The notes under the pieces: generated by a model
What the model saw: only the letters and a program-made list of their open reading frames with translations
Database searches by the model: none
Told to the model about the DNA's origin: nothing
Shown here: positions 1 to 64,000 of the stretch, in pieces
How positions within the stretch are numbered: the stretch's first letter is position 1
How the letters are laid out: every line of letters begins with the position of its first letter
Position numbers and translations under genes: made by a program
Assembly: GCA_023259055.1 (NCBI GenBank)
Contig: JAHFQZ010000001.1
Span: 186,001 to 250,000, forward strand
DNA from: Nitrosomonadales bacterium
GTDB taxonomy: Bacteria; Pseudomonadota; Gammaproteobacteria; Burkholderiales; Gallionellaceae
Reading direction: 5' to 3'
DNA length: 64,000 bases

Positions 1-619
1 GGGTGAATATCGCGCCCACCACAAATGCGCCGACCACCACATAGGGACGGATTTCGCGCAACTTCTCGACCGTGACGAATCCCATGCGCACCAGTATCAC
101 CACCACTACCGGCACCTGGAAAGTGGTGCCAAATGCCACGAACATCGTCAAAACGAAGCTGAGGTACTTATCAATGTCAGTCATAACCGCCACACCCTTC
201 GGCGCGGATGCGGTGATAAAACCGAACACTACCGGGAACACCAGAAAATAAGCAAACGCCATCCCGCAAACAAACAGTGTCGTGCTGGCAACGATGAGCG
301 GCACGACCAAACGTTTTTCATGCGCATATAAACCAGGTGCGATGAACCTCCATATTTGAAAAAGTATGTAAGGCAAGGCGATTACAAAAGCAGTCATCAT
401 CGCCACCTTGAGCGGCACGAAGAACGGCGTTGTGACATCGGTGGCGATCATCTGCCCACCTATGGGCAGCTTGGCCAATAGCGGTTGCGCCAACAGTGCG
501 TAGAGATCGGAGGCCCAGGGAAACAGGCAGATGAACACCAACGTCAAGGCCACCACGGAATTCAGCAAGCGGGTGCGCAATTCGATCAAATGGGTGATGA
601 AACTCTCGGTAGCGCTCAT
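1..619 (-). CDS. tatC: TatC, twin-arginine translocase receptor subunit (3' end cut by window edge)
   Basis: Inner-membrane protein that binds the twin-arginine signal of folded exported proteins and forms the core of the Tat translocase with TatA and TatB. The reading frame opens with MSATESFITHLIELRTRLL, matching the cytoplasmic N-terminus of TatC. It continues through several hydrophobic helices (for example LPYILFQIWRFIAPGLY and VPLIVASTTLFVCGMAF) and carries the family hallmark FIAPGLYAHEK. Only about 206 codons lie in the window. It is the last of the tatABC genes on this strand and follows tatB closely, so one transcript is likely. Identification is firm; only the C-terminus is missing. 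Confidence 0.95.
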   Translation of the reverse strand, partial: MSATESFITHLIELRTRLLNSVVALTLVFICLFPWASDLYALLAQPLLAKLPIGGQMIATDVTTPFFVPLKVAMMTAFVIALPYILFQIWRFIAPGLYAHEKRLVVPLIVASTTLFVCGMAFAYFLVFPVVFGFITASAPKGVAVMTDIDKYLSFVLTMFVAFGTTFQVPVVVVILVRMGFVTVEKLREIRPYVVVGAFVVGAIFT

Positions 620-712
620 TTGGGCAGCTATGAAATCTGTTGTGTCACTTCCGCACATGGCCAGCAAAGTCGCTGGTTATGCGTGGGGATGACAGCTTGT
701 TAGAGGCGAACA

Positions 713-1084
713 TCAGGATTTTGGTTGCGCCGATGACGATTCAACGGATGATTGTGGAGGCAATTGCACCTGCTGTTGCGCCTCTTGCAGCGGCTTTGTT
801 ACAGTGACATTGAGTTGTTGCATATGTTGATCAAGCGTTTGTGTGGCCTGCTGCACCGATTGTTCTACCGCGCTGGCTTCGGCTTGGACTTTTTGCTGCA
901 ACTGGCGATACTCTTCGACTGCCATGTCGCGCTCGATGTCGGCCTTCACGCCGTTCACGTACCGTTGCGCCCGCCCATACAGATGCCCCAAGGTACGCGC
1001 CACTTTCGGCAGACGTTCCGGCCCGATAACGATGAGTGCCACCACCATTACCACCATCAGCTCCGCAAAACTGAAATCAAACAT
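713..1084 (-). CDS. tatB: TatB, Sec-independent translocase subunit
   Basis: Partner of TatC in recognising twin-arginine signal peptides. The 123-residue protein starts with a short acidic periplasmic end (MFDFSFAEL), one transmembrane helix, the glycine-proline hinge IGPERLPKVAR, and then a long amphipathic and Gln-rich helix ending in a low-complexity tail. The E-R-L-P hinge separates TatB from TatA, which reads G-T-K-K-L-P in the next gene. It lies between tatA and tatC in the usual order, and the start is the only good ATG near the helix. Confidence 0.94.
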   Translation of the reverse strand: MFDFSFAELMVVMVVALIVIGPERLPKVARTLGHLYGRAQRYVNGVKADIERDMAVEEYRQLQQKVQAEASAVEQSVQQATQTLDQHMQQLNVTVTKPLQEAQQQVQLPPQSSVESSSAQPKS

Positions 1085-1149
1085 GGTTTAAAGCTTGCAT
1101 AGATTGGCCAAACGAATCATGGAGTTTACGCCGCATAATTCCCGCACCC

Positions 1150-1368
1150 TTACACTTTGGTGTGTGTCTTGTCTTTTACTTCACCCTCTATGGTCCGGCC
1201 GTCTTCCTTTACCCGCTTCGCGGTTTCATCGTCGTCGCGCAAGCCCTCCTTGAAACCTTTCACCGCACCACCCAAGTCGCGGCCAATATTGGGCAATTTT
1301 TTGGTGCCAAAAATCAATACAACTACTATCAATACAATCAGCCAATGCCAGATGCTAAATGAACCCAT
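1150..1368 (-). CDS. tatA: TatA, pore-forming Tat subunit
   Basis: Small subunit that oligomerises to let folded proteins cross the inner membrane. I place the start at the ATG giving [18 protein letters not shown] (72 residues). A longer in-frame reading would add 21 residues that do not belong to the family. The single helix is followed by the [20 protein letters not shown] hinge and amphipathic helix typical of TatA, then a charged tail. It is the first tat gene after hinT. A probable client in the window is the Tat-signal MsrB at 46500. Confidence 0.94.
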
Positions 1369-1396
1369 GTCGATTTCTCCCTCAAAAAGTTGACTG

Positions 1397-1744
1397 TTAA
1401 CCGCGCCGTACCATAGGCGGTATGTTGACACCGCCGATGATATGGATATGAAAATGAAATACTTCCTGTCCTCCCCCCTTGCCGGTGTTGATCACGGTGC
1501 GGAAGCCGTTTTCCAGGCCCTGCTCGCGCGCCAGCCTGGGAACGAGCAGCAGCATCCTGCCGAGCAAGGCGGCATGTTCGTCCCCGGCCTCGGCCAGCGA
1601 GGCCAGGTGCAGCTTCGGGATCAACATGAAATGCACCGGCGCGACCGGGTTGATGTCGTGAAACGCCAGCACCTCGTCGTCTTCATACACCTTGCGACAG
1701 GGGATTTCTCCGCGTGCAATTCTGCAAAAAATACAGTCGCCCAT
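1397..1744 (-). CDS. hinT: HIT-family purine nucleoside phosphoramidase (HinT-like)
   Basis: Small nucleotide hydrolase of the histidine-triad family. The N-terminal C-I-F-C-R-I signature with Cys4 and Cys7 and the C-terminal triad HFHIHIIGG (H-x-H-x-H) are both present in a 115-residue protein, the normal length. It sits between hisE (2 bases apart) and tatA, a gene order common in betaproteobacteria, and is probably co-transcribed with the his genes. The exact physiological substrate of HinT proteins is not settled. Confidence 0.9.
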
Positions 1745-1746
1745 GC

Positions 1747-2070
1747 TCAGTCCTTTTTCCGGCTTTCCTTTTCGGCAATGCCCGGCAAACCCTCGCGGCG
1801 CGCCAGTTCGTTCAGCACATCATCCGTGCTCAAGCCGTGCCTGGCCAGCAGCACCATGCAATGAAACCACAAATCGGCCGTTTCATAAACCAAATGAGCT
1901 TTATCGCCGCTTTTGCTGGCCAGAATCACCTCCGTCGCCTCTTCACCGATCTTTTTCAGAATGGCGTCTTCGCCCTTGCTGAACAGACTGGCGACATACG
2001 AGCTTTCCGGCGAAGCATTTTTTCGCGCCTCAAGCGTTTCCGTCAACCGTTGCAAAATATCCGGATTCAT
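1747..2070 (-). CDS. hisE: Phosphoribosyl-ATP pyrophosphatase
   Basis: Second step of histidine synthesis: removes pyrophosphate from phosphoribosyl-ATP. The 107-residue protein has the MazG-like all-alpha fold signature, with E-E-A-T-E-V-I-L-A and the D-L-W-F-H helix. It overlaps the end of hisI by four bases, implying translational coupling. In many gammaproteobacteria HisI and HisE are fused; here they are separate genes, as usual in betaproteobacteria. Confidence 0.94.
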
Positions 2071-2486
2071 TTTTTTGGATTTTTATTTATCGGGTTTTCT
2101 GTTTTATAAATCTCACTGGGCGATTTCAACACCGCATCCGTTTCCACCCACTGCCCTTTTTCCAAGCGACTGTAGAAACAGCTTTTGCGTCCGGTATGAC
2201 AGGCGATACCGCCTTGTTGTTCAACTTGCAGCAGTATCACATCACCATCGCAATCAAGGCGAATCTCCTTGATCTTCTGGAAATGTCCTGACTCCTCACC
2301 CTTGTGCCAAAGCTTCTTGCGCGAACGCGACCAATACACCGCTTCGCCTTTTTGCCAGGTCAGCTTCAATGCCTCGCGATCCATCCACGCCACCATCAGC
2401 ACTCGTCCGGAAACGGCATCCTGGGCAATGGCCGTCACCAAACCATCGGCTGACCAATTGACCCTGTTTAACCATGTTTCGTTCAT
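2067..2486 (-). CDS. hisI: Phosphoribosyl-AMP cyclohydrolase
   Basis: Third step of histidine synthesis: opens the purine ring of phosphoribosyl-AMP. The metal-binding part is visible as the D-C-D-G-D motif and the [10 protein letters not shown] segment that supplies zinc ligands. At 139 residues it is of normal size. The ATG start at 2486 yields the family-typical N-terminus ([19 protein letters not shown]). It is separated from upstream hisF by about 150 bases that contain an imperfect hairpin, the largest gap in this otherwise tight operon. Confidence 0.95.
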
Positions 2487-2529
2487 AACAGCACCTCCGA
2501 CACGTTACTGATGTAACTACTAGCCATTC

Positions 2530-2560
2530 GACTAGGCGAGCAAACAACGCTCGCCAAGTC
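2530..2560. repeat. Imperfect hairpin between hisF and hisI
   Basis: Two 12-base arms (GACTAGGCGAGC at 2530-2541 and GCTCGCCAAGTC at 2549-2560) pair with one mismatch around a 7-base loop. There is no T-run on either side, so it is a poor intrinsic terminator. It could modulate or process the his transcript at this one long gap, or be a degenerate palindromic repeat. Confidence 0.45.
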
Positions 2561-2640
2561 GCTGGTTATGGTGTAGCCAGCCGTTTGCGGGAGGAGGTGC
2601 GATGCGGTTATTCCCGCACCCGTCGCTTTCGCGCACCGTG

Positions 2641-3399
2641 TCATAACCGCACCTCAATACCATGTTGCGACATGAACTGCTTGGCTTGACGCACGGTGTA
2701 TTCGCCGAAGTGAAAAATGCTCGCCGCCAGCACAGCGTCTGCGCCGCCTTTTTTTACGCCATCGACGAGGTGCTGCAGGTTGCCCACACCGCCGCTGGCG
2801 ATCACCGGGATATCCAATGCGTCGGTAATGGACCTGGTCAGCGCCAGGTCAAAGCCGTTTTTTTGTCCGTCCCTGTCCATACTGGTCAGCAAAATCTCAC
2901 CTGCACCCAAGTCCTGTATATTCCTCGCCCACTCTACCGCATCCAGCCCAGTCGCGTTGCGTCCGCCGTGGGTGAATACTTCCCAACGCCCCGGCGAAAC
3001 TTGCTTGGCATCGATCGCCACCACGATGCACTGTGAGCCATAGCGCCCTGCTGCATCAGCCACCAATTGCGGATTCAGCACGGCGGCGGTGTTGATACTG
3101 ACCTTGTCTGCACCGGCATTCAACAAATTTCGCACATCGCCCACTTCACGTACTCCGCCTCCAACTGTCAGCGGAATGAATACCTGCGAGGCGACCTGTT
3201 CGATAATGCGGAAAATAATTCCTCTCTGCTCCGAACTGGCGGTGATATCCAAAAAAGCCAGTTCGTCGGCACCCTGCTCATTATAACGGCGAGCAATCTC
3301 CACCGGATCACCCGCATCGCGCAGATCGACGAAGCTCACGCCTTTGACCACTCGCCCTGCGGTCACATCAAGGCAGGGAATGATTCGCTTGGCGAGCAT
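2641..3399 (-). CDS. hisF: Imidazole glycerol phosphate synthase, cyclase subunit
   Basis: TIM-barrel cyclase that uses ammonia supplied by HisH to make imidazole glycerol phosphate and AICAR. The N-terminus [12 protein letters not shown] contains catalytic Asp11. The second catalytic Asp is in the V-V-A-I-D-A-K strand, and the phosphate-binding loops G-G-G-V and A-S-G-G-V-G are present. The length of 252 residues is standard. It follows hisA after 3 bases. Confidence 0.97.
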
Positions 3400-3402
3400 C
3401 TG

Positions 3403-4152
3403 TTAAAGCACAGCCTTGGTCAATTGATCCGCCAGCAACTGTGCCGCACTGAAATCCAGCGAGCCTTCGTAAATCGCACGCCCTGTTATCGCACCGGTGA
3501 TACCCTCAGATTGCACCTCGCACAAGGCGCGCACATCATCAAGATTGGTGATACCGCCGCTGGCAATCACTGGCACATGCAGCGGACGGGCAAGCTCTAC
3601 CGTCGCGGGAATATTCACACCGGTCAACATACCGTCGCGGCCGATGTCGGTATAGATGACGGCTTCCACACCATAACCCTCAAAGCGTTGCGCCAAATCC
3701 GCCACGTCGTGCCCGGTCAATTTCGACCAGCCATCCACAGCCACCTTGCCGCCTTTGGCATCCAGCCCCACCATGATGTGCCCGGGAAATGCATCGCAGG
3801 CTTCATGCAGAAAACCCGGTACTTTCACCGCCGCAGTGCCGATGATGACGTAGGTGACGCCAATATCGAGATAACGCTCGATGGTTTCCAGATCGCGGAT
3901 GCCGCCACCCAGTTGCACCGGCACCTCCGTGCCAACCGCTTTAATGATGTTGCGCACGGCAGCTTCGTTCTTGGGCTTGCCGGCAAATGCGCCGTTCAGA
4001 TCCACCAGATGCAGCCGGCGGGCGCCTTGCGCCAGCCAGTGCTGCGCCATGGCAGCAGGGTCTTCTGAAAATACTGTGGCATCTTCCATCACACCTTGCT
4101 TGAGGCGCACACAATGACCGTCTTTCAAATCAATCGCAGGAATTATCAGCAT
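3403..4152 (-). CDS. hisA: ProFAR isomerase
   Basis: Amadori rearrangement step of histidine synthesis on a TIM barrel homologous to HisF. Asp8 ([12 protein letters not shown]) and the second Asp in [10 protein letters not shown] are the expected acid/base pair, and the phosphate loops (L-G-G-G-I-R, A-S-G-G-I) are intact. 249 residues; it is followed 3 bases later by hisF and preceded by hisH, consistent with a single transcript. Confidence 0.97.
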
Positions 4153-4168
4153 GGCAGTACGTTAAAAA

Positions 4169-4801
4169 TTAAGGATTCCATAGCATAAAATTATTCAGCA
4201 GTTTTAGCCCTGCCGTGGAGCTTTTTTCCGGGTGAAATTGCACCGCAAACAAATTATCTTTCGCTACCGCACATGCGAATGATTGCGGATATTGGCTGGT
4301 CGCCTGCACCAATGACGCATCCTGCGGCTGCACATAGTAGCTGTGCACGAAATAAAAGCGCGCATCCTGCTCTATGCCTTCCCACAGCGGGTGTTGCGCA
4401 TGATGCACCCGGTTCCAGCCCATATGCGGCACTTTGAGCTTGTTGCCTTGTGCGTCATGCATATTACTATCGAATCGCACCACCTTGCCGTGCAAAATAC
4501 CCAGCCCGGCAACATCGCCTTCGGCACTGTGTTCGAACAGCATTTGCAAGCCCACGCAGATACCGAGAAAAGGCCTGCTGCGCGCAGCCAGCAGCACTGC
4601 GTCGCGCAAACCGCGCGCATTCAGCTCGCGCATGCATTCCGGCATCGCGCCTTGTCCGGGAAATACTACGCGCCTGGCGCTTGTAACTACTTCGGGATCA
4701 TCTGTGACGATAATTTCTGCAGCGGGAGCAACGCTGCGCAAGGCCTGTTCGACCGAACGCAAGTTGCCCATGCCGTAATCGACTACTGCGACATCAACCA
4801 T
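4169..4801 (-). CDS. hisH: Imidazole glycerol phosphate synthase, glutaminase subunit
   Basis: Class I glutamine amidotransferase that feeds ammonia to HisF. The nucleophile is Cys82 in F-L-G-I-C-V-G-L-Q, and the His-Glu pair is in Q-F-H-P-E-K-S near the C-terminus, so the triad is complete. 210 residues, standard. It lies between hisB and hisA, with 7 bases to hisB. Confidence 0.97.
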   Translation of the reverse strand: MVDVAVVDYGMGNLRSVEQALRSVAPAAEIIVTDDPEVVTSARRVVFPGQGAMPECMRELNARGLRDAVLLAARSRPFLGICVGLQMLFEHSAEGDVAGLGILHGKVVRFDSNMHDAQGNKLKVPHMGWNRVHHAQHPLWEGIEQDARFYFVHSYYVQPQDASLVQATSQYPQSFACAVAKDNLFAVQFHPEKSSTAGLKLLNNFMLWNP

Positions 4802-4808
4802 TTTGAAT

Positions 4809-5396
4809 TTACAGTATGCCCTTGGTGGATGGCATCACGCCCGCCATGCGCGGATCAAGCTCCAACGCCATGCGCAGCGCGCGGCCAAATGCCTTGAAAA
4901 TGGTCTCGGCCTGGTGATGGGCATTGTTACCCGCCAGATTGTCGATATGCAACGTCACCAGGGCGTGATTGACGAAGCCCTGAAAAAATTCATTGATCAA
5001 ATCCACATCGAATTCGCCGATGCTGTCGCGCACAAAATCGCAATTGAACACCAACCCCGGTCTCCCGGAAATGTCCAGCACCGCGCGCGACAATGATTCG
5101 TCCAACGGCACGTAAGCATGTCCATAGCGGCGCAAGCCCTTTTTGTCGTTAACCGCCTGATTGAACGCCTGCCCAAGCGTGATGCCAATGTCTTCCACAG
5201 TGTGGTGCGCGTCGATATGCAAATCACCCTTGGCGATGATGTTTATATCCAGCAAGCCATGACGGGCGATCTGGTCGAGCATGTGATCGAGAAACGGCAG
5301 GCCGGTATCGAACTTTGCCTTGCCGCTGCCATCCAGATTCAATTCAACTTCGATTTGTGTTTCCAGAGTATTGCGTGAAACTTTCGCGCTACGCAT
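4809..5396 (-). CDS. hisB: Imidazoleglycerol-phosphate dehydratase
   Basis: Dehydratase of histidine synthesis, single-domain form without the HisB phosphatase of enterics (195 residues). The metal-binding motifs are present as [21 protein letters not shown], and the matching set in the second half of the internal repeat ([16 protein letters not shown]). Located 12 bases after hisC. Confidence 0.97.
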
Positions 5397-5408
5397 GATT
5401 TCTTCGCC

Positions 5409-6527
5409 TTATGCGAGTTGAGTAATAGTTTCTTTTAATGCGGTAATAAATTTCATGTTCTCATCCAGTGTGCCGACTGTCACTCGCAGACAATCAGTCA
5501 ACATCGGATGTCCACCATTCAAATTCTTGATCAGCACGCCGCGCTGCTTCAAGCCATTGGACACTGCTGTTGCATTCGCGATGCGGAATAGCAGAAAGTT
5601 TGCCTCACTCGGGTAAACGCACACAGCGGTGATTTCGCTCAACTGCCGATACAGCCAGGCTCGATCCTGCTTGATCTGTTCCGCTTGCTGCAACAGCACC
5701 TCGTGATGGTCGAGCAATATTCCGGCGACCAACTGAGTCAAAACACCGACATTATACGGCAAGCGCAGCTTTTCCAACTGCTCCAGCCATGCCGTATTGC
5801 CCGCCAAAAAACCGAGGCGCAAACCGGCCATGCCCAGCTTGGAAAAAGTGCGCATCACCAGCAGATTCGGATAGCACGCCAACTGCGGAATAAAGCTGTC
5901 GCTGGCAAAAGCATAATAGGCCTCATCCACCACCACCAATCCCGGAGAAGCCTCAATGATTTGCGCCACCGCATCCGCCGAAAACAGATTGCCGGTGGGA
6001 TTGTTCGGATAGGCCAGAAACACCAGCGCGGGCTGTTCGCGTTTTATCGCCGCAAGAGTCGCGGGCAAATCCAGCGAAAAGTCCGACGCAAGCGGAACGC
6101 CAACATAACGCATCCCGGTGAAAGCCGCGATCATCCTGTACATCACGAACGACGGCTCCACGCTCAACAGCGTCGCACCAGGCTTATTGACAGCCATCGC
6201 CAGCAACTGGATTAGTTCATCCGAGCCATTGCCGAGCAGCACATCCATCCCCTGCGGCAAACCGGTCAAGCTGCGTATTTGTTCCTTGAGCAATGCGGCG
6301 CCGGGGTCGGGGTAACGGTTAATGGCAGCCGATGCTACCACCTCGGCGATTTCGCCGCGCAACGCCTGAGGTAGGAGATAGGGGTTTTCCATCGCATCCA
6401 GCTTGATGCAGCCGGAGCTGTCAGGCACATGATAAGCGTGCAAATCAAGAACTTCCTGGCGCAGCAGCGTGCCTGCGAGAGAAGATGACGATATACCTGC
6501 GTGTGAAGTTGCCGGAATGGAAGACAT
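5409..6527 (-). CDS. hisC: Histidinol-phosphate aminotransferase
   Basis: PLP-dependent transaminase that makes histidinol phosphate. The PLP lysine is in [13 protein letters not shown], with the D-E-A-Y-Y-A-F and A-Y-P-N-N-P-T-G motifs of fold-type I enzymes. I chose the start at 6527 ([11 protein letters not shown], 372 residues). The frame stays open for 33 more codons upstream, but these give a hydrophobic non-family extension. It is the first gene of the his-hinT-tat run here; hisG and hisD are not in the window. Confidence 0.93.
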
Positions 6528-6644
6528 GAAGCGAAATAATATTTGGTGAAATAACAATGGCGGCGAGATTATCACATAACCGCTCATTTTGTGGTTAGCG
6601 GCGTCTGTGTATGCGGCGGGAGGCATCCAAAAAATTGGGTTTCG

Positions 6645-8327
6645 TCATTCCTTCAACTCGAAGCATACCCGTCCCGGCCGGTTGCTGGCTAACGTCAGCC
6701 GATAGCCCAGCTGTTCAGCCCAGCGCGCTGCCTGATACAGGCCTATCCCCAGGCCATTTTCAGAAACCACGGCGGCGCGCAGCAATTTTGCGGCAACAGC
6801 TTCCGTAACAGGAGTACCACTGTCGCAAACGATCAGACGTAGCGGATCGGGATCGATTTCTACAAAAATGCTGATGCCCGGCTCAGATTGGCGTTTTCTC
6901 AGCACGTTATCAATCAGATTATCGATAACGCAATCGAACAGCGCGACGGGAATGTTTTTGTCGGGCACGCTGCCCGGCGAGCGCCATTCGATGGCTTGGT
7001 GCTGGTTGCGAAGCTTCAAGGCATCCCACCATGCATTAAGGGAAAGCTGAGGAGTTTCGTTCTCCATCTTCGGTTGCTTGAGCTTGTTCAAAGTAAGTTC
7101 GATGCGCTGGGTAAGCAACGGAAGTTGTTGTTGCAGCAACTGTTGCGCCCGCTCTTCACGGCTTTGCGCGATGGAGGTGAGCGAAAGCAGCGATTGCAGC
7201 ATATTTTTCAGGTCGTGGGTAAGGCGCGATCCGGTTTCATAAACCGCTTGCAAGCGCGTGATGTCACGCAGGCTTTGCTCGCGCTGTTTTGCCTGGTAAA
7301 AATAACCGATCAATTGCGCAAGCAGATGGACATGTAGCAACACTGCGGGATTGAGCTGCTGCTTCGCATATACCGACAGGCGCAATTCGCCTTCCTGCAC
7401 CACCACGGCATATTCGCTGAATTGCCCGAGCTGCCCGGATCCGTCCGGCGATTGCCAGGACAGGCCGGACAGCCACGGAAAATCCGCCAGAAGGTTAATG
7501 GCCTGGCGCAGATAGCTTGCCGCATCATGCTCGCGCTGGGCCGCTTCTGCCAGTTGGGTCAGCCAGCTTTCAAACGGCGTGCCTACATTCAACAGGTAGC
7601 GCGAAAACATCACTTGCAGCCCGCTGAAACCGAAGCGCGGATTCCACAGGCTGCCAAGCGCCAGCAACACCAGTCCGATCAGGAACAGCGTGCGCGGCAG
7701 AGCATTGATGTAATCCAGATGCCCCAGGCTCATAAAAGCAAGGCTGCCGAGTACCACCAGAGTCAGCAACATGAACAACAGCAGGCTGTAGATAAAGTCC
7801 ACCGTCTGGGTGCTTTCAACCGGTTCGGTTTTAACCGGCAGAAACGCCATAAACAGTAACAGTATCGGCAACACATACCATATTAAAAATGACCCGGCTT
7901 CAATCGTGGATTGCGCCGCAAATAAATTTGGCACCACCCAGAGCAGCAAAACCGCCAGCAAGTAGACCATAACCGACAAGTATAACAGGCGCGTCCACCG
8001 GTCGCGAAATGCAAAGACGCGCGCGCCGACCAAACCGAAAAGCCCGGTCAGCCAAAAAGCAATGACCCACCAGTTCAGCCAGAACATCGCAGTCGCCGCC
8101 GCCAGCGCGATGAATGCGAAAGCTCCGCCCCCAACGTCGCGCTCTCCGCGCCACATCGGCTGCCAAAGCAGGAACACACCGAGATGCGCCAACAGTATCG
8201 GATGCGCCCACGGGCTATCCATCCCGAGCAACAGCACGCCGTGCAATAGCCCGAGCATCGCCAGCAACAGCCAGCGTCCGGAATTCAGGAAATTTCCAAC
8301 GCTTGATGTCAGCATCTCGTCATTCAC
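6645..8327 (-). CDS. Membrane sensor histidine kinase without a partner regulator nearby
   Basis: A 560-residue two-component kinase. Residues 15-230 form about seven to eight transmembrane segments with little periplasmic loop, followed by a GAF-like stretch (about 250-345). The phosphoacceptor H-box is S-R-L-T-H-D-L-K-N-M-L with His371, then an N-box (D-N-L-I-D-N-V-L) and a G-box (G-L-G-I-G-L-Y-Q). The H-D-L-K-N H-box resembles the PrsK group of kinases that act with sigma-54 activators; this is inference. No response regulator is adjacent. The gene is divergent from a pilin gene with a sigma-54 promoter, and rpoN lies about 7 kb away. The input signal is unknown. Confidence 0.85.
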   Translation of the reverse strand: MNDEMLTSSVGNFLNSGRWLLLAMLGLLHGVLLLGMDSPWAHPILLAHLGVFLLWQPMWRGERDVGGGAFAFIALAAATAMFWLNWWVIAFWLTGLFGLVGARVFAFRDRWTRLLYLSVMVYLLAVLLLWVVPNLFAAQSTIEAGSFLIWYVLPILLLFMAFLPVKTEPVESTQTVDFIYSLLLFMLLTLVVLGSLAFMSLGHLDYINALPRTLFLIGLVLLALGSLWNPRFGFSGLQVMFSRYLLNVGTPFESWLTQLAEAAQREHDAASYLRQAINLLADFPWLSGLSWQSPDGSGQLGQFSEYAVVVQEGELRLSVYAKQQLNPAVLLHVHLLAQLIGYFYQAKQREQSLRDITRLQAVYETGSRLTHDLKNMLQSLLSLTSIAQSREERAQQLLQQQLPLLTQRIELTLNKLKQPKMENETPQLSLNAWWDALKLRNQHQAIEWRSPGSVPDKNIPVALFDCVIDNLIDNVLRKRQSEPGISIFVEIDPDPLRLIVCDSGTPVTEAVAAKLLRAAVVSENGLGIGLYQAARWAEQLGYRLTLASNRPGRVCFELKE

Positions 8328-8485
8328 CTGTCAACATTTCGTCATCACCATCACCACAACATCTACCACAATCTCTCCCCAAAGCTTCCCTGCACATCCG
8401 CCATGCCGAATTTTCTTCGTTAACCAATTGCCCTGGCTATGTTTTTATTTTTTATGATTTACAGGACTGAAGCATATAATATCTT

Positions 8486-8501
8486 TGGCATGACACTTGC
8501 T
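8486..8501 (+). promoter_or_regulatory. Sigma-54 (-24/-12) promoter of the prepilin gene
   Basis: TGGCATGACACTTGCT matches the sigma-54 consensus TGGCAYRN4TTGCW, with GG and GC separated by exactly 10 bases. It lies about 50 bases before the prepilin start on the same strand. I did not find a clear sigma-70 promoter in its place. Pilin genes are often RpoN-dependent, which supports the call. Confidence 0.8.
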
Positions 8502-8551
8502 GAATATCTTAGCGTAGCATCAACAATTATAATTTTTAGAGGGGCATCATA

Positions 8552-9244
8552 ATGAAACGTAACCAATCCGGCTTTACTTTAATCGAAATCGCCATCGTGC
8601 TGGTGATTATCGGCCTGCTGCTCGGCGGCGTGCTGAAAGGCCAAGAACTCATCAACAGCGCCCGGGTCAAAAACCTCGCGACTGATTTCAAGAACATCCC
8701 GGTGTTCGTTTACGGCTATCAGGACAAGTTCAAGTCATTACCGGGAGATGATGCTGCCGTGACAACTCACATAACCGGCAGCACTCTGGCCACAACCGGA
8801 GGAACTCCTGGAAACGGTGTCATTGAAGGCGCTTGGAACAGCACAACCGCAACCGAAGAATCCTATCTGTTCTGGCAGCATGTTCGTTTGGCTGGCTTGG
8901 CTCCCGGATCGACAACCCCTGGTGCCGCCGATTATCTGCCCACTAACGCATCGGGTGGCACTATCGGCATTCAGAGCGGGACAACCACTGTTGCGAATGT
9001 GCCGATGTTTTCTGGCCCCGGTCTTACGAACCCTATTCGAGGCACTTATGTTATCTGTTCAACAAGCATCCTCGGCAAGTTCGTCAAGCAACTCGACATC
9101 CAGATGGACGATGGCAATACTGCTACCGGCTCGATGATGGCAGCCCCAACTACTGGCTATGTAATTGGAACAGCTACCGCTGTTGCCACTCCAACCGCTC
9201 TTATTGACGATGCCACCACTTACACCGTCTGCATGGGCGTTTAA
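8552..9244 (+). CDS. Type IV prepilin-like protein
   Basis: A 230-residue protein with a class III signal: short basic leader MKRNQSG, then FTLIEIAIVLVIIGLLLGG with the Glu at +5 of the mature protein, cleaved between Gly and Phe by a prepilin peptidase. After the hydrophobic stalk comes a Thr/Gly/Ala-rich globular region with three cysteines, two of them near the C-terminus. A strong ribosome site (AGAGGGG) precedes the ATG. It stands alone between a sigma-54 promoter and an intrinsic terminator. It could be a major pilin of a small pilus, a minor pilin or a type II secretion pseudopilin; the sequence does not decide. Confidence 0.85.
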   Translation: MKRNQSGFTLIEIAIVLVIIGLLLGGVLKGQELINSARVKNLATDFKNIPVFVYGYQDKFKSLPGDDAAVTTHITGSTLATTGGTPGNGVIEGAWNSTTATEESYLFWQHVRLAGLAPGSTTPGAADYLPTNASGGTIGIQSGTTTVANVPMFSGPGLTNPIRGTYVICSTSILGKFVKQLDIQMDDGNTATGSMMAAPTTGYVIGTATAVATPTALIDDATTYTVCMGV

Positions 9245-9270
9245 TACCAATCACCCGGCGTGACACCTCA

Positions 9271-9296
9271 AAGCCCGCTTCGGCGGGCTTTTTTAT
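9271..9296 (+). terminator. Intrinsic terminator after the prepilin gene
   Basis: Perfect 8-bp stem AAGCCCGC/GCGGGCTT closed by a TTCG tetraloop and followed by a T-rich run. It lies 26 bases after the stop codon, which makes the prepilin gene a single-gene transcript. Confidence 0.92.
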
Positions 9297-9327
9297 TTAC
9301 CTTGACCCGGCCTGAAATAAGCATGCG

Positions 9328-9411
9328 TAGCCCGAATGCAATGCAATGGAATCCGGGAAAACTTGATCGCGCCCACCCAATACCGGATTGCGCTACGCTG
9401 CATTCGGGCTA
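9328..9411. repeat. Palindromic interspersed repeat (TAGCCCGAATGCA arms)
   Basis: The outer arms TAGCCCGAATGCA (9328-9340) and TGCATTCGGGCTA (9399-9411) are perfectly complementary. Inner arms AATCCGG (9350-9356) and CCGGATT (9383-9389) pair as well. The layout is that of REP- or BIME-like intergenic elements common in proteobacteria. No second copy was noticed in this window. Confidence 0.8.
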
Positions 9412-9430
9412 TGCCGCCGCCGTCTTTTGA

Positions 9431-11401
9431 CTATCCCTCGCGCAGCCGCTTTTCCGCGGCCATCAGCGGCAACGGCTGACCAAGCAATACCAGCACGTCA
9501 CCTGCCCGCATCACCATGTCGCCTGCCGGTTGGCTTCCACGCACGTTGTGGCGGCGCACTGAGTTGACTTCCACCTCCAGCTCGGCCAGGTTGACCTCAT
9601 CCAGCATCTTGCCGACGGCGGCATCAAGTTCGTCCAGCAACACGCTATGAAAGCGCGGTTGCATGCTTTCCGTAGTTTCCCCCACCTCTTCGGCAGGCAC
9701 ACGAAAAAATCCGCTGAATACGCTGTAGCGGCGCGCACGGCTTTCCTGAATCTGGCGGATGACGCGGTTAAGCGGCACGCCGGCCATCAGGAGCGCCTGC
9801 GAAGCGAGCATCACGCTGCCTTCCGTCACTTCTGCCACCACCTCGGCTGCGCCCGCCTTCTTTAACTCTTCGATGTGGGAATCGTCGGTTGTGCGCACCA
9901 CCACGGGCAGATCGGGGCGTATTTGATTTACATGATGCAAAATTTTCAGGGCGGAATGTTTGTCGTTGTAAGTGACCACCAGCGTTCTGGCGCGCATCAA
10001 TCCGGCAGCCATCAGCACTTCGCGCTTGGCCGCATCGCCATACACCACACTCTCGCCCGCTGCAGCGGCCTCGTGTACCCGGCGTGGGTCAAGATCGAGC
10101 GCGATGAAGCTGATGTCCTCTTGCTCAATGAAACTCGCCAGCGCCTGCCCGCTGCGCCCGTAACCGCAGATGATGATGTGCGCATCTGCTCCCATGCTTT
10201 GCACCGCGATCTGATGTACCTGCAGGGCGCGATCCATCCATGCCGAAGGAGAAATGCGACGCACGATGGCTTCGGCATGATGAATCAAAAAGGGCGCGGC
10301 CAGCATGGAAATCAGCATGGCTGCCAGCACGTTCTGCATCACATCTTTTGGAAGCAGGTTCACTTCGCCCGCCAGGGTCAGCAGCACGAAGCCAAATTCA
10401 CCCGCCTGCGCCAATCCCAGGCCGCTGCGGATCGAGGTTCCCCAATCCCCGCCGAACCAGCGCGCCAGCAGCGCCACCACTGCCGCCTTGAATGGCAGCA
10501 GGATCAGCAGAATCAGCACCACCCAGCCGAACCCGGCGATCACGCTGTCCACATTGAGCAACATGCCGATGGTGACGAAGAACAAACCAAGCAGCACATC
10601 GCGGAATGGCTTGATGTCCTCTTCCACCTGATAACGGTATTCGGTTTCGGAAATCAGCATCCCTGCAACGAATGCGCCCAGCGCCATGGAAAGCCCCGCC
10701 AGTTCGGTGATATAGGCCAGACCAAGCGTAAACAGCAGCACGTTGAGCATGAACAGCTCGGAAGATTTCTGCATGGCCACCAGATGGAACCATGGTCGCA
10801 ATAACTTTTGGCCAAAAATCAGCAGCGCGGCCAATACCAGCGCGGCCTTTAACAGCGCCATTCCAAGCGTGGCGTAAACGGCCTGGCCGCTACTGGCGAG
10901 GGCCGGAATGATGATAATGAGGGGCACCACAGCCAGATCCTGGAACAACAAAACACCCATGACGTTCTGGCCGTGCGGCGTACTCAGCTCGGCGCGCTCG
11001 ACCAGCATCTTGCTGACAATCGCTGTAGAGGACATTGCCAGCACCCCGCCCAGCGCCAAGCCGGCGCGCCAGCCAAGCCCGAAGAAAAGCGAGGCAAGCA
11101 TGACCAGCAAAATGGTCGCCAGCACCTGCGCTGTGCCCAAACCGAAAACCACATGTTGCATGATACGCAGTCGCGCCAGGCTGAATTCCAGACCGATGCT
11201 GAACATCAGGAACACTACGCCGAATTCGGCCAGATGGCGCGCCTCCGGCGCATCGGGGATCCATCCGAGCGCATGTGGTCCGATCATTATGCCGACAATA
11301 AGGTATCCCAGCATCGCGGGCAGGCGCAAAATACGGCACAACACCACTACGCCAACGGCAACGGCAAGCAAAATCAGCAGGAGTTGCAGCGAGTTGGTCA
11401 T
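9431..11401 (-). CDS. Kef-type monovalent cation:proton antiporter with TrkA domains
   Basis: CPA2-family inner-membrane transporter of 656 residues. The first about 380 residues are a 12-13-helix Na+/H+-exchanger domain with the family's motif-rich segment around G-L-E-F-S-L. A RCK/TrkA-N domain follows with the nucleotide-binding loop I-I-C-G-Y-G-R-S-G-Q (about 415), then a TrkA-C domain. This order fits the KefB/YbaL type. Kef systems release K+ in exchange for protons, often under glutathione-adduct control; whether that applies here cannot be read from the sequence. Divergent from kdsD. Confidence 0.9.
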   Translation of the reverse strand: MTNSLQLLLILLAVAVGVVVLCRILRLPAMLGYLIVGIMIGPHALGWIPDAPEARHLAEFGVVFLMFSIGLEFSLARLRIMQHVVFGLGTAQVLATILLVMLASLFFGLGWRAGLALGGVLAMSSTAIVSKMLVERAELSTPHGQNVMGVLLFQDLAVVPLIIIIPALASSGQAVYATLGMALLKAALVLAALLIFGQKLLRPWFHLVAMQKSSELFMLNVLLFTLGLAYITELAGLSMALGAFVAGMLISETEYRYQVEEDIKPFRDVLLGLFFVTIGMLLNVDSVIAGFGWVVLILLILLPFKAAVVALLARWFGGDWGTSIRSGLGLAQAGEFGFVLLTLAGEVNLLPKDVMQNVLAAMLISMLAAPFLIHHAEAIVRRISPSAWMDRALQVHQIAVQSMGADAHIIICGYGRSGQALASFIEQEDISFIALDLDPRRVHEAAAAGESVVYGDAAKREVLMAAGLMRARTLVVTYNDKHSALKILHHVNQIRPDLPVVVRTTDDSHIEELKKAGAAEVVAEVTEGSVMLASQALLMAGVPLNRVIRQIQESRARRYSVFSGFFRVPAEEVGETTESMQPRFHSVLLDELDAAVGKMLDEVNLAELEVEVNSVRRHNVRGSQPAGDMVMRAGDVLVLLGQPLPLMAAEKRLREG

Positions 11402-11489
11402 GTGCGCGTTTTAATTGATAAATTTACCATATCCGTATAATGCCCTAAGTAAAGCATCTTGCAAAATCTCACAACATGACAGGCAAAAT

Positions 11490-11519
11490 TTCACTGCGTA
11501 ATAAGCTCGCTGCTATAAT
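11490..11519 (+). promoter_or_regulatory. Sigma-70-like promoter immediately before kdsD
   Basis: A consensus -10 box TATAAT lies at 11514-11519, with a weak -35 (TTCACT, 11490-11495) at an 18-base spacing. The predicted transcription start falls at or just before the kdsD ATG at 11528, and no Shine-Dalgarno precedes that ATG. The kdsD message may therefore be leaderless or nearly so. Confidence 0.55.
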
Positions 11520-11527
11520 TCCAAAAT

Positions 11528-12514
11528 ATGAACAAATCCATCTCCGCCACACCACGCGCACTTGACCTCGCCCGCGAAGTGTTGAATGTCGAAGCTGCCG
11601 CCGTGCAAGCCCTCGCCACTCGCCTCGATGAGAATTTTTTACACGCACTGAATTTGATTCTGCGCTGTGAAGGCCGCGTCATCGTCAGCGGCATGGGCAA
11701 ATCGGGGCACATCGCACGCAAGATCGCCTCGACCATGTCCAGCACAGGAACCCCTGCTTACTTCGTGCATCCTGGCGAGGCCAGCCACGGCGACCTTGGC
11801 ATGATCACCAGCGAAGATGTCATCATTGCGTTATCTTATTCCGGCGAAAGCCAGGAACTGATGTCCATCGTGCCGATGATTAAACGCCAAGGCGCCAAGC
11901 TCATCAGTATGACCGGCAACCCCTTATCCAGCCTGGCGAAAGCAGCGGATGTACATCTCAATGCGGCGGTAGATAAAGAGGCTTGTCCGATGGGTTTGGC
12001 GCCCACTGCCAGCACCACTGCGGCGTTGGCACTGGGCGATGCGTTGGCGGTGGCTCTGCTGGATGCGAAAGGTTTCAGCGCGGAAGATTTTGCCCTCTCA
12101 CACCCGGGTGGAAGCCTCGGGCGCCGCTTGCTCACCCATGTGCGCGACATCATGCGCAGCGACAAGCGCCTGCCGATGGTGCGGGAAGATGCGATGTTGG
12201 GCAATGCAATTCTGGAAATGTCAAAAAAAGGCGTTGGCATGACGGCCATCGTGGATGCCGGGCAACACGTACTGGGCATTTATACTGACGGCGATTTGCG
12301 CCGCACGCTGGAGAAGAAGCTGGATTTTAACGCCACCACCGTGCGTAGCGTGATGTCTGCCAATCCTCGCTGCATCGGCCCGGATGCGCTCGCCGCCGAA
12401 GCTGTGCAGATAATGGAGCAATACAACATCAACCAGATGCTGGTGGTGGATGAGAAACACCGGCTAGTCGGCGCACTGAATATGCACGATTTGCTGCACG
12501 CAAAAGTGATTTGA
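11528..12514 (+). CDS. kdsD: D-arabinose 5-phosphate isomerase
   Basis: Interconverts ribulose 5-phosphate and arabinose 5-phosphate, the first step towards Kdo for lipopolysaccharide. 328 residues: an N-terminal SIS sugar-isomerase domain (V-S-G-M-G-K-S-G-H, H-P-G-E-A-S-H-G-D-L-G) and two C-terminal CBS domains from about residue 205. Next to kdsC and the lpt genes, so the KdsD role is clear as opposed to GutQ or capsule KpsF. An interspersed repeat separates it from kdsC. Confidence 0.95.
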   Translation: MNKSISATPRALDLAREVLNVEAAAVQALATRLDENFLHALNLILRCEGRVIVSGMGKSGHIARKIASTMSSTGTPAYFVHPGEASHGDLGMITSEDVIIALSYSGESQELMSIVPMIKRQGAKLISMTGNPLSSLAKAADVHLNAAVDKEACPMGLAPTASTTAALALGDALAVALLDAKGFSAEDFALSHPGGSLGRRLLTHVRDIMRSDKRLPMVREDAMLGNAILEMSKKGVGMTAIVDAGQHVLGIYTDGDLRRTLEKKLDFNATTVRSVMSANPRCIGPDALAAEAVQIMEQYNINQMLVVDEKHRLVGALNMHDLLHAKVI

Positions 12515-12519
12515 TTTCT

Positions 12520-12606
12520 GTAGGGTGGGCAGGTTTTTCTGCCCACGCGGAATAGCCCGCGTTATCTTTTTCCCGCGTGGGCACGATAAAGCCGTGCCCA
12601 CCCTAC
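12520..12606. repeat. GTAGGGTGGGC palindromic repeat, intergenic copy
   Basis: 87-bp element with perfect 11-bp ends GTAGGGTGGGC and GCCCACCCTAC, and inner arms TGCCCACGCGG (12540-12550) and CCGCGTGGGCA (12572-12582). Each half is itself a hairpin. A second copy of the same family, 77 bp long, lies inside mutS at 52265-52341. Confidence 0.9.
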
Positions 12607-12629
12607 GTCTATATTTTATGGAGAGCACC

Positions 12630-13148
12630 ATGCTGTTAAGCCGCTTAAAATTGATCCGTCTCGTTGCATTCGATGTGGATGGTATATTGACCGACGGTGG
12701 ATTATATTATTCCGATTCCGGGGAAGAATTCAAACGCTTCAATTCGCTGGATGGGCAAGGCATGAAGATGCTCAAGGCCAGCGGGGTGGAGATCGCCCTC
12801 ATCACCGGACGCTCCTCGCGCTGCGTCGAAGCACGCGCAAAAAATCTCGGCATTGTGCATGTTTATCAAGGCGTGGAGAACAAACTGAAAGCGATGGTCG
12901 ATGTGCTCGACAAGCTAAAATTGACGCGGGATACCGCCGCCTATATGGGCGACGACGTGGTTGACCTCACCGTGATGCGTCATGTCGGTTTGTCAATCAG
13001 CGTACCGGAATCTCCGCTGCTTGTGCGCGAGCATTCCGGCTATGTCACGCAGCACAGTGGCGGACATGGCGCAGTGCGGGAAGTTTGCGAGCTCATAATG
13101 TCTGCACAGGACACTCTGAACTCGCAATTAGCCCCTTATTTGCAATGA
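12630..13148 (+). CDS. kdsC: Kdo 8-phosphate phosphatase
   Basis: HAD-superfamily phosphatase that makes free Kdo. Motif I is F-D-V-D-G-I-L-T-D-G, with I-T-G-R-S-S and Y-M-G-D-D-V-V-D-L following; the protein lacks a cap domain, as KdsC should, and has 172 residues. The start at 12630 (MLLSRLKLIRLVAFDVDG) is preceded by GGAGAG at good spacing. The frame stays open upstream into the repeat, which I regard as non-coding. Its stop overlaps the lptC start (ATGA). Confidence 0.94.
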   Translation: MLLSRLKLIRLVAFDVDGILTDGGLYYSDSGEEFKRFNSLDGQGMKMLKASGVEIALITGRSSRCVEARAKNLGIVHVYQGVENKLKAMVDVLDKLKLTRDTAAYMGDDVVDLTVMRHVGLSISVPESPLLVREHSGYVTQHSGGHGAVREVCELIMSAQDTLNSQLAPYLQ

Positions 13149-13726
13149 CATTCAGCTCTCGTGCCCGTTACTGGCTGCCACTGTTGCCATTGCTTGGCTT
13201 GCTCGGATTCACCTATTGGCTGAACCAGCTGGTACGGAAGGAACCGGTCAAACCGGATGTCGGCATACGCCACGATCCCGATGCCATAATCGAAAATTTC
13301 TCCGCAATCAGGCTGAATGCGCAAGGGTCACCGCACTTCATCATGGCGGCAAAAAAAATGATCCATTACTCCGATGACGACAGCACCACACTGGAGGTGC
13401 CACACTTTACCACCCTGTCCGCCGAGCGTCCGGCAATCCACGCCATCGCCAAGCGCGGTATTGTTTCCAGCAAGGGCGATGAGGTGTTTCTGCACGAAGA
13501 TGTCGAAGTGCTGCGCGAGGCAAGCGCGTTGCACAACGAACTCAGGATACACACCGAGTATTTGCACTTTATCCCGGACCAGGATTTAGCGGATACCGAC
13601 CGCATTGTGACTATCATGGAGGCGCACAACACCGTGCAAGCGACAGGCATGAAAATGGACAACAGGGCACGCACACTGAAATTACTGGCTATGGTTAAAA
13701 GTGAATATGTGCCAAACAAAAAATAA
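13145..13726 (+). CDS. lptC: LPS export protein LptC
   Basis: Bitopic inner-membrane protein that passes lipopolysaccharide from LptBFG to LptA. 193 residues with one N-terminal helix (WLPLLPLLGLLGFTYWLNQL) and a periplasmic beta-jellyroll containing the D-A-I-I-E-N-F and M-I-H-Y segments. It starts within the kdsC stop codon and its end overlaps lptA, so it is translationally coupled on both sides. Confidence 0.92.
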   Translation: MTFSSRARYWLPLLPLLGLLGFTYWLNQLVRKEPVKPDVGIRHDPDAIIENFSAIRLNAQGSPHFIMAAKKMIHYSDDDSTTLEVPHFTTLSAERPAIHAIAKRGIVSSKGDEVFLHEDVEVLREASALHNELRIHTEYLHFIPDQDLADTDRIVTIMEAHNTVQATGMKMDNRARTLKLLAMVKSEYVPNKK

Positions 13727-14303
13727 ACCTTTGCTGTCATTCCTGCTTTTGCCGGCTTTGCTGCTGCCTTGGGCGCCAGCCTGCCTTGCCGAGCGCGCTG
13801 ATCGCGACAAGCCGATTAATCTGGAAGCTGATCAGGTGCTGATAAACGATGCGCAACAAATCAGCACGTTCACCGGCAACGTGCGGTTATCCCAAGGCAC
13901 GCTGCTGATACGCGGGGACAAGATCGTCGTGACGCAGGGCAAGGATGGCTTCAAGCACGCTTCGGCATACGGCAATACTGCCGAATTCCGGCAAAAGCGC
14001 GATGGGTTGGACGGGTATGTGGAAGGTTATGGCGAACGCATCGAATACGACACCCAAGCCGAAACGCTGAACTTTTACAAACAGGCGCGCCTCAAGCGCG
14101 ACCAGGATGAAGTGAGCGGCGAGCACATTACTTACAACGCCAATACCGATATATTCCAGGTGATAGGCAGCAGCACAAGCTCAGGAAATGCGCCCCCACA
14201 GCGGGTTCACGCCGTGCTGCAACCAAAATCGAAAGAAGGTCCGGTATCAGCACCAAACACGTTTTTTACCTCACCTGGAGATAAGCTTGCTCCTGCAAAA
14301 TGA
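13707..14303 (+). CDS. lptA: LPS periplasmic transport protein LptA
   Basis: Periplasmic bridge protein for lipopolysaccharide. A signal peptide (MCQTKNK, then a Leu/Pro-rich core ending A-C-L-A) precedes the OstA/LptA jellyroll with I-N-L-E-A-D-Q and T-F-T-G-N-V segments. The ATG at 13707 gives the better signal peptide; a GTG two codons earlier is also possible, and neither has a strong ribosome site. The start lies inside the end of lptC and the stop overlaps the lptB start. Confidence 0.92.
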
Positions 14304-15028
14304 ACATGAGTGAATTACGCGCCGTCGGCTTGAAGAAAATTTACGGTTCAAGAACCGTGGTTCATGATGCCTCTTTGTCCCTGAAGAGCGGTGAAGTGGT
14401 TGGCCTGCTAGGCCCGAACGGCGCGGGCAAGACCACCTCGTTTTACATGATCGTGGGACTAATTGCTGCAGATGGCGGTGAAATTTTTATTGACGACCAA
14501 AACATCACTCATCTGCCGATACACCGCCGTGCACGCCTGGGGCTGGGTTATCTGCCGCAAGAAGCATCGATCTTCCGCCGCCTGACGGTAGCACAGAATA
14601 TTCAAGCGGTACTCGAACTGCAAGACCTGTCCGATGACGACATCCAAAACCGTGTGGATGCATTGCTGGAGGATCTGCACATTTCGCACATACGCGACAA
14701 TCCGGCCATCAGCCTGTCCGGCGGCGAACGGCGGCGCGTTGAAATCGCCCGCGCATTGGCGACCGACCCCCGCTTCATCCTGCTCGATGAGCCGTTTGCC
14801 GGCGTCGATCCCATCGCAGTGCTGGACATCCAGAAAATCATCCGCTTCCTCAAGGAGCGCAACATCGGCGTGCTGATCACCGACCACAATGTGCGTGAAA
14901 CGCTGGGCATCTGCGACCGAGCCTACATTATCAATGCAGGCTCGGTAATGGCGGAAGGCAAGCCGGATGAAATCATTTATAATGAGGGTGTAAGGAAAGT
15001 GTATCTAGGCGAGCACTTCAAACTATAA
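14300..15028 (+). CDS. lptB: LPS export ABC transporter ATPase LptB
   Basis: ATPase driving LPS extraction with LptF/LptG. All ABC motifs are present: Walker [10 protein letters not shown], signature L-S-G-G-E, Walker B F-I-L-L-D-E-P-F and the H-loop T-D-H-N-V. 242 residues. The N-terminus could start two codons later. It ends 30 bases before rpoN, a neighbourhood conserved across many proteobacteria. Confidence 0.96.
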
Positions 15029-15058
15029 CTTGAAGCTTTCTCAGGTACGACATAAGTA

Positions 15059-16498
15059 ATGAAACCCTCTCTTCAACTTCGAGTATCCCAGCAACTGACG
15101 CTCACCCCGCAGTTGCAGCAGGCTATACGCTTGCTTCAACTTTCAACACAGGACATTCACCAGGAAGTCGCGCAGATGCTGGAGACGAACCCTATGTTGG
15201 AAATGGCCGATGAGTCTGAGCCAAGCGTATTTTCCTCTCCCCCCCAGCCTTTGGCGCAGCATAGCACCGCAAACGCAGATGAATCAGAACAAGCACATTC
15301 CGATGACCGCGGCCCGGACGATTTCGGGAACGAGCCTGCGGATTGGAATACCCGCGGCAGCATGTCCCGCAGCACGGATGATGAAGACGAAACATACCCC
15401 GAGCAAGCCGCCGAACAGGCCAGCCTTCGTGAACACCTGCATGCTCAATTGACCACCAGTATGCTCGACGAAAAAGACCGCAAAGTGGTCGGGTTGCTGA
15501 TCGATGCGCTGGATGAGAATGGCTATCTGGCGCAAGACCTGAAAGAACTGGCAGAGCTGTTGCCCGCCGAACTGGATATCACGCTTGATGATCTGGAAAC
15601 CGCGCTGGTACAACTGCAACACATGGATCAACCCGGACTTGGTGCGCGCAATCTGGGCGAATGCCTGGCATTGCAACTCAAGGCGCTGCCGGAAGACACC
15701 CCGCAACGCGATTTGGCGATCCAGTTGGTGAGCAGCCATCTGGACGTGCTCGCTGCGCACGATTTCACCAGGATCAAAAAACTGCTGCACTGCACAAACG
15801 ATGAGTTGCGCACCGCGCAACATCTGATCATAGAACTGAACCCAAAACCCGGCTCTGAGTTTGACCAAAGCATCGCAGATTACGTGGTGCCCGACGTGGT
15901 CGTGGAGAAATACAAGAACAAATGGTGCGCGCGGCTCAATGCAGATGCGATGCCCAAACTGCGCGTAAATCAGATCTACGCAAACATCCTGCAACAGCGC
16001 GGAGAGAAAAATTCCTTGCAGCTCGCCACACAACTGCAGGAAGCAAAATGGCTGATCAAAAATTTGCAGCAGCGCTTTGAAACCATTTTGCGCGTCGCAC
16101 AAGCAATCGTCGAAAGGCAAGGCAATTTTTTCGAACACGGCGAGATCGGAATGCGCCCGCTGGTGTTGCGCGAAATCGCAGATGCTCTGGAGATGCACGA
16201 ATCGACGGTATCGCGCAGTACCACACAAAAGTTTATGCTGACTCCGCGCGGCATTTACGAATTCAAGCATTTCTTTGGCAGCGGTCTTTCCACGGAAAGC
16301 GGCGGAACATGCTCTTCTACCGCGATACGCGAGCTGATCAAACAACTGGTCAGCGCTGAAGACGGACAAAAACCGCTTACCGACAGCCGTATGTCAGAAA
16401 TCTTGGCACAGCAGGGCATTGTTGTTGCCCGGCGTACCATAGCAAAGTACCGGGAAGCATTACGCATACTCCCGGTGAATCTCCGTAAATCAATCTAA
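15059..16498 (+). CDS. rpoN: RNA polymerase sigma-54 factor
   Basis: Alternative sigma factor that needs AAA+ activators. Region I is Gln/Leu-rich (MKPSLQLRVSQQLTLTPQL), followed by an acidic region II (about 60-125), a core-binding domain and the C-terminal RpoN box A-R-R-T-I-A-K-Y-R-E. 479 residues. At least one candidate target promoter is in the window (8486-8501, prepilin). Its position after lptB and before hpf-ptsN is classical. Confidence 0.97.
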   Translation: MKPSLQLRVSQQLTLTPQLQQAIRLLQLSTQDIHQEVAQMLETNPMLEMADESEPSVFSSPPQPLAQHSTANADESEQAHSDDRGPDDFGNEPADWNTRGSMSRSTDDEDETYPEQAAEQASLREHLHAQLTTSMLDEKDRKVVGLLIDALDENGYLAQDLKELAELLPAELDITLDDLETALVQLQHMDQPGLGARNLGECLALQLKALPEDTPQRDLAIQLVSSHLDVLAAHDFTRIKKLLHCTNDELRTAQHLIIELNPKPGSEFDQSIADYVVPDVVVEKYKNKWCARLNADAMPKLRVNQIYANILQQRGEKNSLQLATQLQEAKWLIKNLQQRFETILRVAQAIVERQGNFFEHGEIGMRPLVLREIADALEMHESTVSRSTTQKFMLTPRGIYEFKHFFGSGLSTESGGTCSSTAIRELIKQLVSAEDGQKPLTDSRMSEILAQQGIVVARRTIAKYREALRILPVNLRKSI

Positions 16499-16517
16499 TA
16501 TAATAAAGGAGCACACC

Positions 16518-16841
16518 ATGAACCTCCATCTAACCGGACGCCATCTTGAAATAACACCCGCTATCCGCGACTATGCGACTGGCAAAATCGGCAAGATCAA
16601 ACGCCATTTCGACAGCGTAATTGATGTAAACATCATTCTTTCAGTTGAAAAACTGAAGCAGAAGGCCGAAGCCACCATACATATCAGCGGTAAGGATGTA
16701 TTCGTGGAATGCGAGGACGAGAACCTGTACGCGGCGATTGACGCACTGATTGACAAGCTGGATCGCCAGGTTATGAAGCACAAGGAAAAACTGTCGGCGC
16801 GGCGTCATGATGATTCCGGCAAACACGCCGCAGTAGAATAA
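16518..16841 (+). CDS. hpf: Ribosome hibernation promoting factor (short HPF/YfiA)
   Basis: Binds the 30S subunit in stationary phase. 107 residues with the beta-alpha-beta-beta-beta-alpha fold: N-L-H-L-T-G-R-H-L-E-I-T opening, the A-E-A-T-I-H-I-S-G strand, and D-L-Y-A-A-I-D-like helix L-Y-A-A-I-D-A-L-I-D-K-L. It lacks the long C-terminal dimerisation domain, so it is the short form. A clear AAAGGAG ribosome site precedes the ATG. Confidence 0.92.
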   Translation: MNLHLTGRHLEITPAIRDYATGKIGKIKRHFDSVIDVNIILSVEKLKQKAEATIHISGKDVFVECEDENLYAAIDALIDKLDRQVMKHKEKLSARRHDDSGKHAAVE

Positions 16842-16849
16842 TTACCAAA

Positions 16850-16869
16850 GGGCGGCAGCAGTGCCGCCC
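16850..16869 (+). terminator. Hairpin between hpf and ptsN, weak terminator or attenuator
   Basis: An 8-bp perfect stem GGGCGGCA/TGCCGCCC with a 4-base loop is followed by AATTTAT. The T-run is too poor for an efficient terminator. It may set the ratio of rpoN-hpf to ptsN-hprK-rapZ transcripts. Confidence 0.5.
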
Positions 16870-16888
16870 AATTTATACGACCCTCATA

Positions 16889-17350
16889 ATGAACCTGATC
16901 AGCAAAATCCTGCTGCCCGATAACATCCTGCTGGATACAGAATCCACCAGCAAAAAGCGTGTATTTGAACGCGTTGGTTTGCTGTTTGAAAATAATCAGC
17001 AGATTTCTCGCAGCCAGGTGTTCGACAGCCTGTTCGCCCGTGAGAAACTTGGCTCGACCGGTTTGGGGCAAGGCGTGGCGATCCCGCATGGCCGCATCGC
17101 CAAGCTGCGCGATGCGACTGCCGCGTTTGTAAAAACTTCCAACCCGATCCCGTTTGACGCGCCAGACGGCCAGCCGGTAAACCTGATTTTCGTGTTGCTG
17201 GTTCCGGAGCGCGCCACCGATTTACACCTGCAAATCCTCAGTGAGTTGGCTCAAATGTTCAGCGATGCGCAGTTCCGCAGTCGTCTGATCGCAAGCGAAA
17301 CTGCTACCAGTATTCATCAGTTGTTTTATAACTGGAACGGCACAGCATGA
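16889..17350 (+). CDS. ptsN: PTS IIA-like nitrogen regulatory protein
   Basis: EIIA-Ntr of the regulatory phosphotransferase chain. The phospho-accepting His lies in G-V-A-I-P-H-G-R-I near residue 66, and the fold-typical L-L-V-P-E-R-A-T-D-L-H strand follows. 153 residues. It forms a tight set with hprK (7 bases later) and rapZ, so nitrogen-PTS phosphorylation and HPr phosphorylation are probably linked here. Confidence 0.94.
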   Translation: MNLISKILLPDNILLDTESTSKKRVFERVGLLFENNQQISRSQVFDSLFAREKLGSTGLGQGVAIPHGRIAKLRDATAAFVKTSNPIPFDAPDGQPVNLIFVLLVPERATDLHLQILSELAQMFSDAQFRSRLIASETATSIHQLFYNWNGTA

Positions 17351-17357
17351 GGTTTCC

Positions 17358-18296
17358 ATGAGCCAGGTTAACGTCCGGCAATTATTTGAAGACAAGCAAC
17401 AACGGCTGCAGCTCAGCCGTGTTGCAGGCGCGGACGGCACTGATCGCATCATCGACAGCGACATGGTAAATGCTTCCAATAACGGACTCATCGGCCATCT
17501 CAACCTGATTCACCCGAATTGGGTGCAGGTGCTCAGCGAAACCGAGCTCAATTATCTGCGTAACCTGTCTAAGGAAGAGCGCGCCAGTGTGTTCCGGCAA
17601 ATCGAACAAAGCGTCACAACTTGTTTGATCGTGGCTGGCATTGATGATATTCCTGCTGAACTGATCACATTCGCCGACCGATCGCATATTCCGCTATTCC
17701 GTTCGCCCAAACCCAGCGTGCACCTGATGTGGCTGATCCGCCACTATCTCGCCAAGGAACTGGCCGAGTCCACCACGCGCCATGGCGTGTTTCTCGATGT
17801 GCTGGGTGTTGGCGTGATCATTACAGGCGAGAGCGCAGTCGGCAAAAGCGAACTCGGCCTGGAGCTGATCACGCGCGGCAACGGGCTGGTTGCCGACGAC
17901 ATCGTCGAATTACACCGCATCGCGCCTGATACCCTGGAAGGGCGTTGCCCGGAACTATTGCGCGATTTTCTCGAGGTGCGCGGCCTGGGCGTGTTGAATA
18001 TTCGCACCATGTTCGGAGAAACTTCGGTACGGCGCAAAAAGAGCTTGAAACTTATCGTGCATCTGCATCGCCCGCAGGGCGGCGATCTCGCGCAAATGGA
18101 GCGCCTGCCGCTCAACGCCACGTACCAGGAGATTCTCGGCGTAAACATCAGCACCGTGAACATCCCGGTGGTCGCAGGTCGCAACCTTGCGGTACTGGTT
18201 GAAGCTGCCGCGCGCAATTTTGTCATGCAACAGCGCGGCATCAATAGCATGGATGAATTCATCGAGCGGCATGACCAGTTGCTGCTTGGTGATTGA
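17358..18296 (+). CDS. hprK: HPr kinase/phosphorylase
   Basis: Phosphorylates HPr on serine with ATP and removes the phosphate. 312 residues: an N-terminal MurF-like domain and a C-terminal kinase domain with Walker A G-E-S-A-V-G-K-S-E (about 155), A-D-D-I-V-E and the L-E-V-R-G-L-G signature. In proteobacteria without full sugar PTS it works with ptsN rather than in sugar uptake; no HPr gene is in the window. Confidence 0.95.
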   Translation: MSQVNVRQLFEDKQQRLQLSRVAGADGTDRIIDSDMVNASNNGLIGHLNLIHPNWVQVLSETELNYLRNLSKEERASVFRQIEQSVTTCLIVAGIDDIPAELITFADRSHIPLFRSPKPSVHLMWLIRHYLAKELAESTTRHGVFLDVLGVGVIITGESAVGKSELGLELITRGNGLVADDIVELHRIAPDTLEGRCPELLRDFLEVRGLGVLNIRTMFGETSVRRKKSLKLIVHLHRPQGGDLAQMERLPLNATYQEILGVNISTVNIPVVAGRNLAVLVEAAARNFVMQQRGINSMDEFIERHDQLLLGD

Positions 18297-18305
18297 CATA
18301 CTGAT

Positions 18306-19166
18306 ATGCAGCTCTTTCTGATCAGCGGATTATCCGGCTCCGGCAAAAGCGTTGCGCTCAAGGTGCTGGAAGACAGCGGCTATTACTGTGTAGACAATTT
18401 GCCCGCCGATTTGCTGGCCGCACTGGTCGAGCACCTGCAACGAGCCGGTTACAGCAACATTGCGGTCAGCATAGACGTGCGTAGCGCCAACAGCGTGCAA
18501 CGTTTGCCGCCCCTGTTGCAGCAGATCAAACAGCAAGGAATGGATGTGCATGTGCTGTTTCTGGATGCGCAAACCGACACGCTGGTCAAGCGATTTTCCG
18601 AGACGCGCCGCCTTCATCCGCTCAGCGATACCACGCTTCTGGCAAATGACAATAAAGCTCGCACCCTGCCGGAATGCGTCAGATACGAACGCGAATTGCT
18701 CGCCGGGATCAGCGATATCGGCCATCACATCGACACCACCGAGCTTGACGCCAACGCGCTACGCGCCTGGATAAAACAATTCATCAAACTGGATCGCGCG
18801 CGGCTGACGCTGTTGTTCGAATCATTCGGATACAAGCACGGCATCCCGCTGGACGCAGACCTGGTGTTCGATGTGCGCTGCCTTCCCAATCCTCACTACA
18901 ATCCTGAACTGCGCTCACTCACGGGACGCGACGCAGAAGTTATCAAATTTCTTGAAAACACACCCTCCGCTCAGGACATGTTTAGCGATATTCGTGATTT
19001 CGTGGAACGCTGGCTACCGAGCTTCGTAGCCGATAATCGCAGCTATCTCACCGTTGCCATCGGTTGCACCGGCGGGCAGCATCGCTCAGTCTATCTGGCC
19101 GAAAAGCTCGCACGATATTTCGAACATCAGCAGCAAGTGCTGGTGCGTCACCGTGAACTCGTATGA
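18306..19166 (+). CDS. rapZ: RapZ-family nucleotide-binding protein
   Basis: P-loop protein (old name YvcJ/YhbJ). Walker A is [10 protein letters not shown] near the N-terminus, and the C-terminal domain has [17 protein letters not shown] and [10 protein letters not shown]. 286 residues. In E. coli RapZ directs RNase E to the glmS-regulating small RNA GlmZ; whether that is its role in betaproteobacteria is not shown. Its end overlaps the next gene by 14 bases. Confidence 0.94.
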
Positions 19167-19551
19167 GTCCGTCCACGCGGCCATTCTGCCGCACATCAAG
19201 CTCGGCGACTGGCTGACAATTTTGCTTGGCGGAATTTTCGTGGCGCTGCTCGCACTCAAGCTTTGGAGCGGCGACATCGCCGACAAGGCCGTCATTCGCA
19301 GCGGCGGAAAAATCTTTCGCGAAGTACCGCTGTCGCCCGACCAGCAGATCGAAGTTCCCGGCCCGATTGGAGTAAGCGTCATCAGCATCCAGAATCGCAA
19401 AGCACGCATAACCTCCGACCCCAGCCCAAGACAATACTGTGTACGCCAAGGCTGGCTGCAACAGGCCGGCGAGATTGCGCTGTGCCTGCCCAATCAGGTC
19501 AGCGTGGAATTGACTGGCAGCACAAAGAAGTATGACAGCCTCAATTATTAA
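19153..19551 (+). CDS. NusG domain II-containing membrane protein (EetA-like)
   Basis: A 132-residue protein with one transmembrane helix ([22 protein letters not shown]) and an extracytoplasmic NusG-II fold. I chose the GTG at 19153; it gives a normal N-terminus ([11 protein letters not shown]) and overlaps rapZ by 14 bases. Upstream in-frame codons lie wholly within rapZ. In the C-terminal half it has the family-typical [11 protein letters not shown] and two Cys. It pairs with the Gx transporter-like gene at 19649. In Listeria, proteins of these two families (EetA, EetB) belong to the flavin-based extracellular electron transfer locus; the functional transfer to this organism is inference. 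Confidence 0.75.
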
Positions 19552-19555
19552 AATC

Positions 19556-19638
19556 AGGACTGAGGATTGAGGGCTAAGGACTGAGGAAAAGCAGAGCAGC
19601 GGGTTCTACTCAGTCCTTTGTCCTCGCCACTCAGTCCT
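19556..19638. repeat. AGGACTGAGG-type inverted repeat element
   Basis: Repeated AGGACTGAGG and AAGGACTGAGG units on the left are mirrored by ACTCAGTCCTTTGTCCTCGCC and ACTCAGTCCT on the right, so the about 83-bp stretch folds back on itself. It fills the gap between the EetA-like and EetB-like genes. It looks like a small interspersed element rather than a regulatory site. Confidence 0.65.
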
Positions 19639-19648
19639 TCAAAAAATT

Positions 19649-20191
19649 ATGCCGACCTCAACCATCAAATTGAACACCACCGCCGAAGACCACCACATCG
19701 CGCGCATGGCAGCGGTGGCGCTCGGCCTCACGGTACTGGAAAACGCCATCCCCTCGCCGCTGCCCGGCGTGAAACCTGGGCTGGCCAACATCGCCACGCT
19801 GATCGTGCTGGCGCGCTACGGCTGGCGCGCCGCAGCGTGGGTGTCGCTGCTGCGCGTGGTGGCAGGCAGTTTGCTGTTCGGCAGCTTCCTTGCCCCCGGG
19901 TTTTTTCTCAGCCTGTCCGGTGCTGTGCTCAGCCTGCTCGTGCTGGCCTTCGCACAACACCTGCCGGCGCGCTGGTTCGGCCCGGTGAGCCACAGCATCT
20001 ACGCCGCCTTCGCGCATATCGCCGGGCAGATGCTGGTGGTATATCTGTGGCTGATCCCGCATGCCGGCATCGCCTACCTCATCCCCGTCTTCGCCATCGC
20101 CGCACTGGTATTCGGCACGGTGAACGGCCTCATCGCGGCGCGTTTCATGGATAAAAATAACCGATTAAGTCCGCAGATTCACGCAGATTAG
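19649..20191 (+). CDS. Gx transporter family protein (EetB-like)
   Basis: A 180-residue integral membrane protein of the family once annotated heptaprenyl diphosphate synthase component I. The hallmark L-E-N-A-I-P-S-P-L-P-G-V-K-P-G-L-A-N is present at about 29-46, followed by four to five hydrophobic helices. The true substrate of the family is not established; it resembles ECF-type S components. The last residues (R-L-S-P-Q-I-H-A-D) are encoded by the left arm of an interspersed repeat, so the original stop has been replaced. It may act with the NusG-II protein upstream in flavin or quinone handling for extracytoplasmic electron transfer. Confidence 0.75.
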   Translation: MPTSTIKLNTTAEDHHIARMAAVALGLTVLENAIPSPLPGVKPGLANIATLIVLARYGWRAAAWVSLLRVVAGSLLFGSFLAPGFFLSLSGAVLSLLVLAFAQHLPARWFGPVSHSIYAAFAHIAGQMLVVYLWLIPHAGIAYLIPVFAIAALVFGTVNGLIAARFMDKNNRLSPQIHAD

Positions 20192-20250
20192 AAGCAGACG
20201 AAATCAATGCTTGATGGGGTTAAATCTGCGTTAATCTGTGAAATCTGCGG
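20170..20250. repeat. CCGCAGATT/AATCTGCGG palindromic repeat, copy 1
   Basis: Left arm CCGCAGATTCACGCAGATTA (20170-20189) and right arm TAATCTGTGAAATCTGCGG (20231-20249) are near-complementary. The same family occurs at 54434-54546. The left arm provides the stop codon and last codons of the EetB-like gene. Confidence 0.85.
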
Positions 20251-20303
20251 ATAAAAGTCTTTTGCAGGATAATGAGCCATCTCAGACAGTGAGTACTTCA
20301 CAC

Positions 20304-20903
20304 ATGAAAACCATTACCCTAGCCTTCACCGGCGCCTCCGGCCTGCCCTATGGCATACGCCTGCTGGAATGCCTGCTGCAAAGCGGCCAACGCGTGCATC
20401 TGGTGTATTCGCAAGCCGCGCAAATCGTCGCCAAACAGGAAATGGATCTGGTGCTACCGAACCGCCTGCAGGATGCCGAAAAATTGCTCGCGGAACGCAT
20501 CGCCTCGTTCAGCGGTAAATTAAAAGTGTTCGGCATCCAGGACTGGTACGCACCGATGGCCTCCGGCTCCAACCCAGGCGACGCAATGGTGGTCTGCCCC
20601 TGTACCATGGGCACACTCGGCAAGATCGCCAACGGGATTGGTGATGATTTAATTGCGCGAGCCGCCGACGTGATGCTCAAGGAAAGACGCACGCTGATTT
20701 TAGTGCCGCGCGAAATGCCGTTCTCCGCGATCCACCTTGAGAACATGCTCAAGCTGTCGCACGCCGGCGCCGTCATCATGCCGCCCAATCCGGGTTTCTA
20801 TCACCATCCGCAGAGCGTGCAGGACATTGTGGATTTTGTTGTGGCGAGGATACTGGATCATCTTGGTGTGGAGCATGAGTTGGTAAAGAAGTGGGGAGAG
20901 TGA
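20304..20903 (+). CDS. ubiX: Flavin prenyltransferase UbiX
   Basis: Prenylates FMN to make the cofactor of the decarboxylase UbiD in ubiquinone synthesis. The flavin-binding opening T-G-A-S-G-L-P-Y-G, the C-P-C-T-M-G-T-L motif and the P-R-E-M-P-F segment are all present in 199 residues. The ATG at 20304 gives the normal N-terminus (MKTITLAFTGASG); the upstream open frame is repeat DNA. No ubiD is in the window. Confidence 0.95.
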   Translation: MKTITLAFTGASGLPYGIRLLECLLQSGQRVHLVYSQAAQIVAKQEMDLVLPNRLQDAEKLLAERIASFSGKLKVFGIQDWYAPMASGSNPGDAMVVCPCTMGTLGKIANGIGDDLIARAADVMLKERRTLILVPREMPFSAIHLENMLKLSHAGAVIMPPNPGFYHHPQSVQDIVDFVVARILDHLGVEHELVKKWGE

Positions 20904-21007
20904 GGTTGTCGAGCTACCCCCGGCGAATTTGTCGTTATGCCGCCGTATGCATGTAGAATTCACATAGATCATCATGTAGAAACCCATCCCTCAGGAACAC
21001 AACCAGC

Positions 21008-21496
21008 ATGATCGAAACCCTGACCATTATCACACTGAGCCTTTTGTTCCTTGTCTTTTTTCGCCCGGGTAAAACACCCCCAATGAAAAACCCCCTGGTG
21101 ATCGAGCGCCCCGGAAAATACCATGTCACGCTCGCGCCACTCCTCAATCTGGCGCAACCCTTTGTCGAGGCTGTCGCCCAACGGTTGCTGGAATCCCCCA
21201 CCGGTTCCGGGAACAGCACCACGCAATTCTTTGAAGTTCAAGATGCACTCGTTACCGCGCACGGGCATGCGACTTATTTGTTGGCAATCACGAAACGTGA
21301 CCGAATGTTTTACTTTCAGGCAGCCTCCCCTGTCAATAACATCGACCACCTTCAAACCATCAGCGAATTCTCCCGGAAAGAATTGGCAAAACTTCCATTC
21401 TCAGGCGAACCTGTCGATTCGATCGATCAGGAAATCGTTAGCGCCGCGCAACAAGTCGCAAGCACAAGACGTATTGAAATCTCACAGATTCGGTAG
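21008..21496 (+). CDS. Hypothetical protein with one N-terminal membrane helix
   Basis: 162 residues. Residues 3-20 are hydrophobic (L-T-I-I-T-L-S-L-L-F-L-V-F-F) and lead into a soluble domain without Cys or a motif that I know. An AGGA sits 12 bases before the ATG. It stands between ubiX and the convergent mutY gene. I do not recognise the family. The coding pattern looks genuine, as no comparable frame opens on the other strand. Confidence 0.6.
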   Translation: MIETLTIITLSLLFLVFFRPGKTPPMKNPLVIERPGKYHVTLAPLLNLAQPFVEAVAQRLLESPTGSGNSTTQFFEVQDALVTAHGHATYLLAITKRDRMFYFQAASPVNNIDHLQTISEFSRKELAKLPFSGEPVDSIDQEIVSAAQQVASTRRIEISQIR

Positions 21497-21551
21497 GCAA
21501 CCGTAACCGCGTGAGGTACAAATCTCTCATAGCAGACTGGGATACGGCAAA

Positions 21552-22658
21552 TCAGAATGTTGCTGAATGAAGCTCTCTTAATATCTTCCTCACAGGTGTC
21601 GGAATCGCCGCCTGCAGCGCCTCTCCCACATCCAGCCACACGCTGCCCGGTTGCGCGGCACGCAATGGTTTGCGAGAAAGTTGAATCTTCAGCGGCGTAA
21701 TGTGCAACTTGAAGTGAGTGAAGGTGTGGGCGAATGTCTCCAGCCTTTCTCCGTTACTCGCATTCATTCCGTTTCGCACAAACCAATCCTTTGCCGCTGC
21801 TTCATCGTCGAATTGTGGCGGGCACCACAGCCCGCCCCAGATGCCGCTGCCGGGGCGTTTCTCCAGCAGGATGTCGTTGCCGTGAATCAGCAGCAGAAAA
21901 GTGGCGTGCCTTTCCGGAACGGCTTTGCGCGGGCGTGGTGAGGGGAGTTCGGTGATACGGCCGGTCAGCAATGCGGCGCAATCATGTTGCACTGGGCAGA
22001 CTGTGCATTTGGGCTTGCCGCGCGTGCAGATGGTCGCACCCATGTCCATCAGCGCCTGGGTGTAGATGGCAATGTCGTTATCAAAGCCACCCCTCTCCCT
22101 AGCCCTCTCCCCTGAAGGGCGAGGAGATTCTGGTAGCATAGCTTCGGCTTGTTGCCAAAGTTTGTCTTCAACCTTCTTTTCACCCGCCCAACCTTCGATG
22201 CCGCAGTAACGCGCCAGCACACGTTTGACGTTGCCATCCAGTATCGCGCGGTGCTCGTGATAAGCCAGTGCGCAAATCGCGGCGGCCGTGGAGCGGCCGA
22301 TACCGGGCAGTTCAAGCATCTGTGCGTATTGCCGCGGGAATTCACCGCCATGCTGCTCGACGATGAGTCGCGCGGTACGGTGCAGGTTGCGTCCACGCGC
22401 GTAGTAGCCGAGGCCGCTCCAGTGCGTCAGCACTTGCTCCTCGCTTGCCGCCGCGAGTGCACCAATGGTCGGGAAAGATGCGATGAAGCGCTGGTAATAA
22501 GGAATGACGGTGGCGACCTGCGTCTGTTGCAGCATGATCTCGGACAGCCACACGCGGTAAGCATCGGCGGCTTGCCACGGCAGGTCGTGGCGGCCATGCT
22601 GGTGTTGCCAGCGGATCAGGCGGGAAGCGAAGTTGCTCATTTCATTGAGACCGTTCAT
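21552..22658 (-). CDS. mutY: Adenine DNA glycosylase MutY with a repeat-derived insertion
   Basis: Removes adenine opposite 8-oxoguanine. The catalytic Glu is in S-E-I-M-L-Q-Q-T-Q, the helix-hairpin-helix is L-P-G-I-G-R-S-T-A with Asp in I-L-D-G-N-V, and the [4Fe-4S] ligands are C-x6-C-x2-C-x5-C (I-C-T-R-G-K-P-K-C-T-V-C). A C-terminal NUDIX-like 8-oxoG-sensing domain follows. Between A-E-A-M-L-P and D-I-A-I-Y-T-Q-A-L-M-D there are about 16 extra residues rich in Ser, Pro, Arg and Glu, encoded by an interspersed repeat. The start is uncertain: 22658, 22640 (MSNFASRL, closest to the usual length) or 22703. Confidence 0.92.
   Translation of the reverse strand: MNGLNEMSNFASRLIRWQHQHGRHDLPWQAADAYRVWLSEIMLQQTQVATVIPYYQRFIASFPTIGALAAASEEQVLTHWSGLGYYARGRNLHRTARLIVEQHGGEFPRQYAQMLELPGIGRSTAAAICALAYHEHRAILDGNVKRVLARYCGIEGWAGEKKVEDKLWQQAEAMLPESPRPSGERARERGGFDNDIAIYTQALMDMGATICTRGKPKCTVCPVQHDCAALLTGRITELPSPRPRKAVPERHATFLLLIHGNDILLEKRPGSGIWGGLWCPPQFDDEAAAKDWFVRNGMNASNGERLETFAHTFTHFKLHITPLKIQLSRKPLRAAQPGSVWLDVGEALQAAIPTPVRKILRELHSATF
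22085..22132. repeat. CCCTCTCCC-type palindromic repeat inside mutY
   Basis: CCCTCTCCCTAGCCCTCTCC followed by CCTGAAGGGCGAGG is the widespread C/T-rich bacterial palindromic repeat (CCCTCTCCC, short spacer, GAAGGG-type turn). Translated in the mutY frame it gives S-P-R-P-S-G-E-R-A-R-E-R-G. It causes no frameshift or stop. Confidence 0.7.
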
Positions 22659-22706
22659 GTTCTGCGGTACTTCTTGATGCGCAATGCAACAGGAACGGCT
22701 CATGGA

Positions 22707-25394
22707 TTATTTGAACAATCCCTTCAGACCCTTTTTCAACTCTTCCTGCACCTTGGCTTTGGCATCTTCCTTGGCCTTTTCTTTGATCTCTTCCTTCTTG
22801 GCTTCGAGCTTCTGCTTGGCAACGTCTGCCACCATCGAGCCAAAGTCCACCTTGTATTTGAGCGCAGTGTAAGGGCCGCTCAGATACACCGGCAAAGTGG
22901 CTGAGCCGCCTCCTTCGGTCTTGGACACGGTGACCTTGGTTGTGTAATTCAGGCTGTCATTGCCGATGTCGATGTCGCCATTGCCTACAATGCGCAGTAT
23001 CGGCGCTTTCACCGCGAGATCATCGTTGTGCGCAATGCCGTTGTTCACCTTGAAGCTTGCCTTGAATTCGCTGAACTCGGTCTTCTCGTTTTTGTTCACA
23101 CCCATAGTTTCCATCGAACTGCTCTTGCCCAGCGATTGCACGCCCTGCACCAGCTTGGGCAGGTTGATGCCCTTGATCGCGCCGTCCGCCAGGTTCACCG
23201 CCATACTGCCGTTCAGCGCCTTCTTCAAGGCGCTCACCAGGTTGCCCTGCGTGGTGAGGTTAAGCGTAACGTTGCCCTTGCCCTCGACGATGTCGAGATC
23301 GGCCGCATCCTTGAGTAGCGGCGCGATATTGATGCCGGTAAGGTTGCCGTTGACGGCGAAGCTCGGTGTGGCTGGGGCGGCATTCACCGAGGCGCTGAGG
23401 TTGGCGCTGCCCTGGTACAGGTTGACCGACAGCGGATTGACGTTCACCTGCCCGTTATGCGCTTTTACATCCAGGCGAACCTGGCTGGTTTTTACGTTCG
23501 CCACTTTGAACGAACCGATGCGCAGGCTGCCATCCAGATTGAGCGTGCGTAGCGCGGTCAGATCCAGCGGTTGCTCCGGCTCCTTGGATTTTGGTGCTGC
23601 AGCAGCGGGTGCTTTCGGCAGGTACAAATCGGCATCGAACTGATCCACATCGACATCAAAATTGATCGCCGGTTTGGCAAAACCCTTCACATCGACTTTT
23701 GCCTTGACCTTGCTTTGCAACAACCCGCCGGCGAGATTCGCCTGCACGCTTTCTTTTATGGCATCAACTTGCAAGCTCCCCTTCATTTCGCTACTTACCG
23801 ATTTGTTCGGCAGCTTGTCGCCAGTGGCTTTCACCGCTATGACGAGGTTGCTCAAATTGATTTGCTGCGCCTGAATACTGCCAGACACCGGCGAACTGAG
23901 TTTTACCTTGAAGGCTTGCTCGGGCTGCTTCACATCCAGGTCCAGGGCCAGCGCACTGATCCTGAAGGACTGCTCATTTCCTTCCACACCAGGCAGCGAG
24001 ACGCTGGCAACGACATTTCCGAGAGCTCCGTCCAACTTGGCCTTCAGCGTCAGTTTGTCCCCGGTGAATTTGTTTTTGGTGAGGCCAAGGAGAGGCGCCT
24101 CCAGCGCAACTTCGAAGCTGTCTTTGTCTTTCGTACCCGTTGCGGCTTTCATGCCCGATGCCTGCAAAGAAAATTTCTGCGCGCCAAATTCTTTGGAGGT
24201 CAAATTGGCGCTTGCATCACCGCTGGCCTTGAGCTTCAGGTCGCTCATGTCGAGAGCCGATCCGCTGGCCTGCAAGTCCAATCCTTTCAACTGCAAGCTT
24301 TGCTTCTCAGGATCAAGGGTCAATGTGGTTTTGAGTTGCGCGGCAATGTCCACCTTGGGCTTGGGCAGCTTCATTTTCAAATCCAGATTAAGCGCGCTGG
24401 CCTTGAAAGATTTCAGGCTGCCTTCCAGGCTGGGCACCGACAGGACTGCCGCGATATTTCCGGTAGCGCCATCCAGCTTGGCATTCAGCGCCAACTTGTC
24501 ACCTGACAGTTTATCTTTTGTAAGGTTAAACGCAGGTGCATTCAGCGCGACATCGAAGTTATCCTTGGCCTTCACGCCAGTCGCACCCAACGAAAACTTC
24601 TGCGCAGAATATTCCTGTGTAGCCAAATCGGCACTCGCATCGCCGCTGGCTTTTGCCTTCAGATTGCTTATGTCGAGAACCGCGCCGCTGACCTGCAAAT
24701 CCAGTCCTTCCAGCTGATACTTCTGCTTGTCCAGATCAAACGTCAGCGTTGTCTTGAGTTGAGCGTTGATATCCAGCTTGGGCTGATTGGCCTGCACGTC
24801 CACTGACAAATCGATCTTGCTCGGCACGCCTGCAGCGATGCGCCCAGTTTTAAGGGTCAAATTCTTGATAGCATATTGCGCACCGGTTCCTTCATCGCGA
24901 TAAGTCAGGCTGGTGTTGGCTATGGACACCCTGGCGATGTCCAATTTCACCGGCGGACCTTCCTCTTTTTTCTTTTCTTCCGGTTTCTTCTCGTCTTTGC
25001 CCAGCAGGTCGTCGATGTTGGTCGTGCCGTCCTTGTGCTTGACCAGTGTGGCGTTCAGCCCGCTCACCGCCACTTCATTCACTTCAACCTGTTTGCGCAA
25101 CAGCGGCATGAAGGCGAGAGATACGCGCGCGGATTCGACCGCTGCAAATTCTTTTGCGCTCTTGAACTCGGACAGGGACACCTTGCTTAGATTCGCGCCG
25201 ATGTTGGGGAAGAACGACAGCTTGATATCGCCATCCAGCCGCAAGGTGCGCTGCTTGCTATCCTTTACCGCCTGGATGATCTGTGGCTTGTAATCGTTGG
25301 GGTTGAAGGTAACCACCACATAAACGATACCCGCCGCAGCGATGCCGACCACAGCGCCCGTGCCCAACAAACCGTATTTGAGGATCTTGTTCAT
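22707..25394 (-). CDS. AsmA family protein with an internal tandem duplication
   Basis: 895-residue envelope protein. One N-terminal helix (about 7-29) anchors a long beta-rich periplasmic part; the AsmA N-terminal (D-Y-K-P-Q-I, I-G-A-N-L-S-K-V) and C-terminal (L-T-T-Q-G-N-L, L-N-G-S-M-A-V-N-L-A-D-G-A-I-K-G) segments are clear, and the end is a Lys/Glu-rich coiled coil. Residues about 205-344 and 346-490 are two copies of the same unit, both starting P-K-(L/V)-D-I-x-A-Q-L-K-T-T-L-T. AsmA-like proteins are bridge-type lipid transporters. mutY follows within 50 bases. Confidence 0.88.
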   Translation of the reverse strand: MNKILKYGLLGTGAVVGIAAAGIVYVVVTFNPNDYKPQIIQAVKDSKQRTLRLDGDIKLSFFPNIGANLSKVSLSEFKSAKEFAAVESARVSLAFMPLLRKQVEVNEVAVSGLNATLVKHKDGTTNIDDLLGKDEKKPEEKKKEEGPPVKLDIARVSIANTSLTYRDEGTGAQYAIKNLTLKTGRIAAGVPSKIDLSVDVQANQPKLDINAQLKTTLTFDLDKQKYQLEGLDLQVSGAVLDISNLKAKASGDASADLATQEYSAQKFSLGATGVKAKDNFDVALNAPAFNLTKDKLSGDKLALNAKLDGATGNIAAVLSVPSLEGSLKSFKASALNLDLKMKLPKPKVDIAAQLKTTLTLDPEKQSLQLKGLDLQASGSALDMSDLKLKASGDASANLTSKEFGAQKFSLQASGMKAATGTKDKDSFEVALEAPLLGLTKNKFTGDKLTLKAKLDGALGNVVASVSLPGVEGNEQSFRISALALDLDVKQPEQAFKVKLSSPVSGSIQAQQINLSNLVIAVKATGDKLPNKSVSSEMKGSLQVDAIKESVQANLAGGLLQSKVKAKVDVKGFAKPAINFDVDVDQFDADLYLPKAPAAAAPKSKEPEQPLDLTALRTLNLDGSLRIGSFKVANVKTSQVRLDVKAHNGQVNVNPLSVNLYQGSANLSASVNAAPATPSFAVNGNLTGINIAPLLKDAADLDIVEGKGNVTLNLTTQGNLVSALKKALNGSMAVNLADGAIKGINLPKLVQGVQSLGKSSSMETMGVNKNEKTEFSEFKASFKVNNGIAHNDDLAVKAPILRIVGNGDIDIGNDSLNYTTKVTVSKTEGGGSATLPVYLSGPYTALKYKVDFGSMVADVAKQKLEAKKEEIKEKAKEDAKAKVQEELKKGLKGLFK

Positions 25395-25493
25395 GCTCGC
25401 CCCACGGAAAAAGACAGGGGAGAATTATAACGGATAGAGAACTGTAAAAGTGCCAGGCAGGGTGGGCAAAAGAAAGCTGTCAAAAACTGCCAG

Positions 25494-26888
25494 TTAAATC
25501 ACCTTGGAATAGCGCGCATGCTCTGTGCGGGTGCGCAGGTACTTATCGAATATCATGCAGATGTTACGAATCAGCATGCGTCCCTTGGGGGTCACTTCGA
25601 TCCATTGCGGAGACATTTCCAATAGCCCTTCGCGTTCATACTCGCGCAACTCTTCCATCTCGGTTGCGAAGTACTGGTCGAAATCGATCAGGTAGGCAAT
25701 ATTGAACGATTCCTTGGAAATCTCGAAATGACACATCAGCGCCTGAATGATGGCGCGGCGCACCAGATCGTCGGCGTTCAATTCCAAACCGCGCATGATA
25801 GGCAGCTCGTTTCTGTCCAGCGCGTCGTAATAATCTTCCAGTTCGCGGTAGTTCTGGCTGTAGGTCGGGCCGATTTTTCCAATGGCGCTCACGCCTAGCG
25901 CGACCAGATCGCAATCCGAGTGGGTCGAGTAACCCTGAAAATTGCGATGCAGCCGGCCTTGGCGTTGCGCCACTGCAAGCTCGTCTTCCGGCTTGGCAAA
26001 GTGATCCATGCCGATATACACGTAGCCCGCCCTGGTAAGTTTGTTCACTGCCATGCTAAGGATGTCCAGCTTGACTTGCGGTGCGGGCAGATCCTCTTCG
26101 TGAATGCGCCGCTGCGGTTTGAAGACGGTCGGCATATGCGCATAGTTGTATATGGACAGGCGGTCCGGATTTTCGGCGATCACCTTGTCCAGCGTCACCC
26201 CAAAACCTTCCAGCGTCTGTTTGGGCAGGCCGTAGATCAAATCGATGCTCACCGACTTGAAACCATTGGCTCGCGCGGCATTGATGATACGCAGTGTTTC
26301 TTCCTCGCTCTGGATACGGTTCACCGCGCGCTGCACTTCGGCATCGAAATCCTGCACGCCGATGCTGATGCGGTTGAAACCCTCCTTGCCGAGCAGCGCG
26401 ATGGTTTCGTCGCTCACCTTGCGCGGGTCGATTTCGATCGAATATTCGCCGTCTTCCACCAACTTGAAATGCTGGCGTATTGCTGCCATGATCTGGCGAA
26501 TTTCGTCATCGCTCATGAACGTCGGTGTGCCACCGCCGAAGTGCAACTGCTCTACAACCTGCCCCGGCCCGAGCAACTCCGCCTGCATCGCCATTTCCTT
26601 GATCAGGTAGCGCACATATTCGCCGGATTGGCCGCGATCCTTGGTGATAACCTTGTTGCAGGCGCAATAAAAGCACAACGTATTGCAGAACGGGATATGG
26701 ATATACAACGACAGCGGGCGGGCGATGCCGCCGATTTCGCGCTTTGCCACCCACTGCCTGTAGCTTTCGGCATTAAAGGCTTCAATGAAGCGGTCTGCGG
26801 TTGGATAGGAGGTGTAGCGCGGGCCGTTTTTATCCAGCCTGCGTATCAATTCCAAGTCCACTACCAATTGATTGACTGGCTCGTCCAT
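25494..26888 (-). CDS. hemN: Oxygen-independent coproporphyrinogen III oxidase
   Basis: Radical-SAM enzyme making protoporphyrinogen IX without oxygen. The cluster motif C-N-T-L-C-F-Y-C is followed by the A-C-N-K typical of true HemN, with F-G-G-G-T-P-T-F and the C-terminal HemN domain also present. I place the start at 26888 (MDEPVNQLVVDLELIRR, 464 residues) because GGGGA precedes it by 7 bases. The upstream region carries a near-perfect FNR site and a -10 box at class II spacing, so it should be induced at low oxygen. Confidence 0.94.
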   Translation of the reverse strand: MDEPVNQLVVDLELIRRLDKNGPRYTSYPTADRFIEAFNAESYRQWVAKREIGGIARPLSLYIHIPFCNTLCFYCACNKVITKDRGQSGEYVRYLIKEMAMQAELLGPGQVVEQLHFGGGTPTFMSDDEIRQIMAAIRQHFKLVEDGEYSIEIDPRKVSDETIALLGKEGFNRISIGVQDFDAEVQRAVNRIQSEEETLRIINAARANGFKSVSIDLIYGLPKQTLEGFGVTLDKVIAENPDRLSIYNYAHMPTVFKPQRRIHEEDLPAPQVKLDILSMAVNKLTRAGYVYIGMDHFAKPEDELAVAQRQGRLHRNFQGYSTHSDCDLVALGVSAIGKIGPTYSQNYRELEDYYDALDRNELPIMRGLELNADDLVRRAIIQALMCHFEISKESFNIAYLIDFDQYFATEMEELREYEREGLLEMSPQWIEVTPKGRMLIRNICMIFDKYLRTRTEHARYSKVI

Positions 26889-26941
26889 AAATATCCCCAC
26901 ACAATGTTCAAGATTATGCCAGTTAGTCAACCCTAATCAGT

Positions 26942-26955
26942 TTGATATATGTCAA
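26942..26955. promoter_or_regulatory. FNR binding site between hemN and fnr
   Basis: TTGATATATGTCAA matches TTGAT-N4-ATCAA with a single change. For hemN (minus strand) a -10 box CATAAT lies at 26918-26913. This places the site near -42 from the predicted start, the class II activator position. It also lies 84 bases upstream of the divergent fnr gene, where a TAAAAT box (26974-26979) could serve; autoregulation is plausible. Confidence 0.8.
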
Positions 26956-27038
26956 AATTCATGTCATATTTGGTAAAATAAAAACTTATAACAAGATGCC
27001 GCTCCTTCGGCACTCCCCACTTTCCCAAGGTAAGCAAC

Positions 27039-27764
27039 ATGCAACGATCCGTTTCGACCTTTCGTCTCAAGGCAGCTTGCTCCAATTGCAACTTGCGCGA
27101 GCTTTGCCTGCCTGTGGATCTCAGCATTGATGAAATGCAGCAGATGGACGATCTCAGCCGTCTCAAGCGCGGTTATGCGCGCGGCGATTATCTTTACCGT
27201 AGCGGCGACAAATTCCAGTCGCTGTTTGCCATTCACAGCGGCTCATTCAAAACCCAGGCTTTGCACGAAGACGGGCGAGAGCAGGTAACAGGCTTCCAGA
27301 TGTACGGTGAAATCATCGGCCTTGATGCGATCTGTACCGATCACCATACCTGCGAGGCAGTAGCACTTGAAAATAGCGAGGTATGCGAGCTGCCTTTCAA
27401 CAAACTGGAGGCATTGAGCCGCAAATTACCAAGCCTGCAACGCCACCTGCACAAAATCATGAGCCGCGAAATCGTGCGCGACCAGGGCATCATGCTGCTG
27501 CTCGGCTCAATGCGCGCCGAGGAACGTCTGGCCGTATTCCTGCTCAACCTTTCACAGCGTTTTGCGGCACGAGGCCTGTCGCAGACACAATTCCAGTTGC
27601 GCATGTCGCGCCAGGAAATCGGCAGTTATTTGGGATTAAAGCTTGAAACCGTCAGCCGGGCGTTTTCAAACTTTCAGGAAAGCGACTTGATTAGCGTCAA
27701 AGCTCGAGCAGTGGAATTGCTTGATTTACCCGGCTTGCACTCATTGGTAGGCAAACAACTGTAA
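27039..27764 (+). CDS. fnr: FNR-type oxygen-sensing transcription regulator (first paralogue)
   Basis: CRP/FNR-family activator, 241 residues. The four [4Fe-4S] ligands of FNR are all present: Cys14, Cys17 and Cys23 (C-S-N-C-N-L-R-E-L-C) and Cys116 in S-E-V-C-E-L-P-F. A cyclic-nucleotide-fold domain and a long dimer helix precede the C-terminal helix-turn-helix, where the recognition helix reads E-T-V-S-R-A-F, the FNR-type specificity. It shares an intergenic region and an FNR site with hemN. A second paralogue is at 40377. Confidence 0.93.
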   Translation: MQRSVSTFRLKAACSNCNLRELCLPVDLSIDEMQQMDDLSRLKRGYARGDYLYRSGDKFQSLFAIHSGSFKTQALHEDGREQVTGFQMYGEIIGLDAICTDHHTCEAVALENSEVCELPFNKLEALSRKLPSLQRHLHKIMSREIVRDQGIMLLLGSMRAEERLAVFLLNLSQRFAARGLSQTQFQLRMSRQEIGSYLGLKLETVSRAFSNFQESDLISVKARAVELLDLPGLHSLVGKQL

Positions 27765-27942
27765 AACTGAGCGTTTGCCAGATTTTTATGGCCCTTCCGG
27801 CCAAGTGCAACTTCATGAATAAATCTTGTATCAACACTGCAACCGAAGAAGGCAATCGCGCAAAGTAGCAGCAACGCCTCCCGGAACAAGCGCCAAAAAT
27901 GAAAGCCTCCGCTTCAGCACACTCATCCCGACTCACTCCAAT

Positions 27943-28617
27943 ATGACAACAGAGCACAAACTCTACTGGGGCATTGGCATTCTCTCAGCTCTGATTTTCG
28001 CGGTTTCTTTTTTCATGCCAGGGAAACCAGGCGACAAAAGCGGACTGCCTTGGCATATCGAACACCCCACAGATGACACGACACGAATCTTCGGTTTGAC
28101 ACTCGGGCTTAGCACCACCAACGAAGCCGAACAGCGTTTCCAGGAAGAAGCCAAATCCAGTTTATTCAAGTCGCCAAGCGGACAGTTGGTCGCAGAGATG
28201 TTCTTCGAGCAGGTCACACTGGCGGGATTGAAATCAAAAATCGTCACAACCATCGCTGTTCCCGATGCAGAGTTGCTTGCAATGTATGAACGCGGTTTGC
28301 GCATGAGTAACACCAGCAGCGGCAAGAAAATCACGCTGGCACAGGAAGATGCCGCCAGAGTGCGCGCACTACCGATTGTCAGCCTGACCTACATGCCGTC
28401 GGTTCGTCTGGAAGAAGGAATTATTAGCAAGCGATTCGGCCAACCTGCTCAGCGCATCAAGGAAAAGAAAAGCGGCGCAATCCACTGGTTATATCCGCAA
28501 AACGGCTTGGACATCACTCTGGGCGGCGAAGAAAAACCCGTGCTGCAATACGTCCCGCCCAAAGACTTCGGCAAGCTGGTTACACCCCTGTTAAACAACG
28601 GTGAAATTATCAACTAG
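27943..28617 (+). CDS. Hypothetical membrane-anchored protein
   Basis: 224 residues; MTTEHKLYWGIGILSALIFAVSFFM forms a single N-terminal helix or uncleaved signal, followed by a soluble domain of mixed alpha/beta character ending L-Y-P-Q-N-G-L-D-I-T-L-G-G. There are no cysteines or metal-binding motifs. I chose the ATG at 27943; the frame is open upstream, but the helix starts here. I do not recognise the family. Confidence 0.6.
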   Translation: MTTEHKLYWGIGILSALIFAVSFFMPGKPGDKSGLPWHIEHPTDDTTRIFGLTLGLSTTNEAEQRFQEEAKSSLFKSPSGQLVAEMFFEQVTLAGLKSKIVTTIAVPDAELLAMYERGLRMSNTSSGKKITLAQEDAARVRALPIVSLTYMPSVRLEEGIISKRFGQPAQRIKEKKSGAIHWLYPQNGLDITLGGEEKPVLQYVPPKDFGKLVTPLLNNGEIIN

Positions 28618-28741
28618 TTGGATATTTTCCGGGCTAGCGGTGAATGATATGTATGTTCAGATGCAGCGGCTCAGCTTTAATTGACAGGCAGTTCGTATCA
28701 TTCAAATCGAAAACTGTCAGATGAAGCACGACTACTACACT

Positions 28742-28987
28742 TTATATCTGCGCCTTTGGTTTCCTGCCTGGCCCTACAGGCGGAATATACCCTGCAACCC
28801 GATAGAGCATCCCCTCACTCCTCTTGCCCTTTTCAAACCGGATCAAATGGCACATGATAACCTCGCCATTGTCGATTAAATTTGACACACCGGCACGCAC
28901 TTTTGCAAGCGAGATACCCGTATCTTTGGCGATCTCCGAGTCGAGCCGCTCACCGTGTTCTTTCAAGTATTGCAGGATTTCTTGCAA
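28742..28987 (-). CDS. Small winged-helix DNA-binding protein (FaeA-like)
   Basis: 81 residues predicted to form one winged helix-turn-helix: I-L-Q-Y-L-K-E-H-G, then E-I-A-K-D-T-G-I-S-L-A-K-V-R-A-G-V-S-N-L-I-D-N-G-E-V, then a basic C-terminal wing. The start codon is TTG at 28987, supported by AGGAG 8 bases before it. It is monocistronic between two unknown genes, so its target cannot be named. It could be a regulator of the neighbouring kinase or an unrelated small transcription factor. Confidence 0.65.
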   Translation of the reverse strand: MQEILQYLKEHGERLDSEIAKDTGISLAKVRAGVSNLIDNGEVIMCHLIRFEKGKRSEGMLYRVAGYIPPVGPGRKPKAQI

Positions 28988-29350
28988 CTAAAATACTCCT
29001 CATGAAACGCTATTTAACCTGCAATCGGCAGTTCAAAGGAAAAAAACGCCGAGCCACAACCGGACTTTACCAGAAACAGCCCTCAAGCGTTCGGCCAGTT
29101 GCCAATTCCTGCCGGCAGCCCGGAAATACACTTTAGTTGGCAAGTAAGCCTATATTCATGTTTGAATAAAGAATAACACGGGCGAATTTGCGGGAAGCCG
29201 CTGCTGTGCTATGGAAGCCCATCCAAACGTTTGCATTTCCGCTTGCCTGTGGCTATGCTAAATATCTCGTTTTTTGCGTTGGCAGAAACTCATTTTTGGG
29301 ACTACGCAACGCTTTCAATCAGCGCACATCGTTAACACCGAAATAAAATC
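28988..29350. other. Intergenic region upstream of the Ser/Thr kinase gene
   Basis: About 360 bases without a convincing gene. A short open frame from 29002 (44 codons) has no ribosome site and a biased composition, so I do not call it. TTGCAT (29231-29236) and TATGCT (29254-29259) with 17 bases between them form a possible sigma-70 promoter for the kinase. I see no other structure. Confidence 0.4.
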
Positions 29351-30682
29351 ATGCTCACAGCCGAACAGAACAAAACCCGTCAATTGAATGCAAATACTGC
29401 GCAATTAAACCCTGCATCTGCAGAGGAAGTCGGTAATTACAAAATTGTCCGTTTGCTGGGAAGCGGCGCGACCAGCAATGTTTACCTGGGGGTGGACAAA
29501 ACTTCCATGAAACTCGTTGCCATCAAGATGATACGCCCTGAATGCGCCATCGGCGTCCAGCACAAAATGTTCGCAATCGAGGCTTCACTCTGCGGAAAGT
29601 TACATCACCCGAACATCGTCGCACTTTACGATGCCAACAGCAGCGATGCGAGCAATTCCTACATAATCATGGAGTATGTGGAAGGCGAATCGCTGGAAGG
29701 TTATGCGTCTCCCGACAATCTCCTGCCTGTCAAAGCCGTGCTGGATGTCGTCAGGCAAGCTGCCGAAGCTTTGAATTACGCCTTCCAGATGGGCGTGATC
29801 CACCGCGATGTCAAACCGGCCAACATGCTGATGACGGAGGACGGACAGATCAAGCTGACCGATTTCGGCTGTGCCCTGCTCTATGACTCGGAAATGACGC
29901 AAATAACCGGGGCGGGCAGCCTTAGCTACATGTCGCCCGAGCAAATTTCCGGTATCGCGCTGAACCACCAGTCCGATATTTACTCGCTAGGGGCGGTGCT
30001 CTACCACCTGCTGACAGGGCATAGCACTTTCAATGCGTCAGACAATTATTCGGCAATACACCAGATCACCAATTACCCGCACATACCGATCGAATCGCGC
30101 CGCGTCGACCTTCCCAAGGAACTGTGCCGCATCGTGGATCACTCCCTGCAAAAGAACATTGCAGACCGCTATCAGGACTGGAAGGAATTTCTCAGCGATC
30201 TGTATGCAGCCTCGGGAATCATCAGGGATACAGGCCCGGCTGAGGAACAGGCACGGTTCGAATTGATGAGCCACTGCAGTTTCTTCAAGGATTTCCTCAC
30301 GGTGGAAATCTGGGAAGTATTGCGTGCCTCCCAGTGGCGCACCTTCGCGAGCAATGAACAGCTCATCAAGGAAGGCGAGCACGGCTTTTCTTTTTTCATC
30401 CTGCTGAAAGGCAACGTCGTGGTCTCCAAGAAACAGCGCATGCTCAATGTGATCAATGCCGGAGACTGCGTCGGGGAAAATGCCTGCCTGTACAAAGGCA
30501 GCCCGATCAGGGGCGCGACTGTCACGGCCCAGGGCGAAACTATTGCTTTGGAAATTTCAAAGAGTCAGCTGGAAAACTTCTCGAAAGAAGTATGCCTACG
30601 CATGGATCGCGCATTCCTCCGCTCCTTGAATGACAAACTGGCTGTTTCCAACTCGCGCGTATTGCAACTGATGGGTATTTAG
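29351..30682 (+). CDS. Ser/Thr protein kinase fused to a cyclic nucleotide-binding domain
   Basis: 443 residues. The kinase domain (about 28-290) is complete: glycine loop L-G-S-G-A-T-S-N-V, Lys59 in V-A-I-K, Glu77, H-R-D-V-K-P-A-N (Asp153, Asn158), D-F-G at 171-173, and S-P-E at 195-197. From about 308 to 425 there is a cNMP-binding fold (F-F-K-D-F-L, G-E-H-G-F-S-F-F-I-L-L-K-G, G-D-C-V-G-E-N-A). The phosphate-binding cassette is only partly conserved, so ligand binding is uncertain. There is no membrane segment. A nucleotide cyclase with a ferredoxin domain is encoded at 47150. Monocistronic and convergent with ccoS. Confidence 0.9.
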   Translation: MLTAEQNKTRQLNANTAQLNPASAEEVGNYKIVRLLGSGATSNVYLGVDKTSMKLVAIKMIRPECAIGVQHKMFAIEASLCGKLHHPNIVALYDANSSDASNSYIIMEYVEGESLEGYASPDNLLPVKAVLDVVRQAAEALNYAFQMGVIHRDVKPANMLMTEDGQIKLTDFGCALLYDSEMTQITGAGSLSYMSPEQISGIALNHQSDIYSLGAVLYHLLTGHSTFNASDNYSAIHQITNYPHIPIESRRVDLPKELCRIVDHSLQKNIADRYQDWKEFLSDLYAASGIIRDTGPAEEQARFELMSHCSFFKDFLTVEIWEVLRASQWRTFASNEQLIKEGEHGFSFFILLKGNVVVSKKQRMLNVINAGDCVGENACLYKGSPIRGATVTAQGETIALEISKSQLENFSKEVCLRMDRAFLRSLNDKLAVSNSRVLQLMGI

Positions 30683-30809
30683 GGCGTGTTTGCACAACCA
30701 TTAAGGCAAATCCCACTGGTACAGCAAAGACCTGTGTCAGGCGAAGCCCGCTTCTCTCAATGTGTTCGGCAAAGGAAATAAGTTGCCATAAGCCAGGTTT
30801 CAACCCAGC

Positions 30810-31025
30810 CTAAATCTTATTCGATTTTGAATCGGAATTATTTGCATCGCCTTTCTTGTCGACATCGGAAAGCCCCATCATTTCCTCATCATCGTCCATC
30901 AGAATCCGGTTGGCGTTGCCTTCCATGTCTTCGTACTGGCCCTTCTTTACCGCCCAGATCAGCACGGCAAAGAATATCAATCCGAAAATCATCATGCCGG
31001 GTATCAAACTGTAAATTACATCCAT
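30810..31025 (-). CDS. ccoS: cbb3 oxidase maturation protein CcoS
   Basis: Small membrane protein needed for cofactor insertion into cbb3 oxidase. 71 residues with one helix (I-P-G-M-M-I-F-G-L-I-F-F-A-V-L-I-W-A-V) followed by the family motif G-Q-Y-E-D-M-E-G-N-A-N-R-I-L-M-D-D-D. Located 8 bases after ccoI, as in most cco loci; it ends the cluster. Confidence 0.93.
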   Translation of the reverse strand: MDVIYSLIPGMMIFGLIFFAVLIWAVKKGQYEDMEGNANRILMDDDEEMMGLSDVDKKGDANNSDSKSNKI

Positions 31026-31033
31026 GGGAACCT

Positions 31034-33508
31034 CTATTGCTTCCTGAATAAAGTCCGTATGCGCGCCGCGTTGCCAATCACCACCAGCGAACTGATCGGC
31101 ATGGTGATCGCTGCCACCAGCGGCGTCACCCTCGCCATCATCGCCAGAGGCACCATGATGGCGTTATACACGAAGGACAGGCCGATGTTCTGTTTGATGG
31201 TGCGCAGAGTGCGGCGCGACAGCAGGGTTGCTAGCCGCACCTTGTCCAGTTCGTTGTGCATCAGCACGATGTCGGCGCTTTCCATCGACACGTCCGTGCC
31301 AGATCCGAGCGCGATGCCGACATCGGCGCGAATCAGGGCGGGCGCATCGTTGATGCCGTCACCCACCATGGCAACCACTGCGCCGCGCTGCTGCAACTGC
31401 CGGATCACTTGATCCTTATCCTGCGGCAACACCTCGGCAATGACTTCCATGCCGCCCAGTTGCCGCGCAATTGCCTCGGCAACCGGCCTGCGGTCGCCTG
31501 AAAGCAGGGTCATCGCGATCCCCGCTGTGCGCAGCTCGTTTATCAATTGCTGCGCATCGCCGCGCAGTTTATCCGCCAGCGCGAATACAACCAGATGTGC
31601 ATCGCCCATTGCGACATGCACGCAACTCATCGCCTGCGCTTCCAATTCGTGCGCCTGCGCCTGTAATTCTGCATTGAGTGCGATACCGCGACGGTTCAGC
31701 CATTCGGCGCTGCCCAGCAACACCGTTTGCCCGGCCACTTCCGCTTCCACACCTAAGCCAGCTGTCGCTTGAAACCCGGTTACGGGTGTGTCGCGAAAAT
31801 TCAATTGCTGTTTCTCCGCTTCCGACACGATAGCCTTAGCCACGCTGTGCTCGCTGTATCGTTCCACCGCCGCTGCGCTGCGCAATATCTCCTGCACCAC
31901 AGCTCCGGGTACGACACACAACTGCGCGACGCTCATCTTGCCCTCAGTCAGGGTGCCGGTTTTGTCGAACACGAAGTGGTTTACTTTGGATAGCGTTTCC
32001 AGCACCAGCCCGTTCTTTACCAGAATGCCATGTTTCGCGCCAAGGCCGGAGGCCACCGCAATCGACATCGGTGTCGCCATGCCCAGCGCGCATGGGCAGG
32101 TGATGATCAGCACCGAGGTTGCGGCCATCAGCGCGATCTCGAAATCTCTGGAATTCCAGATTAAGAAGGTCAGCGATGCGCAGATCAGCGTAACCAGCAC
32201 GAACCACGGCACGATAGTGTCTGCAAGCCGCTGAATCGGAGCCTTGGAAGATTGCGCTTCTTCGACCAGGCGGATGATTTTCGCCAGAGTGGTGTTCTGC
32301 ATGGTCGAGCTCACTTCGACCAGCAACGCGCCGTTGGTATTGACCGTCCCTGCGGAAACTTGTGCGCCGATTGATTTGCTCACCGGCACGGATTCGCCGC
32401 TCAGCATGGATTCGTCCACCGAACTGTGCCCTTCGATCACAATGCCGTCCACCGGCACTTTGTACCCCGGTTTGATCAGCACATGATCGCCGGGCTTTAC
32501 GCCGCGTATCGGCGTCATTTGTTCCTGTCCGTCGAGCATCACGGTCGCCACGCGCGGCTGCAATTCCATCAGCCGCTTGGTGGCCGAGACTGCCTGATGG
32601 CGGAACATGCCTTCCAGATAACGGCCTATCAGGATCACGAAAATCAGGTTAGTGACGGTATCGAAATACACCTCCCCTACCCTGCTGGCGGTAACCGTGA
32701 TGTAAAAAGAATAGGCGTAGGTGACGCTCAAGCCGATGGCGATCGGCATATCCATGGTCAAACGTCCGCCTCGCAATCCGCCGAGTGCGCCGCGATAGAA
32801 GGGATAGCCCGCATACAGCAAAGTCGGCGTAGCCAATGCCAATCCGATCCAGTGAAAAAAATTGCGGAACTCATCCAGGTTCGCGCCGCTATACAGCGCG
32901 ATGGAAATCCACATCATGTTCATCATCGCGAAACCGGCGAAGAACAACCGGTAGAGCATCGCGCGGTTGGCTTTCTTGATGATTCCTTCGGCGCTTTCCG
33001 GATCGTAAGGCACTGCTGAATAGCCGATTCTGGCCAGCGCACGGATCACATCGGATAACTTGCTGCGCCGGTTATCCCAGCGCAGATGCAACCGCTTGGC
33101 TGCGAGGTTGACGTTGGCCGATTGCACGCCGGGCACGCGCTGCAAACCGCGTTCGATCAGCCACACGCAAGCAGCGCAGTGGATGCCCTCGACAAGCAGG
33201 TGAATGTCGCGCACTTCACCGGAGCAAGAGGTGAATTCCTGCTGCACTTCGTCAAAGTCGTAGATTTCGATGTCTTTGGGCGGCTCCGGCGGTGGTGCAA
33301 GCAACGCGCCTTCCGGGGTGCGCTGGTAATAGCCTTGCAGCCCGGCTTCAAAGATGGCGGTGCACACCGACTGGCAGCCGAAACAACAAAATTGCCTCTC
33401 TGCGCCGTCAAGCCGCGTGCGATAGTCCGCCTCAGGTGCAATGGGCAAACCACAATGGAAGCAGTCGTTGTTCAAGGGGTAAGGATCAGAAGACAGACAA
33501 GCATCCAT
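31034..33508 (-). CDS. ccoI: Copper-translocating P-type ATPase for cbb3 assembly (CcoI/FixI)
   Basis: 824 residues. The N-terminus has a Cys-rich putative metal-binding domain (C-F-H-C-G, F-C-C-F-G-C) typical of CcoI, then a HMA domain with C-A-A-C. The P1B ATPase core has the transmembrane C-P-C motif, phosphorylation site D-K-T-G-T-L-T and G-D-G-I-N-D-A-P. It exports Cu+ needed for the CuB site of CcoN. A weak FNR-like sequence lies upstream but at the wrong spacing. Confidence 0.94.
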   Translation of the reverse strand: MDACLSSDPYPLNNDCFHCGLPIAPEADYRTRLDGAERQFCCFGCQSVCTAIFEAGLQGYYQRTPEGALLAPPPEPPKDIEIYDFDEVQQEFTSCSGEVRDIHLLVEGIHCAACVWLIERGLQRVPGVQSANVNLAAKRLHLRWDNRRSKLSDVIRALARIGYSAVPYDPESAEGIIKKANRAMLYRLFFAGFAMMNMMWISIALYSGANLDEFRNFFHWIGLALATPTLLYAGYPFYRGALGGLRGGRLTMDMPIAIGLSVTYAYSFYITVTASRVGEVYFDTVTNLIFVILIGRYLEGMFRHQAVSATKRLMELQPRVATVMLDGQEQMTPIRGVKPGDHVLIKPGYKVPVDGIVIEGHSSVDESMLSGESVPVSKSIGAQVSAGTVNTNGALLVEVSSTMQNTTLAKIIRLVEEAQSSKAPIQRLADTIVPWFVLVTLICASLTFLIWNSRDFEIALMAATSVLIITCPCALGMATPMSIAVASGLGAKHGILVKNGLVLETLSKVNHFVFDKTGTLTEGKMSVAQLCVVPGAVVQEILRSAAAVERYSEHSVAKAIVSEAEKQQLNFRDTPVTGFQATAGLGVEAEVAGQTVLLGSAEWLNRRGIALNAELQAQAHELEAQAMSCVHVAMGDAHLVVFALADKLRGDAQQLINELRTAGIAMTLLSGDRRPVAEAIARQLGGMEVIAEVLPQDKDQVIRQLQQRGAVVAMVGDGINDAPALIRADVGIALGSGTDVSMESADIVLMHNELDKVRLATLLSRRTLRTIKQNIGLSFVYNAIMVPLAMMARVTPLVAAITMPISSLVVIGNAARIRTLFRKQ

Positions 33509-33622
33509 TCTTTCTGGTGCAGCAAGCAGGGTTCATCTTGGTCAATGGTACTAAATACAATTGATTCAGAATGCGATTTTGTTGTTCAAAAGTTATGAGG
33601 CCGCTTTCCATTGGATGCATGT

Positions 33623-33898
33623 CTAAATCGTATCGAGCTGCTCAAAACCGGAGAACGCCCCCTGTCCTTCTTCGATTTCCACCCGCTCCACCCGCGATCT
33701 GCCGTTACCGATCCGGCACCATGCGATCAGCGCTTCGAGCTCCGCCGCCTCGCCTTGAAGCATGGCTTCCACCGACCCGTTGCGGCGATTCCTAACCCAT
33801 CCGGTAACACCGAGCGCTTCCGCCTGATGTCGCAGCGAATCGCGGAAATAAACGCCTTGCACCAAGCCGTAAATCAGCAAATGTTTGGTAATTTTCAT
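33623..33898 (-). CDS. acyP: Acylphosphatase
   Basis: 91-residue hydrolase of carboxyl-phosphate bonds. The catalytic loop G-L-V-Q-G-V-Y-F-R with its Arg and the Asn of G-W-V-R-N-R-R-N-G are both present. It lies within the cbb3 accessory genes but has no known part in oxidase assembly. It appears to be a guest gene, about 115 bases from ccoI. Confidence 0.9.
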   Translation of the reverse strand: MKITKHLLIYGLVQGVYFRDSLRHQAEALGVTGWVRNRRNGSVEAMLQGEAAELEALIAWCRIGNGRSRVERVEIEEGQGAFSGFEQLDTI

Positions 33899-33953
33899 AC
33901 TGGTTGTCGTTTAAAATGCCTTATCCATGACTTGTGATCTGGGCATTCATGCA

Positions 33954-34340
33954 TTACGACGGATACTCCCCGCTTCTCATGGTTTCGGATGGGTATGGCG
34001 TGGCACACATGTCGATCCGCAAGATTTTCCCATTCTTTACCGTGGCAAACACAGTAGCTATCAGATTTTCTTTTTCACCCTCTGCCGTTACAACGCACTC
34101 GTTATGACCCCATGCCGAGACCACTGCCATCTCTGCGTAAGCCCGAACACCCGATTGCTTGAATTCGTGCAGCCGGGATTTTATGTGATCAAGATAATCT
34201 TGCTTCGAAGTAATTTCGCCGATCATCCATTGCGATGAGTAACGGAAATTATCGTCCAGCAACGCTCCAATGTGCGATGCATCCAGCGTGTTTATCATTC
34301 GCGCATAAACACGCAATGCGTCTGCCTCCGTTAGTTTCAT
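33954..34340 (-). CDS. SnoaL-like/NTF2-fold protein of unknown function
   Basis: 128 residues with an alpha+beta cone pattern: helical start (A-D-A-L-R-V-Y-A-R-M-I-N-T-L-D), L-L-D-D-N-F-R-Y-S-S, and strands with A-T-V-F-A-T-V-K-N-G-K-I. This fits the NTF2/SnoaL superfamily, which includes enzymes and ligand-binding proteins, so no reaction can be named. A second guest gene in the cco cluster, 55 bases upstream of acyP. Confidence 0.6.
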   Translation of the reverse strand: MKLTEADALRVYARMINTLDASHIGALLDDNFRYSSQWMIGEITSKQDYLDHIKSRLHEFKQSGVRAYAEMAVVSAWGHNECVVTAEGEKENLIATVFATVKNGKILRIDMCATPYPSETMRSGEYPS

Positions 34341-34418
34341 TTATGCTTTCCTTCAGAAAAAAACACCGGTCATTCTATCAGCCCGGCCAAGTTCTGAATT
34401 ACTGGAAGTTTCCTAATG

Positions 34419-34928
34419 TCACGGCGCAGACGCAACCATGAATTTATCGGTGCCCGCCTCAAATACATCTTTTCCGCGTTTGACGCGAATGTGTAACTCC
34501 CAATATCCTTTAAGCGGAAAGCTGATGTAGCCCTGATAGTTGCCCGGCGACACCTCCCTGAAAGCCGTGGTGAAATCCTTGCTCTCATCGGCGGCGCGGT
34601 AGGCCTCTACCTCCATCGTTCCATTGACTGGCACACCTTCCCGATCCACCACACTGATTTCATATCCGGCTGGCGAACCACTTACGAGAGACTTGGGTTG
34701 CCTGATGGAAGTTTTCCAGGCAAGCGCTTTTTGTTCTTGCAAACCACTTACCACAGCATCATTGGATTTGCGATCCTTCGTGCTGTAATCCCTGTCTACT
34801 AATGTAGAACGGTTGTGCGTGGCTAACCAGATGAAGGTGCCATTCATCCCGAGCACCAGGATAATCAGCCCTATCATGCCGAGCAGCCAAGGGTTGCGCA
34901 GACCTTTTTTGTTTTCCTGTGAAATCAT
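34419..34928 (-). CDS. ccoH: FixH/CcoH family protein
   Basis: 169 residues with one N-terminal helix (P-W-L-L-G-M-I-G-L-I-I-L-V-L-G-M-N-G-T-F) and a periplasmic Ig-like domain ending in the G-Y-W-E-L-H-I-R-V-K-R-G strand, typical of FixH. CcoH helps assembly or stability of cbb3 oxidase. It follows ccoG by 27 bases in the standard order. Confidence 0.88.
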   Translation of the reverse strand: MISQENKKGLRNPWLLGMIGLIILVLGMNGTFIWLATHNRSTLVDRDYSTKDRKSNDAVVSGLQEQKALAWKTSIRQPKSLVSGSPAGYEISVVDREGVPVNGTMEVEAYRAADESKDFTTAFREVSPGNYQGYISFPLKGYWELHIRVKRGKDVFEAGTDKFMVASAP

Positions 34929-34955
34929 TTCATCCTCACTCGGTAATTTATTTAA

Positions 34956-36386
34956 TCACGGTTTGGGGCCGTTGAATCTGGTCATGTATTCCGCGGCAAT
35001 CAACGGGTCTTCAACACTCTGAATGCGGAATTCTATCGGTGTCACCTCCCTTTTGATGTTTTCGCCGCGAGCCCTGACAAAGATGGTAAAGGAAGTGCCG
35101 CGACCGTGATGCGTCAGCAAGGGCTTTTCTGCGCCAATAATCATTTGATCTTTCACGCCACCCTCCGCCGTAACCGACACAAAAAGATCCCTGTCGGTTT
35201 TGTTGAGCACCTTGAATTCATATTTGTTCTGAATCGAGCCGTCACTCATGGTTACAAACAATGGCTGGCGATCCGAAATCACTTTCAGCGTCATCGAACC
35301 CAAATGTGTCAAGCCATACACTATGCCGCCAAAAGCAAGCAGGATGATGCCGAGGTACACCAAGGTGCGAGGGTGCTGGTACATCTTCTTGACGGGCTTG
35401 CCTTCCAACTCATCCAGAGACGCGTAGCGTATCAATCCGCGCGGTTTGCCAACCTTGTCCATGATGGAATCGCACGCGTCCAGACAGAGGCCGCATGTGA
35501 TACAACCCAGTTGCTGTCCATCGCGAATGTCTACACCCGTGGGGCACACCTGCACGCACTGGTAACAATCGATGCAGTCGCCTAATACCGTACTTCCCGC
35601 GGCGGCTTCGCGGTGCAACTTGCCGCGCGGCTCGCCGCGCTTGAAATCATAGGCCGGCAATATCGTTTGAGAGTCAGTCATGACGCCCTGAATGCGGGCG
35701 TAGGGACAAAGCCAGAAACAGGCCTGCTCACGCATGAAGCCGGCGAGGATATAAGTGCCCAGGAAAAACATGATCAGCACTACCCAGCCGACCAAAGGCA
35801 ACTGGAAATGCACCAGCTTGTCCCAGTAATCAAATGCATCCACAAACCAGATGGAAAAACTAATGCCGGTAAGCAGGGAAATAACCATCCAGATAAAATG
35901 TTTGATGGTTTTCTTGCGTATCTTATCCAGAGTCCACGGAGCGGCGTCCAGCTTGCGACGGGCGTGAGGGGCGCCCTCGATTTTTTCTTCCAACCAGGTA
36001 AACCAATCGGTCCATACGGTCTGAAAGCAGAAAAAGCCGCACCACACTCTTGAAGCGACCGATGTGATGGCGAACAAAGCCATCGCCAACAGCAGCAGCA
36101 GCAACGACAGCATCCAGATATCCTGCGGCAATATGGTCAGATTGAAAAAGTGAAACTGGCGATGCTCGATATCGAACAAGATGGCCTGTTTGCCGTTCCA
36201 GCGGAAATAGGGAGCAACGAAAAACACCAGATAAAATAATTGGGTGTAGTTCTTTACCGTGCGGAAAAATCCGGGCATACGTTTGGCGTGAATGGTCTTG
36301 TCGCCCATGTTCACATTCCAATGCTCGAACTCCTGATAAATTCCGGTAACCGACCCGGTATTCTTTTGCTCTGATTCTTTGTTCAC
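34956..36386 (-). CDS. ccoG: cbb3 oxidase accessory ferredoxin-like protein CcoG (FixG/RdxA)
   Basis: Membrane protein with several helices and two [4Fe-4S] motifs (C-I-D-C-Y-Q-C-V-Q-V-C-P and C-I-T-C-G-L-C-L-D-A-C), followed by an Ig-like C-terminal domain. CcoG acts as a cupric reductase supplying Cu+ for cbb3 assembly. I set a GTG start at 36386 (476 residues). It is preceded by AGGAGCGAGAG, a strong ribosome site, whereas the longer ATG frame gives 33 residues foreign to the family. Confidence 0.93.
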   Translation of the reverse strand: MNKESEQKNTGSVTGIYQEFEHWNVNMGDKTIHAKRMPGFFRTVKNYTQLFYLVFFVAPYFRWNGKQAILFDIEHRQFHFFNLTILPQDIWMLSLLLLLLAMALFAITSVASRVWCGFFCFQTVWTDWFTWLEEKIEGAPHARRKLDAAPWTLDKIRKKTIKHFIWMVISLLTGISFSIWFVDAFDYWDKLVHFQLPLVGWVVLIMFFLGTYILAGFMREQACFWLCPYARIQGVMTDSQTILPAYDFKRGEPRGKLHREAAAGSTVLGDCIDCYQCVQVCPTGVDIRDGQQLGCITCGLCLDACDSIMDKVGKPRGLIRYASLDELEGKPVKKMYQHPRTLVYLGIILLAFGGIVYGLTHLGSMTLKVISDRQPLFVTMSDGSIQNKYEFKVLNKTDRDLFVSVTAEGGVKDQMIIGAEKPLLTHHGRGTSFTIFVRARGENIKREVTPIEFRIQSVEDPLIAAEYMTRFNGPKP

Positions 36387-36508
36387 ACTCTCGCTCCTGG
36401 CTATCCTGTTTATTAATTTTGGGTTGTGGCATCCAAAAATCAATAGGCAATCATTGTAACCATTATTTCTACAGTTCCGGCTCAAAGGCCATTTTGCTTT
36501 CGGGATGA

Positions 36509-36540
36509 AAAAAGGAGGAGATTTGACTCTCCTCCTTTTT
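36509..36540. terminator. Bidirectional intrinsic terminator between ccoP and ccoG
   Basis: GGAGGAG (36514-36520) pairs with CTCCTCC (36529-36535), flanked by A5 on the left and T5 on the right, so it can work on both strands. It lies in the 342-base gap between ccoP and ccoG, separating the structural ccoNOQP unit from the accessory ccoGHIS unit. The rest of the gap shows no gene and no clear FNR site. Confidence 0.8.
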
Positions 36541-36728
36541 ATTCAGGCACGAATCCTGCCTGTCATTATTGCACTTGGTTGCGCTTCTGTACGCCAATTG
36601 GAGCTATGCCACAACTGCAAGGTTCCCGCTGCGCAAATGATTGTTCCAAATTCAAGCTGCTGACTTATCTTGTGCCCTCCCTTCGGCCAAGTCCGCATGG
36701 AGCTTTCATCCAAATAGACATCGTTTGT

Positions 36729-37688
36729 TTATTTTGCTGCTTTCTCTGGTGTTGCTGGAGTTGGTGCTGCAACTGCGACTTCCGGGGTGGAGTCAACCTG
36801 ACCGCCACCAAATTTGTATACATATACCGCCAGTTTCTTGATTTCGGCATCGCTCAGCTTGGCGGCTTTTTTGAAGTCGGGCATCTGGGCGATCCGTGCT
36901 TGCGGGTCACCGGAGTTCACGCCGTAGGTAATGGTGTGCTTGATGCCTTCCAAAGAGCCGTCAAAACGCCAGATTTTGTCAGTCAAGTTGGCTGAACCCA
37001 TCGCTTGTATACCGTGCTCATCTGTGCCATGACAAGCGGTACAGTCGCTTTCCATGAACACTTTTTTACCAGCGGCAACCGCAGGATCAGCATCGGCCTT
37101 ATCCTTGCCCTCTTCGCTCAACGCCTTGACGAACTTCGCCACATCGTCGATTTGCTGTTCCTTCAGGGTATCTTTGTGTGCAACCATCATCCCCTGGCGG
37201 CCACCGGCAATGGTTTCGTAAATGTTGTCAATCTTGCCGCCGTACAGCCAATCATCATCATTCAAAATAGGCGCGAACAAACCGTCCTTGCCCTTGGTAC
37301 CAGCGCCATTCTGGCCGTGACAGGCTGCACAGTTATCGCCAAACAACACCTTGCCGGAACGTTTTATATACTCGGTCAGCTCGCTGTCTGCAAGTATAGC
37401 TGCCGGTGTCATGTCCTTGAGTTTGGCTTCAAACTTGCCGCGTGCCGCATCCACTTCACCCTTGTCTGCTTCCATTTCCTTGATCGCCGACCATCCGCCG
37501 ACACCCTTGAAGAAGCTCGAAGCAAACGGAACGGAGGGGTAGTAGATCCAGTACACCACCACAAATAACGCACTGGCAGTCAGACCCAGCATCCACCATT
37601 TGGGCGGCTGGTTGGTGAAGTCCGCCAAGTCATCGTCCCACAAGTGCCCTGTCGTCGGAACACCCGATACATCGTGTTTTTCACTCAT
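36729..37688 (-). CDS. ccoP: cbb3 oxidase di-heme subunit CcoP
   Basis: Membrane-anchored c-type cytochrome of the cbb3 oxidase that receives electrons from soluble cytochromes. 319 residues: N-terminal helix (about 32-51), CcoP signature (H-L-W-D-D-D, N-Q-P-P-K-W-W), and heme sites C-A-A-C-H (120-124) and C-T-A-C-H (216-220). The C-terminal tail is Ala/Pro/Thr-rich. Its start overlaps the ccoQ stop (ATGA). Confidence 0.96.
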   Translation of the reverse strand: MSEKHDVSGVPTTGHLWDDDLADFTNQPPKWWMLGLTASALFVVVYWIYYPSVPFASSFFKGVGGWSAIKEMEADKGEVDAARGKFEAKLKDMTPAAILADSELTEYIKRSGKVLFGDNCAACHGQNGAGTKGKDGLFAPILNDDDWLYGGKIDNIYETIAGGRQGMMVAHKDTLKEQQIDDVAKFVKALSEEGKDKADADPAVAAGKKVFMESDCTACHGTDEHGIQAMGSANLTDKIWRFDGSLEGIKHTITYGVNSGDPQARIAQMPDFKKAAKLSDAEIKKLAVYVYKFGGGQVDSTPEVAVAAPTPATPEKAAK

Positions 37689-37894
37689 CTTTTTTCTCCC
37701 ACATTGATATGGCCTTCATCATCCAACGCCATGCTGCGCTGGGACTCGAACGTTTCCTTGTTAGCCGGTCGGAATACCATGACATAAACTGCCACCATGC
37801 CGATAAATGCGATCAGGGAAAAGAACACCCCGATCCAGTCATTCACAGACATGGCGGCAACGTCCATGCCAAGTAGCCCCAGCAACCTAGTCAC
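37685..37894 (-). CDS. ccoQ: cbb3 oxidase small subunit CcoQ
   Basis: Single-helix subunit ([19 protein letters not shown]) followed by [10 protein letters not shown]. The longest frame uses a GTG that overlaps ccoO by 8 bases. ATGs at 37867 and 37852 would give 60 or 55 residues, nearer the usual CcoQ length, and cannot be excluded. CcoQ stabilises the complex. Confidence 0.85.
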
Positions 37895-38684
37895 GGTAAT
37901 TCACGCCCTCTTCGAACTTGATGTGATTGCCCAAACCTTGGAGGAAGGCGATCAACGCATCCAGATCGGTCTTGCCTTCCAACTGCGCTTTCGCGCCGTT
38001 GATATAGGCATCAGTGTAGATAGACTTGGGTACTGGATTGAACGGCATTATGGTCATGACCTTCATGGTTTGTACCGTCTCGGCCACATCCAGCGGCATT
38101 TTTTCCAGCCAGAAAAAGTTCGGCATCACCGACTCTGGCACCACATCACGCGGATAACGCAGATGGCGGCGATGCCATTCGTCTGAATACTTGCCACCAA
38201 CACGCGCCAAATCCGGGCCGGTGCGCTTGGAACCCCACTGAAAGGTGTGGTCGTACATGGACTCTTCAGCGATCGAGTAATGGCCATAACGGTCTTTCTC
38301 GTCACGGAACGGGCGGATCATCTGCGAATGGCACAAATAACAGCCTTCGCGAATGTAAATCGCACGCCCGGCCAACTCCAGCGGCTTGTAGGGACGCACG
38401 CCATCGCCGGGCTGCCAGTCTTCCAGCGTTTTGTGCTCGGACGTAGCAGGATTCCAGACAATCTTGTCCATCGAAATGGAGTTACCCTTGCTGTCTTTGT
38501 GAGCCGTACTGTTATAAGTGCCGTCCCCGCCACTCATCGCGGTATTCGGCAAATAGAACAACGGCACGATTTCCACGATACCTCCTATCGCCACGGCGAT
38601 AGCGGTCATTACAAACATCAGGAGGGTGTTGCGCTCGATCTTGTCCTGGAATTTGGTTGAATAAATTTTGTCGTGATCAGACAT
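37887..38684 (-). CDS. ccoO: cbb3 oxidase mono-heme subunit CcoO
   Basis: Membrane-anchored cytochrome c that links CcoP to the CcoN active site. 265 residues: N-terminal helix (about 21-45) and a heme c motif C-Y-L-C-H (115-119) followed by S-Q-M-I-R-P-F, the CcoO fingerprint, with the sixth-ligand Met in that segment. Lies 10 bases after ccoN. Confidence 0.96.
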
Positions 38685-38694
38685 GTTTCACTCC

Positions 38695-40125
38695 TTATGC
38701 TTTGGCAGGAACGGCGTTAACTCCGCGCACGGCACTTGCCTGGCGCACAGTCATAACGATGTTGTATAGCGCTATCCAGGTTCCCAGATTGAAGATTATT
38801 CCGCCGATAGCGCGCATCACATAATACGGATGCATCTCGGAAACCGACTCAACAAAGGTGTGGGTCAAGGTGCCGTATTCGTCGTAATCGCGCCACATCA
38901 GACCCTGCATGATGCCGGATACCCACATCGCCACGATGTAAACCACCGTTCCGATAGTTGCCAGCCAAAAGTGCACGTTCACCAGGTTATCGGAATACAT
39001 TTCGGTATTCCACAGCTTCTTGACCATGTGGTAAATCGCGCCGAAGGAAACCATCGCCACCCAGCCCAACGCACCGGAGTGCACGTGACCGATGGTCCAG
39101 TCGGTGTAGTGAGACAGGGCATTCACAGTCTTTATCGACATCACCGGGCCTTCAAAAGTAGACATTGCATAGAACGCCAGGGATACCACCAGAAAACGCA
39201 GGATGTAGTCGGTGCGCAGCTTGTCCCATGCACCGGACAGCGTCATCATGCCGTTCATCGCGCCACCCCAGGACGGGATGATCATCGCCAGAGAAACAGC
39301 GGCACCCAAGGAACCCGTCCAGTCAGGCAACGCGGTGTATTGCAGATGGTGTGCGCCCAGCCACACATAGCCAAAGGTCAGCGCCCAGAAGTGCAGTACA
39401 GACAGGCGATAGGAGAACACCGGACGACCTGACTGCTTGGGCACGAAGTAATACATGATGCCCAGAAAACCGCCAGTCAGGAAGAAGCCCACAGCATTGT
39501 GGCCCCACCACCACTGGATCATTGCATCCTGCACGCCGGAGTAGATGGAGTAAGACGTGGTCAGGCTGACCGGGATAGCCAGGCTGTTCACGACGTGCAG
39601 GTAAGTGATCATGACGATCATGCCCATCGTGAACCAGTTTGACACATAGATATGCGAAGTCTTGCGAATCGCTACAGTCATGATGTGATTCAAACCAAAC
39701 GACAGCCAAACCACCGCAATCATGATATCAATCGGCCACGCCAGTTCGGCATATTCCTTGCCTTGGGTTATTCCCAGTGGCAGAGTGATCACCGCCAATA
39801 CGATGATCAGATTCCAGCCCCAGAAGGTGAACCACGCCAAACCATTGCTCCATAGCTTGGTCGCGCCGGTGCGCTGTACCATGTAGAAACCGGTAGCCAT
39901 CAGCACACATCCGCCGAATGCAAAAATCACCGCGTTGGTATGCAGCGGTCGCAAACGCCCAAAAGTAAGGTACGGAATATCGAGGTTCATAAACGGCCAC
40001 GCCAGTTCCGACGCGATCCACACGCCTATCAGTGTGCCTACCACAGCGTAAATAGCGGCCGCGATGGTGAACCATCGGACTACCTCCATATCATATTTAA
40101 TCGGTGTCGCTTGAGTCGCTTCCAC
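38695..40125 (-). CDS. ccoN: cbb3 oxidase catalytic subunit CcoN
   Basis: C-type heme-copper oxygen reductase of high oxygen affinity; 12 helices, 476 residues. The CuB ligands are visible in W-W-G-H-N-A-V and G-A-H-H-L-Q-Y. The cross-linking Tyr typical of C-family enzymes sits six residues before the His pair (G-Y-V-W-L-G-A-H-H). Heme ligands are near H-S-G-A-L-G-W and the N-terminal L-H-T-N-A. This intact Tyr contrasts with the HCO at 58698. An FNR-type promoter precedes it. Confidence 0.97.
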
Positions 40126-40270
40126 AGTATCCCCCTCAGAACCAAGTTAATGACATGTGCTAATTTCCCCTCCAACCGCGAGACAAATAACACACTTCCT
40201 CATTACATCTTTAACAACCCCACAGATACGCCACAAAACAGCAAATTCAGCCTTCGCCGCAATATTTCAT

Positions 40271-40312
40271 AACATAACTGCAAACACGCATGCGTTCACT
40301 GATGTGCGTCAA
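40271..40312 (-). promoter_or_regulatory. FNR-dependent class II promoter of ccoNOQP
   Basis: Read on the minus strand, TTGACGCACATCAG (40312-40299) matches the FNR consensus at 8 of 10 positions, and TATGTT (40276-40271) is a good -10 box. The site centre falls about 41.5 bases before the predicted start near 40264, which is the exact class II geometry. Two FNR genes in the window could supply the activator. Confidence 0.72.
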
Positions 40313-40376
40313 CCAAACTGCATTTTTACACCCGCAAATCCGACCAAAAAAGTCGGAAGATGCTGGCACAAACAGG

Positions 40377-41138
40377 CTAGCCGCGAGCGATAGCCTTGAG
40401 ACGAGCCAGATCAAGAATCTTCACTTGCCGCCTTTCGGTGGTCAGCAGTCCATCATCCTGAAAACGAGTGAACACGCGGCACACGGTTTCCTCGGCCATG
40501 CCGAGGTAATTGCCGATGTCGCTGCGTGACATGCTCAAGTTGAACTTGGTGGGAGAGTAACTACGTTTCTGAAAGCGCCGGGAAAAGCCCAGCAAAAAAG
40601 TTGCCAAACGCTCATCGGCATTCTTCTTCCCGAGCAATAGCATCAGTTCGTGATTGTCGAGAATTTCCTGGCTCATGATATTGATCACCTGCTGGCGCAC
40701 GGATGGAACATCCTCGCAGTACTTTTTCAGCACGTCGATGGGGACTTCGCACACCATTGTGGTTTCCAGCACCCTGGCTTCGCTGGCAGAGTAAATGGCG
40801 GCAACGGAGCCCAGACCGAGCAATTCTCCGGAAATGTGAAATCCGGTAATTTGCATCCGGCCATCATCCGTCATCACATAAGTTTTAACGGAGCCGCTGC
40901 GGATTGCAAAAATATCGCGCTGTGGTTCGCCTGCCCGATAGAGCACATCGCCACGCTTGTACAACTTGCGGAATTTGACGATTGTTTCCGGCAGGCTAAG
41001 ATCGACATCCGGGCCATTCACCTCGCGGCATAAACCAAAGATTCCGCAATTTTTGCAGGAAATCGGTGAACAAGCTTCATTCGCTGCATCACGCGCGAGC
41101 ACTGACTGATCCGGTATCATCCTTGCAACAGATGTCAT
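40377..41138 (-). CDS. FNR-type oxygen-sensing regulator (second paralogue)
   Basis: CRP/FNR-family regulator directly upstream of ccoNOQP. The cluster ligands C-K-N-C-x5-C and the distal Cys in T-M-V-C-E-V-P are conserved, with one extra Cys five residues earlier as in FNR. The recognition helix E-E-T-V-C-R-V-F has Cys where FNR has Ser. I chose the ATG at 41138 (253 residues); a GTG at 41147 and an ATG at 41120 with GCAAGG before it are alternatives. Probable local activator of the cbb3 genes, like Anr/FixK-type proteins. Confidence 0.9.
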   Translation of the reverse strand: MTSVARMIPDQSVLARDAANEACSPISCKNCGIFGLCREVNGPDVDLSLPETIVKFRKLYKRGDVLYRAGEPQRDIFAIRSGSVKTYVMTDDGRMQITGFHISGELLGLGSVAAIYSASEARVLETTMVCEVPIDVLKKYCEDVPSVRQQVINIMSQEILDNHELMLLLGKKNADERLATFLLGFSRRFQKRSYSPTKFNLSMSRSDIGNYLGMAEETVCRVFTRFQDDGLLTTERRQVKILDLARLKAIARG

Positions 41139-41432
41139 ATTTTTCACCCAAAAGCAATTTCACATAATCAGAACAAACGGGATGTAGACCGAATTTATTC
41201 AGATCAGTTCAAGCCGATTGAACATACCATGTTTCCTGTTCTGGTAGCATCGGATAACAGTTGCCTGCCGGTATTGATGTGCAAGGACATTTTGCACTAC
41301 TTTACGGCAAAAAGGAAATACGATATTCCAACTTATTCAGACGATATATGAAGAGTTCTCCAGCTTTGCCCGGTGCAAGAAGGAAGCCATTCTCTGAAGC
41401 AAGAGCCAAAGGTAGCGCGCAAATATTTCGCG

Positions 41433-42380
41433 CTAAATTTCGGCCACGCCTGTGTTATTTTGGAGCCTAAATAACAGCAACACCAGCGGAACCAGCAACA
41501 GCATCGCAACTGCATTATGCAAGACGGCACCTGCAAGCGACAGCCCGATCGGCCCATTGGAAATACCAAGCACGAACTGAAGCGCAACCAATCCCAGGAT
41601 GGTATTGCCAATCTTGCGCAGCCCTTCCACCGCCATGATTCCTACGGACAGCCAGCTCAGATAGAGAACTGCAAGCAGCGCGCCTATCCGGTGCATCCAG
41701 TGAATTGCCGTCAGTTGCTCAACGGATAGCGGTGCAGTGGAGTTAGTCAGGTTGTATGAAAAATCCATCGGTGGCAGCAGTGAGCCTTTGCAGAGTGGAA
41801 AATCAGTGCAGGCAAGTGCAGCGAAATTGGAGCTGACCCAACCGCCGAGCAGTATCTGAACCATCAGCAGCAAAAAACCAAGCCACGAAAAAGTGCGCCA
41901 CTTCCGGGCCTCGACAGCTTCAACTGCACTAGCCGGTGTCATCAGGCTCAGCGCAATCCACATCAATAGTGTCAGCATGGCAATCCCGCCCGCCAGATGC
42001 ACCAAGACGATGACCGCTCGCGGCAGATGGTAAAAAGACCAGACACCGAACACAGCCATGAACACCATTAATACCAGATATAAAGTTGGAAGCAATGGCG
42101 ATTGCCGCAACCCATTGCGATTCTTCCACGAAAGTGCGCAAACTGCGACGGCCAGAATACCCAGCAACTGCACCACTTGGCTGTGCAGCTTCCATTGCCA
42201 TGAAGCATGTCCGCGCGCGGCTCCGGTCTGAGGCTTCTGCCTTTCTTTCAATGCATTTTCCTCATAGCAGGCAGGCCAGTTGGAACAGCTCAGGCCGGCA
42301 TCGGAAAGCCGGGCATAAGCACTCAGGACAACGGCGAAAAAGGTGAGCAAACAAGTCGCCTGAACAAGTTTTAGATACAT
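41433..42380 (-). CDS. CtaA/Cox15-family heme A synthase-like protein (first paralogue)
   Basis: 315-residue membrane protein with about eight helices. The Cox15/CtaA landmarks are present: R-L-S-D-A-G-L-S-C-S-N-W-P-A-C-Y with its cysteine pair, A-L-A-C-T-D-F-P-L-C-K-G with the second pair, and heme-ligand His in I-H-W-M-H-R. Converts heme O to heme A. I chose the ATG at 42380, which opens the first helix; a GTG at 42419 also exists. cbb3 oxidase does not use heme A, so the client is more likely the HCO at 58698 or an enzyme outside the window. Confidence 0.85.
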   Translation of the reverse strand: MYLKLVQATCLLTFFAVVLSAYARLSDAGLSCSNWPACYEENALKERQKPQTGAARGHASWQWKLHSQVVQLLGILAVAVCALSWKNRNGLRQSPLLPTLYLVLMVFMAVFGVWSFYHLPRAVIVLVHLAGGIAMLTLLMWIALSLMTPASAVEAVEARKWRTFSWLGFLLLMVQILLGGWVSSNFAALACTDFPLCKGSLLPPMDFSYNLTNSTAPLSVEQLTAIHWMHRIGALLAVLYLSWLSVGIMAVEGLRKIGNTILGLVALQFVLGISNGPIGLSLAGAVLHNAVAMLLLVPLVLLLFRLQNNTGVAEI

Positions 42381-42465
42381 GTGATATTTAGTCTGGTCAT
42401 AGTGAAAAAATTGTATCACTTCAAGCGTGACACAGAACCCGGTGAATCAACTGTTTTCCTGGGCC

Positions 42466-43077
42466 TTATTTTTGGCAACCGCTATTATTAACGCTTCGGT
42501 CCGGCATGATGGTTTTACAAAATATTGCGCCCTCCAGAATGGTGCTGCGCAAATCGGTACCGACCAGGGTAGCCTCCGTAAGATCGACGCGCGTGAGGTT
42601 GGTATTGGCAAAAAGGGTCATGATAAATACCGCTCCTTTTGCGTTGGCGCCTGTCAGATCGGCCCCTTTAAGATTGGCCAGTGAACAATCAGCGCCTGCA
42701 AGGTTGGCCTCCCTGAGGTTGGCATCCGGCAAAGAGCTTTGTGACAAATTGGCTTTGGCAAGATTCGCATGCGATAAATTTGCGCCTGTCATATATGTTT
42801 CTGAAAGGTTGGTTCCAGACAGGTTGGCGCCGGATAAATCTGCTCTTATCAGGTTAGCCTCCGTGATTCTGTCGGCGCTCAGATTGGCGCCCGACAGATT
42901 GGCACCTGACAGGTCGGCACCAGACAAATTTGACTTGGTCAGATCAGTACCGGAAAGATTGACGCCCTGGCAATTTGTTTTTCGTTTGATCAGGCAACCA
43001 TTGACAGTTTGCTGCGCCTCGACTGAGGAGGCAAACATAACAGCGATAATTAATAACCCACTAGCAAATACTTTCAC
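42466..43077 (-). CDS. Exported pentapeptide-repeat protein
   Basis: 203 residues. A signal peptide (VKVFASGLLIIAVMFASSVEA) precedes about 25 A(D/N)LxG-type pentapeptides that should fold into a right-handed quadrilateral beta-helix, capped by two cysteine-containing ends (N-G-C-L-I-K-R-K-T-N-C and S-G-C-Q-K). The start is the GTG at 43077, with AGAGGA five bases before it; the ATG further upstream has no ribosome site and would bury the signal peptide. It lies between two CtaA-type genes. Function unknown. Confidence 0.8.
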   Translation of the reverse strand: MKVFASGLLIIAVMFASSVEAQQTVNGCLIKRKTNCQGVNLSGTDLTKSNLSGADLSGANLSGANLSADRITEANLIRADLSGANLSGTNLSETYMTGANLSHANLAKANLSQSSLPDANLREANLAGADCSLANLKGADLTGANAKGAVFIMTLFANTNLTRVDLTEATLVGTDLRSTILEGAIFCKTIMPDRSVNNSGCQK

Positions 43078-43265
43078 GGAATTCCTCTTACACATTTGTA
43101 ACAACGCTACCGGTGGCAGTCTCATGTTAGCCAAACTGTCGTGTAGAATATCACTCTATTGATGACTTTCCGCAAGAATAAGCACACAACATATCCGTTT
43201 GCTCCTCATCCAGAATTCCTGCCACACACCGGAAATATCCAAATGCCTGACATGGAAAATAAATC

Positions 43266-44348
43266 TTGTTGATTCAACTAGCCATCATGGGAATGCTGGC
43301 GGCACTGTTGCCGCTGGCAATTGTCTGGGTATCGAATGACACCGACAAATACCGCAAACTGATATGGGTCACGTTATTTCTCACGTTCGATCTGATCATG
43401 TTCGGCGCATTCACACGGCTGACCGATTCCGGTCTCGGATGCCCGGATTGGCCCGGCTGTTACGGACAGGCCAATCCGCTACAGGCACATGCCGATATCA
43501 GCGCCGCCGAAGCCGCGATGCCGACCGGCCCGGTGACAGTCATGAAAGCATGGGTCGAAATGATACATCGCTACTTTGCCATGGGTATCGGCGTGTTAAT
43601 CGTCGCGATGATGGTAATCGCTTGGCGCAAGTGGCTGCAATCAGGCCGCAAGGAAAACAGGTTTTCGCCGGTTTTCCCAACGGTCATATTTGGATTCGTC
43701 TGCCTTCAGGGTGCTTTCGGCGCATGGACCGTCACGATGAAATTACAACCGGTCATCGTGACTATTCACCTGCTGCTGGGTATGTCATTGCTGGCACTTT
43801 TGACCTGGTTCGGCGCTCGCCAAAGCAATCATTCTTTGATATCAAAATTGGCAGCTCCGCTACGCATACCGGCGGCTCTGGCTGCCGTGCTGCTATTGAT
43901 TCAAATCGCGCTCGGGGGCTGGGTCAGCACCAACTATGCTGCTCTGGCTTGTTCAGATTTTCCGCTATGCAAAGGATCACTATTTCCGCAAATGGATTTT
44001 ACCAACGGTTTCACGCTATGGCGTGATTTGGGCATGACTGCCAAAGGCGAATATCTGCCCTTCCCTGCATTGATCGCGATCCACTGGATGCATCGCGCTT
44101 TCGCCTTTGTCGTGATTCTGGCGGTTGCCAGCGTGGCATTCGCCGCACTCAAAATTGAAGGCTTGCGCAATACCGCACGCTCGCTTCTGGTCATGATTGC
44201 CGTGCAATTCACCACCGGCGCCTTGACCGTATTCCTGGACTTTCCGCTGGCATTGGCCGTCATGCATAACGGCGGTGCGGCACTTCTCCTGCTATTGCTG
44301 GTATCGTTAAACTATAAAATTCGATCCGCAACCAAAACTGCTAACTGA
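43266..44348 (+). CDS. CtaA/Cox15-family heme A synthase-like protein (second paralogue)
   Basis: 360 residues, about eight helices, with R-L-T-D-S-G-L-G-C-P-D-W-P-G-C-Y, A-L-A-C-S-D-F-P-L-C-K-G and I-H-W-M-H-R, plus E-M-I-H-R-Y for the other heme site. The D-S-G-L-G-C-P-D-W-P-G-C signature is closer to standard betaproteobacterial CtaA than the first paralogue, so this may be the main heme A synthase. The start is a TTG (43266) with a weak GGAA before it; the ATG at 43287 is the alternative. A terminator follows. Confidence 0.87.
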   Translation: MLIQLAIMGMLAALLPLAIVWVSNDTDKYRKLIWVTLFLTFDLIMFGAFTRLTDSGLGCPDWPGCYGQANPLQAHADISAAEAAMPTGPVTVMKAWVEMIHRYFAMGIGVLIVAMMVIAWRKWLQSGRKENRFSPVFPTVIFGFVCLQGAFGAWTVTMKLQPVIVTIHLLLGMSLLALLTWFGARQSNHSLISKLAAPLRIPAALAAVLLLIQIALGGWVSTNYAALACSDFPLCKGSLFPQMDFTNGFTLWRDLGMTAKGEYLPFPALIAIHWMHRAFAFVVILAVASVAFAALKIEGLRNTARSLLVMIAVQFTTGALTVFLDFPLALAVMHNGGAALLLLLLVSLNYKIRSATKTAN

Positions 44349-44353
44349 ATCGA

Positions 44354-44379
44354 ACAAAACACCGCTAGCGGTGTTTTGT
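44354..44379 (+). terminator. Intrinsic terminator after the second ctaA-like gene
   Basis: Perfect 13-bp palindrome ACAAAACACCGCT/AGCGGTGTTTTGT with A-rich and T-rich flanks, starting 5 bases after the stop. It can act on both strands and also ends the convergent lipoprotein transcript. Confidence 0.88.
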
Positions 44380-44423
44380 TTGTTGGCCGGCATGTCTATG
44401 ACCCAAACCTGAACTTGTATTAC

Positions 44424-45104
44424 TTACTTTGAGGCCGCCTTCGCGTCTGGCTTTTTCGGGGAAACATGGGTCAGCCTTACATTGAGAGCTTCGCTTTTTT
44501 CAGCGACGTAATCGCCACCTTGATCAAAGCGCCATACCCAAGCGCCGGCGCGTCTGGTTTTGAACGTAGTATCAGTCCAGTATTTCCCAGCCTGAGATTC
44601 CGGAAAAAACGCTTTTGGAAGGGTAGGTCCGGGGAGTGGGATGCTGGTATCTATTATAGTGTTTAACTCAAAACGGCTAGGCAGATACCAATCAGTCAGG
44701 CCGCAAAGTCTTATTGCATTAACCGCCTTGATGTAGGAATCGGTATCGCAATTGCTGCCGGCACATACCCCACCCTTGTCCTTGCCCGCGTAACCGCCAT
44801 TGGTGTTTTGATCAGGGTCGTACCAGCTGTAAGTATTGTTGATATTCTGCAAACCGGGTTCGGGAGTTTTTACTTCCCAGGTCAGGCCTGATTGATTATC
44901 ACGCACGCAGGCCCATGGTTTTTTGACATAGTCGCTGCCGTCATTCTCGCTGCCATCCTGATTGATACGAGTCATGTCGAATACATATGGCTTGGGATTG
45001 AGCTTATCGCCGCAACCAGTCATTGCAAGGGAACACAGCATCAGCAAAATAATACCGTTACAAGAAAAGGTTAAGCTCTTTGGCAGCATGTTATTTTTGA
45101 CCAT
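44424..45104 (-). CDS. DUF1566-like (Lcl domain) lipoprotein
   Basis: 226 residues. A lipoprotein signal (MVKNNMLPKSLTFSCNG, hydrophobic core, lipobox A-M-T-G-C) is followed by a domain with D-N-Q-S-G-L-T-W-E-V and L-C-G-L-T-D-W-Y-L-P-S-R-F-E-L, the fingerprint of DUF1566/Lcl C-terminal domains found in bacterial surface proteins. I set the start at 45104, since 19 further upstream codons would only lengthen the leader. Function unknown; probably exposed at an envelope membrane. Confidence 0.78.
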   Translation of the reverse strand: MVKNNMLPKSLTFSCNGIILLMLCSLAMTGCGDKLNPKPYVFDMTRINQDGSENDGSDYVKKPWACVRDNQSGLTWEVKTPEPGLQNINNTYSWYDPDQNTNGGYAGKDKGGVCAGSNCDTDSYIKAVNAIRLCGLTDWYLPSRFELNTIIDTSIPLPGPTLPKAFFPESQAGKYWTDTTFKTRRAGAWVWRFDQGGDYVAEKSEALNVRLTHVSPKKPDAKAASK

Positions 45105-45275
45105 TGTAATTGGTGAACCTGAAAATAAATGCCAAATTCTCATTTGGCAGGGCGCGTGCATTATCAGTTAATTGTACCGATTGTTCAATGCGCGGGGAGT
45201 CTATGCCATCGCACGCATCAAGAGTTGCTCTTAAAAATAATCCGAATGTGTGCAATCAAAGTAATTTTTAATTTG

Positions 45276-46346
45276 TTATCCAGCAGGCAATAGCTGCGCT
45301 TTGAGCCATTCTGCTACCTGACTCACGCCTTCTGGAATAACCGGCTTCAGACGAGATGCCTTCCAGATTTCTTCCAGCGAATCTTCAATCTTTCCCCTTT
45401 CCAAATCATTTCGCGATACTTCACGGCACAGGCCGTGCTGCTGCAGCCATCCATTCAGGGCGGGCGATTCCGGCCAGTCGGCGCGGTTGGCATAGAGCAC
45501 CCGCACACCGCTGCAAGCGGCTTCGACGAAACTGCCGTAGCCCGGCTTGCAGATCAGCGCATCACTGCTGGCGAGCAGATCGCTGAAATTCATCGGCAAG
45601 GATTCGATGACGATTGCATCGGGATGTTCGACCCGCCAGCCTTGCTGCACCAGCCAGCGCACACCATCGATACGTGGCCAGCGTTCGATCGGCAAGCGGC
45701 TGGTAATACCGCCCAGGCTGACCAGCACCAGCCTCTCTTCCTTCGACAACATCAAGTGTCGGTCAAGCTCATCGCGCCGGTTGCTTCCGACAGCAGCAAT
45801 GGGTGCAACTGGAACGAGATTAGGCAGACGCTCCATCGCCATGCCGGGTGTTGCGCGCAGAAAGGCATCGGCGCAGGCGTAACAGGATTGAATTTGCATG
45901 GCGATTGCGTCATCCCCGCAATAGTGCCGGTAGATATCCGCCCAGTTCAGTGAACACAACGCGGCATTCGGAATGCCCGCCCGCTGCGCACCCGCCAGCG
46001 GCAGATAGCCGACGTTGGATAACACCATGTCCGCACCGAGTGCGAGCAGCAGATGCGTTTCATCAGCGACGCGCACTTCCCAGTTCGCGTGAAAGGCGCG
46101 ATAGGCCGAACAACTGTCCTCGACGCAAACATCCAGCGCCGAAGACATCACCATGCCGATATCGCCCTCGCTGGGCAGATAAGCAAACGGCGCATGGATG
46201 CGCGAACGCAGATGGGAAATCGGCACGGCTGAGCGCACTGTCATGCGCAACTCCGGCATCCGCTGTTGTAGCAGATTCAGGATCGGCGCGGTCTGCGCGA
46301 CATGGCCGAAGCCATGACCGGAGATGGAAACGACGAGGTGGGGCAT
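45276..46346 (-). CDS. Glycosyltransferase-like protein (GT-B fold, MurG/GT28 type)
   Basis: 356 residues. The N-terminus V-V-S-I-S-G-H-G-F-G-H-V is a glycine loop typical of GT-B acceptor domains. The C-terminal half has L-V-S-L-G-G and I-C-K-P-G-Y-G-S-F-V-E-A-A, like the donor-binding site of MurG and related UDP-sugar transferases. No membrane segment or signal is visible. The substrate cannot be inferred from its neighbours, a lipoprotein and msrB. Confidence 0.65.
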   Translation of the reverse strand: MPHLVVSISGHGFGHVAQTAPILNLLQQRMPELRMTVRSAVPISHLRSRIHAPFAYLPSEGDIGMVMSSALDVCVEDSCSAYRAFHANWEVRVADETHLLLALGADMVLSNVGYLPLAGAQRAGIPNAALCSLNWADIYRHYCGDDAIAMQIQSCYACADAFLRATPGMAMERLPNLVPVAPIAAVGSNRRDELDRHLMLSKEERLVLVSLGGITSRLPIERWPRIDGVRWLVQQGWRVEHPDAIVIESLPMNFSDLLASSDALICKPGYGSFVEAACSGVRVLYANRADWPESPALNGWLQQHGLCREVSRNDLERGKIEDSLEEIWKASRLKPVIPEGVSQVAEWLKAQLLPAG

Positions 46347-46499
46347 TTTGCGGATGTCTTCAAATTACTTGGAATACAGAGTTTACCGTGAGTGGAGAAA
46401 GGATTCGACTCCGGCGCTTCAGGGTAGTAAGCTATTTTGAATGGCGCGCGACTTCATGGGTGAATGCGCCATTTTTCTCCACACAGTCAGGAGGATGCC

Positions 46500-46991
46500 A
46501 TGGACAGACGCTCTTTCATCAAGCTTGGTGCTGGCGGGGCAGGTGCGCTGGCATTGTCGAAGTTCTTCATGGTTGGGCAGGCCATTGCCACCGAGCGCAT
46601 CGCGAAATTCAGCAGAACTGATGCGGAATGGAAGCAACTACTCACCCCCGAACAATATTACGTGCTGCGTCAGGAAGGCACTGAGCAAGCAAAATCCAGT
46701 CCGCTCGATCGCGAAAAGCGCAGCGGGCTGTTTCTCTGCGTCGCCTGCGACCTGCCGCTGTTCCCATCCAAATACAAATTCGACAGCGGCACCGGCTGGC
46801 CGAGCTTCTATGACGTGCTGCCCGGCCACGTCGAGACCAAAACCGACAACAAGCTGGATCCGCCGCGCACCGAATATCACTGCGCTCGCTGCGGAGGTCA
46901 TCAAGGCCATGTTTTCAACGACGGCCCGAAGCCCACCGGCCTGCGCTATTGCAACAACGGCGTGGCGCTGAAGTTCGTTCTCGACAAGTAA
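46500..46991 (+). CDS. msrB: Tat-exported methionine-R-sulfoxide reductase (MsrB)
   Basis: Reduces R-methionine sulfoxide. The first about 31 residues are a twin-arginine signal (M-D-R-R-S-F-I-K-L-G-A-G-G then a hydrophobic core ending A-I-A). The MsrB domain has the four zinc Cys (C-V-A-C and C-A-R-C), G-T-G-W-P-S-F and the catalytic Cys in R-Y-C-N-N-G, where most relatives have R-Y-C-I-N-S. The ATG at 46500 follows GGAGGATGCC. Export implies protein repair in the periplasm, with an unknown electron donor. Confidence 0.92.
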   Translation: MDRRSFIKLGAGGAGALALSKFFMVGQAIATERIAKFSRTDAEWKQLLTPEQYYVLRQEGTEQAKSSPLDREKRSGLFLCVACDLPLFPSKYKFDSGTGWPSFYDVLPGHVETKTDNKLDPPRTEYHCARCGGHQGHVFNDGPKPTGLRYCNNGVALKFVLDK

Positions 46992-46994
46992 TAA

Positions 46995-47026
46995 AGGAAC
47001 GCTCTCGACATCAGCCAAGCGTTCCT
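46995..47026 (+). terminator. Hairpin after msrB, possible terminator
   Basis: AGGAACGCT (46995-47003) and AGCGTTCCT (47018-47026) form a 9-bp stem with a 14-base loop immediately after the msrB stop. No T-run follows, so termination would be weak; it may instead protect the 3' end. Confidence 0.4.
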
Positions 47027-47149
47027 CGAAAGCGTGAGACTAATCGTCTCCCCCCTGCATTCTGCCGGATGACGAATGGGCGCTTAGCGGAAGTTGGAAA
47101 GTGGCACGGGAAAAGAATGTCGCGGGCGAATTGAACCTGAGCTGCCCCT

Positions 47150-48124
47150 TTGATTCGCCTCTTTGATCCGCTAGACTGTGCCGAAACGAACCGGGCCATT
47201 ATTCCCTTGCCTACCATCACTTACGTGCCGGACAACAAGAGCGTCGAATCGGAGGAAGGTGAAACCATCCTCCAGACCTCCTTGCGACTCGGTATTCCCC
47301 ATACGCACGTATGCGGTGGCAATGCACGCTGCTCCACCTGTCGCGTCATCATCCTGGATGGGCTGGAGAACTGCTCGCAGCGTAATAACCGGGAACAGGT
47401 ACTCGCCCATCGCCTGCGCTTCAGTCCGCAGATTCGTCTCGCCTGTCAGACTTCAATAAATGGTGACGTGACTTTGCGCCGCTTGGTGCTGGATGCAGAA
47501 GACGTGGAACTCACCAGCCAATTGACGCCGGACAAGACCCCCATCTCGGCTGGGGAAGAGCAGAAGATTGCCATTCTGTTTGCCGATATCCGTAAATTCA
47601 CTGCTTTTTCCGAATCTCTTCCACCTTACGATGTCATCCATGTGCTGAACCGCTATTTCGATCAAATGGGCAAGGTGATTAATCTGAACGGAGGGTACAT
47701 CGACAATTACATGGGCGATGGCCTGATGGCGTTATTTGGCGTCGACCATCCGCAGGAGTCTACGCTCAGCGCTGTAAGGGCCGGGCTGGGCATGCTCGAA
47801 GCAGTCGAACAACTCAGGGCCTATCTGGAAAACATTTACGGCATGAGTTTTCAAATCGGTATCGGTATACATTACGGAGAGATTGTGCTCGGCAGCATAG
47901 GCGCCAAAGATGCGCGGAGGATGACTGCAATAGGGGATGCGGTCAACCTCGCCAGCCGCGTTGAGCAGGCCAACAAGGAATATGGGACACAATTGCTGGT
48001 TTCCGAGCATGCCTATGATGAAGTTCGGCAACATGCCCGTGTCGGCCGAGAGTTCGCCGATACAGCCTTGAAGGGGAAAAGCGGCAAATACAAGCTATAT
48101 GAAATTGTCGGATTGAAAACCTGA
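47150..48124 (+). CDS. Class III nucleotide cyclase with N-terminal [2Fe-2S] ferredoxin domain
   Basis: 324 residues in two parts. Residues about 20-112 are a plant-type ferredoxin domain with Cys55, Cys61, Cys64 (C-G-G-N-A-R-C-S-T-C) and Cys99. Residues about 138-322 are a class III cyclase with metal Asp146 (F-A-D-I-R-K-F-T) and Asp190 (Y-M-G-D-G) and the transition-state pair in V-N-L-A-S-R. The adenine-selecting Lys usually seen before the second Asp reads Asn187, so ATP versus GTP preference is unsure. The start is TTG at 47150, possibly TTG at 47207; no strong ribosome site is visible. A redox-gated cyclase is the natural hypothesis. Confidence 0.87.
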   Translation: MIRLFDPLDCAETNRAIIPLPTITYVPDNKSVESEEGETILQTSLRLGIPHTHVCGGNARCSTCRVIILDGLENCSQRNNREQVLAHRLRFSPQIRLACQTSINGDVTLRRLVLDAEDVELTSQLTPDKTPISAGEEQKIAILFADIRKFTAFSESLPPYDVIHVLNRYFDQMGKVINLNGGYIDNYMGDGLMALFGVDHPQESTLSAVRAGLGMLEAVEQLRAYLENIYGMSFQIGIGIHYGEIVLGSIGAKDARRMTAIGDAVNLASRVEQANKEYGTQLLVSEHAYDEVRQHARVGREFADTALKGKSGKYKLYEIVGLKT

Positions 48125-48238
48125 CCCACAACACAAGATTTTAGCTAACCGGTTATCCGTACCAACAGCGTTGAGAGAGAATCACCAATATGCACGCTTT
48201 GATGTTGCGCCGTAATTTTACGGTGTGGTGCACACACT

Positions 48239-49153
48239 TCAAATCGCACAACTCTCAGTCTCCCGCAACTGCTTCAGATATTCCTCCACCCGATCGCGCA
48301 ATGTCTCCGGCGCGGTGACGATGTCGCGCACCAGCGCGAACAACGGGTAGGCGCTCCACTCGAACAAATGGTATTTCTCCACCATCTGCAAGGTATGCAC
48401 CCCCTCGCCGGAAATGTCCGACCATTCGCCGCGAACCAGTTGTTGCCCGAGAGCATGATGATGCGAGCCCGCACTCGTCGCTGTCGTCAACAGATCGCCC
48501 AGGCCGGCATAGCTGAACGGCGTGTGCATCTGACCGCCGAACGATTGCACGATGCCGGACAGCTCCGCAATCGCGGCAACCATCAGGTGCCCGCGCATGT
48601 TGTCGCCCAGCCCCAGCTCATCCGCCACGCCGAACATGATCGCATACACATTCTTCAGGATCACCGACCAGCTCCTGCCGTGCATGTCCGCCGCCTGCTG
48701 GCAGATCAGCGTGCTGCCCCGGAACAAACTTTCAATCACTTCAAAATCGGCTGCCCCGGATAGCACCACATCGGCAAACCCGTGCTGTCCTGTCGCAAGC
48801 TCCTTCGAGATCATCGGGCCATACACCACGCCGTAGTGATGCCTGCCTGCAAACACGCGCTCGAATACCTGAGCTGCCGTCCGCCCCGATTCATCCAGCC
48901 CTTTTGCGATGGTGAGGCACAGGCTGTCTTTTGCGAGATGCGGCGCGATGCGGCTGGCAATCTCATCGTGCGGATTCACCGGCAGGCAGAACAGGATCAC
49001 CTGCGCCCCGGCGACTTCTTCCTCCAGCGTCGATTTGCTTCCCTTTACCACCACGCCCATGTTCCAGATGCGCACATCGTGCCGCGCCGCCAACAGATAC
49101 TCCATGGCATGCCCCATCTTGCCGTAACCCAGAATCAATACGCGTTGTTTCAT
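48239..49153 (-). CDS. GpsA-like NAD(P)-dependent glycerol-3-phosphate dehydrogenase
   Basis: 304 residues. The N-terminal Rossmann loop is I-L-G-Y-G-K-M-G, and the catalytic Lys lies in I-L-K-N-V-Y-A-I-M-F-G, with G-D-N-M-R and Y-A-G-L-G-D-L-L-T-T-A-T following as in GpsA. The glycine loop differs from the classical G-A-G-A-W-G-T of housekeeping GpsA, so this may be a second, specialised copy. GAGGTGC lies before the ATG. Monocistronic. Confidence 0.8.
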   Translation of the reverse strand: MKQRVLILGYGKMGHAMEYLLAARHDVRIWNMGVVVKGSKSTLEEEVAGAQVILFCLPVNPHDEIASRIAPHLAKDSLCLTIAKGLDESGRTAAQVFERVFAGRHHYGVVYGPMISKELATGQHGFADVVLSGAADFEVIESLFRGSTLICQQAADMHGRSWSVILKNVYAIMFGVADELGLGDNMRGHLMVAAIAELSGIVQSFGGQMHTPFSYAGLGDLLTTATSAGSHHHALGQQLVRGEWSDISGEGVHTLQMVEKYHLFEWSAYPLFALVRDIVTAPETLRDRVEEYLKQLRETESCAI

Positions 49154-49293
49154 ATCTGCACCTCGTTTAGACAGATGGACGATATCCTAAATTGAAAAAG
49201 TTCGCGAATGCGGGCCAACTCAACCTGGCCACCTCGGCTCGCCCTCTTGGCTCGCAAGCAATTGCCGGACAAAATGCTATACTTTTTACATGG

Positions 49294-49424
49294 GGAAGCG
49301 CTGAATAAGTCCGTTCGTGGTGAGTGCTTCCCGTTCGCCCCGAGTACCGCGCGCAGCGTGGTATATCGAAGGGTGTGAACGGGAAATATATCGAACCATA
49401 GTTTTGGACTTATTCAGCGCTTCC
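49294..49424. mobile_element. 131-bp MITE-like element with 19-bp perfect terminal inverted repeats
   Basis: GGAAGCGCTGAATAAGTCC (49294-49312) is exactly repeated in reverse at 49406-49424. The interior, with GTTCGTGGTGAG-type sequence, has no coding capacity, so any transposase must act in trans. The ends look like those of IS elements with GGAAG...GAATAAGTC termini, but the family is inference. I could not identify a target-site duplication. The element fills most of the 344-base gap between gpsA-like and coiled-coil genes. Confidence 0.82.
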
Positions 49425-49497
49425 ATAGTACGTATACGGCATGCATCGCATGCCGCGAGTGTTCCCGGAATTTTTTCATGACCACGAGAGGTCCAGC

Positions 49498-49878
49498 ATG
49501 TCCAACGCAGATAAAACAACGATCAAGGTTCGCGCCTATTCCGGCGATGCGAATATCGTTGCTCCGCGAAACAACCTCACCGAAGAACAGAACAACGCGT
49601 TGGAACTGGTAAAGAAAACCGCACAGTTTGAAGAAGAGAAGAAAAAATCGCTCGAACACCTGAAGACAATCGAACAGCTACAGGCAAGCCTCAAACAGGA
49701 ACAGGCAAATTCAGCCGAGATGGCAAAGAAAATAGCCGGGCTGGAAGCTAAAGTAAAAGAACTTTCCGGGCTGGAAACAAAAGCAAAAGAATTGGCTGCG
49801 CTGGAAGCCAAAGTCAAAGAATTGACCGAGGTGCTCGGCAAGATTTCAGGGATTGCAGCCACGGGAAAAGCGGGTTAG
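49498..49878 (+). CDS. Small coiled-coil protein of unknown function
   Basis: 126 residues. A short N-terminal part (T-T-I-K-V-R-A-Y-S-G-D-A-N) is followed by an unbroken heptad-rich helix, including three A-L-E-A-K-V-K-E-L-type 11- to 13-residue repeats near the C-terminus. I chose the ATG at 49498, preceded by GAGAGG; the longer frame begins in the MITE flank. No membrane segment. It may be a structural or scaffolding protein; I do not recognise a family. Confidence 0.6.
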   Translation: MSNADKTTIKVRAYSGDANIVAPRNNLTEEQNNALELVKKTAQFEEEKKKSLEHLKTIEQLQASLKQEQANSAEMAKKIAGLEAKVKELSGLETKAKELAALEAKVKELTEVLGKISGIAATGKAG

Positions 49879-49951
49879 CGAAGCCTGAGCTTGTTTAGCT
49901 GCGAATAGATTGCGAAGCTGATCCCAAAAGCTGCCAGAAAATTTGAGCCCA

Positions 49952-50800
49952 TTATTTTTTCAATAACCCAACAGTTTCTGCCTTAGCGATTAAATAATTC
50001 ACAAACGCTGAACACGATACAACCATGTACTTCGCTTCATCGAAGCCAACAGTCGACTCGTCAAGGATTGCATGGCGTATGCCGTTTTCATCGCTTGTGT
50101 AACCATAAAGTTTATTGAAACCGGCTTGAAGACCACCGTGAAGATTTGTCAATTTTGATAGTTCGGCGAGCGCATCCGAAAGGCCATGTGAATTTTCTTT
50201 GCCAAGAATTTTCGCAATCGACTCAACAGCACTGATAGATTCTTTTATTGAATTTCGGTAGTCGGGTTCTGGCTTCTTTGCAAGCAAAGAGAGCGCTGAT
50301 TTTAAGTGATGGTGTGCGCCATCAAGACCGGCGCGAGATGTTATTTCGATGGCGCACGAAATTTCCTGCGTCTCAGCAGGACTCGATATTGGCGCTAACT
50401 CGCCAGCTATGAAACGGAAGCCAGACATTTCTCTCTGAAAAACAAGATTAAAAAACTTTTCAAGTTCATCTGGGTGATAGGCTGGGTACTGCACGATGCT
50501 CTTATAGTTATTGACTATGGCCTCGACAAAATCATAGGTCTTATTCCAAGGAAGTGAAAAAAAATAAGATTTAAGCCATTCTCGGCAGCGAATGTCGTAT
50601 ACAGGTAGCTCATCCACTGGAACTTTTCTAAAATTGTGTGCTATCCACTTTGCAAGTGGTATCCAGTGTTCATCCCGATTCTCAAAAAGAGTGTGAAGTG
50701 AATTCCAGATAGAATTGCGGAGTTCCGCATTCATGCTATCGGTTTGCAATGTTGGCGAAGCCACTTCAATTCCAAGGCGTTCTGAGAAACTCTTCTTCAT
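49952..50800 (-). CDS. AbiJ-like protein, candidate abortive-infection gene
   Basis: 282 residues. The N-terminus (F-S-E-R-L-G-I, then L-Q-T-D-S-M-N-A-E-L-R-N-S-I-W-N) matches the AbiJ N-terminal domain 4 type. The C-terminal part (Y-R-N-S-I-K-E-S-I-S-A-V-E-S and L-Y-G-Y-T-S-D-E-N-G-I-R-H-A) matches the helical HEPN-like domain of such proteins. HEPN domains in defence genes are often RNases; the catalytic pair is not certain here. The DNA is visibly more A/T-rich than its neighbours, as expected for an acquired gene. It lies alone between the coiled-coil gene and mutS. Confidence 0.65.
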   Translation of the reverse strand: MKKSFSERLGIEVASPTLQTDSMNAELRNSIWNSLHTLFENRDEHWIPLAKWIAHNFRKVPVDELPVYDIRCREWLKSYFFSLPWNKTYDFVEAIVNNYKSIVQYPAYHPDELEKFFNLVFQREMSGFRFIAGELAPISSPAETQEISCAIEITSRAGLDGAHHHLKSALSLLAKKPEPDYRNSIKESISAVESIAKILGKENSHGLSDALAELSKLTNLHGGLQAGFNKLYGYTSDENGIRHAILDESTVGFDEAKYMVVSCSAFVNYLIAKAETVGLLKK

Positions 50801-50854
50801 ATTGTTCTTTCCGATAAAACCGCTATCTATATGGAGTGCATTTTGCGCAGAACC

Positions 50855-53539
50855 CTACATGAATTTTTTCAATTGATACAGCCTTTCCAACGCTTCCTTC
50901 GGGCTCAACTCATCCGGCTGAAGTTCGCGCAGTGACTTCAGCACCGGATGTTCTTCCGGTTCCGGCATCTCCGGTTTGCAATCGAACAGGTCGCCCTGCG
51001 GATTCTGTGCAGCACTGTTTTGTTCCAATTTGCGCAGTTGTTTCTTCGCGGCCTTGATGACATCATTGGGCACGCCCGCGAGGGCGGCGACTTGCAGGCC
51101 GTAGCTCTGGCTGGCTGCGCCTTCGTTCACCGAGTGCAGGAACACGATGCTGTGCTGGTGCTCGATGGCGGCGAGGTGGACGTTGGCGAGCTGGGCGAAT
51201 TCTTCGGCGAGGCGCGTGAGTTCAAAGTAGTGCGTGGCGAACAGCGTGTAGCTGCGGTTCTTTTCCAGCAGGTGGCGCGCGATGGCGTAGGCGAGCGCGA
51301 GACCGTCAAAGGTGGAGGTGCCGCGCCCGATCTCGTCCACCAGCACCAGGCTTTTCTCGGTGGCGTTGTGCAGGATGTTGGCGGCCTCAGTCATTTCGAC
51401 CATAAAGGTGGAGCGCCCAGAGGCGAGGTCGTCCGATGCGCCGATGCGCGTGAATATCTGGTCGATCTCGCCGAGCACCGCTTGCTGCGCCGGGACGAAG
51501 CAGCCGACATGCGCGAGCAGCGCAATGATCGCGACTTGGCGCATGTAGGTGGATTTACCGCCCATGTTCGGGCCGGTAATCAGCAGCGTGCGGCGCGCAT
51601 CAGAGAGCGTGGTGTCGTTGGGCGTGAACTGCCCGGACTGATTTTTTATTTGGGCTTCCACCACCGGATGACGGCCCTGGGTGATGTTGATCTGCGCATC
51701 GTCGCTGAATTGCGGCGCGCTGAAATTCAGTGTCGCGGTTCTTTCAGCAAAAGTGGCGAGCACGTCCAGTTCGGCAATCGCGGCGGCGATGCGTTGCAGT
51801 TGCTGAATAAAAGGTGCTAACTGGTCGAGCAGTTGTTCGTAGAGGAATTTTTCGCGCGCCAGCGCGCGCTCGTTCGCCGACAGTGCCTTGTCCTCGAAGG
51901 TCTTCAGTTCCGGCGTGATATAGCGTTCGGCGTTCTTCAGCGTCTGGCGGCGGCGGTAATCGTCCGGCACGTTGGCGCTCTGCGCATGTGTCACCTCGAT
52001 GTAGAAACCGTGTACGCGGTTGTATTCGACTTTCAGCGTGGCGATGCCGGTGCGCGCCCGTTCGCGCGCTTCCAGCGACAGCAGAAAATCTCCGCAGTTG
52101 GTCTGGATGCCGCGCAGCTCGTCAAGTTCGGCGTCGAAGTTGTCGGCGATTACGCCGCCTTCTCTCAGCACTGAAGAAGGTTCGGCTTTTATTGTTTTCT
52201 GTAGCAGCTCGACCAATGCATGGTCGGCTTGTAGTGCATCGGTGAGTGAATTCAGCAAGGACGTGTAGGGTGGGCACGCTTCTGTGCCCACGCGGTTTGC
52301 ATCGGGCATTTCCGCGTGGGCAGCAGAGCTGCCCACCCTACGGAGTTCGGCATATAGTTGCGGCAAGGTGAGCAACGTGTCGCGTAGTCCAGAGAGGTCG
52401 CGCGGACGTGCGCTGCGCAAGGCGATGCGCGCGGTGACGCGTTCTACATCCACGCTCGGTTTGAGGTGGTCCTGGACTTGGCAGTGCAGCTCGCCCAGTT
52501 GCTCGACCGCATCCAGCCTCGCGCGCAGCACATTCCGGTTGCGCAGCGGATGATGCAACCAGTGGTACAGCAGGCGGCTGCCCATGTTGGTCGCGCAGGT
52601 GTCGAGCAGCGATAGCAGTGTGGGGGCTGGTTCGCCGCGCAGGGTCTGGGTGATTTCCAGATTGCGCCGCGTCGCGGCATCCATGCGCACATATTGGTCG
52701 GCGCTGTACACCTGCATGCTGCGGATGTGGCTGATGGCCTGGCCTTGGGTAAGCTTCGCGTAGCCGAGCAGCGCGCCCGCCGCTTCCAGTCCCACACTGA
52801 AATCATTGCAACCGAACCCTGCAAGATCGAGCGTGGCGAATTGCTGGCACAGCGCGCGGCGTGCCGTGTCCAACTCGAAATGCCAGTCGGGCAGCGTCTT
52901 GAGAGCCGCGTGGATGCTGGTTTGCAGGCCGGCGTTTTCGGCGTGCAGGATTTCGGAAGGCTGAAGGCGTTCGAGTTCGGTGGGCAGATTTTCGGCGGAA
53001 GTCTCGCAGACGAAGAATTGGCCTGAGGCCAGATTCAGCCAGGCCAGTCCCAGCTTACCGCTGCGTTCGTGCACTGCCAGCAGCAGGCAGTCGCGCTTTT
53101 CTTCCAGCAGTGCGGAGTCGGTGACGGTACCGGGGGTGACGATGCGCACCACCTTGCGTTCGACCGGGCCTTTGCTGGTGGCGGGGTCACCGATCTGTTC
53201 GCAGATCGCGACCGATTCGCCAAGCTTGACCAGCCGCGCCAGATACTGCTCGGCGGCGTGGTACGGCACACCGGCCATCTTGATTGGCTGGCCGTTGGAG
53301 GCTCCGCGCTGCGTCAGTGTGATGTCGAGCAGCTTGGCGGCACGCGCTGCGTCCTCATGGAACAGTTCGTAAAAATCCCCCATGCGGTAAAACAGCAGCA
53401 TGTCAGGATGCTCTGCCTTGATGCGCAGATATTGCTGCATCATCGGGGTGTGATTCCCAGCCGCAGGCTGCGCAATACCGGTGTTGGCTGCGTCGGCTAC
53501 TACTCGCCTACCCTGTAGCTGGGAATGTGTTTCAGTCAT
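50855..53539 (-). CDS. mutS: DNA mismatch repair protein MutS with a repeat-derived insertion
   Basis: Recognises mismatches. 894 residues: mismatch-binding domain with [11 protein letters not shown], core, clamp, and an ABC-type ATPase domain with Walker [20 protein letters not shown] and A-T-H-Y-F-E-L. In the lever/core part there are about 26 extra residues ([16 protein letters not shown] and onward to C-P-P-Y) encoded exactly by a GTAGGGTGGGC palindromic element. Its reading frame is kept. The N-terminus is about 25 residues longer than usual before N-H-T-P-M-M. Confidence 0.95.
52265..52341. repeat. GTAGGGTGGGC palindromic repeat, copy inside mutS
   Basis: 77-bp element with the same 11-bp ends (GTAGGGTGGGC, GCCCACCCTAC) and inner GTGCCCACGCGG/CCGCGTGGGCA arms as the intergenic copy at 12520-12606. 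Inserted in frame in mutS, it is translated as about 26 residues. Confidence 0.92.
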
Positions 53540-53548
53540 GACTTGTCG

Positions 53549-54346
53549 TCAGGCTTTTAATCCGGGGGTCAGATGCGGTGCCATCACCTGCAGCAGCAGC
53601 GGGTGGATGTTGGGATTGCCCGCGCAGATATTACCGTTCTTGAGATAAGTGTCCGAGCCGTGCAGGTCGCTGACCATGCCGCCCGCTTCGGTAATCAGCA
53701 GGCAGCCTGCTGCCATGTCCCATGGCTTGAGCCCGGTTTCAAAGAAGCCGTCATAGCGGCCTGCGGCCACCCATGCAAGATCGAGCGCGGCAGAACCGGG
53801 GCGGCGCAGGCCGGCGGTTTTTTGTATCAGGTCTTTGAAAATGCCGATGTAGGCATCCATGTGTTCAAACCTGGTGTAGGGGAAGCCGGTGCCGATCAGG
53901 CTGTCGGCAAGGTGCAAGCGTTTGGTGACGCGCAGGCGTTTGTCGTTGAGGAACGCGCCGCGTCCGCGCGTGGCGGTGAACAGTTCATTTTTTACCGGGT
54001 CGTACACCACTGCCTGGGTGATGATGCCTTTGTGCTGCAACGCGATGGACACTGAATATTGCGGAAGACCATGCAAAAAATTGGTCGTGCCGTCCAGCGG
54101 GTCGATGATCCAGAGAAAATCAGACTCGCCTTGGCTGCCGCTCTCTTCTGCTAGAATCGCGTGGTCAGGATAGGCTTCCAGCAAGGTCTGGATGATGGTT
54201 TGCTCAGCAGCGTGATCCACTTCGCTGACGAAATCCGCATGGGATTTCTTGGTGATGGTGAGATGATCGATCTTGTCGGCGGAGCGGTGAATCAGGTTGC
54301 CGGCGCGACGCGCGGCTTTCACCGCGATGTTGAGCATGGGGTGCAT
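53549..54346 (-). CDS. suhB: Inositol monophosphatase family protein (SuhB-like)
   Basis: 265 residues with the family's metal-binding motifs: [25 protein letters not shown] and W-D-M-A-A-G. Hydrolyses inositol 1-phosphate in vitro; in E. coli SuhB also takes part in rRNA antitermination. Lies 9 bases upstream of mutS on the same strand but is normally independent of it. Confidence 0.93.
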
Positions 54347-54433
54347 AATTTACGACCTTTTTAATGAGCTGGGGAATTCAGCGTGTATTTTAGTTGGTAT
54401 TACGCTTTGTATAAACCCTTAAAAACAGTTGTC

Positions 54434-54546
54434 GGAAGATTACGCAGATAGACGCAGATTAAACCGAAAAATCTGGACTATGCGCGCTGTCAGAATTTGT
54501 TAGATGCTAATTTGAAAATCTGTGAAATCTGCGTAATCTGCGGATA
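54434..54546. repeat. CCGCAGATT/AATCTGCGG palindromic repeat, copy 2
   Basis: The left part (GATTACGCAGATAGACGCAGATTA) is mirrored by AATCTGTGAAATCTGCG and TAATCTGCGG at the right end. Same family as 20170-20250, with a longer unrelated loop. It occupies the gap between the divergent suhB and trmJ genes and stops about 16 bases before the trmJ start, so it probably forms part of the trmJ leader. Confidence 0.82.
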
Positions 54547-54562
54547 GGACGTTAGCTTGGAT

Positions 54563-55321
54563 ATGATGAATAATGTTAGGGTCGTGCTCAGCCACACCAC
54601 CCATCCGGGTAATATCGGTGCGGCGGCACGCGCCATGAAAACGATGGGGCTGCGTCATCTGTATCTGATCAACCCGAGGTATTTTCCCGACCCGCAGGCC
54701 GATGCGATGGCCGCCGGAGCGGACGATCTATTGCGCGATGCGGTGGTGTGCGGCTCCATTGATGAGGCCTTGCACGGCGTGGTGTTCACGGTGGCTATGA
54801 CCGCGCGATTGCGCGATATTTCCATTGAGGTGAAAAGCCCGCGCGAGGCGATGCCACTATTGCTGCAGCAGGCCGCGCAACAGCCGGTAGCGCTTCTGTT
54901 CGGCACCGAGATGTCCGGCCTGACCAATGAGGAAATGGGCAAGGCGCAGGTGTTAGTCAATATTCCCGCCAATCCGGATTTTTCTTCACTCAATCTGGCA
55001 GCTGCGGTGCAGGTGATGGGCTACGAGCTTAACGCGGCAGCGCAAAGTCATGTACCGGACGTGCCGGAATCCCGGCCCGCGCCGCATGAGCAGGTTGAAG
55101 GGTTTTTCGCGCATCTGGAAAGAACACTGCTCGAAATCGGCTTTTTCACCACGCAGAACCCCGCGCGAATGATGCAGCGCCTGCGTCGTTTGTATGCACG
55201 GGCGCGGCTGGAACCTGAGGAGGTCAATATCCTGCGCGGCATATTGAGTGTGACAACCGAGTACAATGCACGACTGAAAAACCGCTATTTGGAAGAGCAT
55301 TCAGATGTTCAAAAACATTAG
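54563..55321 (+). CDS. trmJ: tRNA (cytidine/uridine-2'-O-)-methyltransferase TrmJ
   Basis: SPOUT methyltransferase acting on position 32 of tRNA. Motif [16 protein letters not shown] is at the N-terminus, with [10 protein letters not shown] and [13 protein letters not shown] in the knot. I chose the ATG at 54563 (252 residues); a TTG two codons earlier and an ATG one codon later are possible. Its end overlaps cysE by 17 bases, indicating coupling. Confidence 0.92.
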
Positions 55322-56036
55322 AGAAGACATCGCCAGCGTGTTCGACCGCGACCCGGCAGCACGCAGCACTTTCGAGGTAATTACCTGCTACCCGGGCTTG
55401 CACGCGCGCGTCATGCATCGCATGGCGAATACTTTGTGGCACGCCAACCTGAAATGGCTGGCGCGTTTTCTGTCGCATATCTCGCGCTGGTTTACAGGCA
55501 TCGAGATTCATCCCGGCGCTTCCATCGGGAGGCGCTTCTTTATCGATCACGGCATGGGAGTAGTGATCGGCGAGACCGCCGAAATCGGCGACGATGTCAC
55601 GCTCTACCACGGCGTCACGCTGGGCGGCACCTCATGGCGGCACGGCAAGCGGCACCCCACTTTGGGCAACGGCGTGGTGGTTGGCGCGGGAGCCAAGATA
55701 TTAGGCCCGATCACAATAGGCGATGGCGCGAAAATCGGATCGAATGCGGTGGTGGTGAAAGATGTCCCGGCAGGCGCGACGGCGGCCGGCATACCCGCGC
55801 GCATTCTTGATGAAGAGAAAAAAATTGCCGGTGGCTTCAAAGCCTATGGTATCGGCAATGACCAGGACGATCCGCTTTCCAAGGCGATACACGGATTGCT
55901 CGGGCATAGCGTCACGGTGGATCAACGCATCGAATTTATCCTGCAACAACTCGAGAAACTGGGTGTCCATGTGGATGATGAGCGCGCCACCGCCGACAAA
56001 TTCGACCCCAACCACCTGAACAAGATAGTTGATTAA
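55305..56036 (+). CDS. cysE: Serine O-acetyltransferase
   Basis: First step of cysteine synthesis. 243 residues: helical N-terminus, then left-handed beta-helix hexapeptides with the catalytic [14 protein letters not shown] and Y-H-G-V-T-L-G-G-T, and N-A-V-V-V-K-D-V-P. Followed by iscR, an order (trmJ-cysE-iscR) seen in other betaproteobacteria, where sulfur for Fe-S clusters comes from cysteine. Confidence 0.95.
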
Positions 56037-56105
56037 ATTGTGTGGGTATTCTATCATTCGCCATCGTTGATTTATTCGTAATTCTTAATATGATTGGAAG
56101 ATGAC

Positions 56106-56558
56106 ATGCGATTAACCACTAAAGGACGTTTCGCTGTGACGGCGATGGCTGACTTGGCAATGCGCAGTGAAAAAAAACCGGTAACGCTATCTGCCATTAG
56201 TGAAAGGCAAAAAATTTCGCTCTCCTATTTGGAGCAATTGTTCGGCAAGCTGCGCCGCAGCAATATCGTGGAAAGCGTGCGCGGTCCGGGTGGAGGCTAT
56301 TATCTAGCCAGACCTGCGGAAAAAATCACAATCGCCGATATCATTGTGGCGGTCGATGAGCCGTTGGATGCAACCAAATGCGGCGGCAAGGGTAACTGTC
56401 ATGGCGAAAAGAATTCTTGTATCACCCATGAATTGTGGATAGGACTGAACGAGAAAATTCTGGAATATCTTAAGGCGATTACTCTGCAAAATTTGGTTGA
56501 CAACCATAACAAGAGTAGCTCGAAGGTATCGATCACTGGCTTGAAAAAAGCAACCTGA
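56106..56558 (+). CDS. iscR: IscR, Rrf2-family Fe-S regulator
   Basis: 150 residues. Winged helix with R-L-T-T-K-G-R-F-A-V-T-A-M, S-Y-L-E-Q-L-F and V-R-G-P-G-G-G-Y; the [2Fe-2S] ligands are three Cys in K-C-G-G-K-G-N-C-H-G-E-K-N-S-C-I-T-H, plus the His that follows. The start at 56106 is preceded by GGAAGATG. No iscSUA genes follow; dsbB and the NOR-like cluster lie downstream. It may therefore regulate genes elsewhere, or the oxidase/NOR cluster nearby. Confidence 0.92.
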   Translation: MRLTTKGRFAVTAMADLAMRSEKKPVTLSAISERQKISLSYLEQLFGKLRRSNIVESVRGPGGGYYLARPAEKITIADIIVAVDEPLDATKCGGKGNCHGEKNSCITHELWIGLNEKILEYLKAITLQNLVDNHNKSSSKVSITGLKKAT

Positions 56559-56758
56559 CTTTAAAAAGTTATGGTGTAGTGGGTTGCGATGCCTAAGGTG
56601 ATGGAACTGAAGCTGCGGTTTTGGCCATGCAACTCCGCAATCACTTCACCTGTGTCGAAAAAGCTAATTTGCTTAACATCGCCAAAAAGTTCAGCAAACT
56701 GTGCGATACGTTGCTTACAGCGTTTCTGGTCGTTATTTATCGGGAAGGTCACATAACC

Positions 56759-57259
56759 ATGTGCAAATTTTTGCGCACAATTTCCAATCGCTGGCTATAT
56801 CTTGCAGGTGCGCTCTTTGCCAGCGGTTTAATGGGCTTCGGCTTGTTTCTGCAATATGTCAAACATCAGGATCCCTGCCCCTTGTGTATGGTACAGCGCG
56901 TAATATTTATCGTTATATTGATTGTATTTGCATTGGCAGCCGCTCATGGCCCGAAACGCTTGGGTGAGCGAGTCTATGCCACTCTTGTCACATTGTTATC
57001 CCTGTTTGGCGTGGGTGTTGCTGCACGTCACATCTGGATTCAAAACCTGCCAAAAGACCAAGTTCCTTCCTGTGGCCCCGGCTTGGACTACATGCTTGAA
57101 ACAATGCCGATGTCTGACGTGCTCAAGCAACTCATGCACGGCTCCGGCGAATGCGCGGCAAAAGGATGGACTTTTCTCACTCTCGGCATCCCTGAATGGT
57201 CATTACTATGTTACATCGCGCTGGGAATTTTGGCGTTAGCGATAGCGTTCAGGAAGTAA
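56759..57259 (+). CDS. dsbB: Disulfide bond formation protein B
   Basis: Reoxidises DsbA by passing electrons to quinone. 166 residues, four helices; periplasmic Cys pairs are C-P-L-C (first loop) and the two Cys of S-C-G-P-G-L-D and G-E-C (second loop). The start at 56759 opens M-C-K-F-L-R-T-I; the longer frame upstream is not family-like. It may support maturation of the CuA, SCO and cytochrome proteins encoded nearby. Confidence 0.92.
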   Translation: MCKFLRTISNRWLYLAGALFASGLMGFGLFLQYVKHQDPCPLCMVQRVIFIVILIVFALAAAHGPKRLGERVYATLVTLLSLFGVGVAARHIWIQNLPKDQVPSCGPGLDYMLETMPMSDVLKQLMHGSGECAAKGWTFLTLGIPEWSLLCYIALGILALAIAFRK

Positions 57260-57348
57260 TGTTTGTTGTTTGATAATTCTGAGATTACAACATGTATTAG
57301 TCGCCATCTGGTTTGATTGTTACTCGATTTTGCCGATACGTCTGTCAA

Positions 57349-57370
57349 TTCAGATTTAGTATTCAATCTG
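57349..57370. promoter_or_regulatory. TCAGATT/AATCTGA inverted repeat upstream of the NOR-like cluster
   Basis: Perfect 7-bp arms separated by 8 bases, 22 bp in all, about 90 bases before the tandem promoters. Its symmetry and spacing fit a dimeric regulator site, but no known consensus matches it. Confidence 0.4.
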
Positions 57371-57433
57371 ACATTAGTCGCACCACCCCCTTCCGTTGAT
57401 CAATATTCGTATAGATTGGCTATACGCAAGCAT

Positions 57434-57516
57434 TACCCGATTAAAATACTCGCGAATTGTGCTTGACACATTCCAATACCCGATTAAAATACTCGCGAAT
57501 TACGCTTGACACATTC
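57434..57516 (+). repeat. Two 40-bp direct repeats carrying promoter elements
   Basis: Units 57434-57473 and 57477-57516 are identical at 38 of 40 positions, with a 43-base period. Each contains TAAAAT near its start and TTGACA near its end, so the -35 of one unit pairs with the -10 of the next. A related stretch with the same TAAAAT box lies before the SCO gene at 61603-61626. Confidence 0.85.
57463..57490 (+). promoter_or_regulatory. Sigma-70 promoter P1 of the NOR-like cluster
   Basis: TTGACA (57463-57468), 16-base spacer, TAAAAT (57485-57490). The elements belong to neighbouring copies of the direct repeat. Near-consensus -35 and good -10. Confidence 0.7.
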
Positions 57517-57534
57517 TGCCGTCAGGAACATTAT
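57506..57534 (+). promoter_or_regulatory. Sigma-70 promoter P2 of the NOR-like cluster
   Basis: TTGACA (57506-57511), 17-base spacer, CATTAT (57529-57534). The predicted transcription start falls at about 57541, the first base of a perfect palindrome, so the two signals look functionally linked. Confidence 0.65.
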
Positions 57535-57540
57535 TTGTAG

Positions 57541-57557
57541 TGCGACAAATTGTCGCA
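57541..57557. promoter_or_regulatory. Perfect palindrome TGCGACAAATTGTCGCA, candidate operator
   Basis: TGCGACAA and TTGTCGCA are exact reverse complements around a single A. The core TGCGAC-N5-GTCGCA resembles sites of the RegA/PrrA/ActR/RoxR redox response regulators; this is a likeness, not proof. It covers about +1 to +17 of promoter P2, the typical place for a repressor or for a start-site blocker. Confidence 0.65.
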
Positions 57558-57616
57558 GGGGTGGTTGTTTGAAGCGTATAAAAACACTAAACATAATTCA
57601 AACGGGAGGTTTTCCA

Positions 57617-57760
57617 ATGGAGTCATCCGATACTGGTAGTTTGAGAGTCCCCTTTCTGCAACAGATGTTGCAAAACAAATTTTTGTTATTGACCATGGTA
57701 CTGGCTGCTTCTGCAGCAGCTTACTTCTGCATGGGTCTTTATTTCTTGCTCAGCCATTAA
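57617..57760 (+). CDS. Small single-helix membrane protein, first gene of the NOR-like cluster
   Basis: 47 residues: M-E-S-S-D-T-G-S-L-R-V-P-F-L, then Q-Q-M-L-Q-N-K-F-L-L-L-T-M-V-L and a helix to L-S-H. GGGAGG precedes the ATG. It shares with the next small protein the plan of a Ser/Thr-rich start, an F-(L/M)-Q motif, and a single helix. Probable accessory subunit of the heme-copper enzyme. Too short for confident family assignment. Confidence 0.7.
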   Translation: MESSDTGSLRVPFLQQMLQNKFLLLTMVLAASAAAYFCMGLYFLLSH

Positions 57761-57796
57761 ATAATTCCAGCGTTGAAAAATTTTGAATAACAAAAA

Positions 57797-57829
57797 TTCT
57801 GGAAGCCGTCCAGACGGAACAATCCAGAA
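57797..57829 (+). other. Intercistronic hairpin between the two small genes
   Basis: TTCTGGA and TCCAGAA enclose an inner CCGTC/GACGG stem. No T-run follows, so it is more likely an RNA-processing or stability element than a terminator. Confidence 0.4.
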
Positions 57830-57934
57830 GCAGTAACCCATTGTTTGAGTGTTAAGTTTAGGTATTGTTATCGGTTTTTTTGTATCAACCATCGATGACG
57901 TCAGTCATCAATATGTTATAGGGAGGAGTAAATA

Positions 57935-58090
57935 ATGTCAGAACCAACTTCAAGTGGTGCAAGCCCCCATTTTATGCAAAAAGCATTGGATAACCAGTGG
58001 CTTATGTTAGCCCTAGGTGTATTGACACCTATGGTGATTTATACGCTGTGGGGACTCTGGGACGTAATCAACATTCCGGTAGCTCCGTAG
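57935..58090 (+). CDS. Second small single-helix membrane protein of the NOR-like cluster
   Basis: 51 residues: M-S-E-P-T-S-S-G-A-S-P-H-F-M-Q-K-A-L-D-N-Q-W-L-M-L, followed by a helix (A-L-G-V-L-T-P-M-V-I-Y-T-L-W-G-L-W) and a short Pro-rich end. GGGAGGAG sits before the ATG. It lies 44 bases upstream of the CuA subunit gene. Its size and place fit the small helix subunits seen with B-type oxidases (for example subunit IIa of Thermus ba3), which is inference. Confidence 0.75.
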   Translation: MSEPTSSGASPHFMQKALDNQWLMLALGVLTPMVIYTLWGLWDVINIPVAP

Positions 58091-58134
58091 ATAACGCCGC
58101 GTTTGTTTAATTAAATTAAAGGAGAAATACAACC

Positions 58135-58692
58135 ATGGGAACGTCTTATACCCCCCCAACTAACCCAGACTGGTGGCGTGAACCCATCGAACGCACCGAG
58201 ATAGTCTGGATTGTGCTTGCTTTTGCATGGTGCATATTCATGTTCGTCTGGATGATCAGCTGGCACTGGATCGGAAATCAGAACATGCGAAACGAGGCCT
58301 ACAAAACTACACCTGAAAAGTATTCCAAGCATTTAGAGGAGCAGGCGGCGAAGTATTCCGTGCGCAAGGACGCAGCTACTGGTGAGGACGTCATAGCGCC
58401 GCCTCCCGGCAGCGATGTTTATCTGGCCGGTATGCAGTGGCAATGGCGCCCTATCCTTGAGTTGCAAAAAGGGAAAACATACCGTTTTCACTTGTCTTCC
58501 CTTGATGTGGGTCACGGGTTTTCGTTACAGCCTGAGAACATCAACTTTCAGGTCTATCCAGGCTACGAGCAAGTTCTTAACTTGACCCCGAACAAATCTG
58601 GCCAGTTCAGCATAGCGTGCGGTGAATACTGCGGTGGTGTTAATCAGCTTGGACATCACACGATGCTCGGCAGAATTTACGTAAAGGAGTAA
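58135..58692 (+). CDS. CuA-containing subunit II of a heme-copper oxidoreductase (NorS/CoxB-like)
   Basis: 185 residues: one N-terminal helix (about 22-46) and a periplasmic cupredoxin domain. CuA ligands are His127 (L-D-V-G-H-G-F), Cys162 and Cys166 (C-G-E-Y-C), His174 and Met177. Against the Thermus ba3 subunit II pattern C-x3-C-G-L-G-H-x2-M, the loop here holds four extra residues (C-G-G-V-N-Q-L-G-H-H-T-M). The C-terminal I-x-V-K-E is shared. Six bases before the catalytic subunit gene, so one transcript. It accepts electrons from a periplasmic cytochrome or copper protein. Confidence 0.88.
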   Translation: MGTSYTPPTNPDWWREPIERTEIVWIVLAFAWCIFMFVWMISWHWIGNQNMRNEAYKTTPEKYSKHLEEQAAKYSVRKDAATGEDVIAPPPGSDVYLAGMQWQWRPILELQKGKTYRFHLSSLDVGHGFSLQPENINFQVYPGYEQVLNLTPNKSGQFSIACGEYCGGVNQLGHHTMLGRIYVKE

Positions 58693-58697
58693 GAATA

Positions 58698-60407
58698 ATG
58701 GCGACAACAACAATGTCTGATTTTCGCATTGATCCGGTGTCCGGTCTCAAAATTAACAGGACGGCCAACAAGCTGGTTCAATGGAATGCGTTTGCAGCAG
58801 TAGTATTCTTGCTGGTTGGTGGGCTGTTCGGCCTCGGGGTAGCGCTTACCCGTATGCCGAGCGTGCAACTGCTCAGCCCGGAATGGTTCTATGTTGCTTT
58901 GACGGCTCACGGCTTGATTAATCTGGCGGTGTGGATCATTTTCTTTGAAATGGCCGTGTTGTATTTCCTGGGTGCGCATGTACTGGGTAACCGGTTGGCA
59001 ACACCGCGCTTTGCATGGGCACAGTTCTGGCTGATGCTCGTCGGCGCGGCCTTGGTCGCCGTGGCAGTGCTGAGTGGCAAGTCGAGCGTAATGATGACCT
59101 CATATCCGCCGCTTCAGGCACAACCGCACTTTTATCTGGGGTTGATCCTGTTTGCAGTGGGTGCTCTGATTGGTTGCTTTGTGTTCCTCGGCACGCTGGT
59201 GGTTGCCAAGAGAGAGAAAACCTATCAGGGATCTCTTCCGCTGGTTGTGTTCGGCGGCGTGACGGCTACTGTGATTGCCATTTTCACCCTCGTCTCTGGC
59301 GCGCTGATCCTGGTCCCGACTTTCTTCTGGTCGATAGGTCTGATCAGCCACATTGATCCCATGATGTACCGGGTTGTGTGGTGGGCGTTCGGTCACTCCT
59401 CGCAACAAATCAACGTGGTTACTCATATCTCCATCTGGTATCTCATAGCATCATTGGTATTCGGCGCAAAGCCAATGTCCGAGAAGGTAAGCCGTTTCGC
59501 GTTTCTGCTGTATATCCTGTTCCTGCAGCTGGGTTCTGTTCACCACCTGCTGTCTGATCCGGGATTGACTTCTGCCTGGAAGATATTCAATACCAGCTAC
59601 ATGATTTATCTGGCTGTGTTGGCCAGCATGATTCACGGATTGACGGTTCCTGGTTCCATTGAAGTAGCACAACGCAGGAAGGGGCTCGATACGGGCTTGT
59701 TTACCTGGCTTCGCAAGGCGCCTTGGGGTAACCCTATTTTCTCCGGCATGTTCCTGTCGCTGGTTGGTTTCGGTTTCATCGGCGGGATTACTGGCGTCGT
59801 GATGAGCGTGGAACAAATTAACATGATCATCCACAACACCATGTACCTGCCTGGCCATTTCCATGGCACCCTTGTAGCCGGTACTACCATGGCGTTCATG
59901 GCAGTTACTTATTGGCTGATCCCGGTGGTGTTTCAGCGCAAGATCGCCTTGCCAGGCGTGGCAAAATTGCAACCTTATGTCTTCAGCCTCGGTGTTTGGG
60001 TTTTCTCGATTGCCTTGATGGGTGCCGGTACTTTGGGTGTGCAACGCCGTCATGCGGATATTACCTTTGCCGGTCAACCGTTGGCTTATGAATATCCGGA
60101 AATCGCCAAGGGCTTGATGGACCTTGGTGAGATATTCGCTGTAATCATGGCGGTTGGTGCGATCATGTTTATCGTCGTTGTGCTGGCATCCATCTTTACG
60201 GGTGAGCGTATTCCGGAAGGTTCCGCACCATGGCCGAAAGTAGAAGATGCCGACGTTGTGGCTGAAAAAACTGGAAGGAAGCACATTGGTGTGTGGGGTA
60301 TGGAAGCACCGGGAACTTTTGTGTTGGCCTTGGTCTTGTTTGTAACTATCGTGCTGTACTACTTTATTAACTTTAAGTATTTGTCCACTGTATGGGGCAT
60401 GTCCTAA
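58698..60407 (+). CDS. B-type heme-copper catalytic subunit lacking the active-site tyrosine (NorY-like)
   Basis: 569 residues, about 13 helices. It keeps low-spin heme ligand His71, the metal-site histidines His233, His282 and His283 (G-H-S-S-Q-Q and V-H-H-L-L-S-D-P-G), and P-G-H-F-H with His387 and His389. In oxygen reductases of the A and B families the residue four after the first His is a cross-linked Tyr (G-H-P-x-V-Y). Here it is Gln237, preceded by Gln236. No Tyr occupies the C-family position (six before the His pair) either; that site is Leu. This and the gene order point to a nitric oxide reductase of the NorSY/sNOR kind. An oxygen reductase with another proton donor is the alternative. 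Confidence 0.88.
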   Translation: MATTTMSDFRIDPVSGLKINRTANKLVQWNAFAAVVFLLVGGLFGLGVALTRMPSVQLLSPEWFYVALTAHGLINLAVWIIFFEMAVLYFLGAHVLGNRLATPRFAWAQFWLMLVGAALVAVAVLSGKSSVMMTSYPPLQAQPHFYLGLILFAVGALIGCFVFLGTLVVAKREKTYQGSLPLVVFGGVTATVIAIFTLVSGALILVPTFFWSIGLISHIDPMMYRVVWWAFGHSSQQINVVTHISIWYLIASLVFGAKPMSEKVSRFAFLLYILFLQLGSVHHLLSDPGLTSAWKIFNTSYMIYLAVLASMIHGLTVPGSIEVAQRRKGLDTGLFTWLRKAPWGNPIFSGMFLSLVGFGFIGGITGVVMSVEQINMIIHNTMYLPGHFHGTLVAGTTMAFMAVTYWLIPVVFQRKIALPGVAKLQPYVFSLGVWVFSIALMGAGTLGVQRRHADITFAGQPLAYEYPEIAKGLMDLGEIFAVIMAVGAIMFIVVVLASIFTGERIPEGSAPWPKVEDADVVAEKTGRKHIGVWGMEAPGTFVLALVLFVTIVLYYFINFKYLSTVWGMS

Positions 60408-60420
60408 AGAAGTGAGATGA

Positions 60421-60448
60421 GTGGAAGGAGGCTTCGGCATCCTTCCAC
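60421..60448 (+). terminator. Stable hairpin after the catalytic subunit gene
   Basis: GTGGAAGGA (60421-60429) pairs perfectly with TCCTTCCAC (60440-60448), and inside it a short GC/GC stem closes a TTCG loop. Only AATTCCTT follows, so it could be a partial terminator or a 3' stabiliser separating the enzyme genes from ctaB. Confidence 0.55.
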
Positions 60449-60494
60449 AATTCCTTGCAGGAAAAGTAGAGATTCGCAGTTAGAGGGAGACCTC

Positions 60495-60564
60495 TAACCT
60501 AAGCTCGATGTGCGCAACCCCAATGTGCGCAAAATTGAGAAACTGTGGGCACGGCTTAGGTTAG
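60495..60564. repeat. CTAACCTAAGC/GCTTAGGTTAG inverted repeat before ctaB
   Basis: Perfect 11-bp arms enclose 48 bases that contain two direct copies of ATGTGCGCAA. The stretch lies in the 238-base gap between the catalytic subunit and ctaB. It could be a small mobile-element remnant or a structured leader of ctaB. Confidence 0.6.
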
Positions 60565-60645
60565 AAGTATTCAGAAATAAAAATCCGGAAAAATCAACCA
60601 ACAGATTCTCCAGGAGATCGGGAGAAGAAGGATACGGGCATCAAG

Positions 60646-61509
60646 ATGATAGCAATCAAACAATATATTAATCTCTTCAAACTTCGAATAGGTTTCGTTA
60701 TTACGCTGGCCGCACTGGGCGGCATGGCAATTACCCCGGGGCACGCCCTGACAAGCTGGCAAGTTCTGGTTCTGTCGCTGACGGTTATGATGGCCTCTGC
60801 AGCCGCAGGAGCTTTCAACCAATACTTTGAACGCGATATCGATGCAAAAATGGCGCGTACAAATAACCGCCCTTTTGTAAACGGTTTTCTTCAGCATGGC
60901 CGCAAGTGGTTAGTGATAATCGGGGCAATGCTTGCGGTTGCGGTAATATCCGCTGCATTTGCGTTTAATGCGATGACTGCACTGAACATATTCCTCGGTG
61001 CGTTTACCTACGCAATTGTTTATACGGCCTGGCTGAAACGGCGCACTTGGTTGAATATTGTGTTTGGTGGATTGGCGGGAAGCTTTGCAGTGCTTGCTGG
61101 TGCGGCAGCTGTCGATCCTTCGTTTGGTCCGCTTCCCGGACTGCTGGCATTAGTGCTTTTCCTGTGGACCCCTCCGCATTTCTGGAGCTTGGCCATAGTC
61201 ATTCGCGATCAATACGCTGCAGCTGGAGTGCCTATGCTGCCGGTGATAAAGGGCGACAAGAAAGCGGCACGCATTATTTTGGGACACACCATCCTCCTCG
61301 TATTAGTTTCCCTTATGCCCGGGTTTTACGGCTTGGGTTGGATTTATCTAACCGGAGCTTTCTTGGGTGGAGCTTATTTCATTATCAAGAGCGTCCAGCT
61401 ACTGAACAATCCCACGAAACAAGCGGCTATGGCCAATTTCTATGCATCACTGATACATTTTAGTGTGTTGATGGTCGCTCTGATGTTGGAAGTTAATTTC
61501 GCTGTCTGA
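60646..61509 (+). CDS. ctaB: Protoheme IX farnesyltransferase (heme O synthase)
   Basis: UbiA-family membrane enzyme with 287 residues and about nine helices. The polyprenyl-PP-binding motif N-Q-Y-F-E-R-D-I-D-A-K-M-A-R-T is present, with the second Asp-rich region near V-I-K-G-D-K-K-A-A. Makes heme O, which the CtaA paralogues at 41433 and 43266 could turn into heme A. Its place in this cluster suggests that the HCO carries heme O or A. A strong terminator follows. Confidence 0.94.
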   Translation: MIAIKQYINLFKLRIGFVITLAALGGMAITPGHALTSWQVLVLSLTVMMASAAAGAFNQYFERDIDAKMARTNNRPFVNGFLQHGRKWLVIIGAMLAVAVISAAFAFNAMTALNIFLGAFTYAIVYTAWLKRRTWLNIVFGGLAGSFAVLAGAAAVDPSFGPLPGLLALVLFLWTPPHFWSLAIVIRDQYAAAGVPMLPVIKGDKKAARIILGHTILLVLVSLMPGFYGLGWIYLTGAFLGGAYFIIKSVQLLNNPTKQAAMANFYASLIHFSVLMVALMLEVNFAV

Positions 61510-61531
61510 CTTATATTTCGTTTGACTATGC

Positions 61532-61566
61532 ATCCCGTCCGGTATCGTTCAGACGGGATTTTTTTT
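61532..61566 (+). terminator. Intrinsic terminator after ctaB
   Basis: ATCCCGTC and GACGGGAT form an 8-bp stem with a 12-base loop, followed by eight T residues. It ends the transcript before the SCO gene, which then has its own promoter. Confidence 0.92.
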
Positions 61567-61589
61567 GGGTGCTCATATAAATACTTCAC

Positions 61590-61617
61590 TTGCATTTTCG
61601 ATATATCCAATTAAAAT
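61590..61617 (+). promoter_or_regulatory. Candidate promoter of the SCO/SenC gene
   Basis: TTGCAT (61590-61595), 16-base spacer, TAAAAT (61612-61617). The sequence around the -10 (CCAATTAAAATGCTCG) resembles the repeated promoter at 57477 (CCCGATTAAAATACTCG), so both units may be controlled together. Confidence 0.55.
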
Positions 61618-61719
61618 GCTCGGGTATATTTTTAACCGATAGCAAATACAACATTGCCTATTCCGACTAGATTTGGACGGTGTCATTTTGACGAACCAGA
61701 ACCTCATAAAAGTGTAACT

Positions 61720-62619
61720 ATGCGCCACTATTTTTTACATCTGGGTTTGGCGGTTCTTTTATCTGCGGCGATGCCCTCCCTGTCGCAAGATATCGGTAAC
61801 AGTGGTGTGCAGATGTACAACGCCTCTGTTGCAGCAGCAAAGCTTCCAGCTCCGCAGAAAAAAGAAAATACGCCCGTCCAGGTTTTTGATGAAAAAGAAG
61901 TTCTGAAAATAAGCCAGAGTGCGATAGGCAATCAACTTGGCGATTACACCTTCACTGATCGAAGTGGGCACATTGTGCGTTTGTCCGATTACCGAGGCAA
62001 GCCACTGGTTATCAGCATGATTTATACCCACTGCCCAATTATCTGCACGGCTACTACGCGCAGCTTAAGCGCGCTGAAGTTGTCTCAAGATGCTTTGGGA
62101 ACTGACAGCTTTGGTGTATTGACAGTCGGTTTTGATACTGAAAATGATACGCCGGAAGCGATGGGGGATTTTGCCAAACGAGTGGATGTAAATCTGCCCA
62201 ACTGGAAATTCGTCAGCGCCGACCCGGATACGATTAAACATCTGAGCAAAGATTTAGGATTTGTTTTTTTTCCAACAGCCGAGGGTGGTTTCAATCACAT
62301 CACGCAAACCACCTACATTGATGGACAGGGTAAGGTTTATCTCCATGTCTACGGGGATGAGCTTGATAACAAGACGCTGCTGCAGCCCTTGAAGGATATG
62401 ATTTACAACATCAAGGTGGCAGAGCCGGGGCTTGCTGGCCTGTCAAATAAGGTGCGGCTCTTTTGTACCGTTTATGATGCAAAAACGGGAACATACAGGA
62501 CAGATTATAGTTATTTTTATGGGATTGGCTTGGGCGTTCTTGTTTCATTGCTCATTACTTCATGGATTGTAATTGAATATCGCCGTAGCCCGAAACGTAA
62601 CTACCCAAACCATGGTTAA
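61720..62619 (+). CDS. senC: SCO1/SenC-family copper chaperone
   Basis: 299 residues. A signal sequence (MRHYFLHLGLAVLLSAAMPSLS) precedes a thioredoxin-like SCO domain with the copper site C-P-I-I-C and the distal His in F-N-H-I-T-Q. Unlike standard SCO it also has a C-terminal helix (Y-G-I-G-L-G-V-L-V-S-L-L-I) after an extra about 80-residue segment. It probably loads CuA of the subunit at 58135. In ammonia oxidisers a senC gene follows norSY. The start is the ATG at 61720, without a strong ribosome site. Confidence 0.88.
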   Translation: MRHYFLHLGLAVLLSAAMPSLSQDIGNSGVQMYNASVAAAKLPAPQKKENTPVQVFDEKEVLKISQSAIGNQLGDYTFTDRSGHIVRLSDYRGKPLVISMIYTHCPIICTATTRSLSALKLSQDALGTDSFGVLTVGFDTENDTPEAMGDFAKRVDVNLPNWKFVSADPDTIKHLSKDLGFVFFPTAEGGFNHITQTTYIDGQGKVYLHVYGDELDNKTLLQPLKDMIYNIKVAEPGLAGLSNKVRLFCTVYDAKTGTYRTDYSYFYGIGLGVLVSLLITSWIVIEYRRSPKRNYPNHG

Positions 62620-62682
62620 GCAACGTATTACCCTACCGAATACATTTTTATTTTATCCAAAATTATTTTCCCTGTATCCCCA

Positions 62683-64000
62683 ATGATTAAACTCATGCAA
62701 CGAATCGGGCAGAGTATTTTTTTGCGTCTTGAGAGCGCGCTCAATGGCATTTTTGGACCTGCATTGAATCCGTTTTATCAACTGGGCGCGATTGCCTATT
62801 TGATGTTCTGGATCATCGTAGTAAGCGGTTTTTATATATATGCTTTTTACGATACCGGCGTGGAAGAAGCTTACAATTCGGTGGAGCGCCTAACCAACAA
62901 TCAGTGGTATCTGGGCGGCATAATGCGCAGCCTGCATCGCTATGCTTCCGATGGAATGTTACTGGTTGGCGTTTTGCACATGCTGCGCAGCTTTGTCTTT
63001 GACCGCTTCCGAGACTTCCGGTGGTTTTCATGGTTTACGGGAGTCACATTACTGTGGCTGATTTATATTGCCGGTATAAACGGCTACTGGCTGGTTTGGG
63101 ATCGCCTGGCACAATTTCTTGCCGTTGCAAGCGCTGAATGGCTGGATTACCTGCCGATTTTTAGTGCTCCTTTGGCGCGCAATTTTTTGGAGCTGGGCAG
63201 CGTGAATGATCGCTTCTTTTCGCTACTTTCGTTAATTCATATTGGTGTTCCGCTGGGTGTTTTTGGGCTCATCTGGATTCACACCCAGCGCGTTCCGCAG
63301 GCCAAGACATCCACACCCAAACCGCTCACGATTGGATTGATCCTGTCGATGATCGCGCTTTCCTTGATTCATCCTGCATTGAGCCAGGGACATGGCGATC
63401 TGAATTCCGTGCCGTTTGTTCTGAACCTGGACTGGTTCTATTTGTGGGCATTCCCACTGCTTTATTCCTGGGGGGCGGCCAAGGTGTGGGCCTTGTCAGG
63501 GGGCTTTACCGTCCTGATCTTGTTGTTGCCATTCCTGGGACGATCCAAACGCGGCAGGGGTGAGTATGAGATTATCCCTTTCCCTTCAGGCCATGCGGTG
63601 ATTGCCCGAAGCGGCGAAACCATACTTGAGGCTGCGCTACGCCAAGGCATGGATATGCCTTATGTTTGCCGTGACGGAGCATGCGGCGTATGCAAGGGAA
63701 AAATATTGAAAGGCTCGGTCGACTATGGCATTTACCAGAAAGATGTGCTTACCGATGCAGAAAAAGCCGAGGGCAAGGCCCTGTTCTGCTGCGCCAAGCC
63801 GCTTTCTGATTTGGAAATAGAGAGCAATGAGGTCATCGGCCCAGGTCGATTCCCTGTAAGAACAATGAAGTTCAGGGTGAAGAAAATGGTACGGGCGGCG
63901 CCGGATGTGATGCTGCTTGAATTGCGCCCCGAAGGCGATGAACGGATGGATTTTGCTGCCGGCCAGTATATCGCCGTACATTTGGACGATGGCTCCAAAC
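62683..64000 (+). CDS. Cytochrome b fused to [2Fe-2S] ferredoxin and flavin reductase domains (cut by window edge)
   Basis: 439 residues lie in the window. Residues about 30-285 are a cytochrome b6/bc-type membrane domain with two His pairs at 14-residue spacing: His85/His99 and His186/His200, giving two b hemes. Residues about 294-380 are a plant-type ferredoxin with Cys329, Cys334, Cys337 and Cys369 (C-R-D-G-A-C-G-V-C). From about 390 an FAD/NAD(P) reductase-like barrel begins (F-R-V-K-K-M, A-G-Q-Y-I-A-V-H-L). Such a fusion could pass electrons between the quinone pool and NAD(P)H. The start at 62683 lacks a clear ribosome site; ATG 62695 is the alternative. The C-terminus is outside the window. 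Confidence 0.85.
   Translation, partial: MIKLMQRIGQSIFLRLESALNGIFGPALNPFYQLGAIAYLMFWIIVVSGFYIYAFYDTGVEEAYNSVERLTNNQWYLGGIMRSLHRYASDGMLLVGVLHMLRSFVFDRFRDFRWFSWFTGVTLLWLIYIAGINGYWLVWDRLAQFLAVASAEWLDYLPIFSAPLARNFLELGSVNDRFFSLLSLIHIGVPLGVFGLIWIHTQRVPQAKTSTPKPLTIGLILSMIALSLIHPALSQGHGDLNSVPFVLNLDWFYLWAFPLLYSWGAAKVWALSGGFTVLILLLPFLGRSKRGRGEYEIIPFPSGHAVIARSGETILEAALRQGMDMPYVCRDGACGVCKGKILKGSVDYGIYQKDVLTDAEKAEGKALFCCAKPLSDLEIESNEVIGPGRFPVRTMKFRVKKMVRAAPDVMLLELRPEGDERMDFAAGQYIAVHLDDGSK

Follow-up and report, generated by a model that had tools for sequence, protein, structure and literature searches.

A single-chain cytochrome b, [2Fe-2S] ferredoxin and FAD/NAD(P) reductase encoded in an eNOR-type operon

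Results

The fusion gene and its domain order

The stretch of DNA analysed (the window, 64,000 nucleotides) corresponds to positions 186001-250000 of a contig of the host genome (G000:C4:186001-250000). At its end, a gene encoding a cytochrome b, a [2Fe-2S] ferredoxin and an FAD/NAD(P) reductase in one chain (hereafter, the fusion) is preceded by genes for a CuA subunit, a heme-copper subunit, heme O synthase and a SCO protein, and is followed by those of P0002, P0003 and, 0.35 kb later, P0004. The features are listed below; the last three are given in the coordinates of locus L005, where the complete fusion gene (646 aa) occupies positions 4683-6623.

57935..58090, + strand: protein of 51 aa with one helix, encoded before the CuA subunit; probably a small subunit, from sequence
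58135..58692, + strand: CuA-type subunit II of an eNOR-like reductase (P0005); weak matches to oxidase subunit II models
58698..60407, + strand: eNOR-like heme-copper subunit I (P0006); GHSSQQ motif
60646..61509, + strand: heme O synthase CtaB/CyoE (P0007); Pfam, NCBIfam
61720..62619, + strand: SCO1/SenC-family protein (P0008); Pfam, start codon chosen by us
62683..64000, + strand: gene of the cytochrome b-[2Fe-2S]-FAD/NAD(P) fusion; codes here for residues 1-439 of 646
62758..63285, + strand: cytochrome b N-terminal (b6-like) domain, residues 26-201; Pfam, and a profile that matched cytochrome b6 and bc1 cytochrome b in the PDB
62935..62937, + strand: predicted heme b ligand His85 (helix B), invariant in the alignment
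62977..62979, + strand: predicted heme b ligand His99 (helix B), invariant in the alignment
63238..63240, + strand: predicted heme b ligand His186 (helix D), invariant in the alignment
63280..63282, + strand: predicted heme b ligand His200 (helix D), invariant in the alignment
63319..63534, + strand: helices E/F, subunit-IV-like, residues ~213-284; structure model
63430..63435, + strand: Asp250-Trp251, equivalent of the PEWY/PDWY loop; invariant in 22 rows, aligned with PDWY of Deinococcus cytochrome b
63586..63801, + strand: [2Fe-2S] ferredoxin domain, residues 302-373, with Cys329, 334, 337 and 369; Pfam, alignment
63874..64000, + strand: start of the FAD-binding domain (residues 398-489); Pfam, the NAD domain lying outside the window
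L005:6616-7143: P0002, membrane-anchored protein of 175 aa; one N-terminal helix and a beta-sandwich in the model
L005:7082-8560: P0003, heme-copper oxidase paralogue
L005:8905-10482: P0004, sister cytochrome b with a 4Fe-4S dicluster and an FlpD/MvhD domain

The reading frame of the fusion is open at the window edge, with 439 codons inside; it extends 623 bases beyond, stop included, and ends at G000:C4:250623. Pfam recognised Cytochrome_B (residues 26-201, 1.8e-18), Fer2 (302-373, 1.8e-15), FAD_binding_6 (398-489, 3.9e-15) and NAD_binding_1 (502-604, 1.3e-18), all four above the curated cut-offs. These matches and the invariant ligands described below bear out the domain order given in a preliminary description of the stretch, which had expected the NAD(P) domain past position 64000, where it was indeed found. 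An assembly or sequencing error, there considered as a possible source of the join, is ruled out because 78 of the best 80 of 494 relatives keep the fusion intact in one frame, the other two (L165 and L217) being split; the gene is real and complete. No NCBIfam model scored above its cut-off across the chain, therefore no named family was found for this order, and the preliminary description had known of none either. The architecture was not found in the literature searched, and the fusion is best described as known domains in a new order.

The two halves of the fusion

Conservation was evaluated on 22 full-length fusions, namely the host's and 21 homologues sharing 47-77% identity with it. 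The membrane part matched only cytochrome b/b6 families at E <= 0.001, with no ferric reductase domain match in Pfam, and the best PDB match of the profile of the cytochrome part was b6 (1.3e-30). The pairs H85/H99 and H186/H200, invariant in 22/22 fusions, together with the PF00033 match point to a four-helix cytochrome b with two b hemes, each held by a pair of His. Both pairs had been recognised in the preliminary description, which omitted the two extra helices after helix D (residues ~213-284) and their PEWY-like loop. These helices correspond to where the C-terminal half of cytochrome b begins: the profile aligned with some bc1 cytochromes b over residues 27-292, and the helix E/F segment of one homologue (L048) matched PF00032 with 21.4 bits (cut-off 20.7), while the host's own segment gave no PF00032 match. 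After helix E, the Qo motif is present as the variant xDW[FY], with D250 and W251 invariant in the 22 rows, and the G[YF]xLxWD loop (GYxLPWD-type) is retained, in the host as GYWLVWD. Since both loops are kept, a p-side quinone pocket is plausible in the fusion. The structure was modelled with middling confidence (pLDDT 73.7); from the number of helices and the positive charges, the reductase half is expected on the cytoplasmic side.

The fusion shares with the cytochrome b of b6f (b6 plus subunit IV) and bc1 complexes the predicted bis-His hemes on helices B and D, the G[YF]xLxWD loop and the succession helix E-loop-helix F with an acidic-Trp motif. Unlike them, it lacks helix G, its chain runs on into a ferredoxin-reductase, and neither a Rieske protein nor a cytochrome c1/f is found among the operon proteins scanned. 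The cysteine that serves heme cn in b6 is replaced by Tyr, His, Gln or Arg in the 22 fusion rows. NOX/DUOX and ferric reductases, in which electrons pass from NAD(P)H and FAD to two b hemes across the membrane, would work in a similar way; the fusion differs from them in its cytochrome b6-like heme module and in giving no ferric reductase domain match.

In the reductase half, the cluster cysteines C329, C334, C337 and C369 and the flavin/NAD residues R440, S443, C596 and G597 are invariant in 22/22 fusions. Three Pfam domains in order, the Cys cluster and the flavin motifs place it in the Fer2-FAD_binding_6-NAD_binding_1 superfamily. It is nearest to GcoB, its best PDB match, and to related oxygenase reductases; it scored 185 bits against the BenC equivalog (NF040810), below the cut-off of 430. 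Domain order and motifs are those of the BenC/GcoB/T4moF-type [2Fe-2S]-FAD-NAD(P)H reductases, whose partner is an oxygenase and not, as in the fusion, a membrane cytochrome b. Elsewhere in the window, two other domain combinations were seen by eye: an N-terminal [2Fe-2S] ferredoxin domain with a nucleotide cyclase-like domain in one ORF (47150-48124), and a Ser/Thr protein kinase domain with a cyclic-nucleotide-binding-like domain behind it (29351-30682).

An eNOR-type operon

P0006 is nearest to ba3-type oxidases, with HSSQQ where those have HPVVY. The GHSSQQ motif occurs in 83/86 subunit I sequences longer than 500 aa (the other 3 were unmatched by the pattern used); H233, H282 and H283 are invariant in 23 sequences, and the CuB histidines are kept. 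P0005 gave no Pfam match; CuA-like Cys, His and Met residues are present in it, as in a cupredoxin subunit II. Two one-helix proteins, of 47 and 51 aa (57617-57760 and 57935-58090), precede the CuA subunit, and a short hydrophobic ORF was seen upstream of this subunit in 79/85 loci examined, most of those printed being similar. A small subunit is known in ba3 oxidase, and the 51-aa protein may be its analogue. In the part of PMC8756737 consulted, eNOR is defined by a Gln that replaces the cross-linked Tyr in subunit I and by a cupredoxin subunit II. Both traits are shared by the present operon and, with the CuB histidines, they identify P0005 and P0006, as far as sequence can tell, as a putative eNOR-type nitric oxide reductase. 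Outside the main survey (Murali et al. 2024), the eNOR literature, in the parts consulted, does not mention cytochrome b-FNR or cytochrome b-FlpD partners.

Downstream of the fusion, P0002 had no Pfam match at E <= 0.001, and the 50 matches listed for its model include neither Rieske proteins nor cupredoxins; its near-invariant residues (n=152) are C54 and C77 (150 sequences), H46 (145) and H124 (148). In P0003, H107, H254, H384 and H386, which resemble heme ligands, are kept in 88-89/89 sequences, and no conserved adjacent His pair for CuB is present in the 89 aligned sequences. The FlpD domain carried by P0004 is known from heterodisulfide-reductase-type partners. None of the eight operon proteins scanned with Pfam and NCBIfam matched a Rieske or c-type cytochrome family.

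Conservation and distribution

The 80 named loci are the best-scoring of the 494 relatives, retrieved with the cytochrome domain of the fusion as query, so that the list is enriched for fusions; some of them come from the same genomes as unnamed loci. The same domain order, which the preliminary description proposed to search for with its neighbours, recurs in these genomes within a conserved eNOR operon: in the 78 loci with an intact fusion we found eNOR subunit I in 68, subunit II in 63, SCO in 72, P0002 in 74, P0003 in 68, CtaB in 64 and the FlpD sister in 59, many shortfalls being due to short or edge contigs. The set of seven, made up of the fusion, subunits I and II, SCO, P0002, P0003 and the FlpD sister, is complete in 54/78 loci; two loci, L215 and L183 (the latter on a contig of 5.2 kb), have none of the partners.

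The fusion was found in 19/250 genomes of the host's order, across many families of which the same operon gene set recurs. At wider range, relatives of the cytochrome b were detected in 34/369 class-level and 33/299 phylum-level genomes, the host being counted in both. Among the 59 class- and phylum-level loci (L079-L137; a few weaker matches fall outside them), 56 are FlpD types, L088 is cut off, and the full fusion occurs in the host and in L080; the FlpD sister is the widespread, phylum-wide form. On a Defluviimonas plasmid it lies behind eNOR, cyoE and SCO. Beyond the host's order, fusions were found in G354 (same class) and in records named Sulfuricaulis (L215) and Muproteobacteria (L211). 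In L215 (12.8 kb, of which 0.9 kb downstream) and in G354 (19.9 kb) the fusion gene lies apart from the eNOR operon, the eNOR genes of G354 being elsewhere, beside an FlpD type. A DsrA-like ORF, recognised by eye, lies directly downstream of that eNOR/FlpD cluster (L219:12223-13569).

The reductase halves of 29 fusions were separated from 10 stand-alone reductases by a split with support 100/99, and, for the cytochrome halves, 30 fusions stood apart from 45 FlpD types with moderate support (86/81); the two trees are therefore compatible with a single origin of the fusion. Some have one form alone: the fusion in genomes G046 and G124, the FlpD type in G035 and in the Defluviimonas locus. This looks as though a single system could accept either of two cytoplasmic electron plugs. 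Complete eNOR/cytochrome b operons are present in three Ferrigenium MAGs, namely Ca. Ferrigenium straubiae KS03 (L158), F. bremense (L148) and F. altingense (L160); the closest named relatives of the host are Gallionella MAGs, a group of iron oxidisers.

Co-occurrence with denitrification genes

In the 250 genomes of the host's order, eNOR subunit I (counted at E <= 1e-120) and the fusion were each found in 19, with 18 in common (Fisher p = 3e-25; this and the following p values ignore phylogeny). The exceptions are G035, with eNOR and no fusion, and G176, a 580-contig assembly with the fusion and no eNOR. NirS (at least 480 bits) was present in 18/19 carriers of the fusion as compared to 10/50 non-carriers of the same order (p = 1.2e-8); within the host genus (at least 420 bits) the values were 10/11 carriers, one of them having a split copy, vs. 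1/14 (p = 3.5e-5). In the host, NirS is encoded on G000:C3. When sequenced stretches were considered, overlapping genomes included, nirS lay within 18/112 loci, and in L060 and L063 it is flanked by the fusion on one side and by the P0003/FlpD end of the eNOR operon on the other. G016 contains the fusion without NirS.

No canonical NOR was detectable in 19/27 NirS-containing carriers vs. 0/11 NirS-containing non-carriers (p = 1.3e-4), five of the 19 genomes (G005, G015, G017, G149 and G193) being less than 90% complete. Canonical NOR was found in 9/29 carriers overall (8/27 of those with NirS), and the host genome gave no match to it. NirK was not associated with the fusion in the comparison of carriers with controls, nor was RuBisCO, which is present in the host and was found in 9/19 carriers (8 full and 1 partial) vs. 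20/50 controls (p = 0.60). Ten of the 19 carriers have no true RuBisCO; six of these have weaker matches only (66-222 bits), which we read as RuBisCO-like proteins.

Discussion

The preliminary description had proposed that the fusion supplies electrons to a NOR-like enzyme or, alternatively, serves reverse electron flow in a chemolithotroph. Because the fusion co-occurs with eNOR and NirS, canonical NOR is often missing and RuBisCO is unlinked, the first proposal, in line with operon conservation, is supported, and the autotrophic one is not.

In our reading, to which we give about an even chance, the fusion is a membrane-bound, NAD(P)H-oxidising electron conduit and a module of the eNOR-type system, leading from NAD(P)H through the hemes b to the p side. 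It would probably wire the NAD(P)H pool to nitric oxide removal in denitrification. As to cofactors, topology, electron direction and p-side acceptor, we infer that NAD(P)H would donate a hydride to FAD, from which electrons would move one at a time over the [2Fe-2S] cluster of the same chain, reach the heme b on the cytoplasmic side and, after it, the one on the periplasmic side, where they would exit. The exit might be a quinone pocket, at which the G[YF]xLxWD and xDWFY loops hint, or a contact with p-side partners of the same operon, and the CuA/heme-copper eNOR would use the exiting electrons to reduce NO. The sister cytochrome b-4Fe-4S-FlpD would be the same conduit with a different cytoplasmic plug. 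NAD(P)H input is favoured because, in known cases, the reductase family runs toward NAD(P)H oxidation. Counting against this conduit are the bypass of complex I that a transfer of electrons from NADH to the periplasm would entail, the fusions lying apart from the operon in L215 and G354, the lack of NirS in G016 and the canonical NOR of 9/29 carriers.

The b6/bc1-like cytochrome b core and the fusion copies outside the operon would also suit an NAD(P)H:quinone oxidoreductase, with its quinone-reducing pocket on the n or the p side, which would feed eNOR only indirectly, via the quinone pool and cytochrome c. This alone leaves the near-perfect tie to one NOR type unexplained, and we consider it unlikely.

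Electron bifurcation, which we hold to be unlikely, would run the hemes in the opposite sense: quinol would be oxidised at the p-side pocket, one electron going to eNOR and NO and the other through the hemes b to [2Fe-2S]/FAD and NAD(P)H, so that the formation of NAD(P)H would be paid for by NO reduction, a scheme proposed for anammox Rieske/cytochrome b complexes. The counterparts of both quinol-pocket loops are recognisable, the NAD(P) module is probably on the n side, the fusion is tightly tied to an N-oxide reductase, and by generally known potentials the reaction as a whole is favourable with NO as acceptor, even from ubiquinol. By the same potentials, however, ubiquinol would require a first acceptor at ~+500 mV (by arithmetic), and none of the eight operon proteins scanned was recognised as a p-side acceptor, P0002 being a plain beta-sandwich in its model. 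The known relatives of the reductase half, moreover, go toward NAD(P)H oxidation. Precedent is offered by the Kuenenia complexes with NAD(P) oxidoreductases which, in the part of PMC12954380 consulted, share with the present system a b6-like cytochrome b with a subunit IV-like part, a cytoplasmic-side NAD(P) module and a tie to N-oxide chemistry. They are made of separate subunits, with probable 4Fe-4S/3Fe-4S clusters, Rieske proteins and multiheme cytochromes c, whereas the fusion is one chain with a [2Fe-2S] cluster; neither Rieske protein, 4Fe-4S NAD(P) oxidoreductase subunit nor multiheme cytochrome c is present among the operon proteins scanned. A specific form, in which a Rieske-less single-chain cytochrome b bifurcates quinol electrons to eNOR and NAD(P)+ with the CuB-less paralogue P0003 as high-potential branch, appears decidedly unlikely; if true, NO respiration would directly yield NAD(P)H, and the FlpD sister would yield low-potential iron-sulfur electrons.

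The presence of SCO, CtaB and the two-cysteine P0002 in the same operon could also speak for a role in eNOR maturation, in which NAD(P)H would drive the reduction of thiols or copper in the periplasm, for SCO/CuA and P0002. SCO and CtaB generally stand beside many oxidases without such a reductase, and two different electron plugs would then be hard to account for, which makes this role very improbable. Reverse electron flow from quinol or cytochrome to NAD(P)+ for carbon fixation, for which the RuBisCO of the host and its relatedness to iron-oxidising Gallionella could speak, is extremely unlikely, being unlinked to RuBisCO across carriers, uphill by ~0.4 V for plain quinol and, with the NAD(P) site on the predicted cytoplasmic side, directed through the two hemes against the membrane potential.

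eNOR itself is already known, and we regard its partnership with cytochrome b as a more important finding than the fusion. A 2023 pangenome paper (PMC10734462), in the part consulted, reports eNOR in 4/6 narGH-bearing genomes of a set including two MAGs of the KS culture, and does not mention cytochrome b partners there. According to the consulted part of PMC12622760, the nitrate-reducing iron oxidiser Ca. Ferrigenium straubiae lacks canonical nor and needs its neighbours for NO removal. The operon of eNOR and cytochrome b is present in full in its MAG KS03, a finding that would change the question of NO dependence if our reading of the conduit is true. In that case, a widespread, unnamed redox system would tie NAD(P)H, or its making, to the reduction of NO in those NirS denitrifiers where the textbook NO reductases were not found.
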